Positions 1 through 64,000 of a DNA stretch of 64,000 nucleotides are shown here, one piece after another. How positions within the stretch are numbered: position 1 is the first letter of the stretch; each line of letters starts with the position of its first letter. The DNA lies in the NCBI RefSeq assembly GCF_003970925.1, contig NZ_RWJF01000001.1, forward strand, positions 2,846,501 through 2,910,500. Reading direction: 5' to 3'. The position numbers were made by a program, and so were the translations under genes. Source of the DNA: Sphingomonas ginkgonis (GTDB lineage: Bacteria; Pseudomonadota; Alphaproteobacteria; Sphingomonadales; Sphingomonadaceae). The notes beneath the pieces were generated by a model, which did not search any database, had not been told where the DNA came from, and was given only the letters and a program-made list of their open reading frames with translations.

Positions 1-112
1 CCGAGCCGGTGACATTGGTGCGCTCGCCGATGTTAAGGAAGCGGGCGCTCGTGGCGGGCTGGGCTGCGGGCTCGGGAAGCTCGCGCAGCTTGATCGCGGC
101 GGCGCCGCTCAC
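1..112 (-). CDS. metH: Methionine synthase, C-terminal module (partial)
   Basis: Only the first 37 codons lie in the window; the gene continues past base 1. The GTG start at 112 overlaps the TGA of the preceding gene (GTGA), so the two are translationally coupled. The peptide reaches the motif FLNIGERTNVTGS, which opens the pterin (methyltetrahydrofolate)-binding domain of cobalamin-dependent MetH. The rest should hold the pterin, cobalamin and AdoMet reactivation domains. Together with the upstream homocysteine-binding gene it makes a two-polypeptide MetH that transfers methyl from 5-methyl-THF via cob(I)alamin to homocysteine. The split is seen directly; the content beyond the edge is inferred. 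Confidence 0.85.
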   Translation of the reverse strand, partial: MSGAAAIKLRELPEPAAQPATSARFLNIGERTNVTGS

Positions 113-1152
113 GCGGCCAGCTCCATCGGCTCGAGGCCGGCGAGCAGGGTGTGCTTATTGGCGGAAGGACGCGAGCGCGGAATGGCGTCGGCCACGACGC
201 GGCCGATCGCCGCGATATGCTGCGCAGTCGTTCCGCAGCAGCCGCCGACGATGTTGATCAGCCCCTCTGCGACCCACTCGGCGACCTGCGCCGCGGTCTG
301 CTCGGCCGCCTCGTCATATTCTCCGAGGTCGTTGGGCAGCCCGGCGTTGGGATAGGCCATGACCAGCGCATCCGCCTCTGAGGCGAGGGCGGCGAGATGC
401 GGCCGGAGCTGCGCCGCGCCGAAGCTGCAGTTGAGACCGATCGTCAGTGGCCGGGCATGACGGACGCTGGCCCAGAAGGCCTCGACCGTATGGCCCGACA
501 GGTTGCGCCCGCTAAGGTCGGTCAGCGTCATCGAGACCATGATTGGCAGCTCGCGGCCAAGATCGGCCTCGGCCTCGAGCGCGGCCATGATCGCCGCCTT
601 GCAGTTCAGCGTATCGAACACCGTCTCGATCAGGACGAAATCGACGCCGCCCTCGACAAGTGCGTCGATCTGCTCGCGATAGACCGACTTCACCTCGTCA
701 TAATCGACCTCTCGAAAAGCGGGGTCGTTGACGTCCGGCGACAGCGACAGCGTCTTGTTGGTCGGCCCGAGCGCGCCGGCAACGAAGATCGGGCGCTCGG
801 CCGTCTTATGGCGGTCCGCCACCTCGCGAATGATCCGTGCGGCGGCGACGTTCATCTCGCGAACCAGATGTTCGGCGCCGTAGTCGGCCTGGCTGATCCG
901 GTTGGCGTTGAACGTGTTGGTAGCCAGCAGGTCAGCGCCCGCCAGCGCATATTCCTCGGCGATCCGATTGATCACCGAGGAATTGGTGAGGTTCAGGAGA
1001 TCGTTGTTGCCCTTCTGATCCTTCGGCAAGTCGAGCGAACCGCGATACTCCACCTCGTCCAGTCTGGCGCGCTGGATGGCGGTCCCGAACGCCCCGTCCT
1101 TGACGAGGATGCGCTGCGCGGCGGCGGCGCGGAAATCACTGGCGATACTCAT
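109..1152 (-). CDS. metH: Methionine synthase, homocysteine S-methyltransferase module
   Basis: This 347-aa protein is the N-terminal, homocysteine-binding barrel of MetH as a separate polypeptide. Visible family motifs are the start KDGAFGTAIQ, the GLNCSFG cysteine near residue 235 and the GGCCGTT cysteine pair near residue 298, the three zinc/thiolate ligands. It ends right after the barrel, where a fused MetH would continue into the pterin domain; that domain begins in the next gene. The ATG at 1152 overlaps the metF stop (ATGA), which fixes this start against a longer open frame. A stand-alone homocysteine methyltransferase using another donor is possible, but the overlapping pterin-domain gene argues for split MetH. 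Confidence 0.93.
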   Translation of the reverse strand: MSIASDFRAAAAQRILVKDGAFGTAIQRARLDEVEYRGSLDLPKDQKGNNDLLNLTNSSVINRIAEEYALAGADLLATNTFNANRISQADYGAEHLVREMNVAAARIIREVADRHKTAERPIFVAGALGPTNKTLSLSPDVNDPAFREVDYDEVKSVYREQIDALVEGGVDFVLIETVFDTLNCKAAIMAALEAEADLGRELPIMVSMTLTDLSGRNLSGHTVEAFWASVRHARPLTIGLNCSFGAAQLRPHLAALASEADALVMAYPNAGLPNDLGEYDEAAEQTAAQVAEWVAEGLINIVGGCCGTTAQHIAAIGRVVADAIPRSRPSANKHTLLAGLEPMELAA

Positions 1153-2075
1153 GCGGAAACAGACGCCTTCTTCGCGCGCACCCCAAGCAAGTGGCAAATG
1201 GCGTAGGCCAGCTCGGCGCGGTTGAGAGTGTAGAAGTGGAAGTGGCGGACGCCGCCGGCGTAAAGCTGGCCGCACAGCTCGGCCGCGATCGTCGCGGCGA
1301 TGAGCTGACGCGCGGCCGGAAGCTCGTCCAGACCGTCGAACATGGCATCCATCCAAGCCGGAATCTCGGCGCCGCACTGGCCTGCGAACTTGCGAGTCTG
1401 GGAGACGTTGCTGACCGGGAGAATGCCGGGGACGATCTCCACGTCGATGCGGCGGGCGGCAACCCGATCGCGGAAGCGGAAGAAGGCGTCGGCGGAAAAG
1501 AAGAACTGGCTGATCGCCCGATCAGCCCCCGCGTCGACCTTGCGCGCGAGATTGTCGAGGTCGCTGTCGGGACAGTTCGCCTGCGGGTGGGTCTCGGGAT
1601 AGCAGGCGACGCTGATCTCGAAGGGGGCCACCTGCTTGAGGCCAGCTACCAGCGCGGCAGCATCGGCATAGCCGTCCTCCCGTGCGGCATAGGTGGCGCC
1701 TTCCTCGGGCGGATCGCCGCGCAGCGCAACGATGTGGCGCACGCCGATATTCCAATAGTCGCGCGCGATGGCGTCGAGCTCGTCGCGACTGGCATTGACG
1801 CAGGTAAGATGCGCGGCGGCCGGAAGGGTCGTCTCGCGGGCGATCCGTTCGACGGTGGCGTGGGTCCGCTCGCGGGTCGAGCCGCCCGCACCGTAAGTCA
1901 CCGACACGAAGCGCGGCTGGAGCGGCTGCAAGGTCTCGATCGACTGCCAAAGCGTCTCGGCCATGCGGTCAGTCTTGGGCGGGAAGAATTCGAAGCTGAC
2001 GTCGATGTCTCCACTCGCACCCGCGAACAGCGGCGGACGTTCTTCGACGAGCCGATGGGCGAGCGCCGCGCTCAT
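1149..2075 (-). CDS. metF: 5,10-methylenetetrahydrofolate reductase
   Basis: MetF (308 aa) reduces 5,10-methylene-THF to 5-methyl-THF with FAD, supplying the methyl donor for the adjoining MetH. The N-terminus carries the SFEFFPPKT signature with the catalytic Glu, followed by FVSVTYGAGGSTRERT and, mid-protein, HIVALRGDPP; length matches the family. The ATG at 2075 overlaps the TGA of the upstream regulator (ATGA); an upstream alternative at 2117 would lie inside that gene. Position between sahR and metH in a coupled operon indicates control by the methionine/SAM cycle. Confidence 0.95.
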   Translation of the reverse strand: MSAALAHRLVEERPPLFAGASGDIDVSFEFFPPKTDRMAETLWQSIETLQPLQPRFVSVTYGAGGSTRERTHATVERIARETTLPAAAHLTCVNASRDELDAIARDYWNIGVRHIVALRGDPPEEGATYAAREDGYADAAALVAGLKQVAPFEISVACYPETHPQANCPDSDLDNLARKVDAGADRAISQFFFSADAFFRFRDRVAARRIDVEIVPGILPVSNVSQTRKFAGQCGAEIPAWMDAMFDGLDELPAARQLIAATIAAELCGQLYAGGVRHFHFYTLNRAELAYAICHLLGVRAKKASVSA

Positions 2076-3034
2076 GCCGCCACCCGCAGCCGCTTGGCCG
2101 GCTTGCATGCGCTCCACAGCATAACCGTCAACTCTCCACCTTCCAGCTTCCTCGTATCATCGCCGCGCAGCCCTGCGCTCTTGAGCCAGCCCCGGATCGC
2201 GTCGGTCGCAAAGCCGAGCCGGACATGGGCATCGCGAGACCGCAGATCCTCCCGCTCGTGCAGGGCGAAGTCGATGACCAGCAGCCTTCCACCGGGCGCC
2301 AGCACGCGTCCTGCCTCCGCAATCGCGGCGGCCGGGTTCTGCGCGTAATGGAGCACCTGGTGAAGAATCACGATGTCGGCCGCCGCGTCGGGCAACGGCA
2401 GCGCGTACATGTCCCCCTGCCGGAAGCTTGCGCCCGGGACGGCGGCCTGATCGAGTTTCGCACGCGCCAGACGCAGCATCTCCGACGAACGATCGATTCC
2501 GATCGCGCTGGTCGCGCGCGGGCCGAACAGCTCGATCATGCGCCCGGTGCCGGTGCCGATGTCGACGAGCCGACCGAGCGCCCCCTGCCCGAGCAGCTCG
2601 GCAATGGCCGCCTCGACCTCGGTCTCAGCCACATGGAGCGAGCGGATATCGTCCCAGTCGGACGCGCGGGCGGCGAAGAAGCGCTGGGCGGCCTCGGCAC
2701 GGTCCTGGCGCACGGCGGTCAGGCGGGCCCCGTCGGCAACGAAGGCAGAGCGGCTCGCCTCGTCGGACCAACCGTCGAGGAGCGCGAAGAGCTGGTCGGG
2801 TTCCGCCTCGGGCACGAGGTTGAGAAAAACCCAACTGCCTTCCTTGCGGCGCTCGACCAGCCCGGCGTCGCCAAGAATCTTGATGTGCCGCGACACGCGC
2901 GGCTGACTTTGCGCCAGCACCTGAGCCAGCTCACCGACCGACAGTTCCATCGCCCGAAGAAGCGCAACGATGCGCAGGCGGGTCGGGTCGGCCAGCGCCT
3001 GGAAGCGATCGGCAAGAGGAAGGTCAGTGGTCAC
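2072..3034 (-). CDS. sahR: ArsR-family repressor with methyltransferase-like sensor domain (SahR type)
   Basis: The 320-aa protein has an ArsR winged helix (residues about 1-90; recognition helix near QSQPRVSRHIKIL, 42-54) joined to a class I SAM-methyltransferase fold (motif I VDIGTGTGR at 157-165, then GIDRSSEML). This architecture is that of SahR, a repressor of SAM-cycle genes whose methyltransferase-like domain binds S-adenosylhomocysteine. It heads the metF-metH operon and lies directly behind a 20-bp palindrome, fitting autoregulation. The GTG at 3034 is chosen because the ArsR domain begins there and because an upstream extension to 3121 would read through the promoter. No Shine-Dalgarno is visible, so the mRNA may be leaderless. 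An active methyltransferase is less likely but not excluded. Confidence 0.88.
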   Translation of the reverse strand: MTTDLPLADRFQALADPTRLRIVALLRAMELSVGELAQVLAQSQPRVSRHIKILGDAGLVERRKEGSWVFLNLVPEAEPDQLFALLDGWSDEASRSAFVADGARLTAVRQDRAEAAQRFFAARASDWDDIRSLHVAETEVEAAIAELLGQGALGRLVDIGTGTGRMIELFGPRATSAIGIDRSSEMLRLARAKLDQAAVPGASFRQGDMYALPLPDAAADIVILHQVLHYAQNPAAAIAEAGRVLAPGGRLLVIDFALHEREDLRSRDAHVRLGFATDAIRGWLKSAGLRGDDTRKLEGGELTVMLWSACKPAKRLRVAA

Positions 3035-3042
3035 GTCAAATA

Positions 3043-3070
3043 AGGATATAAAGATATCTTTATATGTCAA
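3043..3070 (-). promoter_or_regulatory. Promoter and palindromic operator of sahR-metF-metH
   Basis: On the minus strand a perfect -35 TTGACA (3065-3070) is followed after 16 bp by TATCCT (3043-3048). The spacer contains a perfect 20-bp palindrome, ATATAAAGAT/ATCTTTATAT (3046-3065). A repressor dimer here would block RNA polymerase. The AT-rich element stands out from its GC-rich surroundings. Transcription would start about 0-3 nt before the GTG at 3034. The boxes and palindrome are seen directly; assignment to SahR rests on the adjacent gene. Confidence 0.75.
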
Positions 3071-3236
3071 TCGAAAGAACTGCGTCACTTCTGTGTAAGC
3101 CGTGCCTTCGGTTCGTCGCAAAAGGGAATTGCCTAGCCGATCACTAGCCTTTACATGGCGTGCTGGCCTGACGTTTTCGTGCGACGGGCCGAGCTTGGTG
3201 CCCCTTCGGGGTCATAATGCAAGGAATGGAACGATC

Positions 3237-3512
3237 ATGAAGAAGGTTGCCCTGACCGCTCTCGTCCTGTCGCTGGGCTTGGCCGCGTGCCATAACAATG
3301 CTCCGGACAACAACGCCAGCGCCGTGAACAGCGCCGAGATGGAGGCGAACGCCGACGCGACCGCCGCCGTCAACGACAGCGCAAACGCCGCTAACGTAGC
3401 CGACAACGCGCTAGACAATGCCGCGAACTCGGTTTCGGATGCCGGCAATGCGGCGTCGAACGTTGCCGACAACACCGCGAACGCGGTGAGCAACGCCGGC
3501 AACATCCAGTAA
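3237..3512 (+). CDS. Small Ala/Asn-rich lipoprotein
   Basis: This 91-aa protein starts with a signal peptide ending in the lipobox LAAC (Cys near residue 18), so it should be lipid-anchored. The mature part is low-complexity, made almost only of Ala, Asn, Asp, Val and Ser with repeats such as NAANSVSDAGNAASN, compatible with a long amphipathic helix. An AAGGA Shine-Dalgarno lies ahead of the ATG; longer in-frame extensions lack one. It is a single-gene unit with its own terminator at 3536. Function unknown; entericidin- or Lpp-like structural roles are only guesses. Confidence 0.75.
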   Translation: MKKVALTALVLSLGLAACHNNAPDNNASAVNSAEMEANADATAAVNDSANAANVADNALDNAANSVSDAGNAASNVADNTANAVSNAGNIQ

Positions 3513-3535
3513 GCTCAGGCTTATCGGTTCAGAAG

Positions 3536-3567
3536 AGGGCCGTCCGGGCGACCGGGCGGCCCTTTTT
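3536..3567 (+). terminator. Rho-independent terminator of the small lipoprotein gene
   Basis: AGGGCCGTCCGG and CCGGGCGGCCCT form a 12-bp stem (one G-T wobble) around a GCGA loop, followed by TTTTTCTTT. It lies 23 bp after the stop codon. Confidence 0.85.
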
Positions 3568-3598
3568 CTTTGTGCCCTGCCGCTGGTAGCCTGAGCCG

Positions 3599-3793
3599 GT
3601 GCGACATCTTGTCCTCTTCGCGCTGTTGCTGGCCGGCCCAGCCTGCCGCCGGGACGCGCGTCCGCCTGCCCCGTCGGCCGAGGAGAGCCTCCGCCTCAAC
3701 CAGACCGAGCGGGAGTTGGACCAAGAAAAAGGGCCGGACGCCTCGGCGCCCGACCCGCTTTTAAACAACTCGGCAGGTGTGCCGAGCGGCTGA
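3599..3793 (+). CDS. Possible small secreted protein
   Basis: An open frame of 64 aa with a GTG start. Its N-terminus (MRHLVLFALLLAGPAC) resembles a short lipoprotein signal, although Pro at -2 makes the lipobox poor. The rest is polar with no recognisable domain. Against it: the frame reads through the groEL terminator hairpin (3726-3756), there is no clear ribosome binding site, and it lies just behind another terminator. It may be a real small gene or chance. Confidence 0.35.
   Translation: MRHLVLFALLLAGPACRRDARPPAPSAEESLRLNQTERELDQEKGPDASAPDPLLNNSAGVPSG
3726..3756 (-). terminator. Rho-independent terminator of groES-groEL
   Basis: On the minus strand GGGTCGGGCGCC and GGCGTCCGGCCC pair (two G-T wobbles; the centre opens as the loop), followed by TTTTTC. 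It lies about 45 bp past the groEL stop. On the plus strand the stem is followed by GCTTTT, so it may act both ways. Confidence 0.8.
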
Positions 3794-3802
3794 GGATTTC
3801 GC

Positions 3803-5461
<1,659 letters not shown>

Positions 5462-5523
5462 TCAGGTTCGAATGTTCACAATGTTCACGGTCACCACGCG
5501 CGCGGGCGCGCGAGGGAATGAGG

Positions 5524-5811
5524 TCAGGCGACGATCCCGAGGATGTCGCTTTCCTTCATGATCAGCAGGTCCTTGCCGTCGACCTTGACCTCGGTGCCCG
5601 ACCACTTGCCGAACAGGATCCGATCGCCTTCCTTGACGTCGAGCGGCGTGACCTTGCCGTCCTCGCTGCGTGCGCCGGTGCCGACGGCAACGACCTTGCC
5701 CTCCTGGGGCTTTTCCTTGGCGGTGTCGGGGATGATGATCCCGCCCGCAGTCTTTTCCTCAGCTTCGATGCGCTCGACAAGAACGCGGTCGTGAAGCGGC
5801 CTGAAACCCAT
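5524..5811 (-). CDS. groES: Co-chaperonin GroES
   Basis: The 95-aa protein begins [23 protein letters not shown], the conserved GroES start with the mobile loop, and continues through the family core to the end. It forms the heptameric lid of GroEL. GAGGGG precedes the ATG. It heads the groESL operon directly downstream of a CIRCE operator, so heat induction through HrcA is expected; hrcA itself is not in the window. Confidence 0.98.
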
Positions 5812-5854
5812 GATTGAAGCCCCTCTTCGTGGTTGCTCTCAAGATGAACGAACG

Positions 5855-5883
5855 GCTGGCACTCACGAGATGGGAGTGCCAGC
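5855..5883 (-). promoter_or_regulatory. CIRCE operator upstream of groES-groEL
   Basis: GCTGGCACTC and GAGTGCCAGC form a perfect inverted repeat with a 9-bp spacer, the architecture of the HrcA-binding CIRCE element (consensus TTAGCACTC-N9-GAGTGCTAA). It lies 44 bp before the groES start. Confidence 0.92.
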
Positions 5884-5893
5884 GACGCCGCGC

Positions 5894-5921
5894 ATTTGGG
5901 GAGCGGAAACCAACTAGTCAA
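5894..5921 (-). promoter_or_regulatory. Candidate groES promoter
   Basis: Minus-strand TTGACT (5916-5921) and CCCCAAAT (5894-5901) just upstream of CIRCE resemble a heat-shock sigma-32 (CTTGAA...CCCCAT) or hybrid housekeeping promoter. The match is partial. Confidence 0.4.
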
Positions 5922-6016
5922 CACCCCGCGGGAACTCGTTTTCATGGCTGATTGCGAAGCCACTCGAGCGGGGCTGTCAATCTGCAGTTCAGGCAGCGGG
6001 CGGAATCGCAGCAACC

Positions 6017-6556
6017 ATGCGCAAGACCATGATCATCGCGGCGCTGTGCGCCACGCTCTCCGCCGGCTGCAGTATGAGCCCGCCCAAGGTCGCCCAGGCG
6101 CCCGCCCGGGTCGATTGGGGCTACACGGCCAAGGCGCGGCAGGCGATGACCGCCAAGTGGGGCGTCCTTGGGCTGCGCAACGGCGAGTGGAAATGGACGC
6201 CAAGCAAGTCGACCGGGCCGACTGACGTCGTCGTCAACCTGTCGCAGCAGATGGCGTGGGTCTATCGCGGAGGCTCCCTGATTGGGGCGACTACGATCTC
6301 GAGCGGCATGGTCGGGCGCGAGAGCCCGGCCGGCTACTTCCCGATCCTGGAAAAGGATCGCTTCCACAAGTCGAACAAGTATAGCGCCGCGCCGATGCCC
6401 TTCATGCAGCGGCTGAACTGGTACGGGGTTGCGATGCACGGCGGCGAACTGCCCGGCTATCCGGCTAGCCATGGCTGCATCCGCTTGCCAATGAAGTTCG
6501 CCGAGAAGCTGTTCGCGACGACAAAGGTCGGCGACCGGGTCTTCGTCGAAAGCTGA
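6017..6556 (+). CDS. L,D-transpeptidase (YkuD family) lipoprotein
   Basis: This 179-aa protein has a lipoprotein signal (LSAGC, Cys near residue 18) and a C-terminal YkuD domain with the catalytic signature HGGELPGYPASHGCIRLP (141-158; nucleophile Cys154, His141 and His152). Such enzymes form 3-3 peptidoglycan crosslinks or attach proteins to peptidoglycan in the periplasm. It is a single plus-strand gene converging on an ABC transporter gene. A second in-frame ATG at residue 5 is a possible start. Whether it crosslinks, anchors or hydrolyses cannot be told from sequence. Confidence 0.9.
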   Translation: MRKTMIIAALCATLSAGCSMSPPKVAQAPARVDWGYTAKARQAMTAKWGVLGLRNGEWKWTPSKSTGPTDVVVNLSQQMAWVYRGGSLIGATTISSGMVGRESPAGYFPILEKDRFHKSNKYSAAPMPFMQRLNWYGVAMHGGELPGYPASHGCIRLPMKFAEKLFATTKVGDRVFVES

Positions 6557-6580
6557 GCGACCCGATCGGTCCTGCGAGCG

Positions 6581-8335
6581 TCAGAGCTCGTCGATCGAAT
6601 TAACGATCCGCGCGATCCGGCCGCCATCAAGCGCAATGATCCGGTCACAATTGGCAAGGGTCGACAGGCGGTGGGCGATCAGCACCACGGTGATGTCACC
6701 CGGCAGGTTGTCGATCGCTTCCATGACCGACCGCTCGGTGGCGGTGTCGAGCGCGCTGGTCGCTTCATCGAAGATCAAGAGCGAGGCGCGCTTATATAGA
6801 GCCCGCGCGATGCCGATGCGCTGGCGCTGGCCGCCGGAGAGCCGGGCGCCGCCCTCCCCCACCGCGGTCTGAGCACCCTGCGGTAAGGTGGCGACGAAGT
6901 CGGCCAAGCCGGCGGCCCGGAGCGAAGAAGTGACCAGCGCGTCGTCCACCGCCGCCTCCGGCACCGCGAACGCCACGTTGGCGCGGATGCTCGCGTCGAG
7001 CAGGAAGATCTGCTGCGGCACGTGCGCGACCTGGGTCTGCCACCAGGCTCGGCGTGCCTCGTCGAGGACCTTGCCATCGACGGAAACCGTCCCCTGCTGC
7101 GGCTGGAGCAGCCCGAGCAGCAGGTCCATGAGCGTACTCTTGCCGGATCCGGTCGGCCCGACAATTCCGATCCGCTCGCCGCGGCGAATAGACAGATCCA
7201 GGTTCCGGAGCACGGGCCGATCGTCGAAGCCGAACTCGAGGCCGTGGAGTTCCAGACGATCGGCGAACAGTCCGCTGCGCTCCGGCGTCACCTGCGCGTG
7301 ATCCGGCAGCCGCAGCAGGTCGGCGACGTCCCTGATGGTCTGCTGGTTGCCGGCAAACGAGGACCAGCCCTGGAACGCGGTCTGGACCTGCGGCAGCAGG
7401 CGCATGGCACCCAGGGCCATGACCCCTAGCGACGGCAACGAGCCGGCGAAGCCGCCCGGCTGCTGGCTAAGATAGTAACCGAAGCCCGCGACGAAGAGCA
7501 TGAGCACGGTCTCAACGACGATGCGCGGGGCAAAGTTGATGAAGCTGTTGCGGACCATGGCATAGCGGGCCTGGTCCGCGGCCCGCGCCATCCGCTGTTC
7601 GAACACGGCTTGGCTGCGGTCGAGCAGGATGTCGCGGATGCCGCCGAGGGCCTCTTGAAGCGCCCTCACCCGGTCTCCCCAAGCCTCGGCAACAGATACT
7701 GCGTTCAACTGCAGGGAGCGCCTCACCAGAAGGCTGACAAGGAGGTATGCCGACACCAGCAGGCCGCCTCCGATGAGCGCGGTCCTTGGGTCGACGATCA
7801 GAAGCAGCGCCAAGAGCGCGACGCAGAGCACGAGCGCGGCGCTGCCCTGCATGGCATTGAGGATCACGTTATAAGCGAGGCTGTAAATCTTCTCGAACCG
7901 CCCGATAAGGTCGGCGCTGTGTGCCCGATTGTAGAAGGGATAGGGCTGACGAACGACCTTTGCGAAGGCGACGGTCGTTATATCGCGGCTTGCGCCAAAG
8001 GCAGTCGCCTGGACGGCGTAGGTCAGCCAAAGGCGAACCGCACCGCTCACGACGAAGGTGAGTGCGAAGAGACCGACAACCATCCTGTCGCCGCCGGGCT
8101 GGTGCGACATCCGCAGCAGCGCAGCGCCGACAAACGGAACCCGGCCGAGTTGGTCGGAGTTGGTCAGGAGCGCGAGCAGCGGCAGGAGCGACCCGACCGT
8201 CAGCACCTCGGCCAGTGCGCCGGCCAGCACGAGTAACGCCGTCCCGAGCGTCTGAAACTTGCGGGCAGACGGAAGCCCGCGCCAGAGCACCTGCAGGTCG
8301 TGCCCCCGACGCTCTGCGGTTTGGGATTCAATCAT
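6581..8335 (-). CDS. ABC exporter, fused membrane and ATPase domains
   Basis: The 584-aa half-transporter has an N-terminal six-helix exporter domain (about 20-330) and a C-terminal ATPase: Walker A GPTGSGKS (393-400), signature LSGGQ (499-503), Walker B LLIFDE (519-524) and switch His at 555. It should act as a homodimer in the inner membrane, exporting a lipid, glycan-lipid or other hydrophobic substrate in the manner of MsbA/PglK. The ATG at 8335 overlaps the stop of the upstream frame (ATGA), preferred over a GTG at 8362. No neighbouring glycan genes reveal its substrate. Confidence 0.92.
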   Translation of the reverse strand: MIESQTAERRGHDLQVLWRGLPSARKFQTLGTALLVLAGALAEVLTVGSLLPLLALLTNSDQLGRVPFVGAALLRMSHQPGGDRMVVGLFALTFVVSGAVRLWLTYAVQATAFGASRDITTVAFAKVVRQPYPFYNRAHSADLIGRFEKIYSLAYNVILNAMQGSAALVLCVALLALLLIVDPRTALIGGGLLVSAYLLVSLLVRRSLQLNAVSVAEAWGDRVRALQEALGGIRDILLDRSQAVFEQRMARAADQARYAMVRNSFINFAPRIVVETVLMLFVAGFGYYLSQQPGGFAGSLPSLGVMALGAMRLLPQVQTAFQGWSSFAGNQQTIRDVADLLRLPDHAQVTPERSGLFADRLELHGLEFGFDDRPVLRNLDLSIRRGERIGIVGPTGSGKSTLMDLLLGLLQPQQGTVSVDGKVLDEARRAWWQTQVAHVPQQIFLLDASIRANVAFAVPEAAVDDALVTSSLRAAGLADFVATLPQGAQTAVGEGGARLSGGQRQRIGIARALYKRASLLIFDEATSALDTATERSVMEAIDNLPGDITVVLIAHRLSTLANCDRIIALDGGRIARIVNSIDEL

Positions 8336-8685
8336 GCGACCTGCCAGGTCCGGGTAAACCACTCACCAGCGCAGCGGTTTTGAAGCTGTACCTGCGCCGA
8401 CGAGCGCCGCAGTTTCTTGCCAGCGGGCAAGAAGTCGAGGCGAAGATTGAGGGTCAAGCGGCCTGGGCTGCGGAGCGAAGCAGCGTCGGCCTCAACCCAA
8501 GACTGCCGGTGCTGGTGTTTGACATCGCGGAATGTGGCCCCAAACGCCGGCAGGACGGTTAATGGATCATCGCGCGATACCATTGTTCGCCTTAGACGCC
8601 AGCAATAGTTCGGTAAGTCACATGGCACGTCCGCACCTCGCGCCGTGTAGCGAATTGTCCGCTTGAAATCCGCCACCTCCCCCAC
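8332..8685 (-). CDS. Hypothetical protein coupled to the ABC exporter gene
   Basis: A 117-aa basic frame fills most of the 402-bp space between the ABC exporter and the divergent OYE reductase gene. Its TGA overlaps the exporter ATG by 4 bp, the pattern of real coupled genes here. Against it: no recognisable domain, no signal peptide, lower GC than its neighbours and no clear ribosome binding site. It could be a fast-evolving small gene, a decayed gene or a leader region that happens to be open. Confidence 0.3.
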   Translation of the reverse strand: MGEVADFKRTIRYTARGADVPCDLPNYCWRLRRTMVSRDDPLTVLPAFGATFRDVKHQHRQSWVEADAASLRSPGRLTLNLRLDFLPAGKKLRRSSAQVQLQNRCAGEWFTRTWQVA

Positions 8686-8737
8686 GAGGTGACCTCACCG
8701 CACCTTCTACCCTTGCTGCTCAAGAGATACCCCGCCC

Positions 8738-9850
8738 ATGGCCTCCACCGACATCCTGTTCCGCCCGCTAACCATCGGTTCGCTCACCGTCCAGAACCGC
8801 ATCGTCATGGCGCCCATGACCCGCGTTTTCGCGCCTGAAGGGGTGCCGGGACCGGCGAACGCAGCTTACTACCGCCGGCGTGCCGAGGGTGGGGTCGGGC
8901 TGATCCTGTCGGAGGGCACGGTGATCGATCGGCCGGCCTCGCGCAACGAGACCGGCATTCCCTTCTTCCACGGCGATCAGGCGCTGGCTGGGTGGAAGGG
9001 CGTGATCGACGCGGTGCATGCGGCCGGCAGCCGGATGGGCCCGCAGATCTGGCATACCGGTTCGACCCGCGGACCGAGCCGGTGGGAGCCGGAGCAGCCG
9101 GTCGAGAGCCCGTCGGGGCTGCTCGCCCCCGGCAAGCCGCGCGGCGGCGCAATGAGCGAGGAGGATATCGCCGACACCGTGGCGGCGTTCGCGAGCGCCG
9201 CGGCCGACGCGCAGCGGCTCGGCTTCGACATGGTCGAGCTGCACGGCGCGCACGGCTACCTTATCGACCAGTTCTTCTGGGGCGGGACCAACGAGCGCGA
9301 CGACCGCTACGGAGGCGCCTCGATCCGCGAGCGGTCGCGCTTCGCCGCGGAGGTGATCGCCGCGGTCCGCGCCGCCGTCGGTCCCGACTATCCGCTCGCG
9401 CTGCGGGTCAGCCAATGGAAGCAGCAGGACTATGGCGCGCGTCTGGCCGAGACTCCGACCTTGATGGAGGATTGGCTCGGTCCGCTGGTCGAGGCCGGAG
9501 CCAACATTCTTCACTGCTCGCAGCGCCGCTTCTGGGAGCCGGAATTCGCCGACATCGACGGCGAGCACGGGCTCAACTTCGCCGGCTGGGCGAAGAAGCT
9601 CACCGGCGCGACGACGATCAGCGTCGGCTCGGTCGGCCTGTCGGGCGAGTTCGTCTCCGCGTTCCGCGGCGAGACATCAACCAGTACCGGCCTCGACCAA
9701 CTGATCGAGCGCATGGAGCACGATGAGTTCGACCTCATTGCGGTCGGACGCGCGCTGATCAGCGACCCTGCCTGGGTGGAGAAGGTCCGCCGCGAGGCAT
9801 TCGACCAGCTTCGGGGCTTCCACCCCAGCCTGCTGTCCGAGCTGGTCTGA
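8738..9850 (+). CDS. Old yellow enzyme-family NADH:flavin oxidoreductase
   Basis: A 370-aa FMN-dependent TIM-barrel ene-reductase. It starts LFRPLTIGSLTVQNRIVMAPMTR, the OYE flavin-site opening, and contains VELHGAHGYLIDQFFWGGTNERDDRYGG (active-site His pair, then the RYGG motif) and the late phosphate-binding AVGRALISDPAW. Such enzymes reduce activated C=C bonds of enones or nitro compounds with NAD(P)H in the cytosol; the substrate is not evident. It is a single gene, convergent with the MATE gene after 2 bp. The Shine-Dalgarno is weak but the start fits family alignments. Confidence 0.93.
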   Translation: MASTDILFRPLTIGSLTVQNRIVMAPMTRVFAPEGVPGPANAAYYRRRAEGGVGLILSEGTVIDRPASRNETGIPFFHGDQALAGWKGVIDAVHAAGSRMGPQIWHTGSTRGPSRWEPEQPVESPSGLLAPGKPRGGAMSEEDIADTVAAFASAAADAQRLGFDMVELHGAHGYLIDQFFWGGTNERDDRYGGASIRERSRFAAEVIAAVRAAVGPDYPLALRVSQWKQQDYGARLAETPTLMEDWLGPLVEAGANILHCSQRRFWEPEFADIDGEHGLNFAGWAKKLTGATTISVGSVGLSGEFVSAFRGETSTSTGLDQLIERMEHDEFDLIAVGRALISDPAWVEKVRREAFDQLRGFHPSLLSELV

Positions 9851-9852
9851 GC

Positions 9853-11241
9853 TCAGGCGGCAGTTGGCGTCAGGCCGAGCCGTTCGCGCCAGCTCCACCG
9901 CGCGATCATCAGCACGGCGACGACCGCCAAACCGAGCGCCAGACCGGCCCAGATCCCCTCCCCGCGCCAGCCAGCGTTGAAGGCGAGCGCATAGCCGCCG
10001 CCCAGGCCGACGAGCCAGTAGCCCACCAGTGCGAAGAGCATCGGCACACGCGTGTCATGCAGCCCCCGCAGCATGGCGGCGCCGACCACCTGCGCCCCGT
10101 CGGCGAGCTGGAACAGCGCGGCGATCGTGAGGAACCGGACGGCAAGGTCGAGGACCGCCGTGCTGCCGCTCAGCTGGCGATCGAGAAAGAGCGCGGCCAG
10201 CGGGCGCGGAATCGCCCAGATCGTGCCCGCGGCAATGGTCATGAATAACATTGCCAGCAGCAGCGACGCCCAGCCGGCGCGGCCGATCGCCACGCAGTCG
10301 CGGGCGCCAAAGGCAAGCCCGACCCGGACCACCGTGGCCTGGCTCAGCCCGAGTGGGACCATGAAGGTCACCGAGGCGATTTGCAGTGCGATCGCGTGCG
10401 CCGCGACACTGACCGTGTCGATCCACCCCATGAAGTAGATGGCGGCGCTGAAGATGCTGACCTCGAACGCCAGTGTCACCGCGATTGGGACCCCGAGCCG
10501 CGCAATGGCGGCCATCCGCGCCGGCTCGAAGCGAAGCACGCCGTGCCATAGCCGGAAGTCGCGCGTTAGGCCGGAGCGCGCGACATAGAGGCCGAGCAGG
10601 AGCACCATCGCGCTCGCCGAGATCACGCTCGCCAGGGCCGACCCGGGCAGGCCGAGCGCCGGGAGCCCGAAATGACCGAAGATCAGCCCATAGTTGCCGA
10701 GCGCGTTGAGAAGCAGCCCGCCGATCATAACCCATAGCGCCGGTCCTGGCCGGCCGAGCGTCGCCAGCGTGGCGCGGAGCAGGACCAGCAGCAGGTTGGG
10801 GAGCATGGTCCACATCAGCAGGCGCAGGAAAGCGCCGCCGGTTGCGGCGAGCGCGGGCGCCTGCCCGAACAGCAGCATCAGCCGTTCGCCGTTCCACAGC
10901 AGCAGCCACAGCGCGGCCGAGTAGAGCAGCGCCAGCTGGACGCCGCCGTGGAACGTCGCGCGGAGCGTCTCCCCGGCCCCGGCCCGATCGCGGCCGAGCG
11001 CAGCGGCCATGATCGGCGCCGCGGCGCTCATCAGGCCGGTGCCGCAGAAGAAGAAGCCGGACAACAGGCTGACCGCCAGCGCCGAGGCAGCCAGCGGAAG
11101 CGAGCCCAGCCGCCCGATCATGATCACGTCCGTAGTATAGATACCGGTCTGGACGAGCTGGGTCAGGACCAGCGGACCGGCCAGCCGCAAAGTTGCCTGG
11201 AGTTCGGCTCCGAAACTGTCGACCTTGCCAGCATCCCCCAT
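9853..11241 (-). CDS. MATE-family multidrug efflux protein
   Basis: About 12 hydrophobic segments in 462 aa, beginning ELQATLRLAGPLVLTQLVQTGIYTTDVIMIGRLG, the characteristic first MatE helix pair, with the second half repeating the fold. MATE proteins are cation-coupled inner-membrane antiporters exporting cationic drugs or metabolites. The ATG at 11241 has AAAGG upstream; a longer frame to 11367 adds a Cys/Arg-rich stretch unlike the family and would reach the divergent sppA start. The 128-bp gap to sppA should hold both promoters. Confidence 0.92.
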   Translation of the reverse strand: MGDAGKVDSFGAELQATLRLAGPLVLTQLVQTGIYTTDVIMIGRLGSLPLAASALAVSLLSGFFFCGTGLMSAAAPIMAAALGRDRAGAGETLRATFHGGVQLALLYSAALWLLLWNGERLMLLFGQAPALAATGGAFLRLLMWTMLPNLLLVLLRATLATLGRPGPALWVMIGGLLLNALGNYGLIFGHFGLPALGLPGSALASVISASAMVLLLGLYVARSGLTRDFRLWHGVLRFEPARMAAIARLGVPIAVTLAFEVSIFSAAIYFMGWIDTVSVAAHAIALQIASVTFMVPLGLSQATVVRVGLAFGARDCVAIGRAGWASLLLAMLFMTIAAGTIWAIPRPLAALFLDRQLSGSTAVLDLAVRFLTIAALFQLADGAQVVGAAMLRGLHDTRVPMLFALVGYWLVGLGGGYALAFNAGWRGEGIWAGLALGLAVVAVLMIARWSWRERLGLTPTAA

Positions 11242-11369
11242 GGCGGTCGCCTTTGGAAGCCGGGCGGAGGCAAGGCAATGGTCATTCGTCGAAGCGACCG
11301 GCTTACCGGCGCTCTCCGCTCGCCTTGCGTCGCAGCATCGTTTAACGCGAGCGACAGAAGGAGACACGC

Positions 11370-13247
11370 ATGGGGTTCGTTCGCGGCCTGTGGAAGCTGC
11401 TCGTCGGGATCAAGGACGGTTTGGTCCTCCTTTTCATGCTGCTCTTTTTCGGCCTCCTCTATGTCGCTCTGACGCTCCATCCCACGCCCAAGGTCGGCGA
11501 CGGCGTGCTGCTGCTCGCGCTCAACGGGCCAATCGTCGAGCAGCCGTCGGCTACGGATCCGATTGCACTGGCGTCCGGAAGCGCGGACCCGCGCCGCGAA
11601 TATCGCCTGCGCGACGTCCGCGCCGCCCTTCTCGCCGCCGCTCGCGATGACCGGGTGAAGGCGGTCGCGCTCGATCTCGACCGGTTCGGCGGCGGTGGCC
11701 AGGCGGCGCTGGGCGAGGTCGGCAGCGCGCTCGACACGATCAGGCGCGCCGGCAAGCCGGTGCTCGCCTATGCGACCAGCTATGACGACGACGGCTACCA
11801 GCTCGCCGCCCACGCGTCGGAAGTGTGGATGAACCCGCTCGGCCAGGTGCTGATCCCCGGCCCGGGCGGCAGCCAGCTTTACTACAAGGGACTGCTCGAC
11901 AAGCTGGGGGTCACCGCCAACGTCTACCGCGTCGGGACCTACAAGGCGGCGGTGGAGCCCTACATCCGCAGCGATGCATCGCCGGAAGCCAAGCAGAATT
12001 CGCAGGCGCTCGGCGACTCGTTGCTCGAAAGCTGGCGCGACGAGGTCCGGCGCGTGCGGCCGGCGGCCCAAGTCGTCCAGTATCAGTCGCAGCTCCCGCA
12101 ACTCGTCGCCGGCTCGGGCGGCGACTTCGGGCGCGCGGCACTCGGGCTCAAGCTCGTCGACAAACTCGGCGAGCGCTCCGGCTTTGAGGCTCGCCTGGCG
12201 CAGCTCGGCGGCGAGGATCTGAAGCAACCGGGCGGCTACAAGCGGGTGCGGCTGGACTCCTACGTCGCCGACAAGGTCAAGGACGACGGGAAGGCTCCGA
12301 TCGGGGTGGTTACCGTTGCGGGTACCATCGTCGACGGCCGCGCCCCGCTCGGTACGGCGGGCGGCGAGAGCATCGCCGGCGCGATTGAGCGCGGCTTGCG
12401 CAAGGGCGGGTTGAAGGCCTTGGTGGTCCGGGTAGACAGTCCCGGCGGCTCGGTCACGGGTTCAGAGCGAATCCGCGAAGCGCTGTTCGAGGCCCGCGCG
12501 CGCAGGATCCCGGTCGTTGTTTCGATGGGCAATGTCGCGGCATCGGGCGGCTACTGGGTCTCAACCGCGGGGAATTACGTCTTCGCCGAACCGTCGACGA
12601 TCACCGGCTCGATCGGGGTGTTCGGGATTCTGCCGAGCTTCCAGGGCAGCCTGCAGAAGCTTGGGCTCGGTGCCGACGGGATCAAGACGACTCCATTGTC
12701 GGGCGAGCCCAACCTGCTGACCGGTCCCTCGCCGGAGGCTGGGCAGCTGGTCCAGGCGGGCGTCAACAACATCTACGCCCATTTCCTCCGCATCGTCGCT
12801 GACGCCCGGCGCAAGTCGCCGCAGCAGGTGAACGCCATTGCGCAAGGTCGTGTCTGGCCCGGCGGCGCGGCTCGGCAGCTTGGGCTCATCGACCAGTTCG
12901 GCGGGATGGATGCGGCGATCGCCAAAGCTGGCGACCTTGCTGGACTCGCCGCCGACGACCGCGACGTGACCTATCTCGAACGCCCCGCTACCTTCCGCGA
13001 GCGGATCTCGCAGCTGTTCCGCGGCGAGGGCGACGACGACGGCGGTAGCAGCACCGACGCTTTTGCCGTGCTCCGCGCCGATCCACAGCGGATCATGGTT
13101 CAGGCGCTGGCCGACACGCACGCGATCCTGACTGGCCCGACCGTGCAGGTACGCTGCCTCGATTGCGGACCCATGTCCGTCGCGCCGGCACCGGGCGGAA
13201 CGCCAAAGGGGATGGCCGAGATGCTGCTCGCATGGCTGCTGCGCTGA
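11370..13247 (+). CDS. sppA: Signal peptide peptidase SppA, 67K type
   Basis: The 625-aa membrane-anchored serine protease has an N-terminal transmembrane segment (about 17-36) and tandem S49 domains. The catalytic dyad is visible: Lys192 in GTYKAAVEPY and Ser392 in GNVAASGGYW. It degrades signal peptides left in the inner membrane. AAGGAG precedes the ATG. The last 16 bp overlap the next gene, so the acetyltransferase is probably cotranscribed. Length and double-domain layout match the long (E. coli-like) SppA class. Confidence 0.95.
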   Translation: MGFVRGLWKLLVGIKDGLVLLFMLLFFGLLYVALTLHPTPKVGDGVLLLALNGPIVEQPSATDPIALASGSADPRREYRLRDVRAALLAAARDDRVKAVALDLDRFGGGGQAALGEVGSALDTIRRAGKPVLAYATSYDDDGYQLAAHASEVWMNPLGQVLIPGPGGSQLYYKGLLDKLGVTANVYRVGTYKAAVEPYIRSDASPEAKQNSQALGDSLLESWRDEVRRVRPAAQVVQYQSQLPQLVAGSGGDFGRAALGLKLVDKLGERSGFEARLAQLGGEDLKQPGGYKRVRLDSYVADKVKDDGKAPIGVVTVAGTIVDGRAPLGTAGGESIAGAIERGLRKGGLKALVVRVDSPGGSVTGSERIREALFEARARRIPVVVSMGNVAASGGYWVSTAGNYVFAEPSTITGSIGVFGILPSFQGSLQKLGLGADGIKTTPLSGEPNLLTGPSPEAGQLVQAGVNNIYAHFLRIVADARRKSPQQVNAIAQGRVWPGGAARQLGLIDQFGGMDAAIAKAGDLAGLAADDRDVTYLERPATFRERISQLFRGEGDDDGGSSTDAFAVLRADPQRIMVQALADTHAILTGPTVQVRCLDCGPMSVAPAPGGTPKGMAEMLLAWLLR

Positions 13248-13771
13248 TCCGGCTAGCAACGGCCGGCGACGCCGCCGCCATTGCCGAAATCTACGCGCCC
13301 TATGTCAGGGCCACGCGGATCACCTTCGAGGAAATCGCTCCCGGCACGGCCGAGATGCGGGCGCGGATGGGGTCGCCGCACCATCCCTGGCTGATCGCGG
13401 AGGAGTCGGGAGCGGCGCTCGGCTACGCATGCGCGACCCCCTATCACCTGCGCAGCGCCTATCGCTGGACCTGCGAGGTCGGCATCTATCTGGCGGCGGC
13501 GGCGCAGGGTCGGGGGCTCGGAACCGAGCTGCTCGGGACCTTGCTCGAGCTGCTCCGGCTGCAGGGCTACAGCGCGGCGATCGGAACCATCGCGCTGCCC
13601 AATCCCTCCAGCATCCGGCTGCACGAGAAGCTCGGATTCCGCCCTGCCGGCCATTATCGGGCGATCGGGTTCAAGCAGGGCGAATGGGTCGACGTCGGCC
13701 GCTGGCAGTGCGACCTCGGCGAGCGGGCGGAAGCTCCCGCCGAGATCCGGCCCTTCGCCGAACTGGGATGA
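13232..13771 (+). CDS. GNAT N-acetyltransferase (phosphinothricin/amino-acid acetyltransferase-like)
   Basis: This 179-aa protein opens with IRLATAGDAAAIAEIYAPYV and FEEIAPGTAEM, as in the Pat/Bar and MnaT acyltransferases, and has the acetyl-CoA loop QGRGLGTELL. It should acetylate an amino group of an amino acid or analogue in the cytosol. The ATG at 13232 lies inside the end of sppA (16-bp overlap), indicating coupling. True substrate unknown; resistance to phosphinothricin is only a family association. Confidence 0.88.
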   Translation: MAAALIRLATAGDAAAIAEIYAPYVRATRITFEEIAPGTAEMRARMGSPHHPWLIAEESGAALGYACATPYHLRSAYRWTCEVGIYLAAAAQGRGLGTELLGTLLELLRLQGYSAAIGTIALPNPSSIRLHEKLGFRPAGHYRAIGFKQGEWVDVGRWQCDLGERAEAPAEIRPFAELG

Positions 13772-13787
13772 CGCCGTCGACGGCCGG

Positions 13788-14084
13788 TCAGCGAGCCCGG
13801 ATCTCGATCACCACGGCAACATCGTCATCAAGTCCGACCCGGGCCTCCCTCTGCACCGCCATCTTCACCGGAAGCAAATAGGTGTCGCCTCGCGGGAACA
13901 ATGACGTGGTGAACGCCACGGCGTTGAGGGTCGCCTCGACCGGAATGACGCCCCAGCCATAGCTCACGATCCTCGCCGCGTAGCGGATCTCGCCTGCGAA
14001 TTCGTCGGGAACAGGCACGAACAAGTAGGGCGCCGGGCCACGCCATTTGATGATCGTCGCGTCAAATCGAAATCGGGCCAGCAT
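13788..14084 (-). CDS. DUF1905 domain protein
   Basis: A compact 98-aa protein matching DUF1905: F.A.I...RGPAPYLFVPVPDEFA at the start, then YGWGVIPVEATLNAVAFTTSLFPRGDTYLLPVKMAVQREARV. The family folds as a small beta-barrel and is often fused to YdeI/OmpD-associated domains; its role is unknown. The ATG at 14084 is chosen because the domain starts there; TTG at 14120 is possible. It follows lpd on the same strand and converges with the acetyltransferase gene. Confidence 0.8.
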   Translation of the reverse strand: MLARFRFDATIIKWRGPAPYLFVPVPDEFAGEIRYAARIVSYGWGVIPVEATLNAVAFTTSLFPRGDTYLLPVKMAVQREARVGLDDDVAVVIEIRAR

Positions 14085-14153
14085 CGCTGCCGTTGTGACC
14101 ACCTTCAGAAGCCTCCGCAACGAACCGGTTACGGAGGCCTTGGTAGCTGCCGA

Positions 14154-15551
14154 CTAGATGTGGATCGGCTTGCCCTGAACCGCCATCGCCGCTTCCTTGA
14201 GCGCCTCCGAATGGGTCGGGTGGGCGTGGCAGGTGTAGGCGATGTCCTCGCTGGTGGCGCCAAATTCCATCGCCTGCGCGGCTTGGGCGATCATCGTGCC
14301 GGCGAGCGAGGAGATGATCCAGACCCCGAGCACGCGGTCGGACTTGGCGTCGGCGATCACCTTCACGAAGCCGTCGGTGTCGCGATTGGTCTTTGCGCGA
14401 CTGTTGGCCATGAAGGGGAACTTGCCGACCTTGACCTCGCCCTCCTTGCGGGCGTCCTCCTCGGTCAGTCCAACGCCGGCGATCTCCGGGTGGGTGTAGA
14501 CGACCGACGGGATCACCGCATGGTTCACGATGCCGGTCTGGCCCGCGATGTTCTCCGCGACGGCGACGCCTTCGTCTTCCGCCTTGTGGGCGAGCATCGG
14601 GCCGGGGATCACGTCGCCGATTGCCCACACGCCGTCGACTCTGGTGCGGAAGTCGTGGTCGGTCTCGACCTGACCGCGATTGTTCTGCTGGAGACCGATC
14701 TTGTCGAGCCCGAGGCCCTCAACGTTCGGGCGGCGCCCGATGGCGACGAGGACATAGTCGGCGTCGAGCGTCTCGGCAGCGCCGCCCTTCGACGGCTCGA
14801 CGGTCAGCCGGACACCCGTATCGCTTGCCTCGGCGCCGGTGACCTTTGTCCCGGTTCGCAGCTCGAAGCCTTGCTTCTTGAAGATCTTGGCGCTTTCCTT
14901 GCGGACCTCGGCATCCATCCCGGGGAGGATCTCGTCGAGGAACTCGACCACGATGACCTCGGCGCCCAACCGGCGCCAGACCGAGCCGAGTTCGAGCCCA
15001 ATCACGCCGCCGCCGATGACGACCAGCTTCTTCGGCACCTCGGGTAGCGCCAGCGCGCCGGTGGAATCCACGATCCGCCGGTTGTCGATCGTCACGCCAG
15101 GCAGCGGGGTGACCGACGAGCCGGTGGCGATCACGATGTTCTTGGCGGTGACGGTACGGTCGCCGACGGTGAGGCTGTGCGCGTCGTTGAAGCGGGCTTG
15201 GCCCTTGAGCCATTCGACCTTGTTCTTCTTGAACAGAAACTCGATGCCGCCGGTCAGTTCCTTGACCGCCTTGGCCTTCTCAGCATGCATCTGGTCGAGG
15301 TTGAGCGACGCGCCTTGGATCTCGATCCCGAACTTGGCGAGCGCACCGGCATGCGCCTCCTCAAACAGCTCGGAGGCGTGGAGCAACGCCTTGGAGGGAA
15401 TGCAGCCGACATTGAGGCAGGTCCCGCCCAAGGTCTCGCGGCTCTCCGCGCAGGCGGTCTTGAGGCCGAGCTGCGCGGCACGGATCGCCGCTACGTAGCC
15501 CCCAGGGCCAGCGCCGATCACGATTACGTCAAAGTCAAAGCCCTCGGCCAT
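14154..15551 (-). CDS. lpdA: Dihydrolipoyl dehydrogenase (E3)
   Basis: E3 (465 aa) reoxidises dihydrolipoamide of the 2-oxoglutarate (and probably other) dehydrogenase complexes with FAD and NAD+. Features in order: FAD-binding DVIVIGAGPGGYVAA, redox disulfide GGTCLNVGCIPSK, NAD-binding VVIGGGVIGLELG, second FAD site WAIGDV and the C-terminal catalytic HAHPT. The ATG at 15551 gives the normal N-terminus. It is separated from odhB only by an inserted opposite-strand glucokinase-like gene, so it belongs to the odh cluster functionally. Confidence 0.96.
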   Translation of the reverse strand: MAEGFDFDVIVIGAGPGGYVAAIRAAQLGLKTACAESRETLGGTCLNVGCIPSKALLHASELFEEAHAGALAKFGIEIQGASLNLDQMHAEKAKAVKELTGGIEFLFKKNKVEWLKGQARFNDAHSLTVGDRTVTAKNIVIATGSSVTPLPGVTIDNRRIVDSTGALALPEVPKKLVVIGGGVIGLELGSVWRRLGAEVIVVEFLDEILPGMDAEVRKESAKIFKKQGFELRTGTKVTGAEASDTGVRLTVEPSKGGAAETLDADYVLVAIGRRPNVEGLGLDKIGLQQNNRGQVETDHDFRTRVDGVWAIGDVIPGPMLAHKAEDEGVAVAENIAGQTGIVNHAVIPSVVYTHPEIAGVGLTEEDARKEGEVKVGKFPFMANSRAKTNRDTDGFVKVIADAKSDRVLGVWIISSLAGTMIAQAAQAMEFGATSEDIAYTCHAHPTHSEALKEAAMAVQGKPIHI

Positions 15552-15682
15552 CAACCGCTCCGATGAAAGAATTCGAGGGCGACTTAGGATCCTCCCTCTT
15601 GGGCCGCAACCCGCACGCATCGATCAACCACACCTTAACCGATGTGGTGTTAGCGCTATCAGCCTGAGAGAGGGTAGTTGTC

Positions 15683-16630
15683 ATGCGTCCTGTCATGGAA
15701 GGCGAGCGGCCTTGGCTGCTGATCGAGGCTTCGCACGAAGGGGCGGTGAGGCTCGCAACGGTGTCGCCTTCGGCCCAGCCTCACCTCGGCGTCGTTCACG
15801 AAATCGGCATTGCCGGCATACCTACCTTCACCGACGTGCTGCAGCGCTTCGAGCGAGAGAAGAACGTGCCGCTGAGCGGGCTGCGCTGCGGGATCGCGAT
15901 TGCCGGAGCGGCGAGCGGTGAGACGATCTCGCTTGTCCGCTCCCGGTGGACGATTAGCCGGGCTGGGTTGGAGGCGGTGCTCGGCCACCCGCCGGTCATT
16001 CTCAACGATGTCGCCGCCCGAGCATGGGCGACCCGCTCCGGAACAGCCAACATCGTGCCCGTCCGCGGGATCGGCACGCCGAGCTTCGGCCGGCCGGGGC
16101 GCTACGGCATGATCATGGTCGAGGAAGGTCTGGGCGCCGCCATCGTCGACGTCGACCGGGACTCGGGTGCTCGCGTGCTGGAGACCGAGGGCGGGCACAT
16201 GGAGTTTGCCCCCGCCAATGAGCGGGAGGAGCGGCTCGCCAAGGCCGTGCGGGGAACCGCCGCCATGGTCAGCTGGGAAATGATGCTGATGCTTGACCGG
16301 TTCGACCCGCTGTGGAGCAAGGCGCTGCCCGAACTGCCGGAGCCCGACAGGGCGCGGCTGCAGACCGGGCTGCTCGGCCGCTTCGCCATCAACCTGATGC
16401 ATAGCTTCGGCGCCTGGCAGGGGATGATGATCACCGGGTCCCGGGCCGCCCGCATGCTGGAGCCCGGCAACCGCATGGCGTTTGACCAGGAGTTCAGCGC
16501 CCGGCGCCGGTTCAGCCGGCTGGTGGGCGCGGCGCCGGTGTGGCGGGTCGACCAGCACGAGGCGGTGCTGGCCGGGATTGCCCAGCGGCTGGCGCAGGAC
16601 CGGCCGTCGGGATTGCGCGCCGCCGCCTAG
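15683..16630 (+). CDS. Glucokinase-family protein with degraded nucleotide motifs
   Basis: A 315-aa protein of the bacterial Glk family (ASKHA fold). Retained signatures are [12 protein letters not shown] around the catalytic Asp region and EGGHMEFAP. The N-terminal phosphate-1 motif DxGGTxxR is replaced by [14 protein letters not shown], and the second phosphate loop reads [10 protein letters not shown] instead of PGTGLG. It may therefore bind sugar without normal phosphoryl transfer, or be a diverged kinase. It lies on the opposite strand between odhB and lpd; its TAG and the odhB TAG share the palindrome CTAG. GAGAGGG precedes the ATG. Confidence 0.75.
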
Positions 16631-17898
16631 AGGTCGATCAGCAGCCGGGTCGGATCCTCGATCGCTTCCTTCATCCGAACGAGGAAGGTCACCGCCTCGC
16701 GACCGTCGATCAGCCGATGGTCGTAGCTCAGCGCGAGGTACATCATCGGCCGGGCGACGATCTGCCCGTCCTTGACCACCGGCCGCTCCTCGATCCGGTG
16801 CATGCCGAGCACCGCCGACTGCGGCGGGTTGATGATCGGGGTCGACAGCAGCGAGCCGAAAACGCCGCCATTGGAGATGGTGAAGGTGCCCCCGGTCATG
16901 TCGGCCTGGGTCAGCGTGCCGTCCTTGGCCTTCTTGCCGAAGCCGGCGATTGCCTTCTCGATCTCAGCGAAGCCCATCCGGTCGGCGGAGCGGATCACCG
17001 GAACGACGAGGCCTTTGGGCGCGGAGACCGCTACCGAGACGTCGAGATAGTCGCGGTAGACGATCTCGTCGCCCTCGATGCTGGCGTTGACCGCCGGCAC
17101 GTCGCGCGCGGCGAGCGCCGCCGCCTTCACGAAGAAGCCCATGAAGCCAAGCCGGATGCCGTGCTTCTTCTCGAACAGGTCCTTGTAGCGGGCCCGGGCG
17201 GCGATCACCTCGGTCATGTCGACGTCGTTGAACGTCGTTAGCAGGGCGGCGGTGTTCTGCGCTTCCTTGAGGCGGCGGGCGACCGTCTGGCGAAGGCGGG
17301 TCATCTTGACCCGCTCCTCGTTGCGGCCCGGTGTCGGAACCGCCGCGGCGGGCGCCGACGAATTGGTCGGCGCGGCCCCCTGCGACTCTGCCGGCGAAGG
17401 AGACTTCTTCGCCTGCGCCGCCTGAAGCACGTCATCCTTGGTCAGCCGGCCGTCCTTGCCGCTGCCTCTAATGCTGCTCGGGTCGATATGTGCTTCAAGC
17501 ACCGCACGACGAACGGCGGGCGACAGGCGGAGGTCGGCCGCCTGCGCATCCGTCAGCTCGCCGTTGCTCGGCGCGACAGCAGGCTGGGCCGGGGTTGGTG
17601 CGGACGTGGGAGACGAGGCCGGCTGGGTGGCGACATTTGCGGCCGGAGCAGCGCCGGCGCTCCCTTCGTTCACGGTCGCGATCACGGCACCGACGCCGAC
17701 CGTGTCACCTTCCTTGACCAGCGGATCGCCGAACACGCCGGCGACCGGCGAGGGAACGTCGACACTGACCTTGTCAGTCTCCAAGCTGGCGATCGGCTCG
17801 TCGGCGGCAACCGCATCGCCCGGCTTCTTGAGCCACTGGCCGAGCGTCGCCTCGGTGATGGATTCGCCCAGCGTCGGGACTTTGACCTCGATACCCAT
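16627..17898 (-). CDS. odhB: Dihydrolipoyllysine succinyltransferase, E2 of 2-oxoglutarate dehydrogenase
   Basis: The 423-aa E2 forms the complex core. Visible domains: lipoyl domain (1-80) with the lipoylation site [12 protein letters not shown], an Ala/Pro-rich linker, the E3/E1-binding domain ([21 protein letters not shown]), a second linker, and the catalytic domain ending [16 protein letters not shown] with the active His and Asp. It moves succinyl from lipoamide to CoA. It lies 11 bp behind odhA, with AAGGA before the ATG, so the pair is an operon. Confidence 0.96.
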
Positions 17899-17909
17899 TT
17901 CGGTCCTTC

Positions 17910-20723
17910 TCAGGCAGTCGCGGTTTGGGCCGGCGGCTGATTGCGCTCGACGGCCTTGTTGGTGATGGGCGGCGTGCCAAGCGCGTCGCCGATGAGGCGC
18001 GCCTGCTCGGCAAGGTGGCGCCGGGCGAGACCGGTCGCCGGCGAGGCCGAAGCGGCCCGCCCGGCGTAGCGCGGGCGAAAGCTCTTACCGGCTGCCTTCA
18101 GGCATTCTTCAAGGTAGGACTCGACGAAGAACCAGCTGCCGTTGTTCTTCGGCTCCTCCTGGCACCACACCAGCTCTTCCAGCTTCGGCATGACCTGAAG
18201 GCGCCGGATCAGCGGCTCCGACGGGAAAGGATACAGCTGCTCGATGCGAACCACCTCGGTGTCGGTCGATCCGGCCGCGTCGCGCGCCTCGATCAGTTCG
18301 TAACCGATCTTCCCCGAGCAGAGCACGAGTCGCTTCGCTTCCCCCGCTGCAGGCGGGTTTAGGTCGGAGACGATGCGCCGGAAATGGCTGTCGCCGACAA
18401 AGTCCGCGCGGGTCGAGACCGCCAGCTTGTGCCGGAGCAGCGATTTCGGCGTCATCATGATCAGCGGCTTGCGGAAGTCGCGGCGGAGCTGGCGGCGGAG
18501 AATGTGGAAATAGTTCGCCGGCGTGGTGCAGTTGGCGACCTGGAGATTGTCGTCGGCGCAGAGTTGGAGATAGCGCTCGAGCCGGGCCGAACTGTGCTCG
18601 GGCCCCTGCCCTTCAAAGCCATGAGGCAGAAGCATCACAAGGCCGCTCGCGCGCAGCCATTTGCTCTCGGCCGACGCGATGAACTGGTCGACGATGACCT
18701 GCGCGCCATTGGCAAAGTCGCCAAACTGCGCCTCCCACAAGACGAGGGTCTGCGGGTCGGCAAGCGAATAACCATATTCGAAGCCGAGCACGCCGAATTC
18801 GCTGAGCGGCGAATCGCGCACCTCGAACCGACCGCCGTCGATCGTGGTCAGCGGGACGAACTTGTGGCCGTCGGTCTGGTCGACCCACACAGCGTGCCGC
18901 TGCGAGAAGGTCCCTCGGCCGCTGTCCTGGCCGGACAGGCGGACGTTCTGGCCCTCGGCGACCAGCGACCCGTAGGCGAGCGCCTCGGCGGTCGCCCAGT
19001 CGAACCCCTCGCCGCTGTCGAACATCGCACGCTTCGCATCGAGCACGCGGCCAAGCGTCTTGTGGATGGTGAGGCCTTCGGGAACGATCGTCAGCGCCTT
19101 GCCGATGCGGTCGAACTCCGCATCGTCGATCGCGGTCGCGGTATTGCGGCGCTCCTCGATCTTGGCCTTCGGTCGCCCAAGACCGGCCCAGCGGCCCTCG
19201 AACCAGTCCGCCTTGTTGGGGATGTAACTGGCGCCCGCGTCGAACTCGCCTTCAAGCAGCGCGATGAACTGCTTGGTATGCTCGTCGATCCACGCCTGGT
19301 CGACAACGCCTTGCTCGATCAGCTTGCGCCCGTAGAGCTCGCTCACCGGCGGGTGGCTCTTGATTGCCGCATACATCAGCGGCTGGGTGAAGCTCGGCTC
19401 GTCGCCCTCGTTGTGCCCGAAGCGGCGATAGCACCACATGTCGATGACGATGTCGCGGTTGAACTTCTGCCGGAATTCGATCGCGAGCTTGCAGCAGAAG
19501 GTCACCGCCTCCGGATCGTCGCCGTTGACGTGGAGGATCGGCGCCTGGACCGACTTGGCTATATCGCTCGGGTAGGGCGAGGAGCGCGCGAACTGCGGGC
19601 TGGTGGTGAAGCCCACCTGGTTGTTGATGACGTAATGAATGGTCCCGCCGGTCCCATAGCCGGGGAGGCCGGAGAAGCCGAAGCATTCCGCGACGATCCC
19701 CTGGCCGGCAAAGGCAGCGTCGCCGTGAAGCAGGATTGGCAGCACCTTGTCGCCGTCCGGGTCCTGCTTGATCACCTGCACCGCGCGAACCTTGCCGAGC
19801 ACGACCGGATCGACCGCTTCGAGATGCGAGGGGTTGGCGAGCAGCGAAAGGTGGACCTTGATCCCGTCGAATTCGCGGTCCGATGAGGTGCCAAGGTGGT
19901 ACTTGACGTCGCCCGATCCGCCGACGTCGTCGGGATTGGCGCTGCCCCCGGCAAATTCGTTGAAGATGGCGCGGTACGGCTTGCCCATGACGTTGGCGAG
20001 GACGTTGAGCCGTCCGCGATGCGCCATGCCGACGGCAATCTCTTCGACGCCGTACTGGCCGCCATATTTGATGATCGCCTCGAGCGCCGGGATCATCGAC
20101 TCGCCGCCGTCGAGGCCGAACCGCTTGGTCCCGACATATTTGCGGGCGAGGAATTTCTCCCACTGCTCGCCCTGCATGACTTTCTCGAAAATCGCCTGCT
20201 TGCCTTCCGGCGTAAAGACGATCTCCTTGTCCTTGCCCTCCATCCGATCCTGGAGGAAGCGACGCTCCTCCGTGTCGTTGATGTGCATATATTCAAGGCC
20301 GACATGGCCGCAGTAATTGGCCTGGAGGATCCCGACAATGTCGCGGACCGTTGCCGTCTCGAGCCCGAGCGCGCCGCCGATGTAGATCGGCCGGTCGAGA
20401 TCGGCACCGGTAAAGCCGTGCCACTCGGGCGTGAGATCGGCGGGCAGCTCGCGCTTGGTGAGCCCGAGCGGATCGAGCTGTGCGGCAAGATGGCCGCGAA
20501 CCCGATAGGTGCGGATCAGCATCAGGGCGCGGATGCTGTCTTCCGCGGCCTTGCGGACGCTCTCGGGATCAGCAGCGCCGGTGGCGGCCGCGGCCTTGGG
20601 CGCCACCTTCTCGATCACCGCCTCGGTCGGATCCAGCCCGAGATTGATCTCGTCCAGCTCCGACAGCGGCCAGTTGGCCCGCTCCCAGCTCGGTCCCTGC
20701 TCGATCTCGAAAAGCTCGTCCAT
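17910..20723 (-). CDS. odhA: 2-oxoglutarate dehydrogenase E1
   Basis: E1 (937 aa) decarboxylates 2-oxoglutarate with thiamine diphosphate and succinylates the E2 lipoyl group. The N-terminus ([15 protein letters not shown]) matches SucA proteins. The core has [18 protein letters not shown], ThDP/Mg-binding [13 protein letters not shown] with [10 protein letters not shown], and the C-terminal [15 protein letters not shown]. Full length. It follows sucD by 86 bp and precedes odhB, the standard alphaproteobacterial order. Confidence 0.97.
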
Positions 20724-20809
20724 GTCCGTCCTCGTCGCCCCAGATACGCCGGGGTCTCAAGCTACTATAGCGCAATCGCGCAATCGCAGACCCAGCTCCT
20801 GGCGGCTAA

Positions 20810-21694
20810 CTAGCCCTTGAGCAGCTCGGTCAGCGTGCTGCCCAGCTCAGATGGGCTCGGCGACACGCGAATTCCAGCGGCTTCCATCGCCGCGATCTTC
20901 GACTCCGCATCGCCCTTGCCGCCCGACACAATCGCGCCGGCGTGGCCCATGCGGCGTCCCGGCGGGGCGGTGCGGCCGGCGATGAAGCCGACGGTCGGCT
21001 TGGAGCGCCCGCGCTTCGCCTCGTCGGCGAGGAATTGCGCCGCGTCCTCCTCGGCCGAGCCGCCGATCTCGCCGATCATGATGATCGACTTGGTTTCGTC
21101 GTCGGCCAGGAACATCTCGAGCATGTCGATGAATTCGGTGCCCTTGACCGGATCGCCGCCGATCCCGACCGCGGTGGTCTGGCCGAGGCCCTCGTTCGTA
21201 GTCTGGAACACCGCCTCGTAGGTCAGCGTGCCAGAGCGCGAGACGACCCCGACGCTGCCCTTCTTGAAGATGTTGCCGGGCATGATCCCGATCTTGCACT
21301 CGTCGGGCGTCAGCACGCCCGGGCAGTTGGGACCGATCAGCCGCGACTTCGACCCCGACAGCGCGCGCTTGACGCGGACCATGTCGAGCACCGGGATGCC
21401 TTCGGTGATGCAGACGATGAGCGGCACCTCGGCGTCGACCGCCTCGAGGATCGAGTCCGCGGCGAAGGGCGGCGGGACGTAGATGACGCTTGCGTCGGCC
21501 CCGGTCTTCTCGACCGCCTCATGGACGGTGTCGAACACGGGCAGGTCGAGGTGGGTCGTGCCGCCCTTCCCCGGGGTGACGCCGCCGACCATCTGGGTCC
21601 CGTAGGCGAGTGCCTGCTGGGTGTGGAAAGTGCCTGTCTCGCCGGTCATGCCCTGGGTGATGACGCGGGTGTTCCTGTTGACGAGAATGCTCAT
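20810..21694 (-). CDS. sucD: Succinyl-CoA synthetase alpha subunit
   Basis: The 294-aa alpha subunit binds CoA and carries the phosphohistidine. Seen: the N-terminal CoA fold ([24 protein letters not shown]), [30 protein letters not shown], and the phosphohistidine site [15 protein letters not shown] at 21694 directly abuts the TGA of the upstream secreted-protein gene. The partner beta subunit sucC, normally right upstream, is absent from this window and must be encoded elsewhere for a functional enzyme. Confidence 0.96.
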
Positions 21695-22170
21695 TCAATG
21701 ACTTTCCATATTTGTAACATCGATGCGGACCGCTGCAGGTGCCTTTACGCTTGGCGATCCAACGAAGAACAAGAGATTATGAGAACCCTTTTGAAATAGA
21801 ATTCCCCGGTCCACTTTTTTGAAGCGATCCGGGTGAACTGCATCATCGACGCCCGATAGCGTGGCCTTAACATCATCGAAGCTAGCCACGGGGGCCACTA
21901 AACTACATACGGGTCCGACTGCAGCGATCTCGGCGCTAATGTTGGGCTTTCGGAAGAGATGGCCACCGCGAGTTACCGGTCTACCCGCACTGTCGAGAGC
22001 TTCGACCCAGCCAGCGGCCGCGAGGCGCGACACTTCCGGACCCTTCGAAGTCGTGGCGTCAAGGCAAGTCATCGCCGCCGCGACCACGTCTTCAACGCTC
22101 GCCGGCTTTAGCTGCGATGCACCTGCCGCCGAACTGGCAAGGCTCGTAACGAGTAAGGCGGTCAGGAACA

Positions 22171-22171
<1 letters not shown>
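21695..22171 (-). CDS. Secreted protein of unknown function inside the mdh-sucD operon
   Basis: A 158-aa protein with a signal peptide (MFLTALLVTSLASSAAGA) and a mature part without recognised domain; two Cys near residues 40 and 88 could form a disulfide. Its ATG overlaps the mdh stop (TGATG) and its TGA abuts the sucD start, so it is fully embedded in the TCA operon. The coding region is clearly less GC-rich (some 60-bp stretches about 47-53%) than its neighbours, suggesting relaxed constraint or foreign origin. It occupies the place where sucC stands in many alphaproteobacteria. Confidence 0.75.
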
Positions 22172-23741
<1,570 letters not shown>

Positions 23742-23750
23742 GCCCGATCT

Positions 23751-23778
23751 CCTTCCCCGGACTGGCGTCCGGGGGAGG
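23751..23778. terminator. Strong hairpin between convergent genes
   Basis: CCTTCCCCGGAC and GTCCGGGGGAGG pair over 12 bp (one wobble) around TGGC, 10 bp after the upstream stop. There is no T tract, so termination would be hairpin-only or Rho-assisted. Confidence 0.5.
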
Positions 23779-23786
23779 ACCGCCGC

Positions 23787-25226
23787 TCAGCTCGCCAGGG
23801 CGCGCAGCAGATTTTCCCAATGGAGAACATTGTCGTAGAAGGCGCTGACCGGCAGGCGCTCGTCGAGTCCGTGCGCGCGCTCGTCCTCGGGCGAGATGAT
23901 CCAGCTGCCGTTTACGTCGTAAACGGGGATGCCCTTGGCGCGGAAGAAGCTTCCGTCGCTGGCCCCGGTCGACATGCTGGGGATGATCATCAGGCTGGCA
24001 CCATGCAGCCTGTGCACGGAGTCGCTGAACGCCTTGAGCACGTCGGGGCGCAGCGGCGATGCGGGCGTCGGCACGCCGATGAAATTGGGATCGGGGACAA
24101 TCTCGACATTGGGCCCGACCGTTTGCTGAAGTTCAGCCTGTACCGCACTGGGCTGAACGCCCGGGAAGATGCGGCAGTTGACCGTCGCCTGCGCCATCTG
24201 CGGCAACGCATTGTCGGCATGGCCGCCCTTCAGCATCGTGGCGACGCAGCGGGTGCGGGTCAGGCCGACTTCCGTGTCACTCGCCTCGATGACATCAGCC
24301 GCCTGGCCATCGTTGGGGTTGGCGACCCAGCGCCGCATCGCGTCGCCCAGCGCGCCCTTCTCCTGCGTCGAACGAGCGGTGAAATACGCCTTGGTCGTGT
24401 CGTTCATCATCGGCGTGAAGCGATGGTTTTGCAGCTTCTTGAGCGCGTCGGCGAGTTCGTAAATCGCATTGTCCGGGCGCGGCCGGCTGGAATGACCGCC
24501 GCGATTGCGGACGGTGAGGAAATAGGTCTGGAACGTCTTTTCCGACGTGGTGAGACTGAAGCCAAGCGGCGTGCCGTCGCGGCGGAAGGCGCCGGACGAG
24601 CCGTCCGCATTGAGCCCGAACTCCGCGTCCGTGTATTTGCGCCATTGGGTCGCGCCCAGTTCGGCGCCCTTGCCCTGGGTCTCTTCGTCGCCCGAATAGA
24701 AGAGGATGATGTCACGGTCGGGCACGAAGCCGGACTGCTTAAGCTTGAGCACCGCCATGGTGGTGCCGACCACCCCGTCCTTCATGTCGGACGCGCCACG
24801 GCCGTAGAAGTAGCCGTCGCGCTCGGCGAAGACGAACGGGTCCTGCTTCCAATCCTCGCGCTTCGCCTCGACCACGTCCATGTGCCCCAGAACGAGGATC
24901 GGTTTCTTGGTTGGATGGGGCGATCGCCAGCGGGCCACCACGACCTGCGTCTGATCGCCGGCCACACCCTTGTATGGCAATCGCACGATGTCGCTCGCGG
25001 GAATGCCGCCGGCGGTGAGTTCCTTGACCAGCAGGTCGCCGACCTTCGGCACCAGCCCCCGCCCCGAGACCGAAGGCACCTCGATCACCGCCTTGTAGAG
25101 CGCGCGGGCACGAGCCTGCCATGCCGGGTCCAGCTTGGTTGGCACTGCGACCGGGTTCGGCGCGGCGAGTGCCGGAGCGGACAGCCCCGCGCACAGGAGG
25201 GCAGGAAGCGAGCGGCGAAGGATCAT
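23787..25226 (-). CDS. Secreted M20-family metallopeptidase
   Basis: A 479-aa dizinc peptidase with a Sec signal (cut near APALAAP). Metal ligands are seen in GHMDVVEAK (His, Asp), GASDMKDG (bridging Asp), GDEETQG (catalytic Glu pair) and the late His near the C-terminus; the inserted dimerisation domain begins at NRGGHSSRP. It probably hydrolyses peptides or N-acyl amino acids in the periplasm. GGAG precedes the ATG. It is divergent from the PAP2 gene. Substrate cannot be read from sequence. Confidence 0.92.
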   Translation of the reverse strand: MILRRSLPALLCAGLSAPALAAPNPVAVPTKLDPAWQARARALYKAVIEVPSVSGRGLVPKVGDLLVKELTAGGIPASDIVRLPYKGVAGDQTQVVVARWRSPHPTKKPILVLGHMDVVEAKREDWKQDPFVFAERDGYFYGRGASDMKDGVVGTTMAVLKLKQSGFVPDRDIILFYSGDEETQGKGAELGATQWRKYTDAEFGLNADGSSGAFRRDGTPLGFSLTTSEKTFQTYFLTVRNRGGHSSRPRPDNAIYELADALKKLQNHRFTPMMNDTTKAYFTARSTQEKGALGDAMRRWVANPNDGQAADVIEASDTEVGLTRTRCVATMLKGGHADNALPQMAQATVNCRIFPGVQPSAVQAELQQTVGPNVEIVPDPNFIGVPTPASPLRPDVLKAFSDSVHRLHGASLMIIPSMSTGASDGSFFRAKGIPVYDVNGSWIISPEDERAHGLDERLPVSAFYDNVLHWENLLRALAS

Positions 25227-25346
25227 GCGAAGCTCCGGTTCGAGTTAATGGCAAAGGCTAGGCTCCGCCACGCCCTCGTCAACCAGGCCGTGAACATGAC
25301 AAAGTCGTAAGTTGTCGCCTGCAACGTTCGGGCGCTGACGTGTTGC

Positions 25347-25886
25347 ATGCGCATCATTCCGTTCATCACCGCTGCGACCATCGTCGCTGCGAGCAGCCCC
25401 GCCGCCGCGGCGAGCCATCACGCGTGGGACCAGGCCAGCTCCATCGGTCGCGACGCCCTCGTCGTCGTGGCTCTCGGTTTCCCGGCGGTGCAGGGCGACT
25501 GGAACGGCGATGCCCAGGCAGCCCTGTCGATGGGCGCGGCGTTCGGCGCGACCCAGATCCTCAAGCACACGATCCACGAAGAGCGGCCGGACAACAGCGA
25601 CAACCAGAGCTTCCCGTCCGGGCACACGTCGGTGAGCTTCGCTGCAGCCGCGAGCCTGGAGAAGCGCTACGGCTGGCAGGTCGGCCTTCCGGCGCACCTG
25701 GTCGCGGCATTCGTTGGTGTCGCACGCGTCGGGGCGAAGAAGCACTTCGTTCACGACGTGGTCGCCGGCGCGGTAATCGGTGAAGCGTCGGGCTGGCTCC
25801 TGACTCGCCGCAAGGATGACCGCGTCCGCTGGCTGCCCTGGGGCGATGCCCATGGCGGCGGAGCGACGTTCGCAATGCGCTTCTAG
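25347..25886 (+). CDS. PAP2-family phosphatase
   Basis: This 179-aa protein has an N-terminal signal/hydrophobic segment and the three PAP2 motifs: KHTIHEERP, FPSGHTS and RVGAKKHFVHDVVAG (catalytic histidines in the last two). Such enzymes dephosphorylate lipid phosphates, such as undecaprenyl diphosphate or phosphatidic acid, or act as periplasmic acid phosphatases. With a cleavable-looking signal and few further helices it may be periplasmic. The start lacks a clear Shine-Dalgarno. Confidence 0.88.
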   Translation: MRIIPFITAATIVAASSPAAAASHHAWDQASSIGRDALVVVALGFPAVQGDWNGDAQAALSMGAAFGATQILKHTIHEERPDNSDNQSFPSGHTSVSFAAAASLEKRYGWQVGLPAHLVAAFVGVARVGAKKHFVHDVVAGAVIGEASGWLLTRRKDDRVRWLPWGDAHGGGATFAMRF

Positions 25887-25892
25887 GAGGGG

Positions 25893-27710
25893 CTAGGCGG
25901 CCGAGCGGAACGCTCCAGCCTCGGGCTGCAACGCCTCGTTTGTTCGACCCGAGCCTGCCGGCGCGCGGCGATCCACCGTGACGGGCAGCTGCTCGTGCCG
26001 CCGCTCCCATTGGAACTTGTCGGCGTGGCCGACCAGCGTCCGGGCGTCGTCGAGCAAGCTGGACGCCGCCGCGGAGGTCTGTTCGACCATGGCAGCATTC
26101 TGCTGGGTTGCCGTGTCCATCTGCCGCAACGCGACGCCGATCTCGCCGATGGCGATCGTCTGGGCACGACTGTCCTCGGCGAGTTGCCCGATCAGCTCCG
26201 CCACGGTGGCGACATCACCGACAATGCTGCCGAACTCCTGCTCGACCTCGGCGACACTGGTCACCGCCTCGTCGATACGCGCGGTGGTGGCTGTCAGCTG
26301 CTCGCGCGCTTCGCGGGCTTCCGCCTCGGCGCGGACCGCTAGCTGCGAGACCAGATCCGCGACCACCGCGAAGCCCTTCCCGGCCTCGGCCGCGTGACCC
26401 GCCTCGACCGCCGCGTTCATCGCCAGCACGCGGGTCTGGAAGGCGATCTTGTCGAGCGCTTCCATGACCCCGTCGACGCTCGCCGCCGATCCGCGGACCT
26501 GCTCCATCACTTGTGCGGCGCGTCTGGCCCTAGCGAGACCCTGGTCGACCGCCGTGCGGGCCCGGGACGCCGACATCGCCGTGCTCTCCGCAGCATCGCG
26601 CGACGAGGCCAGCCGGGTATCGACTTGGGATAGGGCAGCATTGGTTTCCTCCAGCGCTGCGGCGGTCGACTGCGTGCGCGTCGACAGGTCGGCCGAGGCG
26701 GCGCTGATCTCCGCCGCCGACCCGCTAATTGATGTCGCGTTCGAGACGACGTTCTGCACCATGGTCCGGAGCGTGTTGACGGCGAGGTTGAGGTTCTCGC
26801 CAATCGAGCGGTATTCGCCCGAGAAATCGAAGTTCAGCGACTTGCGGAGATCACCATCCGCCATGCGCATCAGCACGTCGGCGAGGGCGTCGATCATCTT
26901 TCTCTTCTCGGCGCTGTCGCGGGCATCGGTCGCCGCCCTTTCCAGCGCGCTCCGATGGAAATGCTCCACGGCGCGGGCCATCCGGCCGAGTTCCTGGTCA
27001 CCGGCGGTATGCGGAACCGGTAGGTCCTGCCCGGCGGCAAGTTGGGACGTGACCTCGCTGAGTTCCGCCAGCGGTTGAACGAGGCGCCTAATCATCAGCC
27101 ACGATCCGACACCCAGCCCGACCAGCAGCAGGCAGGCGAGCGTCCCGAGCACCGCCGCGATCCAGCGCATCCGGGCGCGGGCGGCGTCGATCAGTTCGTC
27201 CTGGTAGACGTCGATCTCCTCAAGATAGGGGAGAACCGCCGCCTGGTGCTCGGCGAACAGCTTGCGGGCATCGGCCAGAGCTGAGGCGGCGGCGGCGCGG
27301 TCACCCTGCTTGATCGCCGGCAGCAATCGCGTCTCGATGACCGTCCAGAACTGCTGCGCCGGTACATAGGTGGTCGATCCGATCATTATCTTCAGCTTCG
27401 CCGTCAGCGGCAGGGCCATCCATTCGCGATGCTCGTCATCGAAAAGCTTGTGCAGCTCGCCTAATTTTCTGGCGTGAGCCTGCTCATGCCCAGGGTCTGA
27501 CAGGAGCTCGTTGGCTTCGAGGAACGGCTCGACGAGGTAGAGGGCGGGCGACCGGCTGTTCGCCTCCAGATGGTAGCTGTCGCGAAGCTCGTCGTACCGC
27601 GACCCGCCTATCCGAATCGCGTTTACGTCCAGCGTAAAGACGATGATGGCGATCAGCAGTGTGCCGAACAGGGTGACGGCGGCGATCTGAACGGAGCGCT
27701 GGATCGACAT
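25893..27710 (-). CDS. Methyl-accepting chemotaxis protein (copy 1)
   Basis: A 605-aa transmembrane chemoreceptor: TM1 (about 9-32), a helical periplasmic domain (33-183), TM2 (184-208), HAMP (PLAELSEVTSQLAAG) plus a second HAMP-like region, then the cytoplasmic signalling coiled coil. The hairpin tip reads KIAFQTRVLAMNAAVEAGHAAEAGKGFAVVADLV, diverged from the canonical QTNLLALNAAIEAARAGE. It lies 12 bp behind a paralogue. No CheA/W/Y/B/R genes are in the window and there is no C-terminal pentapeptide tether. Confidence 0.92.
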   Translation of the reverse strand: MSIQRSVQIAAVTLFGTLLIAIIVFTLDVNAIRIGGSRYDELRDSYHLEANSRSPALYLVEPFLEANELLSDPGHEQAHARKLGELHKLFDDEHREWMALPLTAKLKIMIGSTTYVPAQQFWTVIETRLLPAIKQGDRAAAASALADARKLFAEHQAAVLPYLEEIDVYQDELIDAARARMRWIAAVLGTLACLLLVGLGVGSWLMIRRLVQPLAELSEVTSQLAAGQDLPVPHTAGDQELGRMARAVEHFHRSALERAATDARDSAEKRKMIDALADVLMRMADGDLRKSLNFDFSGEYRSIGENLNLAVNTLRTMVQNVVSNATSISGSAAEISAASADLSTRTQSTAAALEETNAALSQVDTRLASSRDAAESTAMSASRARTAVDQGLARARRAAQVMEQVRGSAASVDGVMEALDKIAFQTRVLAMNAAVEAGHAAEAGKGFAVVADLVSQLAVRAEAEAREAREQLTATTARIDEAVTSVAEVEQEFGSIVGDVATVAELIGQLAEDSRAQTIAIGEIGVALRQMDTATQQNAAMVEQTSAAASSLLDDARTLVGHADKFQWERRHEQLPVTVDRRAPAGSGRTNEALQPEAGAFRSAA

Positions 27711-27722
27711 GCCCGGGCTCGT

Positions 27723-29555
27723 CTAGGCGGCGTCGGAGAGGCGCTGCTCGAGCGAAGCCTGCTCGGCGTGCACCGCATTGATACTGGCGACCTCTTGCGC
27801 GGTGCGGCCGCGACGCTCGAACGGCACCGCCTTCTGGCGCATGCGGCGATCCCATTTGAATGTCTCAGCCTGATCGACCAACTTCTGCGCGTCGGCGAGG
27901 AGGCTCCCGGCGGCGGCGCTGGTCTGCTCGACCATGGCAGCATTCTGCTGCGTCGAGACGTCCATCTGGCGCATCGCGGCGCTGATTTCGGTAACCGCAC
28001 TGGCCTGGGCGCGGGCGTCCTCGGTCAGCCGCTCGACCAGCTCGGTGACGCTGGCGACATCGTCGACGATGCCCGCAAACTCCTGCTCGACCTCGCCCAC
28101 GCTGGTCACCGCCTGGCCGATCTTGGCCGAGGTGGCGGTCAGCTGCTCGCGGGCCTTGCGGGCTTCCTCCTCCGCGCGGGCGGCGAGCTGCGAAACGAGG
28201 TCGGCGACCACTGCGAACCCCTTGCCGGCCTCTCCGGCGTGCCCGGCCTCGACCGCGGCGTTCATCGCGAGAACGCGGGTCTGAAAGGCGATCTTGTCGA
28301 GCGCTTCCATGACCCCGTCAACGCTGGCGGCGGACTCGCGCACCTCCTCCATCGTCGCGGCGGCGAACTGGGCCTTGGAACGACCCTGGTCGACTGCGCT
28401 CTTGGCGCGCGAGGCGGACTGGGCGGTGCTTTCCGCGGCATCGCGGGTGGAAGCGATGCGGCTGTCGACATTCGCGAGCGCGGCGGTGGTCTCCTCGATC
28501 GCGGCGGCGTTGGACTGGGTGCGCTCGGACAGATCCTGCGAGGCGGCCGAGATCTCGCCCGCGGCGGAGCGGATCGAGGTGGCGTTGAGCACCACTTGCT
28601 GGACCATCGAGCGGAGCGCTCCGATCGCCTTGTTGAGGCTCTCGCCGATCTCCTTGTAGCTGCCGGGGAAGACGACGTTGAGCTGCTTGCGCAGGTCGCC
28701 GTCGGCCATCACCGCCAACATCTCGCCAAGCGCGTCGGCCACACCCTTCTTCTCGGCGGAGTCCTTGGCGTCGCGTTCGGCGCGGATGTTCGCGCTTTCG
28801 CGGAAATGGTCCACGGCGCGGGCCATGGCGCCGAGCTCGTCATGACGATCGGTGAAGGGTACCGGGACGTTGCGACCATCGGCCAGTTCGGTCGTCACAT
28901 CGGCCACGCGCCCGAGCGGATCGATCACGCGACGCATCAGCAGAACCGCGCAGAAGATGAGCCCGGCAAACAGGAGCAGACCCAGCCCGATCAGCAGCGA
29001 CGCCGTCCAGGTCAGCGCCGACTTGGAGGAGTCGAGGGTCTCGGTCTTGAACTTGGCGACTGACTGCAGCGACTCGTCCAATTGGCCTTTCTGGTTGTGG
29101 TAAGCCGCAGACATGGCATTGAGCACAGGCCCGGTCGAAGCCGGATCATTGCGCCGGAGCGCTGGGATCGTCCTGTCGTTGATCACCGCCCAGAAGGCGT
29201 CGCCGGCTTTCATCGATGATCCCTCGATCGTTGCGCGAATGGTGTCGCTGACGTCGGCCGTCTTCCAGTATGATTTTCGATCCTCATACTGCTTATGCAT
29301 TGCCTCGAGCCGACTGATCGTCTCCGCCGCCCGTTCGGGATGATTCAGGCCTTCCATCGCGACCGCGTAGGGCTCGACGACGAATAAAGGCGGCGGGAGC
29401 AGGTCGGCTTCGAGCGCACTGGCGCGCTCGATCTGCCGCTCGTGACTTCCCCCGATGCGGATCGAGTTGATCCCCATGGTGAAGACGACCGCGCAGACGA
29501 GCATGGTGCCGAGCAGGGCGGCGGCGGCGATTTGAACCAGGCGCTTGATGTTCAT
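27723..29555 (-). CDS. Methyl-accepting chemotaxis protein (copy 2)
   Basis: The 610-aa protein repeats the layout of copy 1 (TM1 9-30, periplasmic helical domain, TM2 about 185-210, HAMP, signalling domain) and is nearly identical to it around the tip (SVDGVMEALDKIAFQTRVLAMNAAVEAGHA). The periplasmic domains differ much more, so the two probably sense different ligands. It is the promoter-proximal gene of the pair. Tandem duplication with ligand-domain divergence is the simplest reading. Confidence 0.92.
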   Translation of the reverse strand: MNIKRLVQIAAAALLGTMLVCAVVFTMGINSIRIGGSHERQIERASALEADLLPPPLFVVEPYAVAMEGLNHPERAAETISRLEAMHKQYEDRKSYWKTADVSDTIRATIEGSSMKAGDAFWAVINDRTIPALRRNDPASTGPVLNAMSAAYHNQKGQLDESLQSVAKFKTETLDSSKSALTWTASLLIGLGLLLFAGLIFCAVLLMRRVIDPLGRVADVTTELADGRNVPVPFTDRHDELGAMARAVDHFRESANIRAERDAKDSAEKKGVADALGEMLAVMADGDLRKQLNVVFPGSYKEIGESLNKAIGALRSMVQQVVLNATSIRSAAGEISAASQDLSERTQSNAAAIEETTAALANVDSRIASTRDAAESTAQSASRAKSAVDQGRSKAQFAAATMEEVRESAASVDGVMEALDKIAFQTRVLAMNAAVEAGHAGEAGKGFAVVADLVSQLAARAEEEARKAREQLTATSAKIGQAVTSVGEVEQEFAGIVDDVASVTELVERLTEDARAQASAVTEISAAMRQMDVSTQQNAAMVEQTSAAAGSLLADAQKLVDQAETFKWDRRMRQKAVPFERRGRTAQEVASINAVHAEQASLEQRLSDAA

Positions 29556-29636
29556 GGAGGGGCCTTCGCTGGAGAGCTTCTCTCCCGCACTTATAGGAAG
29601 GCTGACTGGCGGCGCGGTCGCGAGCGGCGCCTTTCC

Positions 29637-30749
29637 CTAGTCGGCCGTGCCGTGACCCTCGGCAAGATAGGCAGCGCTCTGCATCTCCTCGAGACGGCTC
29701 ACAGTCCGTTCGAACTCGAAGCGTCCATCGCCAGCGGGGTACAGGTCGGCGGGCTCCGCATCGGCCGCCGCGAGCAGCTTGACCTTATGCTCGTAAAGCG
29801 AGTCGATCAGCGTCACGAAGCGGGCCGCCTCGTTCCGGCTTTCCGGTCCCATTACCGGAATGCCGACGATGATCACCGTATGGAAGCGGCGCGCAATGGC
29901 GAGATAATCGGCCGCACCACGGGCTTCGCCGCACAATCTCCTGAAGGAGAAGACCGCGACACCCTTGAGGCTCTTGGGGACGTGCAGCGTCCGGCCGCCG
30001 CCAACGTCCAGCTCCTCGGTGGGGACGTTAGCGCGGTCCTCGACTGGATAGTCGGTGAGCTGGAAGAAGGCCTGCGAGAGCGCCGCGGTTGCCGCCGGTC
30101 CGTTGGGGACATGCCAGGTGTCGACCCCCTGCATGCGGTCGAGGCGATAGTCGGTCGGGCCGTTGAGCGGCACCACCTGCATTCGCCGCCCGATCAGATC
30201 GATGAACGGGAGGAACAGCTCGCGGTTCAGGCCATCCTTGTAGAGGTCCTGCGGCGGGCGGTTGGATGTCGTCACCACCGTGGTGCCCTCGTCGAGCATG
30301 GCGGTGAACAGCCGCGACATGATCATCGCGTCGGCGCTGTTGTTCACCACCATCTCGTCGAAGCAGAGCAGCCGTGCCTCGGCTGCGAGGTCGGCGGCGA
30401 CGCGCAGGACGGGGTCGCCCTCCTCGCTCCTGCGAGCTTCGTGGAGCCGCTGGTGAACGTCGAGCATGAACGCGTGGAAATGTGCACGGCGCTTCGGCTC
30501 GACCGGGATCCGCTCGTAGGCGAGATCCATCAGCATCGACTTGCCGCGCCCCACCCCGCCCCACAGATAGACGCCGCACACCGGGGCCTCGGCCTTGCCG
30601 AAGAGCCGACCGAAGAAGCCGCTGCGGGGCCGGGCGAGATCGTTCGCGAGCCGGTCGAGCGCCGCCACCGCGCACGCCTGGTCGGAATCGGGCTTCAGCT
30701 CGCCCGCCGCGACGAGCTGCCGGTAGGCGGGATCGACCGGCCCGGTCAC
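29637..30749 (-). CDS. zapE: Cell division protein ZapE (AFG1-like ATPase)
   Basis: A 370-aa P-loop ATPase: Walker A GGVGRGKSMLMD (about 64-75), Walker B LLCFDEMVVNNSADAMI, and the family start GPVDPAYRQLVAAGELKPDSDQ. ZapE destabilises FtsZ polymers and is needed for division under stress; mitochondrial AFG1/LACE1 are relatives. The GTG start at 30749 overlaps the stop of the thioesterase gene (GTGA). In many alphaproteobacteria zapE lies next to mdh; here about 6.5 kb of other genes separate them. Confidence 0.94.
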   Translation of the reverse strand: MTGPVDPAYRQLVAAGELKPDSDQACAVAALDRLANDLARPRSGFFGRLFGKAEAPVCGVYLWGGVGRGKSMLMDLAYERIPVEPKRRAHFHAFMLDVHQRLHEARRSEEGDPVLRVAADLAAEARLLCFDEMVVNNSADAMIMSRLFTAMLDEGTTVVTTSNRPPQDLYKDGLNRELFLPFIDLIGRRMQVVPLNGPTDYRLDRMQGVDTWHVPNGPAATAALSQAFFQLTDYPVEDRANVPTEELDVGGGRTLHVPKSLKGVAVFSFRRLCGEARGAADYLAIARRFHTVIIVGIPVMGPESRNEAARFVTLIDSLYEHKVKLLAAADAEPADLYPAGDGRFEFERTVSRLEEMQSAAYLAEGHGTAD

Positions 30750-31213
30750 GAGCGCTCGCGTACCCGCTTCAGCGTGCCGGCGAAGCTGTAGCAGGGCTGG
30801 TCGGACTGGCGCACCACGCCTTGAAGGAAGGAGAAGCTGCGCGTCTCCTTGATCAGCTCAACATGCGCGTCGAGCGGCTCACCGGGTCGGCCGCGACCCA
30901 GGAAATGGGTGGTGAGGTCGAGTGTCACGAAATGGCCGCGCTTCATCCCGGCACAGTGGCCGCCGATGAAGAGGCTCATGTCGATGAAGCTCATCACCGC
31001 GCCGCCGTGCAGCGACCCGCCCATGTTGAGGTGGCCCTCGGTCGGGAACATGCGGACGATGCCCCGCCCCGGACCGTCGGGCCGGTAGATCATCGGACCG
31101 GTCGCTGCGGCGAAGCTGCTGCGTGGAAGCGGGCCATTCCAGTACCAGCCCGGATGATCGGGATGTTCTACCGCGCGCTGAGGCAGCGGCGGGCTCGCGT
31201 CGTCCATCGCCAA
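30746..31213 (-). CDS. PaaI-family hotdog thioesterase
   Basis: This 155-aa single hotdog domain has LNMGGSLHGGAVMSFIDMSL, the PaaI active-site segment (HGG...D), and VTLDLTTHFLGRGRPGEPL. It should hydrolyse an acyl- or aryl-CoA thioester in the cytosol. It sits 16 bp behind sdhB and overlaps zapE by 4 bp, so the three form an operon; a metabolic link to succinate dehydrogenase is not obvious. Confidence 0.87.
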   Translation of the reverse strand: MAMDDASPPLPQRAVEHPDHPGWYWNGPLPRSSFAAATGPMIYRPDGPGRGIVRMFPTEGHLNMGGSLHGGAVMSFIDMSLFIGGHCAGMKRGHFVTLDLTTHFLGRGRPGEPLDAHVELIKETRSFSFLQGVVRQSDQPCYSFAGTLKRVRERS

Positions 31214-31229
31214 CCCTCGCCGCCCTCGA

Positions 31230-32021
31230 TCAGGCCGCGCGCTCGGCGATCAGCTTCTTGGTCTCGGCAATCGCCTTGGCCGGGTTCAGCCCCTTGGGAC
31301 AGACGTTCGCGCAGTTCATGATCGTGTGGCAGCGATACAGGCGGAACGGGTCCTCGAGCTGGTCGAGCCGCTCGCCGGTCATCTCGTCGCGGCTGTCGGC
31401 GAGCCAGCGATACGCTTGGAGCAGGATCGCCGGGCCGAGAAAGCGGTCGCTGTTCCACCAGTAGCTCGGGCAGCTCGTCTGGCAGCAGAAGCAGAGAATG
31501 CACTCGTAGAGGCCGTTGAGCTTCTCGCGGTCGTTGGGCGACTGGAGCCGCTCCTTGCCCGAAGGCGCCGGCGTAATCGTCTTCAGCCAAGGCTGGATCG
31601 AGCTGTACTGCGCATAGGCGTGGGTGAGGTCGGGAACGAGGTCCTTTACCACGTCCATGTGCGGCAGCGGGGTGATAGTGATCTCGCCCTTGATGTCCTC
31701 AAGCGCCGTCGTGCAGGCGAGACCATTGCGCCCCCCCATGTTCATCGAGCAGCTGCCGCAGATCCCCTCGCGGCAGGAGCGGCGGAAGGTCAGGGTCGGA
31801 TCGACCTCGTTCTTGATCTTGATCAGCGCGTCGAGGACCATCGGCCCAGTCTGGTCGAGGTCGAGCTCGTAGCGGTCATACCGCGGATTGGCGCCGGTGT
31901 CGGGATCGTAGCGGTAGACCTTGAGCTTCTTGACCCGCTTGGCACCGGCCGGCGCGCGGAACTCGCGACCCTTGCCGCTGATCTTGCTGTTCTGGGGAAG
32001 GCTGAACTCGGCCAAGGCCAT
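31230..32021 (-). CDS. sdhB: Succinate dehydrogenase iron-sulfur subunit
   Basis: SdhB (263 aa) carries electrons from the flavoprotein to ubiquinone at the inner membrane. Cluster ligands are visible: CREGICGSC plus a later Cys for [2Fe-2S], [12 protein letters not shown] for [4Fe-4S] and [12 protein letters not shown] for [3Fe-4S]. AAGGAG lies only 1 nt before the ATG, so the TTG at codon 3 could also be used. sdhC, sdhD and sdhA are not upstream; bcp and glnE are there instead, so sdhB is detached from its complex partners. Confidence 0.95.
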
Positions 32022-32147
32022 GCTCCTTAAGACTTGGCCCGGCCGCTAGCATGCGGCGGTAGGCGTTTCAAATCCCGCCTGACCGCACCCGGTTAATTCC
32101 TGTCGGTCGTCAGCCCAAGCCCGATGCCGAGCTGGCTAAGACGCTGA

Positions 32148-32600
32148 TCAGCCCCGCGCGGCGGCCAGCACCTCGGCCGCATGACCCGGCACCTTCACCT
32201 TGCGCCAGGCTTCGAGAACCGTGCCGTCCGCATCGATCAGGAAGGTCGAACGTTCCATGCCCATATATTTGCGGCCGTACATGGACTTTTCTATCCAGGT
32301 CCCGAACGCCTCGCTCACCGCGCCCGGATCCGTCGCCAGCGGCACCTTCAGCTCATATTTGTCGATGAACTTGGCATGCTTCTTCATGTCGTCGCGCGAT
32401 ACGCCGACGACCTTCGTACCGGCGGCGGCGAAATCGCCGGCGAGCGCGGTGAAGTCCTGCGCCTCGCGGGTGCAGCCGGACGTATCGTCCTTGGGGTAGA
32501 AATAGAGCACGAGCTTGCCACCCGGCGCAGCGAGGTCGAGTTCGTTGCCATCGCTCAGCGGCAGGCGCAGCGCCGGCGCCTTCTGTCCTTGGTCGATCAT
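32148..32600 (-). CDS. bcp: Peroxiredoxin, Bcp type
   Basis: The 150-aa thiol peroxidase reduces H2O2 and organic hydroperoxides. The peroxidatic motif is PKDDTSGCTREA; the residue five positions after the Cys, often the resolving Cys in Bcp (CTxEAC), is Gln here, and this is the only Cys in the protein. It must work as a 1-Cys enzyme with an external thiol partner. Two ATGs exist: 32603 overlaps the glnE stop, while 32600 has the better-spaced GGAGG. Confidence 0.93.
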   Translation of the reverse strand: MIDQGQKAPALRLPLSDGNELDLAAPGGKLVLYFYPKDDTSGCTREAQDFTALAGDFAAAGTKVVGVSRDDMKKHAKFIDKYELKVPLATDPGAVSEAFGTWIEKSMYGRKYMGMERSTFLIDADGTVLEAWRKVKVPGHAAEVLAAARG

Positions 32601-35272
32601 CATCCCTCCTTCACTCGAGCCCAGCGCTCCGCGACCCTCTGCCGCGCCGCGCCGAGCGCTTCAAGCAAGCCGTTCCAGCTTTCGTGCCCGCACAAAGTCG
32701 CGACCAGCAACCGCGATTGCGGCGCCGGCTCACCCTCCGGTGCGACGAGGCGGAGCACGACGAGGAGCCGGGTCAGCAGCTTGCCGTCAGCCTCCGCGGT
32801 CTCGTCGAGCAGCCCGGCCGCGGTCAGCGCCGCCAATACCGCCCCGACCCGGGGATAGAGCGCCTGTCCGGTCGTCAGCTGAAGCGTGTGAACGGCGAAC
32901 TCCAGATCAACCAGGCCTCCCGGACCCAGCTTGATGTCGAGCGGACCGGCCGGTGGCTTGTGGCGGGCCATTTCGCTGCGCATCCGGCCGGCGTCGCTCC
33001 GCACCTTCGCAGCATCGTGAGGCGTCGTCAGCAGCGTCTGGATCGCAGCCTCCAACCGCTCGCGTCCGACGACGGAGCCGAAGACCGGCCGAGCCCGGCA
33101 CAACGCCATGTGCTCCCAGGTCCAGGCCTCTCTCGCCTGGTAGTCCAGGAAGCCATCGAGGCTGACCGCCAGCATCCCCTTGCTGCCCTGCGGGCGAAGG
33201 CGGGTATCGACATCGTAGAGCGGACCCGCCGCCGTGCCGACGCTGAGCGCGGCGACGATCCGCGGCGCCAGTCGGTTGTAATAGTCGGTGGCGCTGAGCT
33301 GCCGTTCGCCCGCTGAGCGGGCACCGGCGGGAGCGTCGTAGAGGAAGATGAGATCGAGGTCGGAAGCATGGGTGAGCCGGCGACCCCCGAGCCGCCCGAG
33401 CCCCAGGATCAGCAACTCGCCTTGCTCGACCCGGCCGTGGCGCTCGGCGAACTCAGCCGAAGTCCGTTCCGACAGGATGATGATCGCCGCCTCGGCAAGA
33501 TCGGCATATTGCTCCGCTACCGCGAGCGGGTCGCGCTCCCCGGAAACAAGCTGAACGCCGAGCGCGAAGCGGCGCTCGTTAACGAACCGACGGGCACGAT
33601 CGAGCGCCGCGTCGAACGGTTCGGCAGCGATCCTGCGCCGCAGGGCGGCGACAAGGTCGTCCAGCGCCGGGAGCGGATCGAGGCTGCTCTGGTCGATCAG
33701 GCCGTCCAGCAGCTCCGGCCGGCGTGCAAGCTGGTCGGACAGGACGGGCGCATGAGCCAGAACCAGCGCGAAGATGCGGGCAAGGTTCGGCCGTGCTTCG
33801 AGCAAGCGGAAGAAGTTCACGCCGCTCGACAGCCGCTCGACCAGATCGCTGAGGCGATTAAGTGCGTGATTGGGGTCCGGACCTCCCGCGATTTCGCCGA
33901 GCAGCAGCGGCAGCATGGCCTCGAACGCCGAGCGCGCTGGTCCCGAGCGAAGAGAGCGGGCCCGCCCGGACCGCCAGTCCTGCACCCGGCGGGCCGCCGC
34001 CTCGGCGTCGGCGAAACCGAGACGGGCCAGCTCCATCCGCAGCGTTGCGCCGGTTTCGGATAGCCTCTCGCTTCGCTCGGGAAGCAGTTCGCCGAATTCG
34101 GCGGCGACCCGCTCGACGTGCGGCCGCAGGGACCCAAGCAGCGCTTCGCTGCCTTTCAATCCATCGAGCGCGGCGACATTGTCGAGCGCCTCGGCATCGA
34201 GCGGCAGGCGGTGGGTCTGCTGGTCCTCGACCATCTGCAGCCGGTGCTCGACGGTACGAAGGCGCCGGTAGGCGCTGCCCATCGCGGCCGCCGTGTCGAA
34301 CGAGAGGTGGCCCGCGGCGGCTAGCGACTGTAGCGCCGGGATCGTGGCTGGCGAGCGGAGCGCAGGATCGCGCCCTCCATGGATGAGCTGCTGGACCTGC
34401 GCGAAGAACTCGACCTCGCGAATACCCCCCTGCCCGCGCTTGAGGTCGAAGCCGGGCCCGAGCTTCTGACCTTCCTCATAACGGTCGCGGATGCGACCGG
34501 TGATCGAGCGGATTTCCTCGATTGCGCCGAAGTCGAGTGCGCGCCGCCAGACGAACGGCCGGATCTCGCTCAGGAACCGCTCGCCCAGTGCGATGTCCCC
34601 GGCGCAGGCGCGCGCACGGATGAAGGCCGCGCGTTCCCACGGCAGGGCGCTCGATTCGTAATAGGAGATGGCCGCATCTACCGGGAGAGCCGCCGGGGTG
34701 ACCTCTGAGGATGGGCGGAGCCGCAGGTCGACGCGCAGGACGTAACCATGTTCGTCACGGCGCTGCAGCAGCTCCGCCATCCGCCGCGCCACTCGCACCG
34801 CCGCCTCGCCCGGTTCGTCCCGAGCGCGCCGCGGCAGCACGTCGGGATCAAACAGGAGGATGAGATCGACGTCGGAGGAATAGTTGAGCTCGCGGCTGCC
34901 AAGCTTTCCCAGCGCAAGCACCGCAAAGCCGTTCGGGTCGGCGTCGGGGAGACGTTCGTGAATTGCCGTGCGCACGGCTGCATCGATCGCGAAATCAGCG
35001 AAATCGGACAGGGCACCAGTTGCTGTCTCAAGATCGAACTCGCCGGCGAGATCGCCTAGTGCCACGGCGAACGCGAGGGCGCGACGCTGGCGCCGGAGGC
35101 TGATCCCGACAGGGAGGTCGGGCTCGCTCCGCGCAAGTGCAAGCGCGGCGGTAGCACCCTCGGAGCAAAAGGTATCCTTCACTGCCGGAAGCGCATTCAG
35201 CGCCTCCCGCAGGAAAGGGGAATGACGGCGTGCCCGTTCGAGCGCCGCGATGCGATCAAGCGTTGCCGCCAT
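32600..35272 (-). CDS. glnE: Glutamine synthetase adenylyltransferase/deadenylase
   Basis: GlnE (890 aa) adenylylates and deadenylylates glutamine synthetase in response to PII and glutamine. Two nucleotidyltransferase halves are visible: N-terminal GKLGSRELNYSSDVDLILLFD (deadenylase) and C-terminal GLGRLGGRRLTHASDLDLIFLYD (adenylylase), each followed by a helical GlnE/PII-uridylyltransferase domain. Slightly shorter than E. coli GlnE, as usual in alphaproteobacteria. It is coupled to bcp downstream through overlapping stop and start codons. Confidence 0.96.
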   Translation of the reverse strand: MAATLDRIAALERARRHSPFLREALNALPAVKDTFCSEGATAALALARSEPDLPVGISLRRQRRALAFAVALGDLAGEFDLETATGALSDFADFAIDAAVRTAIHERLPDADPNGFAVLALGKLGSRELNYSSDVDLILLFDPDVLPRRARDEPGEAAVRVARRMAELLQRRDEHGYVLRVDLRLRPSSEVTPAALPVDAAISYYESSALPWERAAFIRARACAGDIALGERFLSEIRPFVWRRALDFGAIEEIRSITGRIRDRYEEGQKLGPGFDLKRGQGGIREVEFFAQVQQLIHGGRDPALRSPATIPALQSLAAAGHLSFDTAAAMGSAYRRLRTVEHRLQMVEDQQTHRLPLDAEALDNVAALDGLKGSEALLGSLRPHVERVAAEFGELLPERSERLSETGATLRMELARLGFADAEAAARRVQDWRSGRARSLRSGPARSAFEAMLPLLLGEIAGGPDPNHALNRLSDLVERLSSGVNFFRLLEARPNLARIFALVLAHAPVLSDQLARRPELLDGLIDQSSLDPLPALDDLVAALRRRIAAEPFDAALDRARRFVNERRFALGVQLVSGERDPLAVAEQYADLAEAAIIILSERTSAEFAERHGRVEQGELLILGLGRLGGRRLTHASDLDLIFLYDAPAGARSAGERQLSATDYYNRLAPRIVAALSVGTAAGPLYDVDTRLRPQGSKGMLAVSLDGFLDYQAREAWTWEHMALCRARPVFGSVVGRERLEAAIQTLLTTPHDAAKVRSDAGRMRSEMARHKPPAGPLDIKLGPGGLVDLEFAVHTLQLTTGQALYPRVGAVLAALTAAGLLDETAEADGKLLTRLLVVLRLVAPEGEPAPQSRLLVATLCGHESWNGLLEALGAARQRVAERWARVKEG

Positions 35273-35305
35273 GCATCAGGCCCATGCCAGACGAGTCACT
35301 TTTGC

Positions 35306-35330
35306 GAAACCTCGGTTGGCCTCGGTCGTT
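35306..35330 (+). promoter_or_regulatory. EcfG-like promoter before the 44-aa gene (one mismatch)
   Basis: GAAAC-N16-CGTT differs from the EcfG consensus GGAAC-N16/17-CGTT by one base in the -35. It would start transcription about 50 nt before the small ORF, and it lies beside the stress locus. Confidence 0.45.
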
Positions 35331-35385
35331 TGTCATTCAAATGACGACCGAATTTCCCAAGAACCCGGGAAGGGGAGCAACGACC

Positions 35386-35520
35386 ATGGATCGAAGGATC
35401 ATCCGTGTCGAACTTCCGCCCGCTCATGCCGGAGTGACTGCTGCACTCCGGCGGGCGTTCAGTACGTCGCCCTACGCGACCGACCACCAGTTCGACGACC
35501 TGCTTGATCGGATCCGCTAA
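35386..35520 (+). CDS. Small protein (44 aa) next to ecfG
   Basis: An ATG with a strong purine-rich leader (GGGAAGGGGAGC) starts a 44-aa protein beginning MDRRIIRVELPPAHAG and ending in an acidic/basic helix (HQFDDLLDRIR). No domain recognised. Support comes from the ribosome binding site, an EcfG-like promoter upstream and a hairpin downstream. It is convergent with ecfG. A role in the general stress response is inference from position and promoter. Confidence 0.6.
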   Translation: MDRRIIRVELPPAHAGVTAALRRAFSTSPYATDHQFDDLLDRIR

Positions 35521-35548
35521 GGCGGTGAATGGAATGGCGAAAGTTCAA

Positions 35549-35576
35549 GAGCCGCGCAGGGTTACCTGTGCGGCTC
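35549..35576. terminator. Hairpin between the 44-aa gene and ecfG
   Basis: GAGCCGCGCAGG and CCTGTGCGGCTC form a 12-bp stem with one wobble and a GTTA loop, 28 bp past one stop and 30 bp from the other. Only short T stretches follow on either strand. Confidence 0.5.
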
Positions 35577-35605
35577 AATCGATTTGGGTCAGCTAGGAAT
35601 GAGGT

Positions 35606-36298
35606 TCAGCGGCCGCCGCTGAGCTCGTCGACCTCGCCCATGATTTCCTGGAGCGCCGACTTGTCGGGATCGCTCTTGTGCTGGCGGCGAGATGGCAGCT
35701 TGCCGCCAGAGAGAAGCTGCTCGAGCGCTACGCGGCCGCGGGCGACCCGGCTCTTGATCGTGCCGACCGCGCAGCCGCATATCTCGGCGGCCTCTTCATA
35801 GGCAAAGCCGCCGGCCCCGACCAGGATCAGCGCCTCGCGCTGCGGCTGCGGCAGGTGCAGCAGAGCGCGCTGCATGTCGCCGAGTTCGACATGGCGATCC
35901 TGGCTGGCCGGGGCAGCGAGCAGCTTCGAGGCGGTCACATCGTCCCACTCGCCCTTGAAGCGCGCCCGGCGCATCTGGCTTAGGAATAGGTTGCGCAGGA
36001 TAATGAAGGTCCAGGCCCGCATGTTGGTGCCGGCCTGGAAGCGCTTGCGCGCCGCCCAAGCCTTCAGCAGCGTTTCCTGAACAAGGTCGTCGGCGAGGTC
36101 GCGGCTGCCCGACAGCGAGCGCCCGAAGGCGCGCAGGTGAGGGATGACCTGAGCCAGTTCGGCCTTGAACTCCGGGTCCGACAGCGGAACCGGTTCGGCC
36201 CGAGGAGCCGTGTCGTCATGATCGTCGCTGTCGCTCAACTTATCCCGCCCGGTCTCGGCGCAGCTCTCGTCACGAGCCGCCGCCCCACTATGGATCAT
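35606..36298 (-). CDS. ecfG: General stress response ECF sigma factor EcfG
   Basis: A 230-aa ECF sigma factor with region 2 (DLADDLVQETLLKAW, FQAGTNMRAWTFIILRNLFLSQMRR) and region 4 (LPQPQREALILVGAGGFAYEEAAEICGCAVGTIKSRVARGR), matching the ECF15/EcfG group. It directs transcription of stress genes when freed from NepR by phosphorylated PhyR. The ATG at 36298 has AGGTGG at good spacing and gives an N-terminal extension of about 40 residues compared with short EcfG proteins; TTG at codon 21 is an alternative. The C-terminal tail is Asp/Lys-rich. Confidence 0.93.
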   Translation of the reverse strand: MIHSGAAARDESCAETGRDKLSDSDDHDDTAPRAEPVPLSDPEFKAELAQVIPHLRAFGRSLSGSRDLADDLVQETLLKAWAARKRFQAGTNMRAWTFIILRNLFLSQMRRARFKGEWDDVTASKLLAAPASQDRHVELGDMQRALLHLPQPQREALILVGAGGFAYEEAAEICGCAVGTIKSRVARGRVALEQLLSGGKLPSRRQHKSDPDKSALQEIMGEVDELSGGR

Positions 36299-36323
36299 TC
36301 CACCACCTAGGAAATATACGGTG

Positions 36324-36461
36324 TTAGCGGGCGATGAACAATATCAGGACGAACGCAACCACCACGAGCACCAATCCACCGACCAGAACATAGCGTGTCA
36401 TGTGCGGCGTGGTGCCCGCGCGAGCCTCCGTGCCCGTCTTGTGCTGAGTGGGTTCAGCCAT
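36324..36461 (-). CDS. Small single-pass membrane protein (45 aa) upstream of ecfG
   Basis: A 45-aa frame, shorter than usual gene-calling limits: polar N-terminus (MAEPTQHKTGTEARAG) followed by one transmembrane helix (YVLVGGLVLVVVAFVLILF, about 24-42) and a short basic end. It lies between phyR and ecfG, 25 bp before ecfG, behind a perfect EcfG promoter, so it should be cotranscribed with ecfG and induced by stress. The Shine-Dalgarno (GGGGAT) is rather distant. Function unknown; a membrane-associated modulator is conceivable. Confidence 0.7.
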   Translation of the reverse strand: MAEPTQHKTGTEARAGTTPHMTRYVLVGGLVLVVVAFVLILFIAR

Positions 36462-36498
36462 GAAGAAAACATCCCCGAAACTGCTGTTTGCCTTGGCC

Positions 36499-36523
36499 AA
36501 CGCGCGGCCTCGGGGGCTGTTCC
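36499..36523 (-). promoter_or_regulatory. EcfG-type promoter for the 45-aa gene and ecfG
   Basis: GGAAC-N16-CGTT on the minus strand matches the EcfG consensus exactly. It lies between the phyR stop and the 45-aa gene (leader about 31 nt), giving positive autoregulation of ecfG. Confidence 0.85.
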
Positions 36524-36527
36524 ACCG

Positions 36528-37328
36528 TTAGGCAGCCGGAACGGTTGCGGCGTCGAAGAAGAGCGCCTGGGCGATCGCCGCCTTCACGGTCGAGCGCTGA
36601 AACGGCTTGGTGATGAGGAAGGTCGGCTCTGGCCGGGTGCCGGTCAGCAGCCGTTCCGGGAAGGCGGTGATGAAGATCACCGGGACCGAGAATTCGGCGA
36701 GGATATCGCGGACCGCGTCTATGCCCGAGCTGTCGTCGGCGAGCTGGATGTCGGCGAGCACCAGACCCGGCGGGTTGGCACGGGCCTGAGCCACGGCCTC
36801 GTCCCGAGTCACGGCGACACCGGTGACGTTGTGGCCGAGGTCACGGACGATCGTCTCAATGTCCATCGCGATGATCGGCTCGTCCTCGATGATGAGGACA
36901 TCCGCCAGGGTTTGCCGCTCAATTTCGCCAAGCGCTTCGGAAACGAGGTTCTCGACTTCCTGCGGCTGCGCACCGATCAGGTAGCCGGCCTCGCTCGACG
37001 AGAAACCCTCGAGCGCGGTGAGCAGCAGCGCCTGGCGCGACAGCGGAGTAATGCGCGACAGGCGCGCCCGTGCGATCCCTTCGGCGCCGTCGACGGTGGC
37101 CGCCGGCTCGCTCTGCTCCTCAATGTTGGCGGTTGACCAGATCGCGTGGAAGGTGCGGTAGAGGCCGAGCCGCGGCTCGACATCGCGCGGGAAATTGTCC
37201 GGAGCGGCGACGATCGCCTCGAGAGTGGCACGAACGAAGGCGTCTCCGTGGGCTTGGCTGCCCGTCAGGGCACGCGCATAACGGCGCAAGAATGGCAGAT
37301 GCGGCGCAAGTTCCTGGCCCAGCGACAT
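36528..37328 (-). CDS. phyR: General stress response anti-anti-sigma regulator PhyR
   Basis: PhyR (266 aa) joins an EcfG-like domain (1-110; sigma2-like LPFLRRYARALTGSQAHGDAFVRATLEA and sigma4-like region) to a C-terminal receiver (about 140-260). The receiver has the acidic pocket IIEDEP, phosphoacceptor Asp in LVLADIQL, and ITAFPER...TKPF typical of PhyR receivers. On phosphorylation the sigma-like domain sequesters NepR and frees EcfG. ATG at 37328 with ACAGGAG upstream; the longer frame adds residues without homology. Divergent from nepR. Confidence 0.96.
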   Translation of the reverse strand: MSLGQELAPHLPFLRRYARALTGSQAHGDAFVRATLEAIVAAPDNFPRDVEPRLGLYRTFHAIWSTANIEEQSEPAATVDGAEGIARARLSRITPLSRQALLLTALEGFSSSEAGYLIGAQPQEVENLVSEALGEIERQTLADVLIIEDEPIIAMDIETIVRDLGHNVTGVAVTRDEAVAQARANPPGLVLADIQLADDSSGIDAVRDILAEFSVPVIFITAFPERLLTGTRPEPTFLITKPFQRSTVKAAIAQALFFDAATVPAA

Positions 37329-37449
37329 AACGATAGTTGCTCCTGTGTAACTATTGATCTTCCTTTTGGGAGGCGGACGGGCTTTGTGCAACCCTGCAGG
37401 CCACGGCCCATTGTACCCCCGAGCGAAAGACCGCTTTTTGGCTGACGGG

Positions 37450-37474
37450 GGAACAAAGGATCGACCGTTTGGTT
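37450..37474 (+). promoter_or_regulatory. EcfG-like promoter upstream of nepR
   Basis: GGAAC-N16-GGTT has one mismatch to CGTT. It lies in the phyR-nepR divergent region with a leader of about 106 nt to the chosen nepR start and fits stress-induced feedback by the anti-sigma factor. Confidence 0.55.
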
Positions 37475-37586
37475 TCGTCGGCCAAGCAAGGCTGATTGAC
37501 GAGTCGGCTGAGCGACATCTAGGGGGCCAAATCGGTTGCTTAGTAGAGTCATGGCGGCGCGCTATTCACGTGTTCAAGACAAGCCG

Positions 37587-37796
37587 ATGGGGGGCGAGAG
37601 GTTGAGTGCCAACAAGAAGGCCAAGCCAGATCGTCCGGATGCCGCAAACGACGCGCCCATCTCCGAGGATACGAAACGAAAGAAGCGAGGTTCGACGCCG
37701 AACGACGTCGGCAAGGCGCTGCGTACTGTTTATGATGAGACGCTTCAGGAATCCGTGCCTAACGATTTTCTCGACCTGCTCGGCAAGCTCAGCTGA
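37587..37796 (+). CDS. nepR: Anti-sigma factor NepR
   Basis: A 69-aa protein with a disordered, Lys/Asp-rich N-terminus and the NepR core VGKALRTVYDETLQESVPNDFLDLLGKL, the two helices that bind EcfG or PhyR. It holds EcfG inactive in unstressed cells. The exact start is uncertain: ATG 37587 is used here; TTG 37602 (better match to short NepR proteins), ATG 37551 and TTG 37536 are in frame. It is followed after 24 bp by the sensor gene, probably one transcript. Confidence 0.92.
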   Translation: MGGERLSANKKAKPDRPDAANDAPISEDTKRKKRGSTPNDVGKALRTVYDETLQESVPNDFLDLLGKLS

Positions 37797-37820
37797 TTTT
37801 CGGCGCCAGGCGCACCGCGA

Positions 37821-39371
37821 ATGAGCGGTTCGCTACGCGGACGCTTCGACCGTCTCTCGACGGGTTCGAAGCTGTTTCTTATTTTGACGCTGGCGCTGCT
37901 GCCGTTCGGGCTTGTTCTGGCATGGACCGCGGCGGGCAATGTCGCGCAAGCCAACCGCGCGCTGGAGCAGCGCGCCGAGGCGCAGACCGGGAGCGCGATC
38001 CAGTCGGTCGAAAGCGTCGTCGCGCGTAACGCCCTGGCACTCCGGATTGCCGCAAACGGCGCGCTTCGCCAAGCCAACTCCGATCCCTGCCAAACCACGG
38101 CACAGACCCTCGCGCTGACGCCAGCCGTCGGGCGGAACTTCACGCTGCGCGACACCAACGGGCTCCAGCTCTGTACGGCCGGGATCTTCCAGCCGCAGCG
38201 TGACAACCTGCTCGTCGCGCCGGGCGACATCCGCACCTGGGTAAGCAACGATGGTCACCAGCTATTCTTTAAAGTCGGAGTGATTAACGGAACCGCGACT
38301 GGGGCGCTGCCCGACACCGAGCTTCGCCAGGCCGCGCTGGCCAGCGGTGCGCATTTCCTGACCTTCGGGCTGAACGACAGCCTCCACGACATGGTGCTGA
38401 TCGACTCTCCGGTCGCATCGGGCGCCGAACTGCTGCCGACCATCACCCGGAGCCGGCGGATCGCGAACAACCAGCTGTCCGTGTCGAGCGTCACCCGGCT
38501 GCCGCGGATCGCCGAAGCGGATCGGGTGCTCATCTTCCTGCCGCTGCTGATGTGGGCGCTGGCGTCGCTGCTGAGCTGGTGGCTGGTGCAGCGGCTGCTG
38601 ATCCGACCGCTGCGCCATCTCCAGCGCTCGGTCGCCAACTTCCAGCCGGGCGATGGTCCCCTCGCGCTGCCCGACCGGCGCGGCCCGGCGAAGGAGATCG
38701 ACGAGCTCGGCCAAGCGTTCGAGCGAGCCGTCGAGCGCGTCGAACACAGCGAGCGCGAAATGGGCGTCGCGCTCGAGGGCCAGCGGCGGCTGGTCCGCGA
38801 GGTCCACCACCGGGTGAAGAACAATCTCCAGGTGGTCGCCAGCCTGCTCAACATCCATGGGCGCAACGCCGGGACGCCGGACGCCAAGGATGCCTACTCG
38901 GCGATCGGGCGCCGCGTGGACGCGTTGTCGGTGGTCCACCGCAATCACTATGCCGAGCTCGAGGAGAATCGCGGCATCGCGCTTCGCCCGCTAGTCACCG
39001 AGCTCGCCGCCGGTCTTCGCGGCAGTGCGCCGGACAGCGCGCGCGCCATCTCCATCCAGCTTGACGTCGAGAGCCTCAACACGACCCAGGATGCGGCCGT
39101 GGCGGCGGCGTTCCTGATCACCGAAATCGTCGAGTTCGCCATGCTCCACGAGCCGGAGGAGCCGATCGAGGTCGTGCTCCGCCGCACTGGTGACCTCACC
39201 GCTGCGCTCAGCCTGACCAGCCCGGTACTGGTGCCCGGGCAGGAGCAGGTGAACCCGGAGCGCAAGCAGTTCGAGCGGATCGTCGATGGTCTCGCGCGCC
39301 AGCTCCGCTCCCCGCTCGAGCGCAAACTGGGGCGCTACAGTGTCGACCTGCCGGTGTTTCCGGCATCCTGA
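37821..39371 (+). CDS. phyP: PhyP-like HisKA_2 sensor protein with degenerate ATPase domain
   Basis: The 516-aa membrane protein has TM1 (about 17-37), an extracytoplasmic domain with two Cys (PCQTT, LQLCTAG), TM2 (about 234-257), a linker, and a HisKA_2 dimerisation domain with REVHHRVKNNLQVVASLL (His330). The ATPase part is eroded: the N-box reads TEIVEFAMLHEP instead of NELVTNALKHA, no DNGxG is present, and the end (FERIVDGLARQLRSPL) lacks GxGLGL. Sphingomonas PhyP, encoded beside nepR, is a negative regulator of PhyR. A phosphatase role is inferred from position and the lost ATP motifs. Confidence 0.85.
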   Translation: MSGSLRGRFDRLSTGSKLFLILTLALLPFGLVLAWTAAGNVAQANRALEQRAEAQTGSAIQSVESVVARNALALRIAANGALRQANSDPCQTTAQTLALTPAVGRNFTLRDTNGLQLCTAGIFQPQRDNLLVAPGDIRTWVSNDGHQLFFKVGVINGTATGALPDTELRQAALASGAHFLTFGLNDSLHDMVLIDSPVASGAELLPTITRSRRIANNQLSVSSVTRLPRIAEADRVLIFLPLLMWALASLLSWWLVQRLLIRPLRHLQRSVANFQPGDGPLALPDRRGPAKEIDELGQAFERAVERVEHSEREMGVALEGQRRLVREVHHRVKNNLQVVASLLNIHGRNAGTPDAKDAYSAIGRRVDALSVVHRNHYAELEENRGIALRPLVTELAAGLRGSAPDSARAISIQLDVESLNTTQDAAVAAAFLITEIVEFAMLHEPEEPIEVVLRRTGDLTAALSLTSPVLVPGQEQVNPERKQFERIVDGLARQLRSPLERKLGRYSVDLPVFPAS

Positions 39372-39400
39372 ATAATTTCGTAAATTTTCTCGAGGACAGC

Positions 39401-39425
39401 GGAACCCCGGACGGCCAACACCGTT
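39401..39425 (+). promoter_or_regulatory. Perfect EcfG promoter without a downstream ORF
   Basis: GGAAC (39401-39405), 16 bp, CGTT (39422-39425). It starts 30 bp after the phyP stop and points into an intergenic region with no plausible coding frame, towards the 3' end of the oppositely oriented tatC. Confidence 0.85.
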
Positions 39426-39431
39426 TTACTC

Positions 39432-39530
39432 TTCGGATAGTGACCTTTTGCCCCCCCGCTCTCGCTATCCGCTTACATGGGCCCGGAAACGTCAACCCTC
39501 CCCCCCCCGGTGACGTTTTCGGGCCCAAAT
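39432..39530 (+). ncRNA. Candidate stress-induced sRNA with C-rich hairpin loops (GsrN-like)
   Basis: Starting at the expected start site of the EcfG promoter, the sequence folds into stem 1, CGGATAG/CTATCCG (39434-39440 with 39465-39471), whose loop holds seven C (39451-39457). Stem 2 has 16-bp arms (39479-39494 with 39511-39526, one G-T pair) and nine C in its 16-nt loop (39500-39508). A further small hairpin, GCCCGA/TCGGGC, lies at 39560-39577. Exposed C-rich loops are used by alphaproteobacterial sRNAs such as Caulobacter GsrN to pair with G-rich ribosome binding sites. The 3' end is uncertain because no T tract follows. About 100 nt long. Confidence 0.65.
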
Positions 39531-39585
39531 TCTATCCGGGGTTCATTGGCATCAGAGGCGCCCGAACACTGTCGGGCTCCAACGG

Positions 39586-40359
39586 CTAAGTGGCGCTACC
39601 CTGTCCTTCGCCGGCCTTTTTCCGCGCGGCTCGCCAGTGGGTCAGTCGGATCGCCAGAATGGCGAACTCGTAAAGGCCGTAGAGCGGCACCAGCAGCAGC
39701 AGCATTGAGACCACGTCGGGCGGGGTCAGCACGGCGGCGGCGGCTCCCGCGATGACGACGGCATAGCGCCGGCTCTTCTGCAGCTGCTCGACGGTGATGA
39801 TCCCGGCACGCTCAAGGATCATCAGCAGCACGGGCGTCAGGAACGCCGCGCCGAACCCGAACAGGAAGCGGGTGACGAAGTTGAGGTAATTGCCGACGCC
39901 CGGCAGCGCCTCCTGCTGGACCCCACCGATGTTGCCGCTGTAGCCAAGCAGGAACTTCAGCGCCCACGGCATCGCGACGAAATAGGCGAAGCTCGCTCCG
40001 GCAATGAAGAAGAAGGGCGTCATGAGGAGGAAGGGCAAAAAGGCCCGCTTCTCCTTGGCGTAGAGGCCGGGCGCGACGAACCGCCAAAGCTGGGTCGAGA
40101 TGACCGGGAAGCTCAGCATCAGCGCCGCCCAGGCCGCCACCTTCACCTCCACGAAGAAGGCCTCGAAGATGTCGGTGTAGATGAGCTTGCCCTGCCCCGC
40201 GCGGAGCAGCGGCTGGACCAGCACCGCGAAGATCGGCTTGGCGAAATACATGCAAACGAAGAAGGTCAGCGTCAGCGCCGCCAAACAGATGAACAGGCGG
40301 CGGCGGAGCTCGACCAGATGCTCGAATAGCGGCTGCTTGCTGTCGTCGATGTCCTTCAT
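39586..40359 (-). CDS. tatC: Twin-arginine translocase subunit TatC
   Basis: TatC (257 aa) is the six-helix Tat receptor that binds twin-arginine signals with TatB. It starts QPLFEHLVELRRRLFICL, the conserved HLxELRxR motif, and has the expected six transmembrane segments. The ATG overlaps the tatB stop (ATGA). At least one substrate, the DUF1501 protein, is encoded in this window. Confidence 0.97.
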   Translation of the reverse strand: MKDIDDSKQPLFEHLVELRRRLFICLAALTLTFFVCMYFAKPIFAVLVQPLLRAGQGKLIYTDIFEAFFVEVKVAAWAALMLSFPVISTQLWRFVAPGLYAKEKRAFLPFLLMTPFFFIAGASFAYFVAMPWALKFLLGYSGNIGGVQQEALPGVGNYLNFVTRFLFGFGAAFLTPVLLMILERAGIITVEQLQKSRRYAVVIAGAAAAVLTPPDVVSMLLLLVPLYGLYEFAILAIRLTHWRAARKKAGEGQGSAT

Positions 40360-40826
40360 GGCAGCGGCCGGGCGGGCGGGCGCGGCAGCGGAAGCTGCGG
40401 CTCTTCGTCACTGCCGTTGGACGGAGCGGGGGCGGCGAGACGGCCCGGATCGACTACCGGGGGCATGGTGTCGGTAAGGCCGATTGGGCCGGCATCCGCG
40501 CCCGGCGGCGGGCCTAGCTCGCCTGCCTGCGGCATCATGGTCGTGGCCGGATCGAGCCCTGCGGCACCCGGCTCGGGATAAGGGGCATTGGCCGGATGCA
40601 GATTCATGATCCGCTCATTCTCCTCCCGCCAGCGCTTCTCCATCTCCTCCAGCTCGGCTTCGCGCATCATGTTCTCGATGCCGGCTGTGAAGTGGCGTGC
40701 CATGCCCCGTGCCCGGCCGTAAAAGCGGCCGACCGTGTGGAGCACCCGCGGTAGGTCCTTGGGCCCGATGAAGACGAGCGCCAGGACGGCGAGGACGAGC
40801 AGCTCGCTGCTGTCGATCCCGAACAC
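40356..40826 (-). CDS. tatB: Twin-arginine translocase subunit TatB
   Basis: A 156-aa protein with the TatB N-terminus MFGIDSSELLVLAVLALVFIGPKDLPRVL (transmembrane helix, Gly-Pro hinge), an amphipathic helix, and a long Pro-rich tail. Start is GTG, 7 bp after tatA. It forms the substrate-receptor complex with TatC. Confidence 0.95.
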   Translation of the reverse strand: MFGIDSSELLVLAVLALVFIGPKDLPRVLHTVGRFYGRARGMARHFTAGIENMMREAELEEMEKRWREENERIMNLHPANAPYPEPGAAGLDPATTMMPQAGELGPPPGADAGPIGLTDTMPPVVDPGRLAAPAPSNGSDEEPQLPLPRPPARPLP

Positions 40827-40833
40827 CTAGGGA

Positions 40834-41148
40834 TCAGCCGCGGCGGGTGTCTTCCGGCGGCGGTGCCACCGGCTGCGCCGGCGGCGGAGGCGGCGCGACC
40901 GGGTCGGGCGCGCGGGTCGAGCTCACCTCGATCGGACGATCGGGAGTCTGGCCGAGCCGCTGCTGCTGCTCCCACCGCTGCCGCTCATAATCGCGGCGCT
41001 TCTCTTCCTCGTCGTCGGCCATGCCGGCCTTGAACTGCTTCATGCCCTTGGCGAGGTCGCCCATCATGTTGCTGAAGCGATTTCCGCCGAACAGCAGGAG
41101 GACGAGGATGGCGAGGATCAGGATATGCCAGAGGCTGAACGAGCCCAT
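40834..41148 (-). CDS. tatA: Twin-arginine translocase subunit TatA
   Basis: The 104-aa protein has the TatA layout: short N-terminal helix (LWHILILAILVLLLFGGNRF), FGGNR hinge and amphipathic helix (DLAKGMKQFKAGM), followed by a charged and Pro-rich tail that makes it longer than most TatA. It oligomerises to form the translocation pore. It precedes tatB and tatC in one operon behind scpB (27-bp gap). Confidence 0.95.
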   Translation of the reverse strand: MGSFSLWHILILAILVLLLFGGNRFSNMMGDLAKGMKQFKAGMADDEEEKRRDYERQRWEQQQRLGQTPDRPIEVSSTRAPDPVAPPPPPAQPVAPPPEDTRRG

Positions 41149-41175
41149 TGTCGAAAACTCCTTTGGTCGAGCTAT

Positions 41176-41742
41176 CTAGTCGTCCTCGCCCGCGCTTTCC
41201 AGCTGCAGTTGTATAAGCCCGTCGTCGAGCGGATCGAGCAGCCCCGCCGCCTTCAGATCGTCGATCCCGGGCAGGTCACGGCGCGAGCCAAGTCCGAAAT
41301 GGCGCAGAAATTCGGCCGTCGTTGCGTAGAGCAGCGGCCGCCCCGGCGCCTCGCGCCGCCCGGCCGGTCGGACCCATCCCGCCTCCATCAGCACGTCCAG
41401 CGTCCCCTTGGCGGTCTGGACTCCCCGAATCGCCTCGATCTCGGCGCGGCTAACCGGCTCGTGATAGGCGATGATCGCCAGCGTCTCGATTGCTGCGCGC
41501 GAGAGGCGACGCGGCTCCTCGCGAGTTCGGCGAAGCAGGTGTGCGAGGTCGGGCGCCGTCTGGAAGTGCCAGCGACCGCCGCGCTCGACCAGCTGAATGC
41601 CGTGCGAAGCATAGGTTTCCGCCAGCACGACGAGCGCGGCGGGTACATCTCCCTCCCCGACGTGCAGCGCGATCTCGTCGAGGGTGACCGGCTCGGTCGC
41701 AGCGAACACCGTCGCCTCCACGGCGCGGACGAACTCGTCCAT
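41176..41742 (-). CDS. scpB: Segregation and condensation protein B
   Basis: ScpB (188 aa) is a kleisin-associated winged-helix protein of the SMC-ScpAB condensin. Typical segments: VEATVFAATEPVTLDEIA, LSRAAIETLAIIAYHEPVSRAEIEAIRGV and LLYATTAEFLRHFGL. ATG at 41742 overlaps the scpA stop (TGATG); an in-frame GTG lies one codon upstream. Confidence 0.94.
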   Translation of the reverse strand: MDEFVRAVEATVFAATEPVTLDEIALHVGEGDVPAALVVLAETYASHGIQLVERGGRWHFQTAPDLAHLLRRTREEPRRLSRAAIETLAIIAYHEPVSRAEIEAIRGVQTAKGTLDVLMEAGWVRPAGRREAPGRPLLYATTAEFLRHFGLGSRRDLPGIDDLKAAGLLDPLDDGLIQLQLESAGEDD

Positions 41743-42488
41743 CACGCGGCCCTCACCTCGAGCGGCTCGAACGGCCCACCCTGACGAAGGTCGAGCCGTC
41801 CCTGCCGGGCGAGCTCGAGTGCGGCGACGAACGAGCTGGCCAGCGCTGAGCGGCGATAGGCCGGGTCCTGGGTCGCCGGAAGAAAGCTTTCGATGCGCGA
41901 CCAGTCCATACGGCTGCCGACGAGCCGCCCGACCCGCTCGATTGCTTCTTCGAGCGTCATCACGGCGCGGTCGGCGACGACGTGCATGGCCGGCGCGGTG
42001 CGGGCCTTCACAGCCCCGAATGCCGCGTAGAGGTCGAACGAGGCGACCTGCCAGGCGGCGCGGCGCGCGAGCTTCAGCCCTTCGGGCGCGCCGCGGAGGA
42101 AGACGTCGCGGCCGACCCGGTCGCCGCCCATCAGCCGCGCCGCCGCCTCGCGCATCGCGTCGAGCCGCTGCAGCCGCAGCTGAAGGCGAAGTGCCAGCTC
42201 CTCAGGGCTGGGGTCCTGCTCGGGATCCTTGGGCAGCAGGAGACAGGATTTCAGATAAGCGAGCCATGCCGCCATCACGAGATAATCGGCGGCGATCTCC
42301 AGCTTCAGCGCACGAGCGCCCTCGAGATAGGCGAGATATTGCTCGACCAGCGAGAGGATCGAGATCTGCTGCAGGTCGACCTTCTGCGCCCGCGCGAGAT
42401 TGAGCAGCAGGTCGAGCGGCCCCTCCCACGAGCCGAGGCTGAGCGTCAGCGGCTCATCGGCGTCGTGAAGCGGAAGGGCCTCGGTCAC
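41742..42488 (-). CDS. scpA: Segregation and condensation protein A
   Basis: ScpA (248 aa), the kleisin bridging the SMC head domains. It contains WEGPLDLLLNLARAQKVDLQQISILSLVEQYLAYL, the diagnostic N-terminal region, and YLVMAAWLAYLKSCLLLP. GTG start at 42488. It opens the scpAB-tatABC series; nagZ, often just upstream of scpA in alphaproteobacteria, is separated from it by the TonB-receptor gene. Confidence 0.95.
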   Translation of the reverse strand: MTEALPLHDADEPLTLSLGSWEGPLDLLLNLARAQKVDLQQISILSLVEQYLAYLEGARALKLEIAADYLVMAAWLAYLKSCLLLPKDPEQDPSPEELALRLQLRLQRLDAMREAAARLMGGDRVGRDVFLRGAPEGLKLARRAAWQVASFDLYAAFGAVKARTAPAMHVVADRAVMTLEEAIERVGRLVGSRMDWSRIESFLPATQDPAYRRSALASSFVAALELARQGRLDLRQGGPFEPLEVRAA

Positions 42489-42651
42489 CGCCGCAGGTTA
42501 GCGCATCGGCCGCAGCGAACAAGCTGATCAAAGTTGTTGCGGACCAGTCACAATCCATCGCTCAACATTGCCTTCCTGTCACTTTCCACTCCCGTGCACG
42601 GCGGAAAACCCCTAAATTTGGCGGCGGGGAACAAGCTTGAGGGGGAAAATC

Positions 42652-45108
42652 ATGCGTCGGACCACGTCTCTTGTCTGCCATCTTCTGGTCGGAAGCGCCG
42701 CGCTGGCCTTCGTCACGCCTGCCGCGGCGCAGACGAGCCAGGAGGGCGCCGCGCAGGCGACCAACCCGACCGCGACGACGCCGGCACGGGAAGTCACTAA
42801 CGACGGGGAAATTATCGTCACCGCCACCAAGCGCGCGACGACGGTCCAGGACGTCCCCTTCTCGGTCAACGCCCAGTCGCAGCAGGACTTGCAGCGGGCC
42901 AATGCGCAGACGGTCGAGGACATCAGCCGCAACGTCGCCGGCCTTACCGTCCAGAATCTCGGGCCGGGTCAGAGCCAGGTGTCGGTCCGCGGCGTCTCGG
43001 CGGGGCAGATCGTCCGCGACCAACCGGGCGTTAAGGAGCAGGTCGGCGTCTATCTCGACGAGAGCGTGATCTCGCTGTCGCTGTTCACGCCCGACTTCGA
43101 CCTGTTTGACCTCAATCGGGTGGAGACGCTGCGCGGCCCGCAGGGCACGCTGTTCGGCTCGGGCAGCGTCGGTGGCACGCTCCGCTACATCACCAATCAG
43201 CCCAAGCTCGGGAAGGTCGAGGGGCTGGTCGAGGCCAATGCCAACACGGTCGACGAGAGCGACGTCGGCGGTCACGTCAAGGCGGCCGTCAACGTGCCGC
43301 TCGGCGCGACCGCGGCGATCCGCGCGGTGGGTTATGCCACGCACTACGCCGGCTTCATTGACGCGGTCGGCCCGGCAGCCGGCAAGAACATTAACGACGG
43401 CCATCGGATCGGCGGCAGGCTCTCGCTGCTGTGGGAAGCCGCCCCCGGCATCCGGCTGACCCCGCGCATCGTCTACCAGGATGTCAAGGCGAACGGCTTT
43501 AACCGCCGAGAGGAATACCATCTATACTGCAACCAGTTCCTCACCCCGGCCTGCAGCTTGGGGGGTGCCGACCAGTATCTGAAGCTGCGCGAGCAGTTTC
43601 GCGATAAGACGACACTCGCCGACCTTACCGCGAGCGCCGACTTCGGCGGTGCGGAGCTGACTTCGGTGACTAGCTACATCCACCGCAACATCCTCGTCAG
43701 CCGCGACGCGTCGGCCTTGACCGGCTCGGTTTCCGTTTCGCCGTTCATCATCGCGCTAGGCGCCGCGCCGGCACTGGCCAACCTGCCGTCGAACCTCCGC
43801 GACACGACCCGGCTCAACCAATGGAGCCAGGAGCTTCGTGTCGCCTCGACTGGCAGCGGACCGTTCCAGTGGGTGTTCGGCGGCTTCTACAGCCACGTGA
43901 ACCGCAAATATGCGCAGCGGCTGCCAACCCCCGGTTACGACGCCTTCGTCGACGCGGCGCTCGGCGCCGGCGTCTCGGCCGCCGTCGCTAACGGCTTCCC
44001 TCTCAACTCGCCCTACAACGCCGACCTGCCCTACATCATCAAGCAAGCCGCGGTGTTCGGCGAGGCGAGCTACAAATTCGGACAGTTCAAGCTGACCGGC
44101 GGGGGTCGCTACTACGACTTCAAAGAGAAGCGCGACTTCATCTCAGGCGGCATCTTCTCGAACAGCGACACCCGGATCGGCGACAAGACCAAGTCGAACG
44201 GGTTCAGCCCGCGCGCGATCCTCAGCTGGGAGCCGCAGCGGCGGACCGCGGTCAATCTCCAGATTGCCAAGGGGTTCCGGCTCGGCGGCGTCAACGATCC
44301 GCTCAACATCCCGCTGTGCAGCGGCGGCGCGACCGGCGTCGATGCGCAGACCTACGGCGGGCGTCCGACCTATAAGGACGAGACGCTGTGGAACTATGAG
44401 GCGAACTTCAAGCTGGGCGGCCGCGGGCTGAGCATGACGGCCGCGGCCTTCTACAACGACATCAAGAACCTGCAGGTGACGGCGGACGCCGGCAGCTGCT
44501 CCTCACGCGTGGTCTTCAACGTGCCCAAGGCGCACAGCAGCGGCGTCGAGCTGGAGATCAACGCCACGCCGATGCCGGGACTCGATCTCAGCCTCGCCAC
44601 CAACGTCCAGTCGGCGAAGTTCGACTCGAGCGTGGTGACCGCCGGTGCCAGCCCGACGGTGATCGCCGGCATCCGCGACGGCAACCGTCTCCCTACCGTT
44701 CCCAAGTTCCAGCTCGCCGCCACCGCGACCTACGGGCAGCGGTTCAGCAGCACGGGCGAATGGTATGTGACCGGCAGCTTCCAGCATGTCGGCAACCGCT
44801 TCACCCAGCCATCCGATCAGGAGACCGGCGCGGGTAACTTCAACTTCATCTTTTTCAACCCGGCCACTGCCGCCTTCGGGACGCGCAACGGCAGCTTCGG
44901 CTCGCTCAAGCTGCCGAGCTACGACCTCGTCAACGCCTCGGTCGGGTTGAAGTGGGACAATGGGCTTGAGGCGGTGCTCTACGCCAACAACCTGTTCAAC
45001 AAGACCCCGCTCCTCTCGCTCGACCGCGAGCGCGGCGGGCGGGCACGGCTCGGCTACAATGTCGGGCAGCCGCGGACGATCGGGCTGACCGTTCGCAAGG
45101 CGTTCTGA
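42652..45108 (+). CDS. TonB-dependent outer-membrane receptor
   Basis: The 818-aa receptor has a signal peptide (cut after AAAQ), a TonB-box-like EIIVTATKR, a plug domain (VQDVPFSVNAQSQQDL ... RVETLRGPQGTLFGSGSVGGTLRYIT) and a 22-strand barrel ending in Phe (LTVRKAF). It imports siderophores, glycans or other large solutes with TonB energy; no neighbour names the substrate. GAGGGGGA precedes the ATG at 42652. It is the only plus-strand gene between scpA and nagZ. No cobalamin-riboswitch features are visible in the 163-bp leader. Confidence 0.94.
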   Translation: MRRTTSLVCHLLVGSAALAFVTPAAAQTSQEGAAQATNPTATTPAREVTNDGEIIVTATKRATTVQDVPFSVNAQSQQDLQRANAQTVEDISRNVAGLTVQNLGPGQSQVSVRGVSAGQIVRDQPGVKEQVGVYLDESVISLSLFTPDFDLFDLNRVETLRGPQGTLFGSGSVGGTLRYITNQPKLGKVEGLVEANANTVDESDVGGHVKAAVNVPLGATAAIRAVGYATHYAGFIDAVGPAAGKNINDGHRIGGRLSLLWEAAPGIRLTPRIVYQDVKANGFNRREEYHLYCNQFLTPACSLGGADQYLKLREQFRDKTTLADLTASADFGGAELTSVTSYIHRNILVSRDASALTGSVSVSPFIIALGAAPALANLPSNLRDTTRLNQWSQELRVASTGSGPFQWVFGGFYSHVNRKYAQRLPTPGYDAFVDAALGAGVSAAVANGFPLNSPYNADLPYIIKQAAVFGEASYKFGQFKLTGGGRYYDFKEKRDFISGGIFSNSDTRIGDKTKSNGFSPRAILSWEPQRRTAVNLQIAKGFRLGGVNDPLNIPLCSGGATGVDAQTYGGRPTYKDETLWNYEANFKLGGRGLSMTAAAFYNDIKNLQVTADAGSCSSRVVFNVPKAHSSGVELEINATPMPGLDLSLATNVQSAKFDSSVVTAGASPTVIAGIRDGNRLPTVPKFQLAATATYGQRFSSTGEWYVTGSFQHVGNRFTQPSDQETGAGNFNFIFFNPATAAFGTRNGSFGSLKLPSYDLVNASVGLKWDNGLEAVLYANNLFNKTPLLSLDRERGGRARLGYNVGQPRTIGLTVRKAF

Positions 45109-45116
45109 GCAACGGC

Positions 45117-45144
45117 ACCGGGGCGTCGCGCGCGGCGCCCCGGT
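45117..45144. terminator. Hairpin between the TonB receptor and nagZ genes
   Basis: ACCGGGGCG and CGCCCCGGT pair over 9 bp around a 10-nt GC loop, 8 bp after the receptor stop. No T tract on either side. Confidence 0.5.
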
Positions 45145-45164
45145 ATATTCGGGAAGAAGTCAGG

Positions 45165-46172
45165 TCAGACCAGCGCGAGCAGCCTGTCACGCTTGTCCAG
45201 TGCTGCGGCGAAGTCGAGTCCCTCCTCGGGCGCAATGGCCGCCATGGCTTGTTCCAGCCGCTCCGCGCTACGGGGGGTCATTGCTCCCACCCGCCCCGCC
45301 ACGTCGATCATCTCATCGAGGCGCCCCGAACAATGGAGTGCGACGTCGCAGCCGGCGGCGAGGCAACGCTCCGCGCGTTCGCCGGGTGATCCGGCCAACG
45401 CCTCCATGCCCAGATCGTCGGTCATCAGCCAGCCGTCGAAACCGATGCGGCCGCGGATGATATCACGGATCACCACTTGGCTCTGGCTCGCCGGGTGCAG
45501 GGGATCCCAGACGGAATAGACGATGTGCGCAACCATCGCCATCGGACAGCGGCTGCTGAGCCGCTCGAACGGCTCCAGATCGATCGCCAGTTCCTCCTCC
45601 AACGCGGAGACCAGCGGCAGTTCCTTGTGGCTGTCGACCAGTGCGCGGCCGTGCCCGGGAATGTGCTTCAAGGTGCCGAGCACCCCGGCCGACGCCATCC
45701 CGTCGAGGACCGCGCGGCCCAGCGCCGACACCTGCATCGGCACGCTTCCCAGCGAGCGATCTCCGACGATGTCGCTGGCGCCGGGCTGAAGCACGTCGAG
45801 GACGGGGAGACAGTCGACGTTGATCCCGCACTCGACCAGCATCAGCGCAAGTGCGCGGGCGTTGACCCGGGCGGCTTCGATCGCGCTGGAGGGTGCAATA
45901 TCGTATAGTTTGTCGAAAACGCCCATGGGCGGGAAGGCAGTCCACTCTGGCGGCTTCATGCGCGCGACGCGGCCGCCCTCCTGGTCGATGAGGATCGGAA
46001 CGTCGGCCCGCCCCGAAAGCGATCGAAGCTCGTCCGTCAGCGCCCGCAACTGTTCCCGGTTCGAACAGTTGCGGGCGAAGATGATGAATCCTGCCGGATC
46101 GGCGTCTCGGAAGAAATCCCTTTCGTCGGCCGCCAGCTGAAGGCCGGCAAGACCGTAGATTGCCGCCTGCAT
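45165..46172 (-). CDS. nagZ: Beta-N-acetylhexosaminidase
   Basis: NagZ (335 aa, GH3) removes N-acetylglucosamine from muropeptide fragments during peptidoglycan recycling in the cytosol. Visible: ILIDQEGGRVARM, KHIPGHGRALVDSHKELP (catalytic-loop region) and DGWLMTDDLGMEAL (nucleophile Asp). ATG at 46172 overlaps the SPOR gene stop (TGATG), which rejects the longer frame. Confidence 0.95.
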   Translation of the reverse strand: MQAAIYGLAGLQLAADERDFFRDADPAGFIIFARNCSNREQLRALTDELRSLSGRADVPILIDQEGGRVARMKPPEWTAFPPMGVFDKLYDIAPSSAIEAARVNARALALMLVECGINVDCLPVLDVLQPGASDIVGDRSLGSVPMQVSALGRAVLDGMASAGVLGTLKHIPGHGRALVDSHKELPLVSALEEELAIDLEPFERLSSRCPMAMVAHIVYSVWDPLHPASQSQVVIRDIIRGRIGFDGWLMTDDLGMEALAGSPGERAERCLAAGCDVALHCSGRLDEMIDVAGRVGAMTPRSAERLEQAMAAIAPEEGLDFAAALDKRDRLLALV

Positions 46173-46843
46173 CAGTTGACCGGCAGGCAGTTCTCGCCCG
46201 CCACCTTGAGCGTCTGGCACGCGGCCCGCGCATCGGCCGAGGAGGCGGCGCCCGCGCGAAGACGGTAAACCGTCCCGCCGTTCACGGTGGCGGGGATGAC
46301 GATCTTGGTCATCGCCGCGATCGTCGGGAAGCGCGAGCTCAGCGCCTTCCAAGCGGCTTCCGCCTGGGCGGGACGAGCATAGGCGCCGAGCTGGATCACG
46401 CTGCCCGCGCCCCCCGCCGGCGGCGTGGCGACGACCTTCTCCGGCGCGTCGGTCGCGGGCGCCTTGGTCTCGTTCGGAGGCGTGGTCTGAGGCGTTGGCT
46501 GCGGTCGGGCGATCGGCGCCTCGGGAACAGCATTCAGGTCAAGCTGGCTGTCCTGGTCCTCACCCGCGCTGGTCGAGAAGGCGGTCACGCTGTCGCCAGC
46601 CACGTCGAGGCTGCCCTTGTCGTTCGAGGCGACCTTGTAGGGTCCGGGCTGCGCGCGGATCAGCTCGGGCGGGCCGCTGCCGTCGCGGTCGCGTGCGAGC
46701 CAGAACAGCGTCCCGGCGACGAGGCCGGCGCCGAGCAGCACGACCAGGATCGCCGCGAACATCTTGCGCGCCGAGAGGCCGCGAGGCTCGTCCTCGTCAT
46801 CGACCGCCGCCAGCCAGGGCAGTTCGCGTTCCTCGACGTTCAT
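46172..46843 (-). CDS. SPOR-domain membrane protein
   Basis: A 223-aa bitopic protein: cytoplasmic start, one transmembrane helix (about 26-49), an acidic/Pro-rich linker, and a C-terminal SPOR domain (VIQLGAYARPAQAEAAWKALSSRFP ... YRLRAGAASSADARAACQTLKVAGENC). SPOR domains bind denuded septal peptidoglycan, so a role at the division site is likely. It is coupled to nagZ. Confidence 0.88.
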   Translation of the reverse strand: MNVEERELPWLAAVDDEDEPRGLSARKMFAAILVVLLGAGLVAGTLFWLARDRDGSGPPELIRAQPGPYKVASNDKGSLDVAGDSVTAFSTSAGEDQDSQLDLNAVPEAPIARPQPTPQTTPPNETKAPATDAPEKVVATPPAGGAGSVIQLGAYARPAQAEAAWKALSSRFPTIAAMTKIVIPATVNGGTVYRLRAGAASSADARAACQTLKVAGENCLPVN

Positions 46844-46865
46844 TCCATCTCCCTCCCGGCCGGGC

Positions 46866-47654
46866 TCAATAGACGACCATGCAGGTTTGGCCAGCGGCCC
46901 TCAAGCGCTGGCAGATGACCAGCGACTGGGCTTGACTGTCCGTCCGCAGCTGGAGCCGCCAGAGAATGCGCTTCCCGACCTCGGGCGTGTTGGGGAGCAC
47001 GATCTTGGGCTTGCTTCCCAGATAGGGCCAGCGGGCGAGGATCGAGCGCCAGCTCTGGTCCGCCTGTTCCGCCGTCAGGTAGACGCCGAACTGGATCGCA
47101 CGGCCGGACGGACCGGCGCGCAGCGGGATGGGATAGAGCGGGACCGAGGCCGAGGGCGGCGGGACCTGCTGCTGTTCCTCGACCGCATCGTCAAACGCGG
47201 GACGGCTCGTGTCCGGCCGGGTCAGGGTCGCGGCGTGAGCCGGGCTGCGGCTGGGGCGCTGCGTCGCCGGGTGGGTGGCAGCCGGCGGCTGCGCCAATGG
47301 CGGCGACCCCTGGGTAACCGGCGCGGGGTTGAGCGGCGCGGGCACCAGCTCGGGCGCGGGGGCGATCGAGACCGGCTCCAGCGGGATGGTGGCTGAGGGT
47401 GGCGTTTGCCTCTCGGCGGATCGAGGCGCCACGCCGGCGGGCACGGCTTCGTCCCGCCGCGTGCCGAGCCAGTAGCCGGCGGCGGCGAAGGCCAGCAGGA
47501 GGACGAGAACAATGGCGATCCAGCCCGCCCGGCCACCCCGCTGCGCGGAACTGTCCCGTGCGGCAGCTCGCGGCGCTCCGCGCGCCGGCGCCGCCGACGC
47601 CTTCGTCGGCGTGTCGTCCAGCCAGGGCAGTCGGTCGGCCCGGCTGTCCGTCAT
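46866..47654 (-). CDS. Second SPOR-like membrane protein
   Basis: This 262-aa protein has the layout of its downstream neighbour: transmembrane helix (about 45-66), a long Pro/Ala-rich linker and a SPOR-like end (IQFGVYLTAEQADQSWRSILARWP ... WRLQLRTDSQAQSLVICQRLRAAGQTC). It is probably a tandem duplicate with a diverged domain. ATG at 47654 overlaps the argS stop (TGATG). A periplasmic peptidoglycan-binding role is inferred. Confidence 0.8.
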   Translation of the reverse strand: MTDSRADRLPWLDDTPTKASAAPARGAPRAAARDSSAQRGGRAGWIAIVLVLLLAFAAAGYWLGTRRDEAVPAGVAPRSAERQTPPSATIPLEPVSIAPAPELVPAPLNPAPVTQGSPPLAQPPAATHPATQRPSRSPAHAATLTRPDTSRPAFDDAVEEQQQVPPPSASVPLYPIPLRAGPSGRAIQFGVYLTAEQADQSWRSILARWPYLGSKPKIVLPNTPEVGKRILWRLQLRTDSQAQSLVICQRLRAAGQTCMVVY

Positions 47655-49387
47655 CAACGCATCTCCTGTGCGGCCTCCACGCCCATGATCGCGAGACCGG
47701 AGCGGATGATCTGCCCGATTCCACGCGCGAGTTCCAGCCGGGCTCGCGTTAAATCCCGGTTGTTTTCAAGCAGAAAACGCCTTTCCGGATCATCGTTGCC
47801 GCGATTCCACAGCGCGTGGAACTCGGCAGCCAGATCGTAGAGGTAAAAGGCGACGCGGTGCGGCTCGTGCGCCAGCGCGGCGGCCTCGATTACCCGGGGG
47901 AACTGTGCTGCCGTGCGGACCAGCGCCAGCTCCTCGGCGTCGAGCAGCGACAGGTCGGCGGCCTCGTCGAGCGACACGCCCGCCTCGGCCGCCTTGCGCT
48001 GGAGGGAGCAAATCCGGGCATGGGCGTACTGGACGTAGAAGACCGGATTGTCCTTCGACGCCTCGACCACTTTGGCAAAGTCGAAGTCGAGCATCGAATC
48101 GGTACGCTTGGTCAGCATCATGAAGCGGACCACATCCTTTCCGACCTCGCCGACCACGTCGGCCAGGGTGACGAAGGAGCCGGAGCGCTTCGACATCTTG
48201 ACCGGCTCGCCGGCGCGGAACAGGCGGACCATCTGGACCAGCTTGACGTCGAGATCGACCTTGCCGTCGGTTAGCGCGGTGACCGCCGCCTGGACCCGCT
48301 TGACCGTCCCGGCATGATCGGCGCCCCAGATGTTGACGAGATGGTCGGCGACCTCCGCCTTCTGCAGGTGATAGGCGGCGTCGGCGCCGAAATAGGTCCA
48401 GCTGCCGTCCGACTTCTTCATCGGCCGATCCTGGTCGTCGCCGAACCGCGAGGAGCGGAACAGGGTCAGCTCGACCGGCTCCCACTCGTCATGCTCGTCG
48501 AGGCTCTTGGGCCGCTCGAGCGCGCCCTCGTAGACCAGCTCCTTGGCGCGCAGCGTATCGAGTGCGCGGGCCGGCGCGCCCGACGCCTGGAGCTCGGCCT
48601 CCGACGCGAAGATGTCGTGGTGGATGCCGAGCAGCGACAGGTCATGGCGGATGAGGTGGAGCATCGCCGCCACGGTGCGCTGCTTGAACAAGGGCAGCCA
48701 TTCGGCTTCCGGGGCCTCGGCGTAGCGACCGCCGAACTCAGCGGCGAGCGCCACCCCTACCGGCCTCAGGTAGTCGCCGGGGTAGAGCCCTTCGGGGATT
48801 TCGCCGATCGTGTCTCCGAGCGCCTCGCGGTAGCGCAGGTGCGCGGAGCGGGCGAGCGTGTCGACCTGGCCGCCCGCGTCGTTGACATAATATTCCTTGA
48901 TGACACGGAAGCCGGCCGCCTCGAGCAGCTTGGCAAGGCTGTCTCCGACCACCGCGCCGCGGCAATGGCCCATGTGCATCGGGCCGGTCGGGTTGGCCGA
49001 GACATATTCGACGTTGACCCGCTCGTTGTTGCCGATCGTCGACAGGCCGTAGCGCTCGCCTTCCCGGACGATCGCCTCCAACTCCGACCGCCAGATCGCC
49101 GGGTCGAGGCGAAGATTGATGAAGCCGGGGCCGGCTATGTCGACGCCGACGACCCCGGGAAGAGCGGCGAGCTTCGGCTGGAGCAGCGCGGCGAGCGCGC
49201 GCGGGTTGGTCCCGGCGCCCTTGGCCAGCACCATCGCCGCGTTGGTCGCCAGGTCGCCATGCGAGGGGTCCCTCGGCGGCTCGACCGCGACTGCGCGGCG
49301 CGCCAGCCCGGCGGGCAGCGCGCCCTCGGCTTCGAGGCTGTCGAGCACTTCGGCAAGAAGCGCGGAATAACAGGCGTAGAGGCTCAC
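47654..49387 (-). CDS. argS: Arginyl-tRNA synthetase
   Basis: ArgS (577 aa), class I. It has the N-terminal Add-1 tRNA-binding domain, the HIGH-type motif SANPTGPMHMGHCRG, the KMSK-type loop KMSKRSGSF and a C-terminal anticodon-binding DALR domain (LARGIGQIIRSGLAIMGVEA). GTG start at 49387. It leads a series argS-SPOR-SPOR-nagZ linked by overlapping or near-adjacent codons. Confidence 0.97.
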   Translation of the reverse strand: MSLYACYSALLAEVLDSLEAEGALPAGLARRAVAVEPPRDPSHGDLATNAAMVLAKGAGTNPRALAALLQPKLAALPGVVGVDIAGPGFINLRLDPAIWRSELEAIVREGERYGLSTIGNNERVNVEYVSANPTGPMHMGHCRGAVVGDSLAKLLEAAGFRVIKEYYVNDAGGQVDTLARSAHLRYREALGDTIGEIPEGLYPGDYLRPVGVALAAEFGGRYAEAPEAEWLPLFKQRTVAAMLHLIRHDLSLLGIHHDIFASEAELQASGAPARALDTLRAKELVYEGALERPKSLDEHDEWEPVELTLFRSSRFGDDQDRPMKKSDGSWTYFGADAAYHLQKAEVADHLVNIWGADHAGTVKRVQAAVTALTDGKVDLDVKLVQMVRLFRAGEPVKMSKRSGSFVTLADVVGEVGKDVVRFMMLTKRTDSMLDFDFAKVVEASKDNPVFYVQYAHARICSLQRKAAEAGVSLDEAADLSLLDAEELALVRTAAQFPRVIEAAALAHEPHRVAFYLYDLAAEFHALWNRGNDDPERRFLLENNRDLTRARLELARGIGQIIRSGLAIMGVEAAQEMR

Positions 49388-49433
49388 TTCGGCTCACCAG
49401 GGTTGCGGGAAAGCGGCGCCCTTAGCCGATCTT

Positions 49434-49453
49434 CCCGCTCCTGCGAAGGCGGG
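49434..49453. repeat. Short REP-like hairpin
   Basis: CCCGC and GCGGG flank CTCCTGCGAA/G between DUF1501 and argS. It resembles the CCCGCGAAxGCGGG-type palindromes scattered in sphingomonad genomes, but only one degenerate copy is seen here. It may also terminate the DUF1501 transcript. Confidence 0.3.
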
Positions 49454-49462
49454 CGTGCCGCG

Positions 49463-50602
49463 TCAGGCGATCATCCGCGCGGTGAGCGGTTTTGGCGACG
49501 TCTCCGGGAACAGCGTCGCGCCGAGCCGCGTGCCGTCCTGCCTGTAGTGCTGGGCAAGCACGGTCGCGATCAGCGCGTCGAGGTCGGTCGTCGGCCGGAC
49601 GTCGCGGTTCTCGTAGAGCGCCGCCGGGGCGAGGCCCGGCCAGTCGCCATAGACCCGCCCGCCGGCCAGCGCACCGCCCATCAGCAGCGCCGCCGAGCCG
49701 GTCCCATGATCGGTCCCGTTGGTGCCGTTGATGCGCGCGGTTCGGCCGAACTCGGTGGCGACGATCACCAGCGTGCTGCCCCAGTCGGCGCCGAGCCCGT
49801 CGCGATAGGCGGCGAGCAGCGCGTCGAGGTTCTTGAGCTGGTTGTTGAGCCGCGCGTTCTGCGCGCTGTGGGTGTCCCAGCCGTCGGTCTCGATCATCCC
49901 GATCCGCGAGCCGCCCGGGCCGGCCATCATCTTCGCCGCCAGCATTCCGGCCGCGCCGGCGCCCTTGACGTCGGTCAGGCTGCCCGCCTCGTGGCGAGCC
50001 TCGAGCGCCGCGTTCCACAGCGGCCCCAGCTGGTGGTCCGCCGCATAGAGCTCGCCGACCCGCATCATCAGGTCCTGCGCCGGCGCCGGCAGCCCGGACG
50101 GGGCGAAACTGCTCACCCGCGCCGACCCGCGGAGCGCGGCGGGAACGGTCGGCGAGAAGGCGATCGCGCGAGGATCGGCGGCCATCGTTTTGACCAGCCG
50201 GTTCATCCAGCCGTCGCTCAGCCGGTAGGGCAGCGAGCCCCCGGTCTCGAGCACGTTCTGGCCGTCGAAATGCGAGCGGTCGCGATAGGGCGAGGCGACG
50301 GCGGTGACGAAGGCCGCCTGGCGAGCCGCGAACATCCTGCCGGTCTCGACCAGCGCCGGGTGGAGCGTGAAGGTCGAGTCAAGCTTGATCCCGCTGGCGA
50401 GCGGCTGCGCCAGCTCGCCGCGGGTGGCGGCGAACGCCGGGTCGCCGGTCGGCGCGACGATCGACAGGCCGTCGGCGGCGCCGCGCTGGATGATGAAGAG
50501 GAAGCGCCGGTCGGTGGCGGCCTGGGCGAAGGCGAGCTTGGGCGCGAACAGGGCCGAGGCGCCGACCGCGCCGCCGAGCTGGAGGAAGGAACGACGGTCC
50601 AT
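49463..50602 (-). CDS. DUF1501 protein with Tat signal
   Basis: A 379-aa protein starting MDRRSFLQLGGAVGASALF, a clear twin-arginine signal. The body matches DUF1501 (alkaline-phosphatase/sulfatase-like superfamily): FLFIIQRGAADGLSIVAP, SHFDGQNVLETG, ETDGWDTHSAQNARLN, VIVATEFGRTARINGTNGTDHGTG, with His/Asp residues that could bind metal. It should be exported folded. It follows DUF1800 by 6 bp, the usual genetic pairing; function is unknown. Confidence 0.9.
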   Translation of the reverse strand: MDRRSFLQLGGAVGASALFAPKLAFAQAATDRRFLFIIQRGAADGLSIVAPTGDPAFAATRGELAQPLASGIKLDSTFTLHPALVETGRMFAARQAAFVTAVASPYRDRSHFDGQNVLETGGSLPYRLSDGWMNRLVKTMAADPRAIAFSPTVPAALRGSARVSSFAPSGLPAPAQDLMMRVGELYAADHQLGPLWNAALEARHEAGSLTDVKGAGAAGMLAAKMMAGPGGSRIGMIETDGWDTHSAQNARLNNQLKNLDALLAAYRDGLGADWGSTLVIVATEFGRTARINGTNGTDHGTGSAALLMGGALAGGRVYGDWPGLAPAALYENRDVRPTTDLDALIATVLAQHYRQDGTRLGATLFPETSPKPLTARMIA

Positions 50603-50608
50603 GACTTG

Positions 50609-52099
50609 CTACCTCCGGAGGAATTCGGGGCTGACCAGCATCAGCGCGAGACCGGTCTGCGGGCTTTCGGCCCGCGAAATGGCGGTGGCGGTCGCCGGCG
50701 TCAGGCTGGCGCCGAGGATATGTGGCGCAAGCGCTCGGGCGTCGATGCCGGTGTTCGCCTGCGCGATCCGCTGCGCCGCCTCGACCCGGCGGACCAGCGC
50801 GTCGGGGGCCGCCCAGCTCGCCGCGATGTCGTCGTAGCCGGCGGGCGAGCCCGGCCGCCAGACCGGCTGGCCGAGCTGCTGGAGGAGCGAGACGACCATC
50901 TCGGGCTTGACCTGGTCGGTCGACACCGCGCGGAGCGAGGCGACGGTCCAGTCCCACGGCGTCCGGAACTTGCGGTTCTCAGGGCTCCACGCCTCGGGCG
51001 ACGCGATCAGCGCGCGGTAGACGGTGGGGAGGTCGCCACGGCTCTTCAGAAAGGCCTTCTCGATCCGGGCGACCATCGCCGGCGGCGGATTGTCGGCGGC
51101 GAAATGGCGCGCGAGCTTGGTCGCGATATGGTGCGCGGTCGCGGGGTGGACCGACACGTCCTCGAGCACCGCAAGCGTCTGCGCCTCGCCGTCCTCGGGA
51201 TAGGTCTTCCCCATGATCGTCCGCGCGCCCGGCTCGTGGAATGCCTCGGCGAAGACGAAGGAGCCCGGCGGCCCCTGTAGAAAGCGCTGGTTGGGATTGA
51301 GTCCGGCCACGCTCCACCCGGTGAGCGCCCGGGCGAATTCGGTGACGTCGGCCTGGGTGTAGCCGCTGCGCACCCCGAGCGTGTGGAGCTCGAGGATTTC
51401 GCGCGCGAGATTTTCGTTGAGGCCGCGGGTCTTACCGTTGCGCCCGACGCGCCCGCCGACCTGGCTGTTGGGCCCGATCGAGCCCGCCTGGTCGAGATAG
51501 AAGAGCATCGCGGGATGCTGTTCGACCGCCAGCACCATGTCGGCGAAGCGCTTGTCGAGATTGGGGCGGATCGCCTCGAACTCGAGCAGCCCGGCAAAGC
51601 CGAGGTTCTTTTCGCCCTGCGCCGAAACCGCGAAGTGGTTGGCCCAGAAATGCGCCATCCGCTCCATGAAGGGCGAATTGCTGTTGAGCGCGGCATCGGT
51701 ACGGGCGCCGACCAGGCGCAGGTAGATCTCGCGTTCTTCCGAGCGGGCGGCCTTGAGCGCTTCCGGCTGCTTCGGCCTGGCAGCGTCCATCTGCGCCGGG
51801 CCTGGAGCTGCCGGCTGTGATCCAGCAGGAAGCGAGGACATGATGTCGGCGCCGGTCGCCATGGACGCGGGCATGACCTTGGCGGGGCCCAGCAGCCCTT
51901 CGCTCTTCAGTTCGCGCCGTTCCTGGCGATAATCGAGGATGGCCTGGACCACGCCCGCCCGGCTCGGCAGATCGGCGGCCGGCTGCGGCACCGCGCCGAT
52001 CTGCGCCTCGACCCAGCCGCGGGGATCGTTCCCCCCGCCCCGGCCGTCTCCCCGCGCACCCATTCCGAACCGGTTTTCGGCGAAGCTGAGGTCGGCCAC
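50609..52099 (-). CDS. DUF1800 protein
   Basis: The 496-aa protein has family landmarks: ENRFGMGARG at the start, MERMAHFWANHFAVS, NENLAREILELHTLGV, TQADVTEFARALTGWSV and PEFLRR at the end. The GTG at 52099 is preferred because GGAAGG lies at good spacing; a TTG start at 52129 has none. It has no obvious signal and may be exported with the Tat-targeted DUF1501 partner encoded next to it (inference). Function unknown. Confidence 0.88.
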   Translation of the reverse strand: MADLSFAENRFGMGARGDGRGGGNDPRGWVEAQIGAVPQPAADLPSRAGVVQAILDYRQERRELKSEGLLGPAKVMPASMATGADIMSSLPAGSQPAAPGPAQMDAARPKQPEALKAARSEEREIYLRLVGARTDAALNSNSPFMERMAHFWANHFAVSAQGEKNLGFAGLLEFEAIRPNLDKRFADMVLAVEQHPAMLFYLDQAGSIGPNSQVGGRVGRNGKTRGLNENLAREILELHTLGVRSGYTQADVTEFARALTGWSVAGLNPNQRFLQGPPGSFVFAEAFHEPGARTIMGKTYPEDGEAQTLAVLEDVSVHPATAHHIATKLARHFAADNPPPAMVARIEKAFLKSRGDLPTVYRALIASPEAWSPENRKFRTPWDWTVASLRAVSTDQVKPEMVVSLLQQLGQPVWRPGSPAGYDDIAASWAAPDALVRRVEAAQRIAQANTGIDARALAPHILGASLTPATATAISRAESPQTGLALMLVSPEFLRR

Positions 52100-52188
52100 T
52101 TGATCATCCTTCCCGGCGAGAAAGACCAAGGCTGCGCCTCACCGGGTGAACCTCGGATTACCCTACGTAATCGTCATCTTTCGACCAG

Positions 52189-53352
52189 CTAGAAGCGGTC
52201 GGGCAGGCATACCGGGCCTACCAGTTCCTCGTGCCGGGCAATGGCGAAGGGATCCGTCATACCCGCGACATAGTCGCCGACCTGCCTCGCCGCGGCGAGC
52301 GGATCGTCGATCTCGCGATGCCAGCTTTCGGGGAGCAGCCGGGGATTATCCAGATAGGCGGCGGCGAGGTTGCCAACGACGCGCTGCGCCTCGAACCGGA
52401 CCGGCTGCAGCGGCGGCGCATTGTAGAGGTTGGCGTAGAGAAAGCGCTTCAGTTCGCGCTCTTCCTCCGCCAGCGCGGCCGAGAAGCCCGCGAGCGCCCG
52501 GCCTGCGGCGCGGACCTCGGCGAGCGTCGCGACCCCGGCGTCGGAGACCCGGCGGCGGGTCTCGTCGATAAGGTCGCCGACCATCGTCCCGATCTGGTCG
52601 CGGACGAGCGCGCGCAGCTTGCGTTCGGTCGACAGGCCGGGATGGCGCTGCTCGATCGTGGTCCAGTGCCGCGCCACCAAGGGCACCGCCAGCAGCGCGT
52701 CGAGCGACAGCACGCCGGAGCGCAGCCCATCGTCGATGTCGTGATTGTCATAGGCGATGTCGTCGGCGAGCGCGGCGACCTGCGCCTCGAGGCTGGCATA
52801 GCTGGCGAGCTCGAGACCGATCTCCCGGTCGGCCTCGGCCAGCGCCCAGCCGGGTTCGAGCACCGGCCCGTTGTGCTTGGCGAGGCCCTCGAGCGTTTCC
52901 CAGCTGAGATTGAGGCCGTCGAACGCCGGATAGGTCTGCTCGAGCCGGGTCAGCAGACGAAGTGTATGGCCGTTGTGGTCGAACCCGCCGACTGACGCGA
53001 TTGCCGCGCTCAGCGCGTCCTCCCCGGCATGGCCGAACGGCGGGTGGCCGAGGTCGTGCGCGAGGCAGAGCGCTTCGGTCAGGTCCTCGTTGAGTCCGAG
53101 CACGCGGGCGATCGTCCTCCCGATCTGCGCCACCTCGATCGAGTGGGTCAGCCGGACCCGAAAATGGTCGCCGTCGGGCGCTACGAACACCTGGGTCTTG
53201 TGGCGGAGCCGGCGGAACGCAACCGAGTGGACGATCCGGTCGCGGTCGCGCTGGAACAGGTCGCGTGGGCCGCGGGGGCCGGACTGTGGTTCGGGATGAA
53301 CCCGCCCGCGCGATCGCGACGGCAACGCCGCGAGGGCGGAAAGGCTGGTCAT
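52189..53352 (-). CDS. dgt: Deoxyguanosinetriphosphate triphosphohydrolase-like protein
   Basis: A 387-aa HD-domain dNTPase: FRRLRHKTQVFV, RLTHSIEVAQIGRTIAR, LAHDLGHPPFGHAGEDAL (HD motif) and DDIAYDNHDIDDGL. It hydrolyses dNTPs to nucleoside and triphosphate. ATG overlaps the stop of the TPR-SPOR gene (ATGA). In many alphaproteobacteria dgt directly precedes argS; here the DUF1800/DUF1501 pair intervenes. Confidence 0.94.
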   Translation of the reverse strand: MTSLSALAALPSRSRGRVHPEPQSGPRGPRDLFQRDRDRIVHSVAFRRLRHKTQVFVAPDGDHFRVRLTHSIEVAQIGRTIARVLGLNEDLTEALCLAHDLGHPPFGHAGEDALSAAIASVGGFDHNGHTLRLLTRLEQTYPAFDGLNLSWETLEGLAKHNGPVLEPGWALAEADREIGLELASYASLEAQVAALADDIAYDNHDIDDGLRSGVLSLDALLAVPLVARHWTTIEQRHPGLSTERKLRALVRDQIGTMVGDLIDETRRRVSDAGVATLAEVRAAGRALAGFSAALAEEERELKRFLYANLYNAPPLQPVRFEAQRVVGNLAAAYLDNPRLLPESWHREIDDPLAAARQVGDYVAGMTDPFAIARHEELVGPVCLPDRF

Positions 53353-54641
53353 GGATTGAGCTTGCGAACCATCTGTCCCTGATCGTTGCTCCAGCTAAAG
53401 CCGGGGATGCGAGACGCTTCAAGCTCCTCGGTGAAAATCTGCACGTCCTCGCGGCTCTTGAAGGGACCAATCAGCAGCCGGCTGCGGGGGCCGTCGGTGC
53501 TAACCCAGGGGGAAATGCCCTTGAACAAATCCGGATCCTGGCGGGTGATCCGATCAAACTGAACGCCGAGCGCCTGCTCGTTCGGCCCGCTGGCCAGCTG
53601 AATCCATAGCTTGCGCTGGAGTTGCGCAGCGACACCGGACGAGGCCGGCGGAGACGTTAAAGCCGGCGGAGACCGGACCGGCGAGGGCAGCGGGGTCACG
53701 GTTGCCACCTGCGTCGGGCCGAACGCTGGGGCGGGCGGCGGACCTGCGGCCGGCGGAGCAGCCGACGCGGTCGCATTCAGCCAGCTGTCGATCCCGGCCA
53801 GTCGATCGCTGTCCGACTGCGTGGAACGGGGAACGGGCGGCACACTGGCCAGCGCGGTGCCGCTCGAAGCCTGGTCACTACCCGGGAAATCCCCCAGCAG
53901 GACCGCGGCCGCCTTGGCCCCGGGGGTCAAACCGGCGAGCCGTCCCATGAACGGCGCCAGGCTCCCCGCCATGCCCGGCATCGCGCTGTTGACCGCCGCG
54001 GCAGCCCCGGCGGGATCACCAGTCAGCGCCAGCACGAACGCGCGCGCGCGAAGGGCGGCCGGGTCGCGGCGCCCCAGCAGCGGATCGAGCGCGGCGAGCG
54101 CCTCGGCGCGGCGGCCACTGATCGCCAGGCTGAGGGCCAGCCGGCGCCGCGCTTCGTTGGGATTGCTGCCGGTCAGCGCGATCCGATAGTCGTTCTGGGC
54201 CGCGGGCTGGCGCCCGAGAAGGTCGTAGGCTTCTCCGCGGTCGAGGGCGAAGCTTTGGACGGCGGCTCCCAGCTGTTGTGCCCGGGTGAAGTAGGACAGC
54301 GCGCGATCCGCCTCGCCAAGCGCGCAGAGCGCGGCGCCCATACCGATCTTGGGGACGGGGCTGGTCGGGTAGACTTCCTCGGCACGGCCGAAGAAGCCGA
54401 GCGCCGCCTGGGCGTCGCCAACGTCGAGCGAGGCGCGCCCGGCACCGACCAGCGCGTCGAAGTTGCGCGGATTGATGGCGAGCAGCCGCACCTCGCGGGC
54501 CAGCTTCGCCTCCGGAGACTCATATTGCCCCGGCAGGGGCGCAGATGGCGGCGGCGGCGTGTCGCCGCCGATATATTGCGCCGCAGCCGCGCCGGGCACC
54601 AACAGCACCGTGGCGGCAGACGCCAAGCATTTCCGGAACAT
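53349..54641 (-). CDS. TPR and SPOR domain periplasmic protein
   Basis: A 430-aa protein with a signal peptide (cut after AAAAQ), TPR-like repeats (LAINPRNFDALVGAGRASLDVGDAQAALGFFGRAEEVYPTSP and following, about 45-180), a Pro/Ala-rich linker and a C-terminal SPOR domain (LWIQLASGPNEQALGVQFDRI ... RLLIGPFKSREDVQIFTEELEASRI). It likely binds septal peptidoglycan and scaffolds partners. GGGGAGG precedes the ATG at 54641. It is coupled to dgt and is the third SPOR protein of this cluster. Confidence 0.87.
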   Translation of the reverse strand: MFRKCLASAATVLLVPGAAAAQYIGGDTPPPPSAPLPGQYESPEAKLAREVRLLAINPRNFDALVGAGRASLDVGDAQAALGFFGRAEEVYPTSPVPKIGMGAALCALGEADRALSYFTRAQQLGAAVQSFALDRGEAYDLLGRQPAAQNDYRIALTGSNPNEARRRLALSLAISGRRAEALAALDPLLGRRDPAALRARAFVLALTGDPAGAAAAVNSAMPGMAGSLAPFMGRLAGLTPGAKAAAVLLGDFPGSDQASSGTALASVPPVPRSTQSDSDRLAGIDSWLNATASAAPPAAGPPPAPAFGPTQVATVTPLPSPVRSPPALTSPPASSGVAAQLQRKLWIQLASGPNEQALGVQFDRITRQDPDLFKGISPWVSTDGPRSRLLIGPFKSREDVQIFTEELEASRIPGFSWSNDQGQMVRKLNP

Positions 54642-54833
54642 CGTCCTCCCCTTGCTTCTCGCTAGCTGACTGGAAGCTTGCTGGAAGCCGATAGCGAGGA
54701 AGTTCACGGCGGCGCGTTGTCACGGCACGGCGAACCGTTCGCCCGTCCGAAGAGGCTTGCGCACCCGCGCCAAGGCTTTAAGGACGCTGCGACTGCCAAG
54801 CGGCGGGCCCCTGCCCGCGGCTTCAGCCGATCA

Positions 54834-54907
54834 GGCCCGATGGCGGAGTGGTTACGCAGAGGACTGCAAATCCTTGCACGCCGGTTCGATTCCGGCTCGG
54901 GCCTCCA
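54834..54907 (+). tRNA. tRNA-Cys (GCA)
   Basis: A complete cloverleaf: acceptor GGCCCGA/TCGGGCC, D stem GCG/CGC, anticodon stem GAGGA/TCCTT with loop CTGCAAA (anticodon GCA), T stem GCCGG/CCGGC with loop TTCGATT, discriminator T and encoded CCA. It sits alone between the TPR-SPOR gene and the deacetylase gene. Confidence 0.97.
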
Positions 54908-55089
54908 CTCCCGGCAAGCTCATACCTGGCCCCGACGGCATGCCGCGTATTCTGTAGGCGACAGGAGCGTGGCCTGACGAAGCGCAGAAACGTTCAAAAC
55001 AGAATTTTGCAGGGCGAGTCAGCGGAGCCTTAACCAAAGCGACGGCAGGGTCAGGATCGAACCTATTTGAGCCAAGGTAATTGCCTCCC

Positions 55090-56817
55090 ATGCCTGTTCG
55101 TACGCGTATCGCAATCGTCGGCGCGCTTCTCCTCGTCGGCCTGCTCTTTTTCGTTCACCTCCGTTCCCAACCTGCCGTCAGCGTGATTCCCGGCCTGGCC
55201 GGACCCGCGGGCAAGACCGTGGTTGCGCCGCCGCCGCCGCCGCGGGTGGAGGATTATGGCGGTGGCGGCGCCACCCGCCTCGCGGTCCTGGTGACCGATG
55301 TCGACTCGGACTGGATCGGGCTGGTGCGCGCGCTGCGCGCGCGAGGCATTCCCGCGACATTCACCCGCGACCCGGCCGAGGCGATGCGGCATCGTGCCAT
55401 GCTCGCTTATCCGCTGATCTCAGGGAAGGTGCTGAGCGGCGACCATATCCGCGCGCTGGCGGCGTTCGTCCACGGCGGCGGCGGGCTGATGACTTTTGAC
55501 CTGGCGGGTGGTGGCCTTGAACCCCTGTTCGGGATTCGCGGCGAGATCCCGGGCCGGGCGCGCTCGGCCCTACGATGGCCGGCGACAGCCGGCGCCACCG
55601 CGATCACTCCGCTCAACGCCGCGGGCATGGAAGCGACATTGGGAAGCCAGGGCTTGGATGTAACAACGGCGACGACGTTGGCGCGGTTCGACGACGGCGC
55701 CGCGGCGCTGACCTGCCAGTCGGCCGTGGGGCGAGCCTGCATCCTTGGCGTCGACGTCGGTTCCTACGCGAACCGCGCCTTCAACCTGCGCGCCGAGCCG
55801 CTTGCCGGCGGCTATGTCAACGGGGACGCCGACGGGCTCGATCGACTGATGAACGCGGTGCGCGACTTCTACGTCGCCAGCGAGCCGAACGCCTACCTGA
55901 TCGGGACAGCGCCAGCGCCCTTCGGCGGCAGCTTGATCCTCACGCATGATCTGGACGCCGGCAAGGCGCTTGCCGACTCGCTTGCGCTGGCTGAGGCAAT
56001 GCGAAAGCGGGACGTCGACGCGACGTTCTTCATGCAGACCAAATATGTCCGCGACTGGAACGACGACGTCTTCTTTCGCGCAGACACGCTGCCGCAGCTG
56101 CGGCGATTGAAGGCGCTGGGGATGGAGGTCGGGAGCCACAGCGTGGCGCACGCGCGGGCGTTCAATCAGTTCGAACTGGGCGACGGAACCGAAGCCTATC
56201 CGGATTACCGCCCGTTCGTCACCAGCCAGACGACCGCCCGCGGCGGAACCATCCTCGGCGAACTGCGGGTTTCGAAATATCTCCTCGATAGCGCGATTGG
56301 CCAGCAAACCCTCGCCTTCCGACCCGGGCACCTGCGTAACCCGGCGATGCTGCCCCAGGCACTGGCGGCCACCGGCTATCGGTTCACGTCGGACCTGACT
56401 GCCGAGAACGCCCTGACCAATTATCCCTTCCAGCTCGCCTATGGCCGCAGCGGACCGGGCCTGATGCCCGTCTGGGAGTTTCCGGTCACGATCGAGGACG
56501 AAGCGGCGCCCCCTTTCGCGGCTCGCCTCGACGCCTCGGTTGCGCTGGTCGAGCGGATCGCGTCCAGAGGCGGGGTCGCGACGCTGTTGGTGCATCCCGA
56601 CCATGGGTCCAAGCGCGACGCCGAGCTGGCGCTGATCGACCGGCTTCGCGGCCGCTATTGGATCGGCGGGCTCAGCCGGTTCGGCGAGTGGTGGCGCGCG
56701 CGCGACCTGGCGGCCATCGACTATGATGGCAAGCAAGTCACCGCGCGCGGTCCGCTGCCCGTGCATGGCGTTACCGTCAGTTTCCCGAGATCAGGCCGAA
56801 CTCACGTCATCCCTTGA
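55090..56817 (+). CDS. Membrane-anchored polysaccharide deacetylase-family protein
   Basis: A 575-aa protein with an N-terminal transmembrane anchor (about 5-22), a 200-residue glutamine-amidotransferase-like beta/alpha region (VLVTDVDSDWIGLVRALRARGI ... HGGGGLMTFDL), and a C-terminal NodB domain: LILTHDLDAG (motif 1 Asp), EVGSHSVAHA (metal-binding His pair) and FRPGHLRNP. It probably deacetylates or remodels an envelope or extracellular polysaccharide in the periplasm. ATG 55090 is used over the TTG at 55081. The substrate is not evident. Confidence 0.85.
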   Translation: MPVRTRIAIVGALLLVGLLFFVHLRSQPAVSVIPGLAGPAGKTVVAPPPPPRVEDYGGGGATRLAVLVTDVDSDWIGLVRALRARGIPATFTRDPAEAMRHRAMLAYPLISGKVLSGDHIRALAAFVHGGGGLMTFDLAGGGLEPLFGIRGEIPGRARSALRWPATAGATAITPLNAAGMEATLGSQGLDVTTATTLARFDDGAAALTCQSAVGRACILGVDVGSYANRAFNLRAEPLAGGYVNGDADGLDRLMNAVRDFYVASEPNAYLIGTAPAPFGGSLILTHDLDAGKALADSLALAEAMRKRDVDATFFMQTKYVRDWNDDVFFRADTLPQLRRLKALGMEVGSHSVAHARAFNQFELGDGTEAYPDYRPFVTSQTTARGGTILGELRVSKYLLDSAIGQQTLAFRPGHLRNPAMLPQALAATGYRFTSDLTAENALTNYPFQLAYGRSGPGLMPVWEFPVTIEDEAAPPFAARLDASVALVERIASRGGVATLLVHPDHGSKRDAELALIDRLRGRYWIGGLSRFGEWWRARDLAAIDYDGKQVTARGPLPVHGVTVSFPRSGRTHVIP

Positions 56818-56832
56818 GTGCGCATCCCCAAC

Positions 56833-58062
56833 TCAGATGAAGCTGAGCCAGCGTTCGCGCCGGGTTCGTTTCACGCCGGCAAACCAGTGCGACAGCGGGA
56901 CGAGCAGGAGCAGCACGATCAGCCAGGCAAGATAGACGCCGCCGAGGCCATAGCCCCAGGCAATCGGCTCCTGCGCCCCGGACGTCTGGCGCGCGACGAG
57001 GTCGATGGCCGCCTGTGGCACTCCCATGGAGGACGCCAGCAGGAGCATTGCGCCATGGGCGATGTAGATGTGGGCGATGTAGGTGAAGAGCGGCGTTCGA
57101 CCGAAGTCGAGCAGCACGCGCGCCAGCGGACCGCGCAAGCGCTCCAAAAGCAGGAAGAGCAGCAGCGACACGCCAAGCGTCGCCATCACATAGTCGGGCG
57201 ACGGCGGGTATTTGGAAAGGTTGAGGTAGGATAGGGTGGTTCTGAGGGGGTTGCCGTCGCGGACCCAGGGGGACGGGTCGCCGTAGCCGTTCGCCCAGCG
57301 CAGGAGGAGGACGCCGGCGAGCAGCGCCAGCGCGAGGCGGAGCAGCGCTCGGGCGCGGGCCGGCTCGGGAGTGGCGAACAGCGGCCCCATCCCGAACCCG
57401 ACCGCCATGATCCCGAGCCACGGCAGGGCCGGATACATGACGAGGCTGGGCACTCCGGGCAGCGCGCCCGGTGACAGCAGCAGCGTGCGAAGGACCCCTG
57501 CCCCGCCCTGCCATCGCGCGGTCGCCGCGACCGCCAGCGGCCCGAGTGCGACGAGCGCGATCCCCACCCCCAGCACCAGCTCGGGGCGCAGCCGCGACAA
57601 GAGGCTCATCGCCATCATCCCGAACCCGATCGCCCAGATGACCTGGAGAAAGACGAAGGGCTCGCCGAAGTTGAAGCCGAAGCCGACGAGCGTGAGCTCG
57701 AGCAGGATCAGCCAAGCGCCGCGGGCGAGCAGGAAGCGGCCGAGCGCCCCCGGCTCCTTGTGCAGCGACTGGAGGTAGATGGAGGTGCCCGCCAGCAGGA
57801 CGAAGGTCGGGGCGCACAGGTGAGTCACCCACCGGGTCGCGAACAGCAAGGGCCAGGAGGTCGCGGGATCGGTCGGGTTGTGGAGCGCCGGGCCGCCGAA
57901 GAAGTCGCGAACATGGTCGAGCACCATCAGTGCGATCATCAGCCCGCGCAGCAGGTCGATCGCGTCCAGCCGCCGCACGCCGGCGCGGGTCAGCCCGACC
58001 GAGCGGGGCTCGACCAGCGGATCGTCGACCGCGGAATCGACAGCGGCGGCTCTCGTCGACAT
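56833..58062 (-). CDS. DUF1624 / HGSNAT-like integral membrane protein
   Basis: The 409-aa protein has about ten transmembrane segments and opens with RRLDAIDLLRGLMIALMVLDHVRDFFGG, the DUF1624 signature shared with heparan-alpha-glucosaminide N-acetyltransferases and acyltransferase-3-like proteins. Further landmarks are THLCAPTFVLLAGTSIYL and TPLFTYIAHIYIAH. Membrane acyl transfer to a sugar is a reasonable guess. GAGGAG precedes the ATG. It converges with the deacetylase gene (15-bp gap), which might act on the same polysaccharide. Confidence 0.87.
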   Translation of the reverse strand: MSTRAAAVDSAVDDPLVEPRSVGLTRAGVRRLDAIDLLRGLMIALMVLDHVRDFFGGPALHNPTDPATSWPLLFATRWVTHLCAPTFVLLAGTSIYLQSLHKEPGALGRFLLARGAWLILLELTLVGFGFNFGEPFVFLQVIWAIGFGMMAMSLLSRLRPELVLGVGIALVALGPLAVAATARWQGGAGVLRTLLLSPGALPGVPSLVMYPALPWLGIMAVGFGMGPLFATPEPARARALLRLALALLAGVLLLRWANGYGDPSPWVRDGNPLRTTLSYLNLSKYPPSPDYVMATLGVSLLLFLLLERLRGPLARVLLDFGRTPLFTYIAHIYIAHGAMLLLASSMGVPQAAIDLVARQTSGAQEPIAWGYGLGGVYLAWLIVLLLLVPLSHWFAGVKRTRRERWLSFI

Positions 58063-58264
58063 GCCCCGTCTCCTCTCTCGAGCGGAACGGCCTTAGCCAA
58101 GCTGCCGCCGTCCCGAGCGCGACCAGTGTGCACCTTCGGCGGATCGCTGCAATCCCCGCGGAAGAGCCGGAAGCCGCTCCGGCTGCGGCGGACACCGCGT
58201 CCGCGATGTGACCGCCCGCCAGTCCCGCGCGTTGAAAGCCCTGTCGCGTGAGGAGCCAGCCAGA

Positions 58265-59989
58265 ATGAATGTTGCCGACCAGATCGTCGAGACCCTGCAG
58301 GCGAGCGGGGTCGAGCGCATCTATGGCGTCGTCGGGGACAGCCTGAACGGCATCACCGAGGCGCTTCGCCGGCGCGGGACGATCGACTGGGTGCACATGC
58401 GGCACGAGGAATCCGGCGCCTTCGCGGCCGGCGCCGAAGCCCAGCTCACCGGCCGGCTGGCGGTCTGCGCGGGCTCGTGCGGGCCGGGCAACCTCCACCT
58501 GATCAACGGGCTCTACGACTGCCACCGGTCGGGCGCGCCGGTGCTGGCAATCGCCGCGCAGATCCCGCTGGCGGAGATCGGCAGCGGCTATTTCCAAGAG
58601 ACCAAGCCGGAACGGCTGTTCGCCGACTGCAGCCATTATTGCGAGCTGGTCTCGAGCCCCGAGCAGATGCCGCGGATCCTCGAGCAGGCGATCCGCGCCG
58701 CGGTCGGCAAGGGCGGGGTGGCGGTGATCGTCATCCCCGGCAATGTCGCGCTGCTCGACGCCACCGAGCGCAAGGTCCCGCCGGCGGCCAGCCTGCTGCC
58801 GGCGCCCCCGGTGGTCGTGCCACGGGACGCCGAGACCGACGCGCTGGCGGAGCTGCTCAACGGATCGCGGCGGATCACCCTGCTATGCGGGCGCGGCTGC
58901 GCCCACGCGCATTCCCAGCTGCTCCGGCTGGCCGAACGGCTCAAGGCGCCGATCGTCCATGCGCTCGGCGGGAAGGAGTTCGTCGAGCCCGACAATCCCT
59001 TCGACGTCGGAATGACCGGGCTGATCGGCTTCGCTTCGGGCTATCGCGCGATGCTGCAGTGCGACGCCCTGCTGATGCTCGGAACCGACTTCCCCTACCA
59101 GCAATTCTACCCGACCGAGGCGCGGATCGCGCAGGTCGACCTGAAGCCCGACCATCTCGGGCGGCGCTGCCGCCTCGACCTCGGGCTGGTCGGTGATGTC
59201 GCCGCGACGATCGACGCGCTTCTGCCCAAGCTGGAGGTCAAGGCGGACCGGGCGCACCTCGACGACAGCGTCGCCCATTACCGGCGCTCGCGCGCGGACC
59301 TCGACGAGCTGGCCACCGGCGAGCCCGGCCGCAAGCCGATCCACCCCCAGTTTCTCGCGCGGACGCTGAACGAGGTGGCCGCCGACGACGCCATCTTCAC
59401 CGCCGATGTCGGCACGCCGACTATCTGGGCCGCGCGCTACCTGAAGATGAACGGCCGCCGCCGACTGATCGGATCCTGGGTCCATGGCTCGATGGCGGGG
59501 GCGATGACCCAGGGCATCGGCGCGCAGGCGGCCTTCCCGGAGCGGCAGGTGATCTCGCTGTCGGGCGACGGCGGCTTCGCCATGCTGATGGGCGACTTCC
59601 TGACACTCAACCAGCAGAAGCTGCCGCTCAAGGTCGTCATCTTCAACAATGGCTCGCTCGGCTTCGTCGAGCTGGAGATGAAGAGCGCGGGGCTGATCGA
59701 GACCGGGGTCGCCCTCGACAATCCCGATTTCGCCGCGGTGGCGCGCGCGGCTGGGGTCCACGCGATCCGAGTCGAGGATCCCGGCGACCTGCGCGCCGCT
59801 GCCGAGGACATGCTTGCCCACCCGGGCCCGGCCCTGCTCGACGTCGTCGTCAACCGGCAGGAACTGTCGATGCCCCCCAAGGTCACGCTGGAGCAGATGA
59901 AGGGGTTCAGCCTCTACGCGCTGCGGGCGATCATGAACGGCCGCGGCACCGAAATCGTCGACCTGGCGCGAAGCAACCTGCTGCGCTGA
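58265..59989 (+). CDS. poxB: Pyruvate dehydrogenase (quinone), PoxB type
   Basis: This 574-aa ThDP/FAD enzyme (E. coli PoxB is 572 aa) oxidatively decarboxylates pyruvate to acetate and CO2, passing electrons to ubiquinone. Seen: GVVGDSLNGITEALRR, HEESGAFAAGAEAQLTG with the ThDP-activating Glu, the FAD-binding middle domain, the ThDP motif GDGGFAMLMGD...NN, and a PoxB-like C-terminal tail (amphipathic membrane-binding peptide) ending ARSNLLR. ATG 58265 has GTGAGGAG upstream; the frame continues upstream without homology. Confidence 0.92.
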   Translation: MNVADQIVETLQASGVERIYGVVGDSLNGITEALRRRGTIDWVHMRHEESGAFAAGAEAQLTGRLAVCAGSCGPGNLHLINGLYDCHRSGAPVLAIAAQIPLAEIGSGYFQETKPERLFADCSHYCELVSSPEQMPRILEQAIRAAVGKGGVAVIVIPGNVALLDATERKVPPAASLLPAPPVVVPRDAETDALAELLNGSRRITLLCGRGCAHAHSQLLRLAERLKAPIVHALGGKEFVEPDNPFDVGMTGLIGFASGYRAMLQCDALLMLGTDFPYQQFYPTEARIAQVDLKPDHLGRRCRLDLGLVGDVAATIDALLPKLEVKADRAHLDDSVAHYRRSRADLDELATGEPGRKPIHPQFLARTLNEVAADDAIFTADVGTPTIWAARYLKMNGRRRLIGSWVHGSMAGAMTQGIGAQAAFPERQVISLSGDGGFAMLMGDFLTLNQQKLPLKVVIFNNGSLGFVELEMKSAGLIETGVALDNPDFAAVARAAGVHAIRVEDPGDLRAAAEDMLAHPGPALLDVVVNRQELSMPPKVTLEQMKGFSLYALRAIMNGRGTEIVDLARSNLLR

Positions 59990-60033
59990 CCCTTCACCCT
60001 TGCCCGACCCTTCCTGCGGGGCGATGACCGGCT

Positions 60034-62334
60034 GTGGACAAAGCGAAACGGACGACCCTCAAGCAGCTGGCGGGCGCGACCTGCATCGTCGGGCTTCCCG
60101 CCGGCGAGCTCGACGCGGCTGCTCCAGTGCCCCCCGGCGGCCACGACGGCGCGGATTGGCTCGCCGCTTACAATCCCGTATGGACCAGCCCCAGCAAGAA
60201 CGCGGGCGAGTCCATGCCCTGCGGTGCCGGCGACATCGGCCTGAACGCCTGGGTCGAAGGCGGGGAACTCCTCTTCTACATCGCGCGCAGCGGCGCGTTC
60301 GACGAGACGAACAGCTATCTCAAGCTCGGCCGGGTCCGGGTCCGGCTGGACCCCTCCCCCTTCGTCGCCGGCGCTTCGTTCCGGCAGGAACTGCGGCTGG
60401 CCGACGGCGAGCTGGTTATCTCGGCCGGGGACGTCGCCATCAGCCTGTGGGCCGACGTCGAGCAGCCGGTGGTGCACGTCGCCGTCGAGAGCGGCGCCCC
60501 GCGGCGGGCGACGGCGACGCTGGAGAGCTGGCGCCTGGTCGACCGAGATTATCTGCCGGACGAGATGTCGATGCACCGCGCCTACGACGGGGCGCCGGTG
60601 GTGCCCCGCCAGCGCGCCGACACGGTCGGCTTCGCGGAAGGCGGGGTGCTGAGCGCACGGCGCAACCACGATGAGGACACGGTGTTCGACCTGCTGGTGG
60701 CGCAGCAGGAGCTGACCGCGGTCAAGGACCAGCTGTGGAACCCGTTGCGCGGGCTCGGCTTCGGCGCGCTGATGCTGGGGCCGGGGTTCGCTCCGGCCGG
60801 CGAGACCGTCGGCCGCTACGCCAGCACGCCGTTCCGGGGCTGGTCGCTGCGAAGCGCACGACCGCAGCGGCGGCATTCGCTCAAGATCGTCTGCCACGTC
60901 GCCCGGACCGATAGCCAGGACGAATGGCTCGCCGGGCTGCGCCGCCTGACCCGGACCGCGGCTGCGCCGGCCGCGTCGCGGGCGCGCTCACGGCGGTGGT
61001 GGCGTGGCTACTGGGAGCGCAGCTACATCCTGATCCAGCCCGGCCCGGCGCGGCCGGACAGTCAGCCGTGGCGGCTCGGACGAAACTACCAGCTGTTCCG
61101 CCACATGCTCGGCGCCAATGCGCGGGGCGACTGGCCGACCAAGTTCAACGGCGGCAACTCCACCGTCGATCCGGAATATACCGACCCCAAGCTGCGGCTT
61201 TCTCCCGACTACCGGGCCTGGGGCGGCGGCGAGTTCACCGCGCAGAACCAGCGGCTGGTCCACTGGCCGATGCTCAAGAGCGGCGACTTCGACCTGCTGC
61301 AGCCGCAGTTCGACTTCTACCGCCGGCTGCGGCGCAACGCCGAGCTGCGCACCCAGACCTACTGGGGCCACCGGGGCGCCTGCTTTGTCGAGCAGATCGA
61401 GAATTCCGGCCTGTGCTGCGGGCAGGAATGGGGCTGGCAGCGCGGCTGGAACAAGCCGGCGATCCACATGCCCGGGGTCGAGGACAGCGCGTTCGTCGAC
61501 CATCTGTGGGACACGGTGCTCGAGTTCTGCCTGATGATGCTGGAGGTCGGGCGGTTCACCGGGACGATCGCCGAGGGCGATCTCGGCTTCATCGACAGCT
61601 GCCTGACCTTCTTCGACGAGCATTACCGGCGCGAACATGCCCGCCAGTCCGGGCGCGAGCTGGACGCCGACGGGCACCTCGTGCTGTTCCCCGGGACCGC
61701 CTGCGAGACCTACAAGAACGCCCTCAACTCGACGGTCACGATTGCCGGGCTGGACGCCGTGCTGGGCGCACTGCTGGCCTTGCCGGCGACGCGGGTCGGG
61801 CCGGCGCTGAGAGCACGCTACGCCGCCATGCGCGCCACCCTTCCGCCCTTCTCGTTCCGGGTGATGGAGGGACGGCGGACGATCGCCCCGGCGCGGCTGT
61901 GGGACCGGATCCAGAACGTCGAGATCCCCCAGCTCTACCCGGTCTTCCCCTACGGGCAGTACGGGATCGGGCGGCCCGACCTCCAGGTCGCGATCGACAC
62001 CTGGCGGGTCGGCGTGGACACGGCGGCGCAGAAGGACATCAAGAGCTGGCACCAGGACGCGATCTTCTGCGCCCGGCTCGGGCTGACCGAGGAGGCGGCT
62101 CGGCTGACCGCGCGCAAGCTGGACGATTCCGGGCGACGCTACCCGGCTTTCTGGGGACCCGGCCACGACTGGGCACCCGACCATAACTGGGGCGGGTCGG
62201 GGATGATCGGGCTGCAGGAGATGCTGATGCAGACTCCGGGCGACGCGATCCACCTCTTCCCGCGTGGCCGCGGGACTGGGACGTCGATTTCCGGCTCCAC
62301 GCGCCCGGGCGCACGCGCGTCGAGGCGTCGCTGA
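60034..62334 (+). CDS. DUF5703 glycoside-hydrolase-like protein (frameshifted at the 3' end)
   Basis: The 766-aa frame matches the DUF5703 family: an N-terminal beta-sandwich (YNPVWTSPSKNAGESMPCGAGDIGLNAWVEGGELLFYIARSGAFDE) and a helical (alpha/alpha)6-like domain (GRNYQLFRHMLGANARGDWPTKFNGG ... WGWQRGWNKPAIHMPG). Such proteins are thought to act on glycans. A GTG start gives a signal-like N-terminus, KRTTLKQLAGATCIVG, similar to a Tat signal with KR instead of RR. The last 23 residues (from about 62263) are out of frame relative to the family; the expected ending follows in another frame. Confidence 0.8.
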   Translation: MDKAKRTTLKQLAGATCIVGLPAGELDAAAPVPPGGHDGADWLAAYNPVWTSPSKNAGESMPCGAGDIGLNAWVEGGELLFYIARSGAFDETNSYLKLGRVRVRLDPSPFVAGASFRQELRLADGELVISAGDVAISLWADVEQPVVHVAVESGAPRRATATLESWRLVDRDYLPDEMSMHRAYDGAPVVPRQRADTVGFAEGGVLSARRNHDEDTVFDLLVAQQELTAVKDQLWNPLRGLGFGALMLGPGFAPAGETVGRYASTPFRGWSLRSARPQRRHSLKIVCHVARTDSQDEWLAGLRRLTRTAAAPAASRARSRRWWRGYWERSYILIQPGPARPDSQPWRLGRNYQLFRHMLGANARGDWPTKFNGGNSTVDPEYTDPKLRLSPDYRAWGGGEFTAQNQRLVHWPMLKSGDFDLLQPQFDFYRRLRRNAELRTQTYWGHRGACFVEQIENSGLCCGQEWGWQRGWNKPAIHMPGVEDSAFVDHLWDTVLEFCLMMLEVGRFTGTIAEGDLGFIDSCLTFFDEHYRREHARQSGRELDADGHLVLFPGTACETYKNALNSTVTIAGLDAVLGALLALPATRVGPALRARYAAMRATLPPFSFRVMEGRRTIAPARLWDRIQNVEIPQLYPVFPYGQYGIGRPDLQVAIDTWRVGVDTAAQKDIKSWHQDAIFCARLGLTEEAARLTARKLDDSGRRYPAFWGPGHDWAPDHNWGGSGMIGLQEMLMQTPGDAIHLFPRGRGTGTSISGSTRPGARASRRR

Positions 62335-62417
62335 GATCCGGGGCGCTGCAGCGGCTGGCGGTCGACCCGCCGGCCGCTCGGGCGCGGGTGGTGCTGCCGG
62401 GATGGACCGACGCATGA
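62265..62417 (+). pseudogene. Out-of-frame C-terminal end of the DUF5703 gene
   Basis: Read from 62265, the frame encodes 50 residues WPRDWDVDFRLHAPGRTRV...VVLPGWTDA and a TGA at 62415-62417. This is the normal end of DUF5703 proteins (LFPAWPxxWDVDFxLHAP). One base appears to be missing in CTCTTCCCGCGTGG (62254-62267). Either a recent inactivating deletion or a sequencing error; restoring one base gives a continuous gene 60034-62417. Confidence 0.8.
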
Positions 62418-62449
62418 CCGGGAGCGGCCTGCGTCGGTCCTGACCTGAC

Positions 62450-63022
62450 TTACCGAGCCGGGTTTCCGGCAGACGCCGCCACGGGCGCCGCGGGAGCGGT
62501 TGCCGCTGGCGGCGGTGATGGCGGGGGTGGGGTGTCGCCGGGGAGGGGCGCGCCGGGGCCGTGGTCGGGCCCGCCGTGCGGACCGGGGCGGCCGTGCGGC
62601 GGGCCGGCGAGCGGGCCGAGGGCGGTGACCTTGCTGTCGGGCCCGACGAGGAAGGCGGCGTGGACGAAGCCGCGCTCGAACCGGCCCTGCACCAGGACCG
62701 GCTCGCCCGCGGTGACGAGCTGGCGCTCGTCGCCTTCGCGGCCGGTGTCGACCAGCGCGCGTCCGCTGGCGTCGGCCATGATGAACTTGTTGCCGTAGAT
62801 CTCGGCGACCCGGCCGCGGATGGTGACAATCCCGTTCGCCGAGAGCGAGCGGATCGGCACCGCGCTGGCGGGCGCCATGGTGACCGTCGGTCGGGCCTCC
62901 GCCATCAGGGCGGCACCGGCCGCGCCGCCCAGCGCCAGCAGCGCCGCGGCGGCCAGCCCCAGCTTGCCGCCGGTTCCCAGGTGAAGCGGTCGGCGGGCGG
63001 ATCGTTCGGAAATGTCGGACAT
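62450..63022 (-). CDS. Membrane-anchored OB-fold (BOF-like) protein
   Basis: The 190-aa protein has a transmembrane anchor (about 20-40), then an OB-fold-like unit (VTIRGRVAEIYGNKFIMADASGRALVDTG ... VTAGEPVLVQGRFERGFVHAAFLV, about 66-130) and a Pro/Gly/His-rich disordered tail. The core resembles BOF proteins such as YgiW, which are often encoded beside qseBC. It is divergent from an OmpR-family regulator, suggesting it is a target or accessory of that system. AAGGAG precedes the ATG. Confidence 0.75.
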   Translation of the reverse strand: MSDISERSARRPLHLGTGGKLGLAAAALLALGGAAGAALMAEARPTVTMAPASAVPIRSLSANGIVTIRGRVAEIYGNKFIMADASGRALVDTGREGDERQLVTAGEPVLVQGRFERGFVHAAFLVGPDSKVTALGPLAGPPHGRPGPHGGPDHGPGAPLPGDTPPPPSPPPAATAPAAPVAASAGNPAR

Positions 63023-63080
63023 GGTTTTGGCTCCTTTCGAGTTGCGAGGCCCGGTCTACTCGCCGCCCCCCGCCGGTGCG

Positions 63081-63098
63081 CTGAACCGCGCCGTTCAG
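63081..63098. promoter_or_regulatory. Inverted repeat between the OB-fold gene and response regulator gene
   Basis: CTGAAC-N6-GTTCAG lies in the 123-bp divergent region, 48 bp before the regulator start. It is a candidate operator for the regulator; no other evidence. Confidence 0.35.
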
Positions 63099-63145
63099 AT
63101 TGAGTTTGGCTTGCAGGCGTAGCGAGGACGCGAAGGGAGGGACGC

Positions 63146-63811
63146 TTGCGGATTTTGCTGGTCGAGGACGACGCGGACCTGGCCGAGGGAATCGCGCGTG
63201 CGCTTCGTGCCGAGAAGTTCGCGGTCGATATCGCGGTGAACGGCGAGGACGGCGCGCACCTGGGCGCGACCGAGCTGTACGACGCGGCGGTGCTCGACCT
63301 CGGGCTGCCCCGGAAGGACGGGGTGACGGTGCTCCGCGAGTGGCGCGCCGAGGAGCGGACGATGCCCGTCCTGATCCTCACCGCCCGTGACGCATGGTCG
63401 GAGAAGGTGGCCGGGTTCAAGGCCGGCGCCGACGACTATCTGACCAAGCCGTTCCGGGTCGACGAGGTGATCATGCGGCTGCGCGCGCTGGTGCGGCGGG
63501 CCGCCGGCCATGCGGGCGCGCGGGTGACCTGCGGGCCGCTGACCCTCGACGCGCAGCTCGGCGTGTTCGAGCTCGACGGACTGCCGCTCCGGCTGACCGC
63601 GCTGGAATGGCGGGTGCTGTCCGCGCTGATGCTGCGGAAGGAAGCCGTGATCGAGCGGGGCGAGCTGATGGAGCGGGTATACGAGGGCGACGCGGAGGTC
63701 GACTCCAACTCGCTCGAGGTGATCATCGGGCGGCTCCGCAAGAAGATCGGCGCGGCGATGATCCAAACGGTTCGCGGTCGCGGTTATCGGCTGACCGCGG
63801 ACGACGCATGA
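63146..63811 (+). CDS. OmpR/PhoP-family response regulator (QseB-like)
   Basis: A 221-aa regulator: receiver (1-115) with acidic pocket EDD, phospho-Asp in AAVLDLGLP, T/S in LILTARD and Lys in LTKPF, then a winged-helix DNA-binding domain ending VDSNSLEVIIGRLRKKIGAAMIQTVRGRGYRL. QseB/BasR/PhoP proteins are the closest by pattern (VLREWR, DALAEKV-like segment). The start is TTG with GGGAGGG upstream. The kinase gene overlaps by 4 bp. Confidence 0.93.
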   Translation: MRILLVEDDADLAEGIARALRAEKFAVDIAVNGEDGAHLGATELYDAAVLDLGLPRKDGVTVLREWRAEERTMPVLILTARDAWSEKVAGFKAGADDYLTKPFRVDEVIMRLRALVRRAAGHAGARVTCGPLTLDAQLGVFELDGLPLRLTALEWRVLSALMLRKEAVIERGELMERVYEGDAEVDSNSLEVIIGRLRKKIGAAMIQTVRGRGYRLTADDA

Positions 63812-64000
63812 GGCTGATCCCCCGCTCGCTGTCCGGCCGGCTGCTCGCCGTCTCCGCGCTGACCAGCATCGCCGCGCTCGCCTTCGCCGCCTTCAGCATC
63901 GGCAGCGTGCTCGAGCGGTTCGTCATCCGCGGCCTCGACCAGCAGCTCGACGCCGAGGTCGCCATGCTGACCCGCGCGGTGCGGCCCGACGGCGTGCTCG
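63808..64000 (+). CDS. Sensor histidine kinase, N-terminal part (partial)
   Basis: The ATG overlaps the regulator stop (ATGA). The 64 residues in the window show a basic start (MRLIPRSLSGRLL), a transmembrane helix (about 12-33) and the beginning of a periplasmic domain (RGLDQQLDAEVAMLTRAV), typical of OmpR-partner kinases. The gene continues past the window; catalytic domains are not seen. Confidence 0.85.
   Translation, partial: MRLIPRSLSGRLLAVSALTSIAALAFAAFSIGSVLERFVIRGLDQQLDAEVAMLTRAVRPDGVL

Follow-up and report, generated by a model that had tools for sequence, protein, structure and literature searches.

The general stress response is well studied in Sphingomonas. In Sphingomonas ginkgonis, an exact EcfG-type promoter lies beside the genes of this response and is followed by tatC, encoded on the opposite strand, with no known plus-strand gene in between the promoter's hairpin-rich downstream region and tatC. 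The question that this locus raises is what such a promoter transcribes. We analyzed a stretch of 64,000 nucleotides of the genome, hereafter the window, for which the original prediction had proposed an unannotated EcfG-driven transcript with C-rich hairpin loops. Judged from sequence comparison and predicted structure, we give a probability of roughly 0.78 to the reading that the element is a gene for an EcfG-dependent, trans-acting sRNA of about 100 nt which belongs to the general stress response and works in a GsrN-like manner.

Table 1. Features of the RNA locus and of the neighboring genes (positions in the window).
Feature	Position	Strand	Remarks
EcfG-type promoter GGAAC-N16-CGTT	39401..39425	+	GGAAC 39401-39405, 16-nt spacer, CGTT 39422-39425
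Discriminator, 9 nt	39426..39434	+	predicted transcription start near its end
Hairpin 1	39435..39470	+	9-bp stem (39435-39443 with 39462-39470, one U-G); 18-nt loop CCUUUUGC7GCUC (39444-39461, C7 at 39451-39457)
Hairpin 2	39479..39526	+	16-bp stem (39479-39494 with 39511-39526, one G-U); 16-nt loop ACCCUC9GG (39495-39510, C9 at 39500-39508), anti-Shine-Dalgarno-like
U-rich tail, weak	39527..39541	+	likely 3' end of the RNA
phyP-type HisKA_2/HWE kinase gene	37821..39371	+	PF07568 4.3e-16; upstream of the RNA
nepR (anti-sigma factor)	37536..37796	+	PF18557 2.7e-8
phyR	36528..37391	-	PF22029, PF22233, PF00072; NF006623 above cut-off
ecfG-type sigma factor gene	35606..36298	-	PF04542, PF08281
tatC	39586..40359	-	PF00902 1.1e-68; converges on the RNA gene

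The exact promoter, the stem with a C7-containing loop and the 16-bp stem with a C9-containing loop were all located as predicted, and the neighborhood named with them, phyP-nepR-phyR-ecfG, is borne out by Pfam matches for each gene (Table 1). In the 64-kb window, two exact copies of the promoter pattern were counted compared to 0.45 expected, and 11 of 100 shuffles reach two, so that the promoter match by itself is weak. The second copy, at 36499-36523 on the minus strand, precedes a 58-aa ORF (36324-36500, no Pfam match) and ecfG, as would be expected for an autoregulated sigma factor.

The predicted fold is more distinctive. The region 39430-39545 reaches a minimum free energy of -48.5 kcal/mol (z = -5.24), and equal stability was found in none of 200 shuffles; the opposite strand of 39425-39545 gave z = -1.64, with equal stability in 10 of 200 shuffles. 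Both the start site at about 39432 and the hairpin start at 39435 are predictions. Hairpin 2 probably doubles as the 3' end structure of the RNA. The 15 nt past it average 37% T (68 loci), and a terminator scan called no intrinsic terminator at the RNA gene on either strand. Runs of seven or more G on either strand are rare in this genome (42 separate sites, which account for 67 overlapping 7-mer matches), and two of these sites are the C loops of the RNA, which is present as a single copy (one covariance-model match). A search of Rfam 15 at E<=1 returned no match on the RNA, neither for the stretch searched in the window nor for six related loci.

Conservation analysis within the genus was based on blastn with 39395-39560 as the query against 37 genus genomes and 24 genomes from other genera. 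The element is present in 35 of the 37, own genome included, and the two misses are genomes of 77–79% completeness; for the other genera, nothing beyond matches of some 20 nt was obtained, and these came from three genomes. We compared 36 genus loci, i.e., the 37 strong matches minus a fragment at a contig end (G030:C10). All 36 carry GGAAC-N16/17-CGTT (spacer of 16 nt in 15 loci and of 17 nt in 21), exactly 9 nt ahead of hairpin 1. The promoter spacer drifts, with most columns at about 0.1–0.9 bits and a few higher, while the RNA is near-invariant. Two-sided changes affect 7 of the 16 pairs of hairpin 2 and none of the 9 pairs of hairpin 1 (7/25 in total), and the covariation score of this alignment was reached by none of 500 shuffles. 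Given this conservation, the whole feature is, by the measure of its sequence, far beyond chance.

Support for the two hairpins becomes stronger at the level of the family. A model-fitted alignment held 68 matches at E<=1e-7 out of 71 sources (L089-L091 fell out), and a MAFFT alignment held 57 of the same 68 sequences. Two-sided changes were seen in 23 of 25 pairs in the former and in 22 of 25 in the latter, with 97.2% and 95.2% of cells pairing, respectively; none of 500 shuffles scored as high in covariation in either alignment, and slid controls dropped to 29–46% paired. In hairpin 1, 99.8–100% of pairs are kept and 7 of 9 show two-sided changes; in hairpin 2 such changes affect 15–16 of the 16 pairs. 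The stems vary and the loops stay C-rich: in L233-L240 the stem of hairpin 1 has a wholly different sequence, and its loop nonetheless carries C6-C8. Among the 68 sequences, the longest C run in the hairpin 1 loop is 7 nt in 43, 6 nt in 22 and of other length in 3, and in the hairpin 2 loop it ranges from 5 to 13 nt, with a C..UCCC motif in 51. The predicted structure exposes a C-rich loop near the 5' end of the RNA, as in RNAs of the GsrN-like kind.

These data also bear on coding potential. The claim that no ORF precedes tatC stood for known genes on the plus strand and failed for the ORF list, which contains a mechanical 92-aa ORF at 39477-39755 (+) that starts inside hairpin 2 and overlaps tatC in antisense. 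Its presence in that list is what speaks for a small protein gene, a reading to which we give virtually no credence: the stem changes are compensatory, and the frame is not kept because relatives differ by single nucleotides in the length of the hairpin 2 C run.

How widely does the element occur? A covariance model of the genus matched in 101 of 396 genomes of the order Sphingomonadales at E<=0.01 (18 of 84 genera), and a broader model in 129 of 396 at the same threshold (26 of 84 genera), every match lying within the same family. At 44 bits or more, the broader model retained 113 of 396 genomes. A class-wide search of 289 genomes gave strong scores in two members of the family alone, and the five matches outside the family were weak (E 9.5e-4 to 0.042). 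We also scanned GTDB genomes for a pattern of the RNA core without the promoter, which matched at least 120 stretches; of the 80 loci listed among the matches, 75 carry the name of a sphingomonad in their title, and the remaining 5 belong to MAGs with the title Alphaproteobacteria, Proteobacteria or uncultured bacterium. The exact promoter precedes 62 of these 80 listed loci, compared to 0.003 expected per slot, and by eye the other 18 keep GGAAC and have a changed -10 element. In the set of 68 model matches, the promoter is exact in 51, the -10 element reads xGTT in 65 and GGAAC is present in 67. One of the checks proposed with the prediction, whether relatives keep the promoter and the loops, thus came out positive.

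A few further C-loop RNAs were noted in these searches. L091 (G313) holds a second, diverged RNA with two C-loop hairpins behind GGAAC-N16-TGTT, away from phyP and tatC. Another C-rich-loop hairpin was seen in L089, L090, L243, L245, and L249 between an ORF ending in ..LDLVGKI and an ORF starting with ML(G/D)A.., which we take to be, probably, ahpC and ahpF. In L244, CRISPR-DR4 repeats (1785-2178, minus strand) lie close to the RNA-bearing stretch.

The RNA co-occurs with PhyR. At a threshold of E<=1e-40, PhyR matches were found in 289 of the 396 order genomes, among them 113 of the 113 RNA-bearing ones, and none of the 107 genomes without a PhyR match carries the RNA (Fisher p 2.7e-19, a value inflated by shared ancestry). 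Sixteen of the 129 matching genomes, those with weaker matches, were left outside the 113 in this comparison. The covariance search across Sphingomonadales that had been suggested with the prediction returned the RNA exclusively in genomes with PhyR at 44 bits or more. At this threshold, 176 of the 289 PhyR-bearing genomes have no RNA match, and in genus g27 one genome (G151) lacks both RNA and PhyR. The 113 RNA-bearing genomes are a lower bound, because two further loci came to light. Among 18 RNA-negative genomes of Erythrobacter-type genera, the tatC locus gave one more RNA (L255, 41.5 bits), and L285, at the phyR locus of G157, is a look-alike in which two hairpins with C5 and CCCUCCUCACCCCCC loops and unrelated stems stand behind an exact EcfG promoter. 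At least two PhyR-bearing genomes without a match (G110 and G157) hold an RNA built in the same way that escaped the model or received a low score from it.

The position of the RNA is also conserved. In 40 loci around genus-model matches, it lies between phyP and tatC in 26, next to tatC only in 9, next to phyP only in 1 and next to neither in 4; in the genus loci, phyP was matched in 36 of 36 and tatC in 35 of 36. As in the window, the RNA is thus found near the ecfG-nepR-phyR locus, with three sphingomonad genomes (L238-L240) as exceptions, where it adjoins neither phyP nor tatC. An element between convergent genes, with a hairpin as strong as hairpin 2, could be no more than a 3'-end structure or bidirectional terminator between phyP and tatC without any regulatory role. 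We consider this very improbable, as it leaves unexplained the constant 9-nt distance from the promoter to hairpin 1 and the invariant C-rich loops, the terminator scan made no call on either strand here, and the RNA is kept where the neighboring phyP or tatC is absent.

Outside the genus of the window, the RNA has a frequent downstream neighbor. By a strict rule, the RNA is followed by a small entericidin-like lipoprotein ORF in 92 of 123 loci, a set from which 15 weak or off-locus ones had been dropped, in which some contigs are counted twice (e.g., L079/L113, L096/L146, L086/L129) and which includes some named members of the window's genus; the rule misses some loci, e.g., L086 and L233, that a looser reading finds. 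The ORF matches NCBIfam entericidin A at 4.5e-6, below the cut-off of that model. The RNA might therefore be read as the cis-regulatory 5' leader of this gene, which the window's genus would have lost. This frequent linkage, the 14 of 92 loci that have no EcfG-like promoter in between, and an ORF start within about 25 nt of hairpin 2 in several loci (e.g., L234, L235, L237, and L072), and in some g27 loci, are in line with such a leader. On the other hand, the gene follows the RNA in 0 of 35 loci of the window's genus although RNA and promoter are near-invariant there, a GGAAC element with a loose -10 separates RNA and gene in 78 of the 92 loci (exact in 1), and in L238-L240 the RNA is located elsewhere. 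PF08085, a model of uncertain sensitivity toward genes of this family, had no match in the own genome either. The persistence of the RNA in the window's genus, where the gene does not follow, means that it is more than a leader of that gene, which favors a trans-acting RNA and makes the leader reading improbable as a general account; a leader role is possible in those other relatives where the RNA sits directly ahead of the entericidin-like gene with no promoter in between.

For the trans-acting sRNA, we propose the following course. PhyR would free EcfG from NepR, EcfG would start transcription just ahead of 39435, and the RNA would fold into two hairpins displaying C7 and C8-C11 loops, the second of which resembles an anti-Shine-Dalgarno sequence. 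By analogy with GsrN, the C loops may base-pair with target mRNAs, at G-rich leaders or ribosome-binding sites, and this pairing may alter translation or stability of the targets.

The search for G-rich leaders, also suggested with the prediction, gave a divided answer: a G-run is common at nepR, and katG leaders have no conserved G-tract and duplex energies are not selective. katG leaders showed no conserved G-tract, with G5 or longer in 2 of the 30 regions listed and neither of them a conserved leader element, and for want of such a tract katG was ruled out as a GsrN-type target; several starts were misread in this check, that of the own-genome katG included. In the window, GGGGGG precedes the TTG start of nepR. 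A ribosome-binding site of the form AGGGG(GG) recurs at this gene, in many cases ahead of TTG; of 78 loci, 51 have G5 or longer, 16 have G6 and 4 have C5. The first choice of 150-nt regions had cut off start codons (19 of 79 with G5), and the region was moved after this first look. Such a G-run ribosome-binding site is seen at nepR in most Sphingomonas/Sphingomicrobium-type loci. In control regions of 150 nt, G5 occurred in 3 of 58 for phyP, 4 of 95 for tatC, 3 of 85 for tatB, 9 of 82 for tatA and 5 of 74 for scpB. The 150-nt regions of phyR contain G5 or longer in 35 of 78, about 40–55 nt upstream of phyR and far upstream of its AGGAG site. Among 18 loci (nepR not found in 13, L271 unreadable), the RNA-bearing L244, L272, and L273 have no G-run at the nepR start.

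Mean duplex energies with the RNA were -19.6 kcal/mol for nepR, -19.8 for phyR and -18.7 for scpB, and are thus not selective for nepR; in the window itself, the leaders of phyR, ecfG, and nepR rank 6, 11, and 12 of 59, with unreliable starts. The 40 genomic G7 sites examined outside the RNA include a few near possible starts and none with comparative support. Two sites of the own genome were noted on the side: L300 has a G12 stretch with GAGCGGGGGGG, which is complementary to the hairpin 1 loop over 11 nt, and in L356 a G7 run lies 7 nt upstream of an ATG.

From its leader sequence, nepR is a bold candidate target, which the RNA could reach through the G-run ribosome-binding site. If the C loops covered this site, less NepR would be made and EcfG would stay free, closing a positive feedback; we regard this loop as doubtful, and if it exists, a partner-switch sigma system may here carry a latch made of RNA. 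The similar duplex energies point to a different option. The RNA could act as a broad dampener or sponge, its C loops sequestering many Shine-Dalgarno sequences or titrating another G-rich RNA. High duplex energies for several unrelated genes, e.g., scpB, are consistent with this, as is the resemblance of the C..UCCC loops to the CCUCCUCCC anti-Shine-Dalgarno loops of SmelA075/SmelA099 in the available text of PMC3927594. We hold a sponge to be possible and rather unlikely: in most of the family, the hairpin 1 loop and its 3' arm (GCCCCCCCGCUCUCGC) are conserved far past what a generic C loop needs.

Stress control and C-rich, anti-Shine-Dalgarno-like loops are combined in the CcsR sRNAs of Rhodobacter sphaeroides, which are under sigma factors other than EcfG. 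The Zymomonas Zms sRNAs were considered as a known relative, and no link could be made from the accessible part of the sources on them. Our literature search, which left subscription journals mostly outside its scope, found no report of the sphingomonad RNA. By its sequence features, it appears to be a real, conserved EcfG-promoter RNA of the GsrN-like kind that is unreported in the literature searched.

In the Rhizobiales, the accessible text of PMC3927594 describes RFMSmelA075/SmelA099, repeated hairpins whose stems drift and whose loops keep CCUCCUCCC-type motifs. The sphingomonad RNA is similar in that its hairpin stems vary and anti-Shine-Dalgarno-type loops are kept. In contrast to SmelA075/SmelA099, for which this text gives three to four hairpins and more than one copy per genome, it has two hairpins, a single copy in the own genome, an EcfG promoter and synteny with the general stress response locus.

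The closest analogy is that drawn in the prediction, and what could be seen of PMC5869019 backs it. GsrN of Caulobacter crescentus is described there as a sigma-T/EcfG-dependent sRNA whose 5' C-rich loop, its most conserved part, pairs with the katG 5' leader, and which is encoded near the ecfG-nepR-phyR locus in most Caulobacteraceae. The sphingomonad RNA shares with it, as far as that text goes, the EcfG-type promoter, the exposed C-rich loop, the proximity to the stress response locus and the conservation of the loop; it differs in having two C-loop hairpins and in the katG leaders examined here, which have no conserved G-tract, and the two RNAs are likened by described features, not by sequence. 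EcfG-dependent sRNA control has been described in Caulobacter and proposed for Rhizobiaceae, and Erythrobacter litoralis, a sphingomonad, was named as having no apparent gsrN-like gene (PMC5869019, as far as available). The RNA would thus extend this control layer to a large environmental family with one member earlier named as having none, and for direct tests it supplies the exact locus together with the promoter, the loops and an alignment across the family, as well as a testable idea of feedback on an anti-sigma factor.
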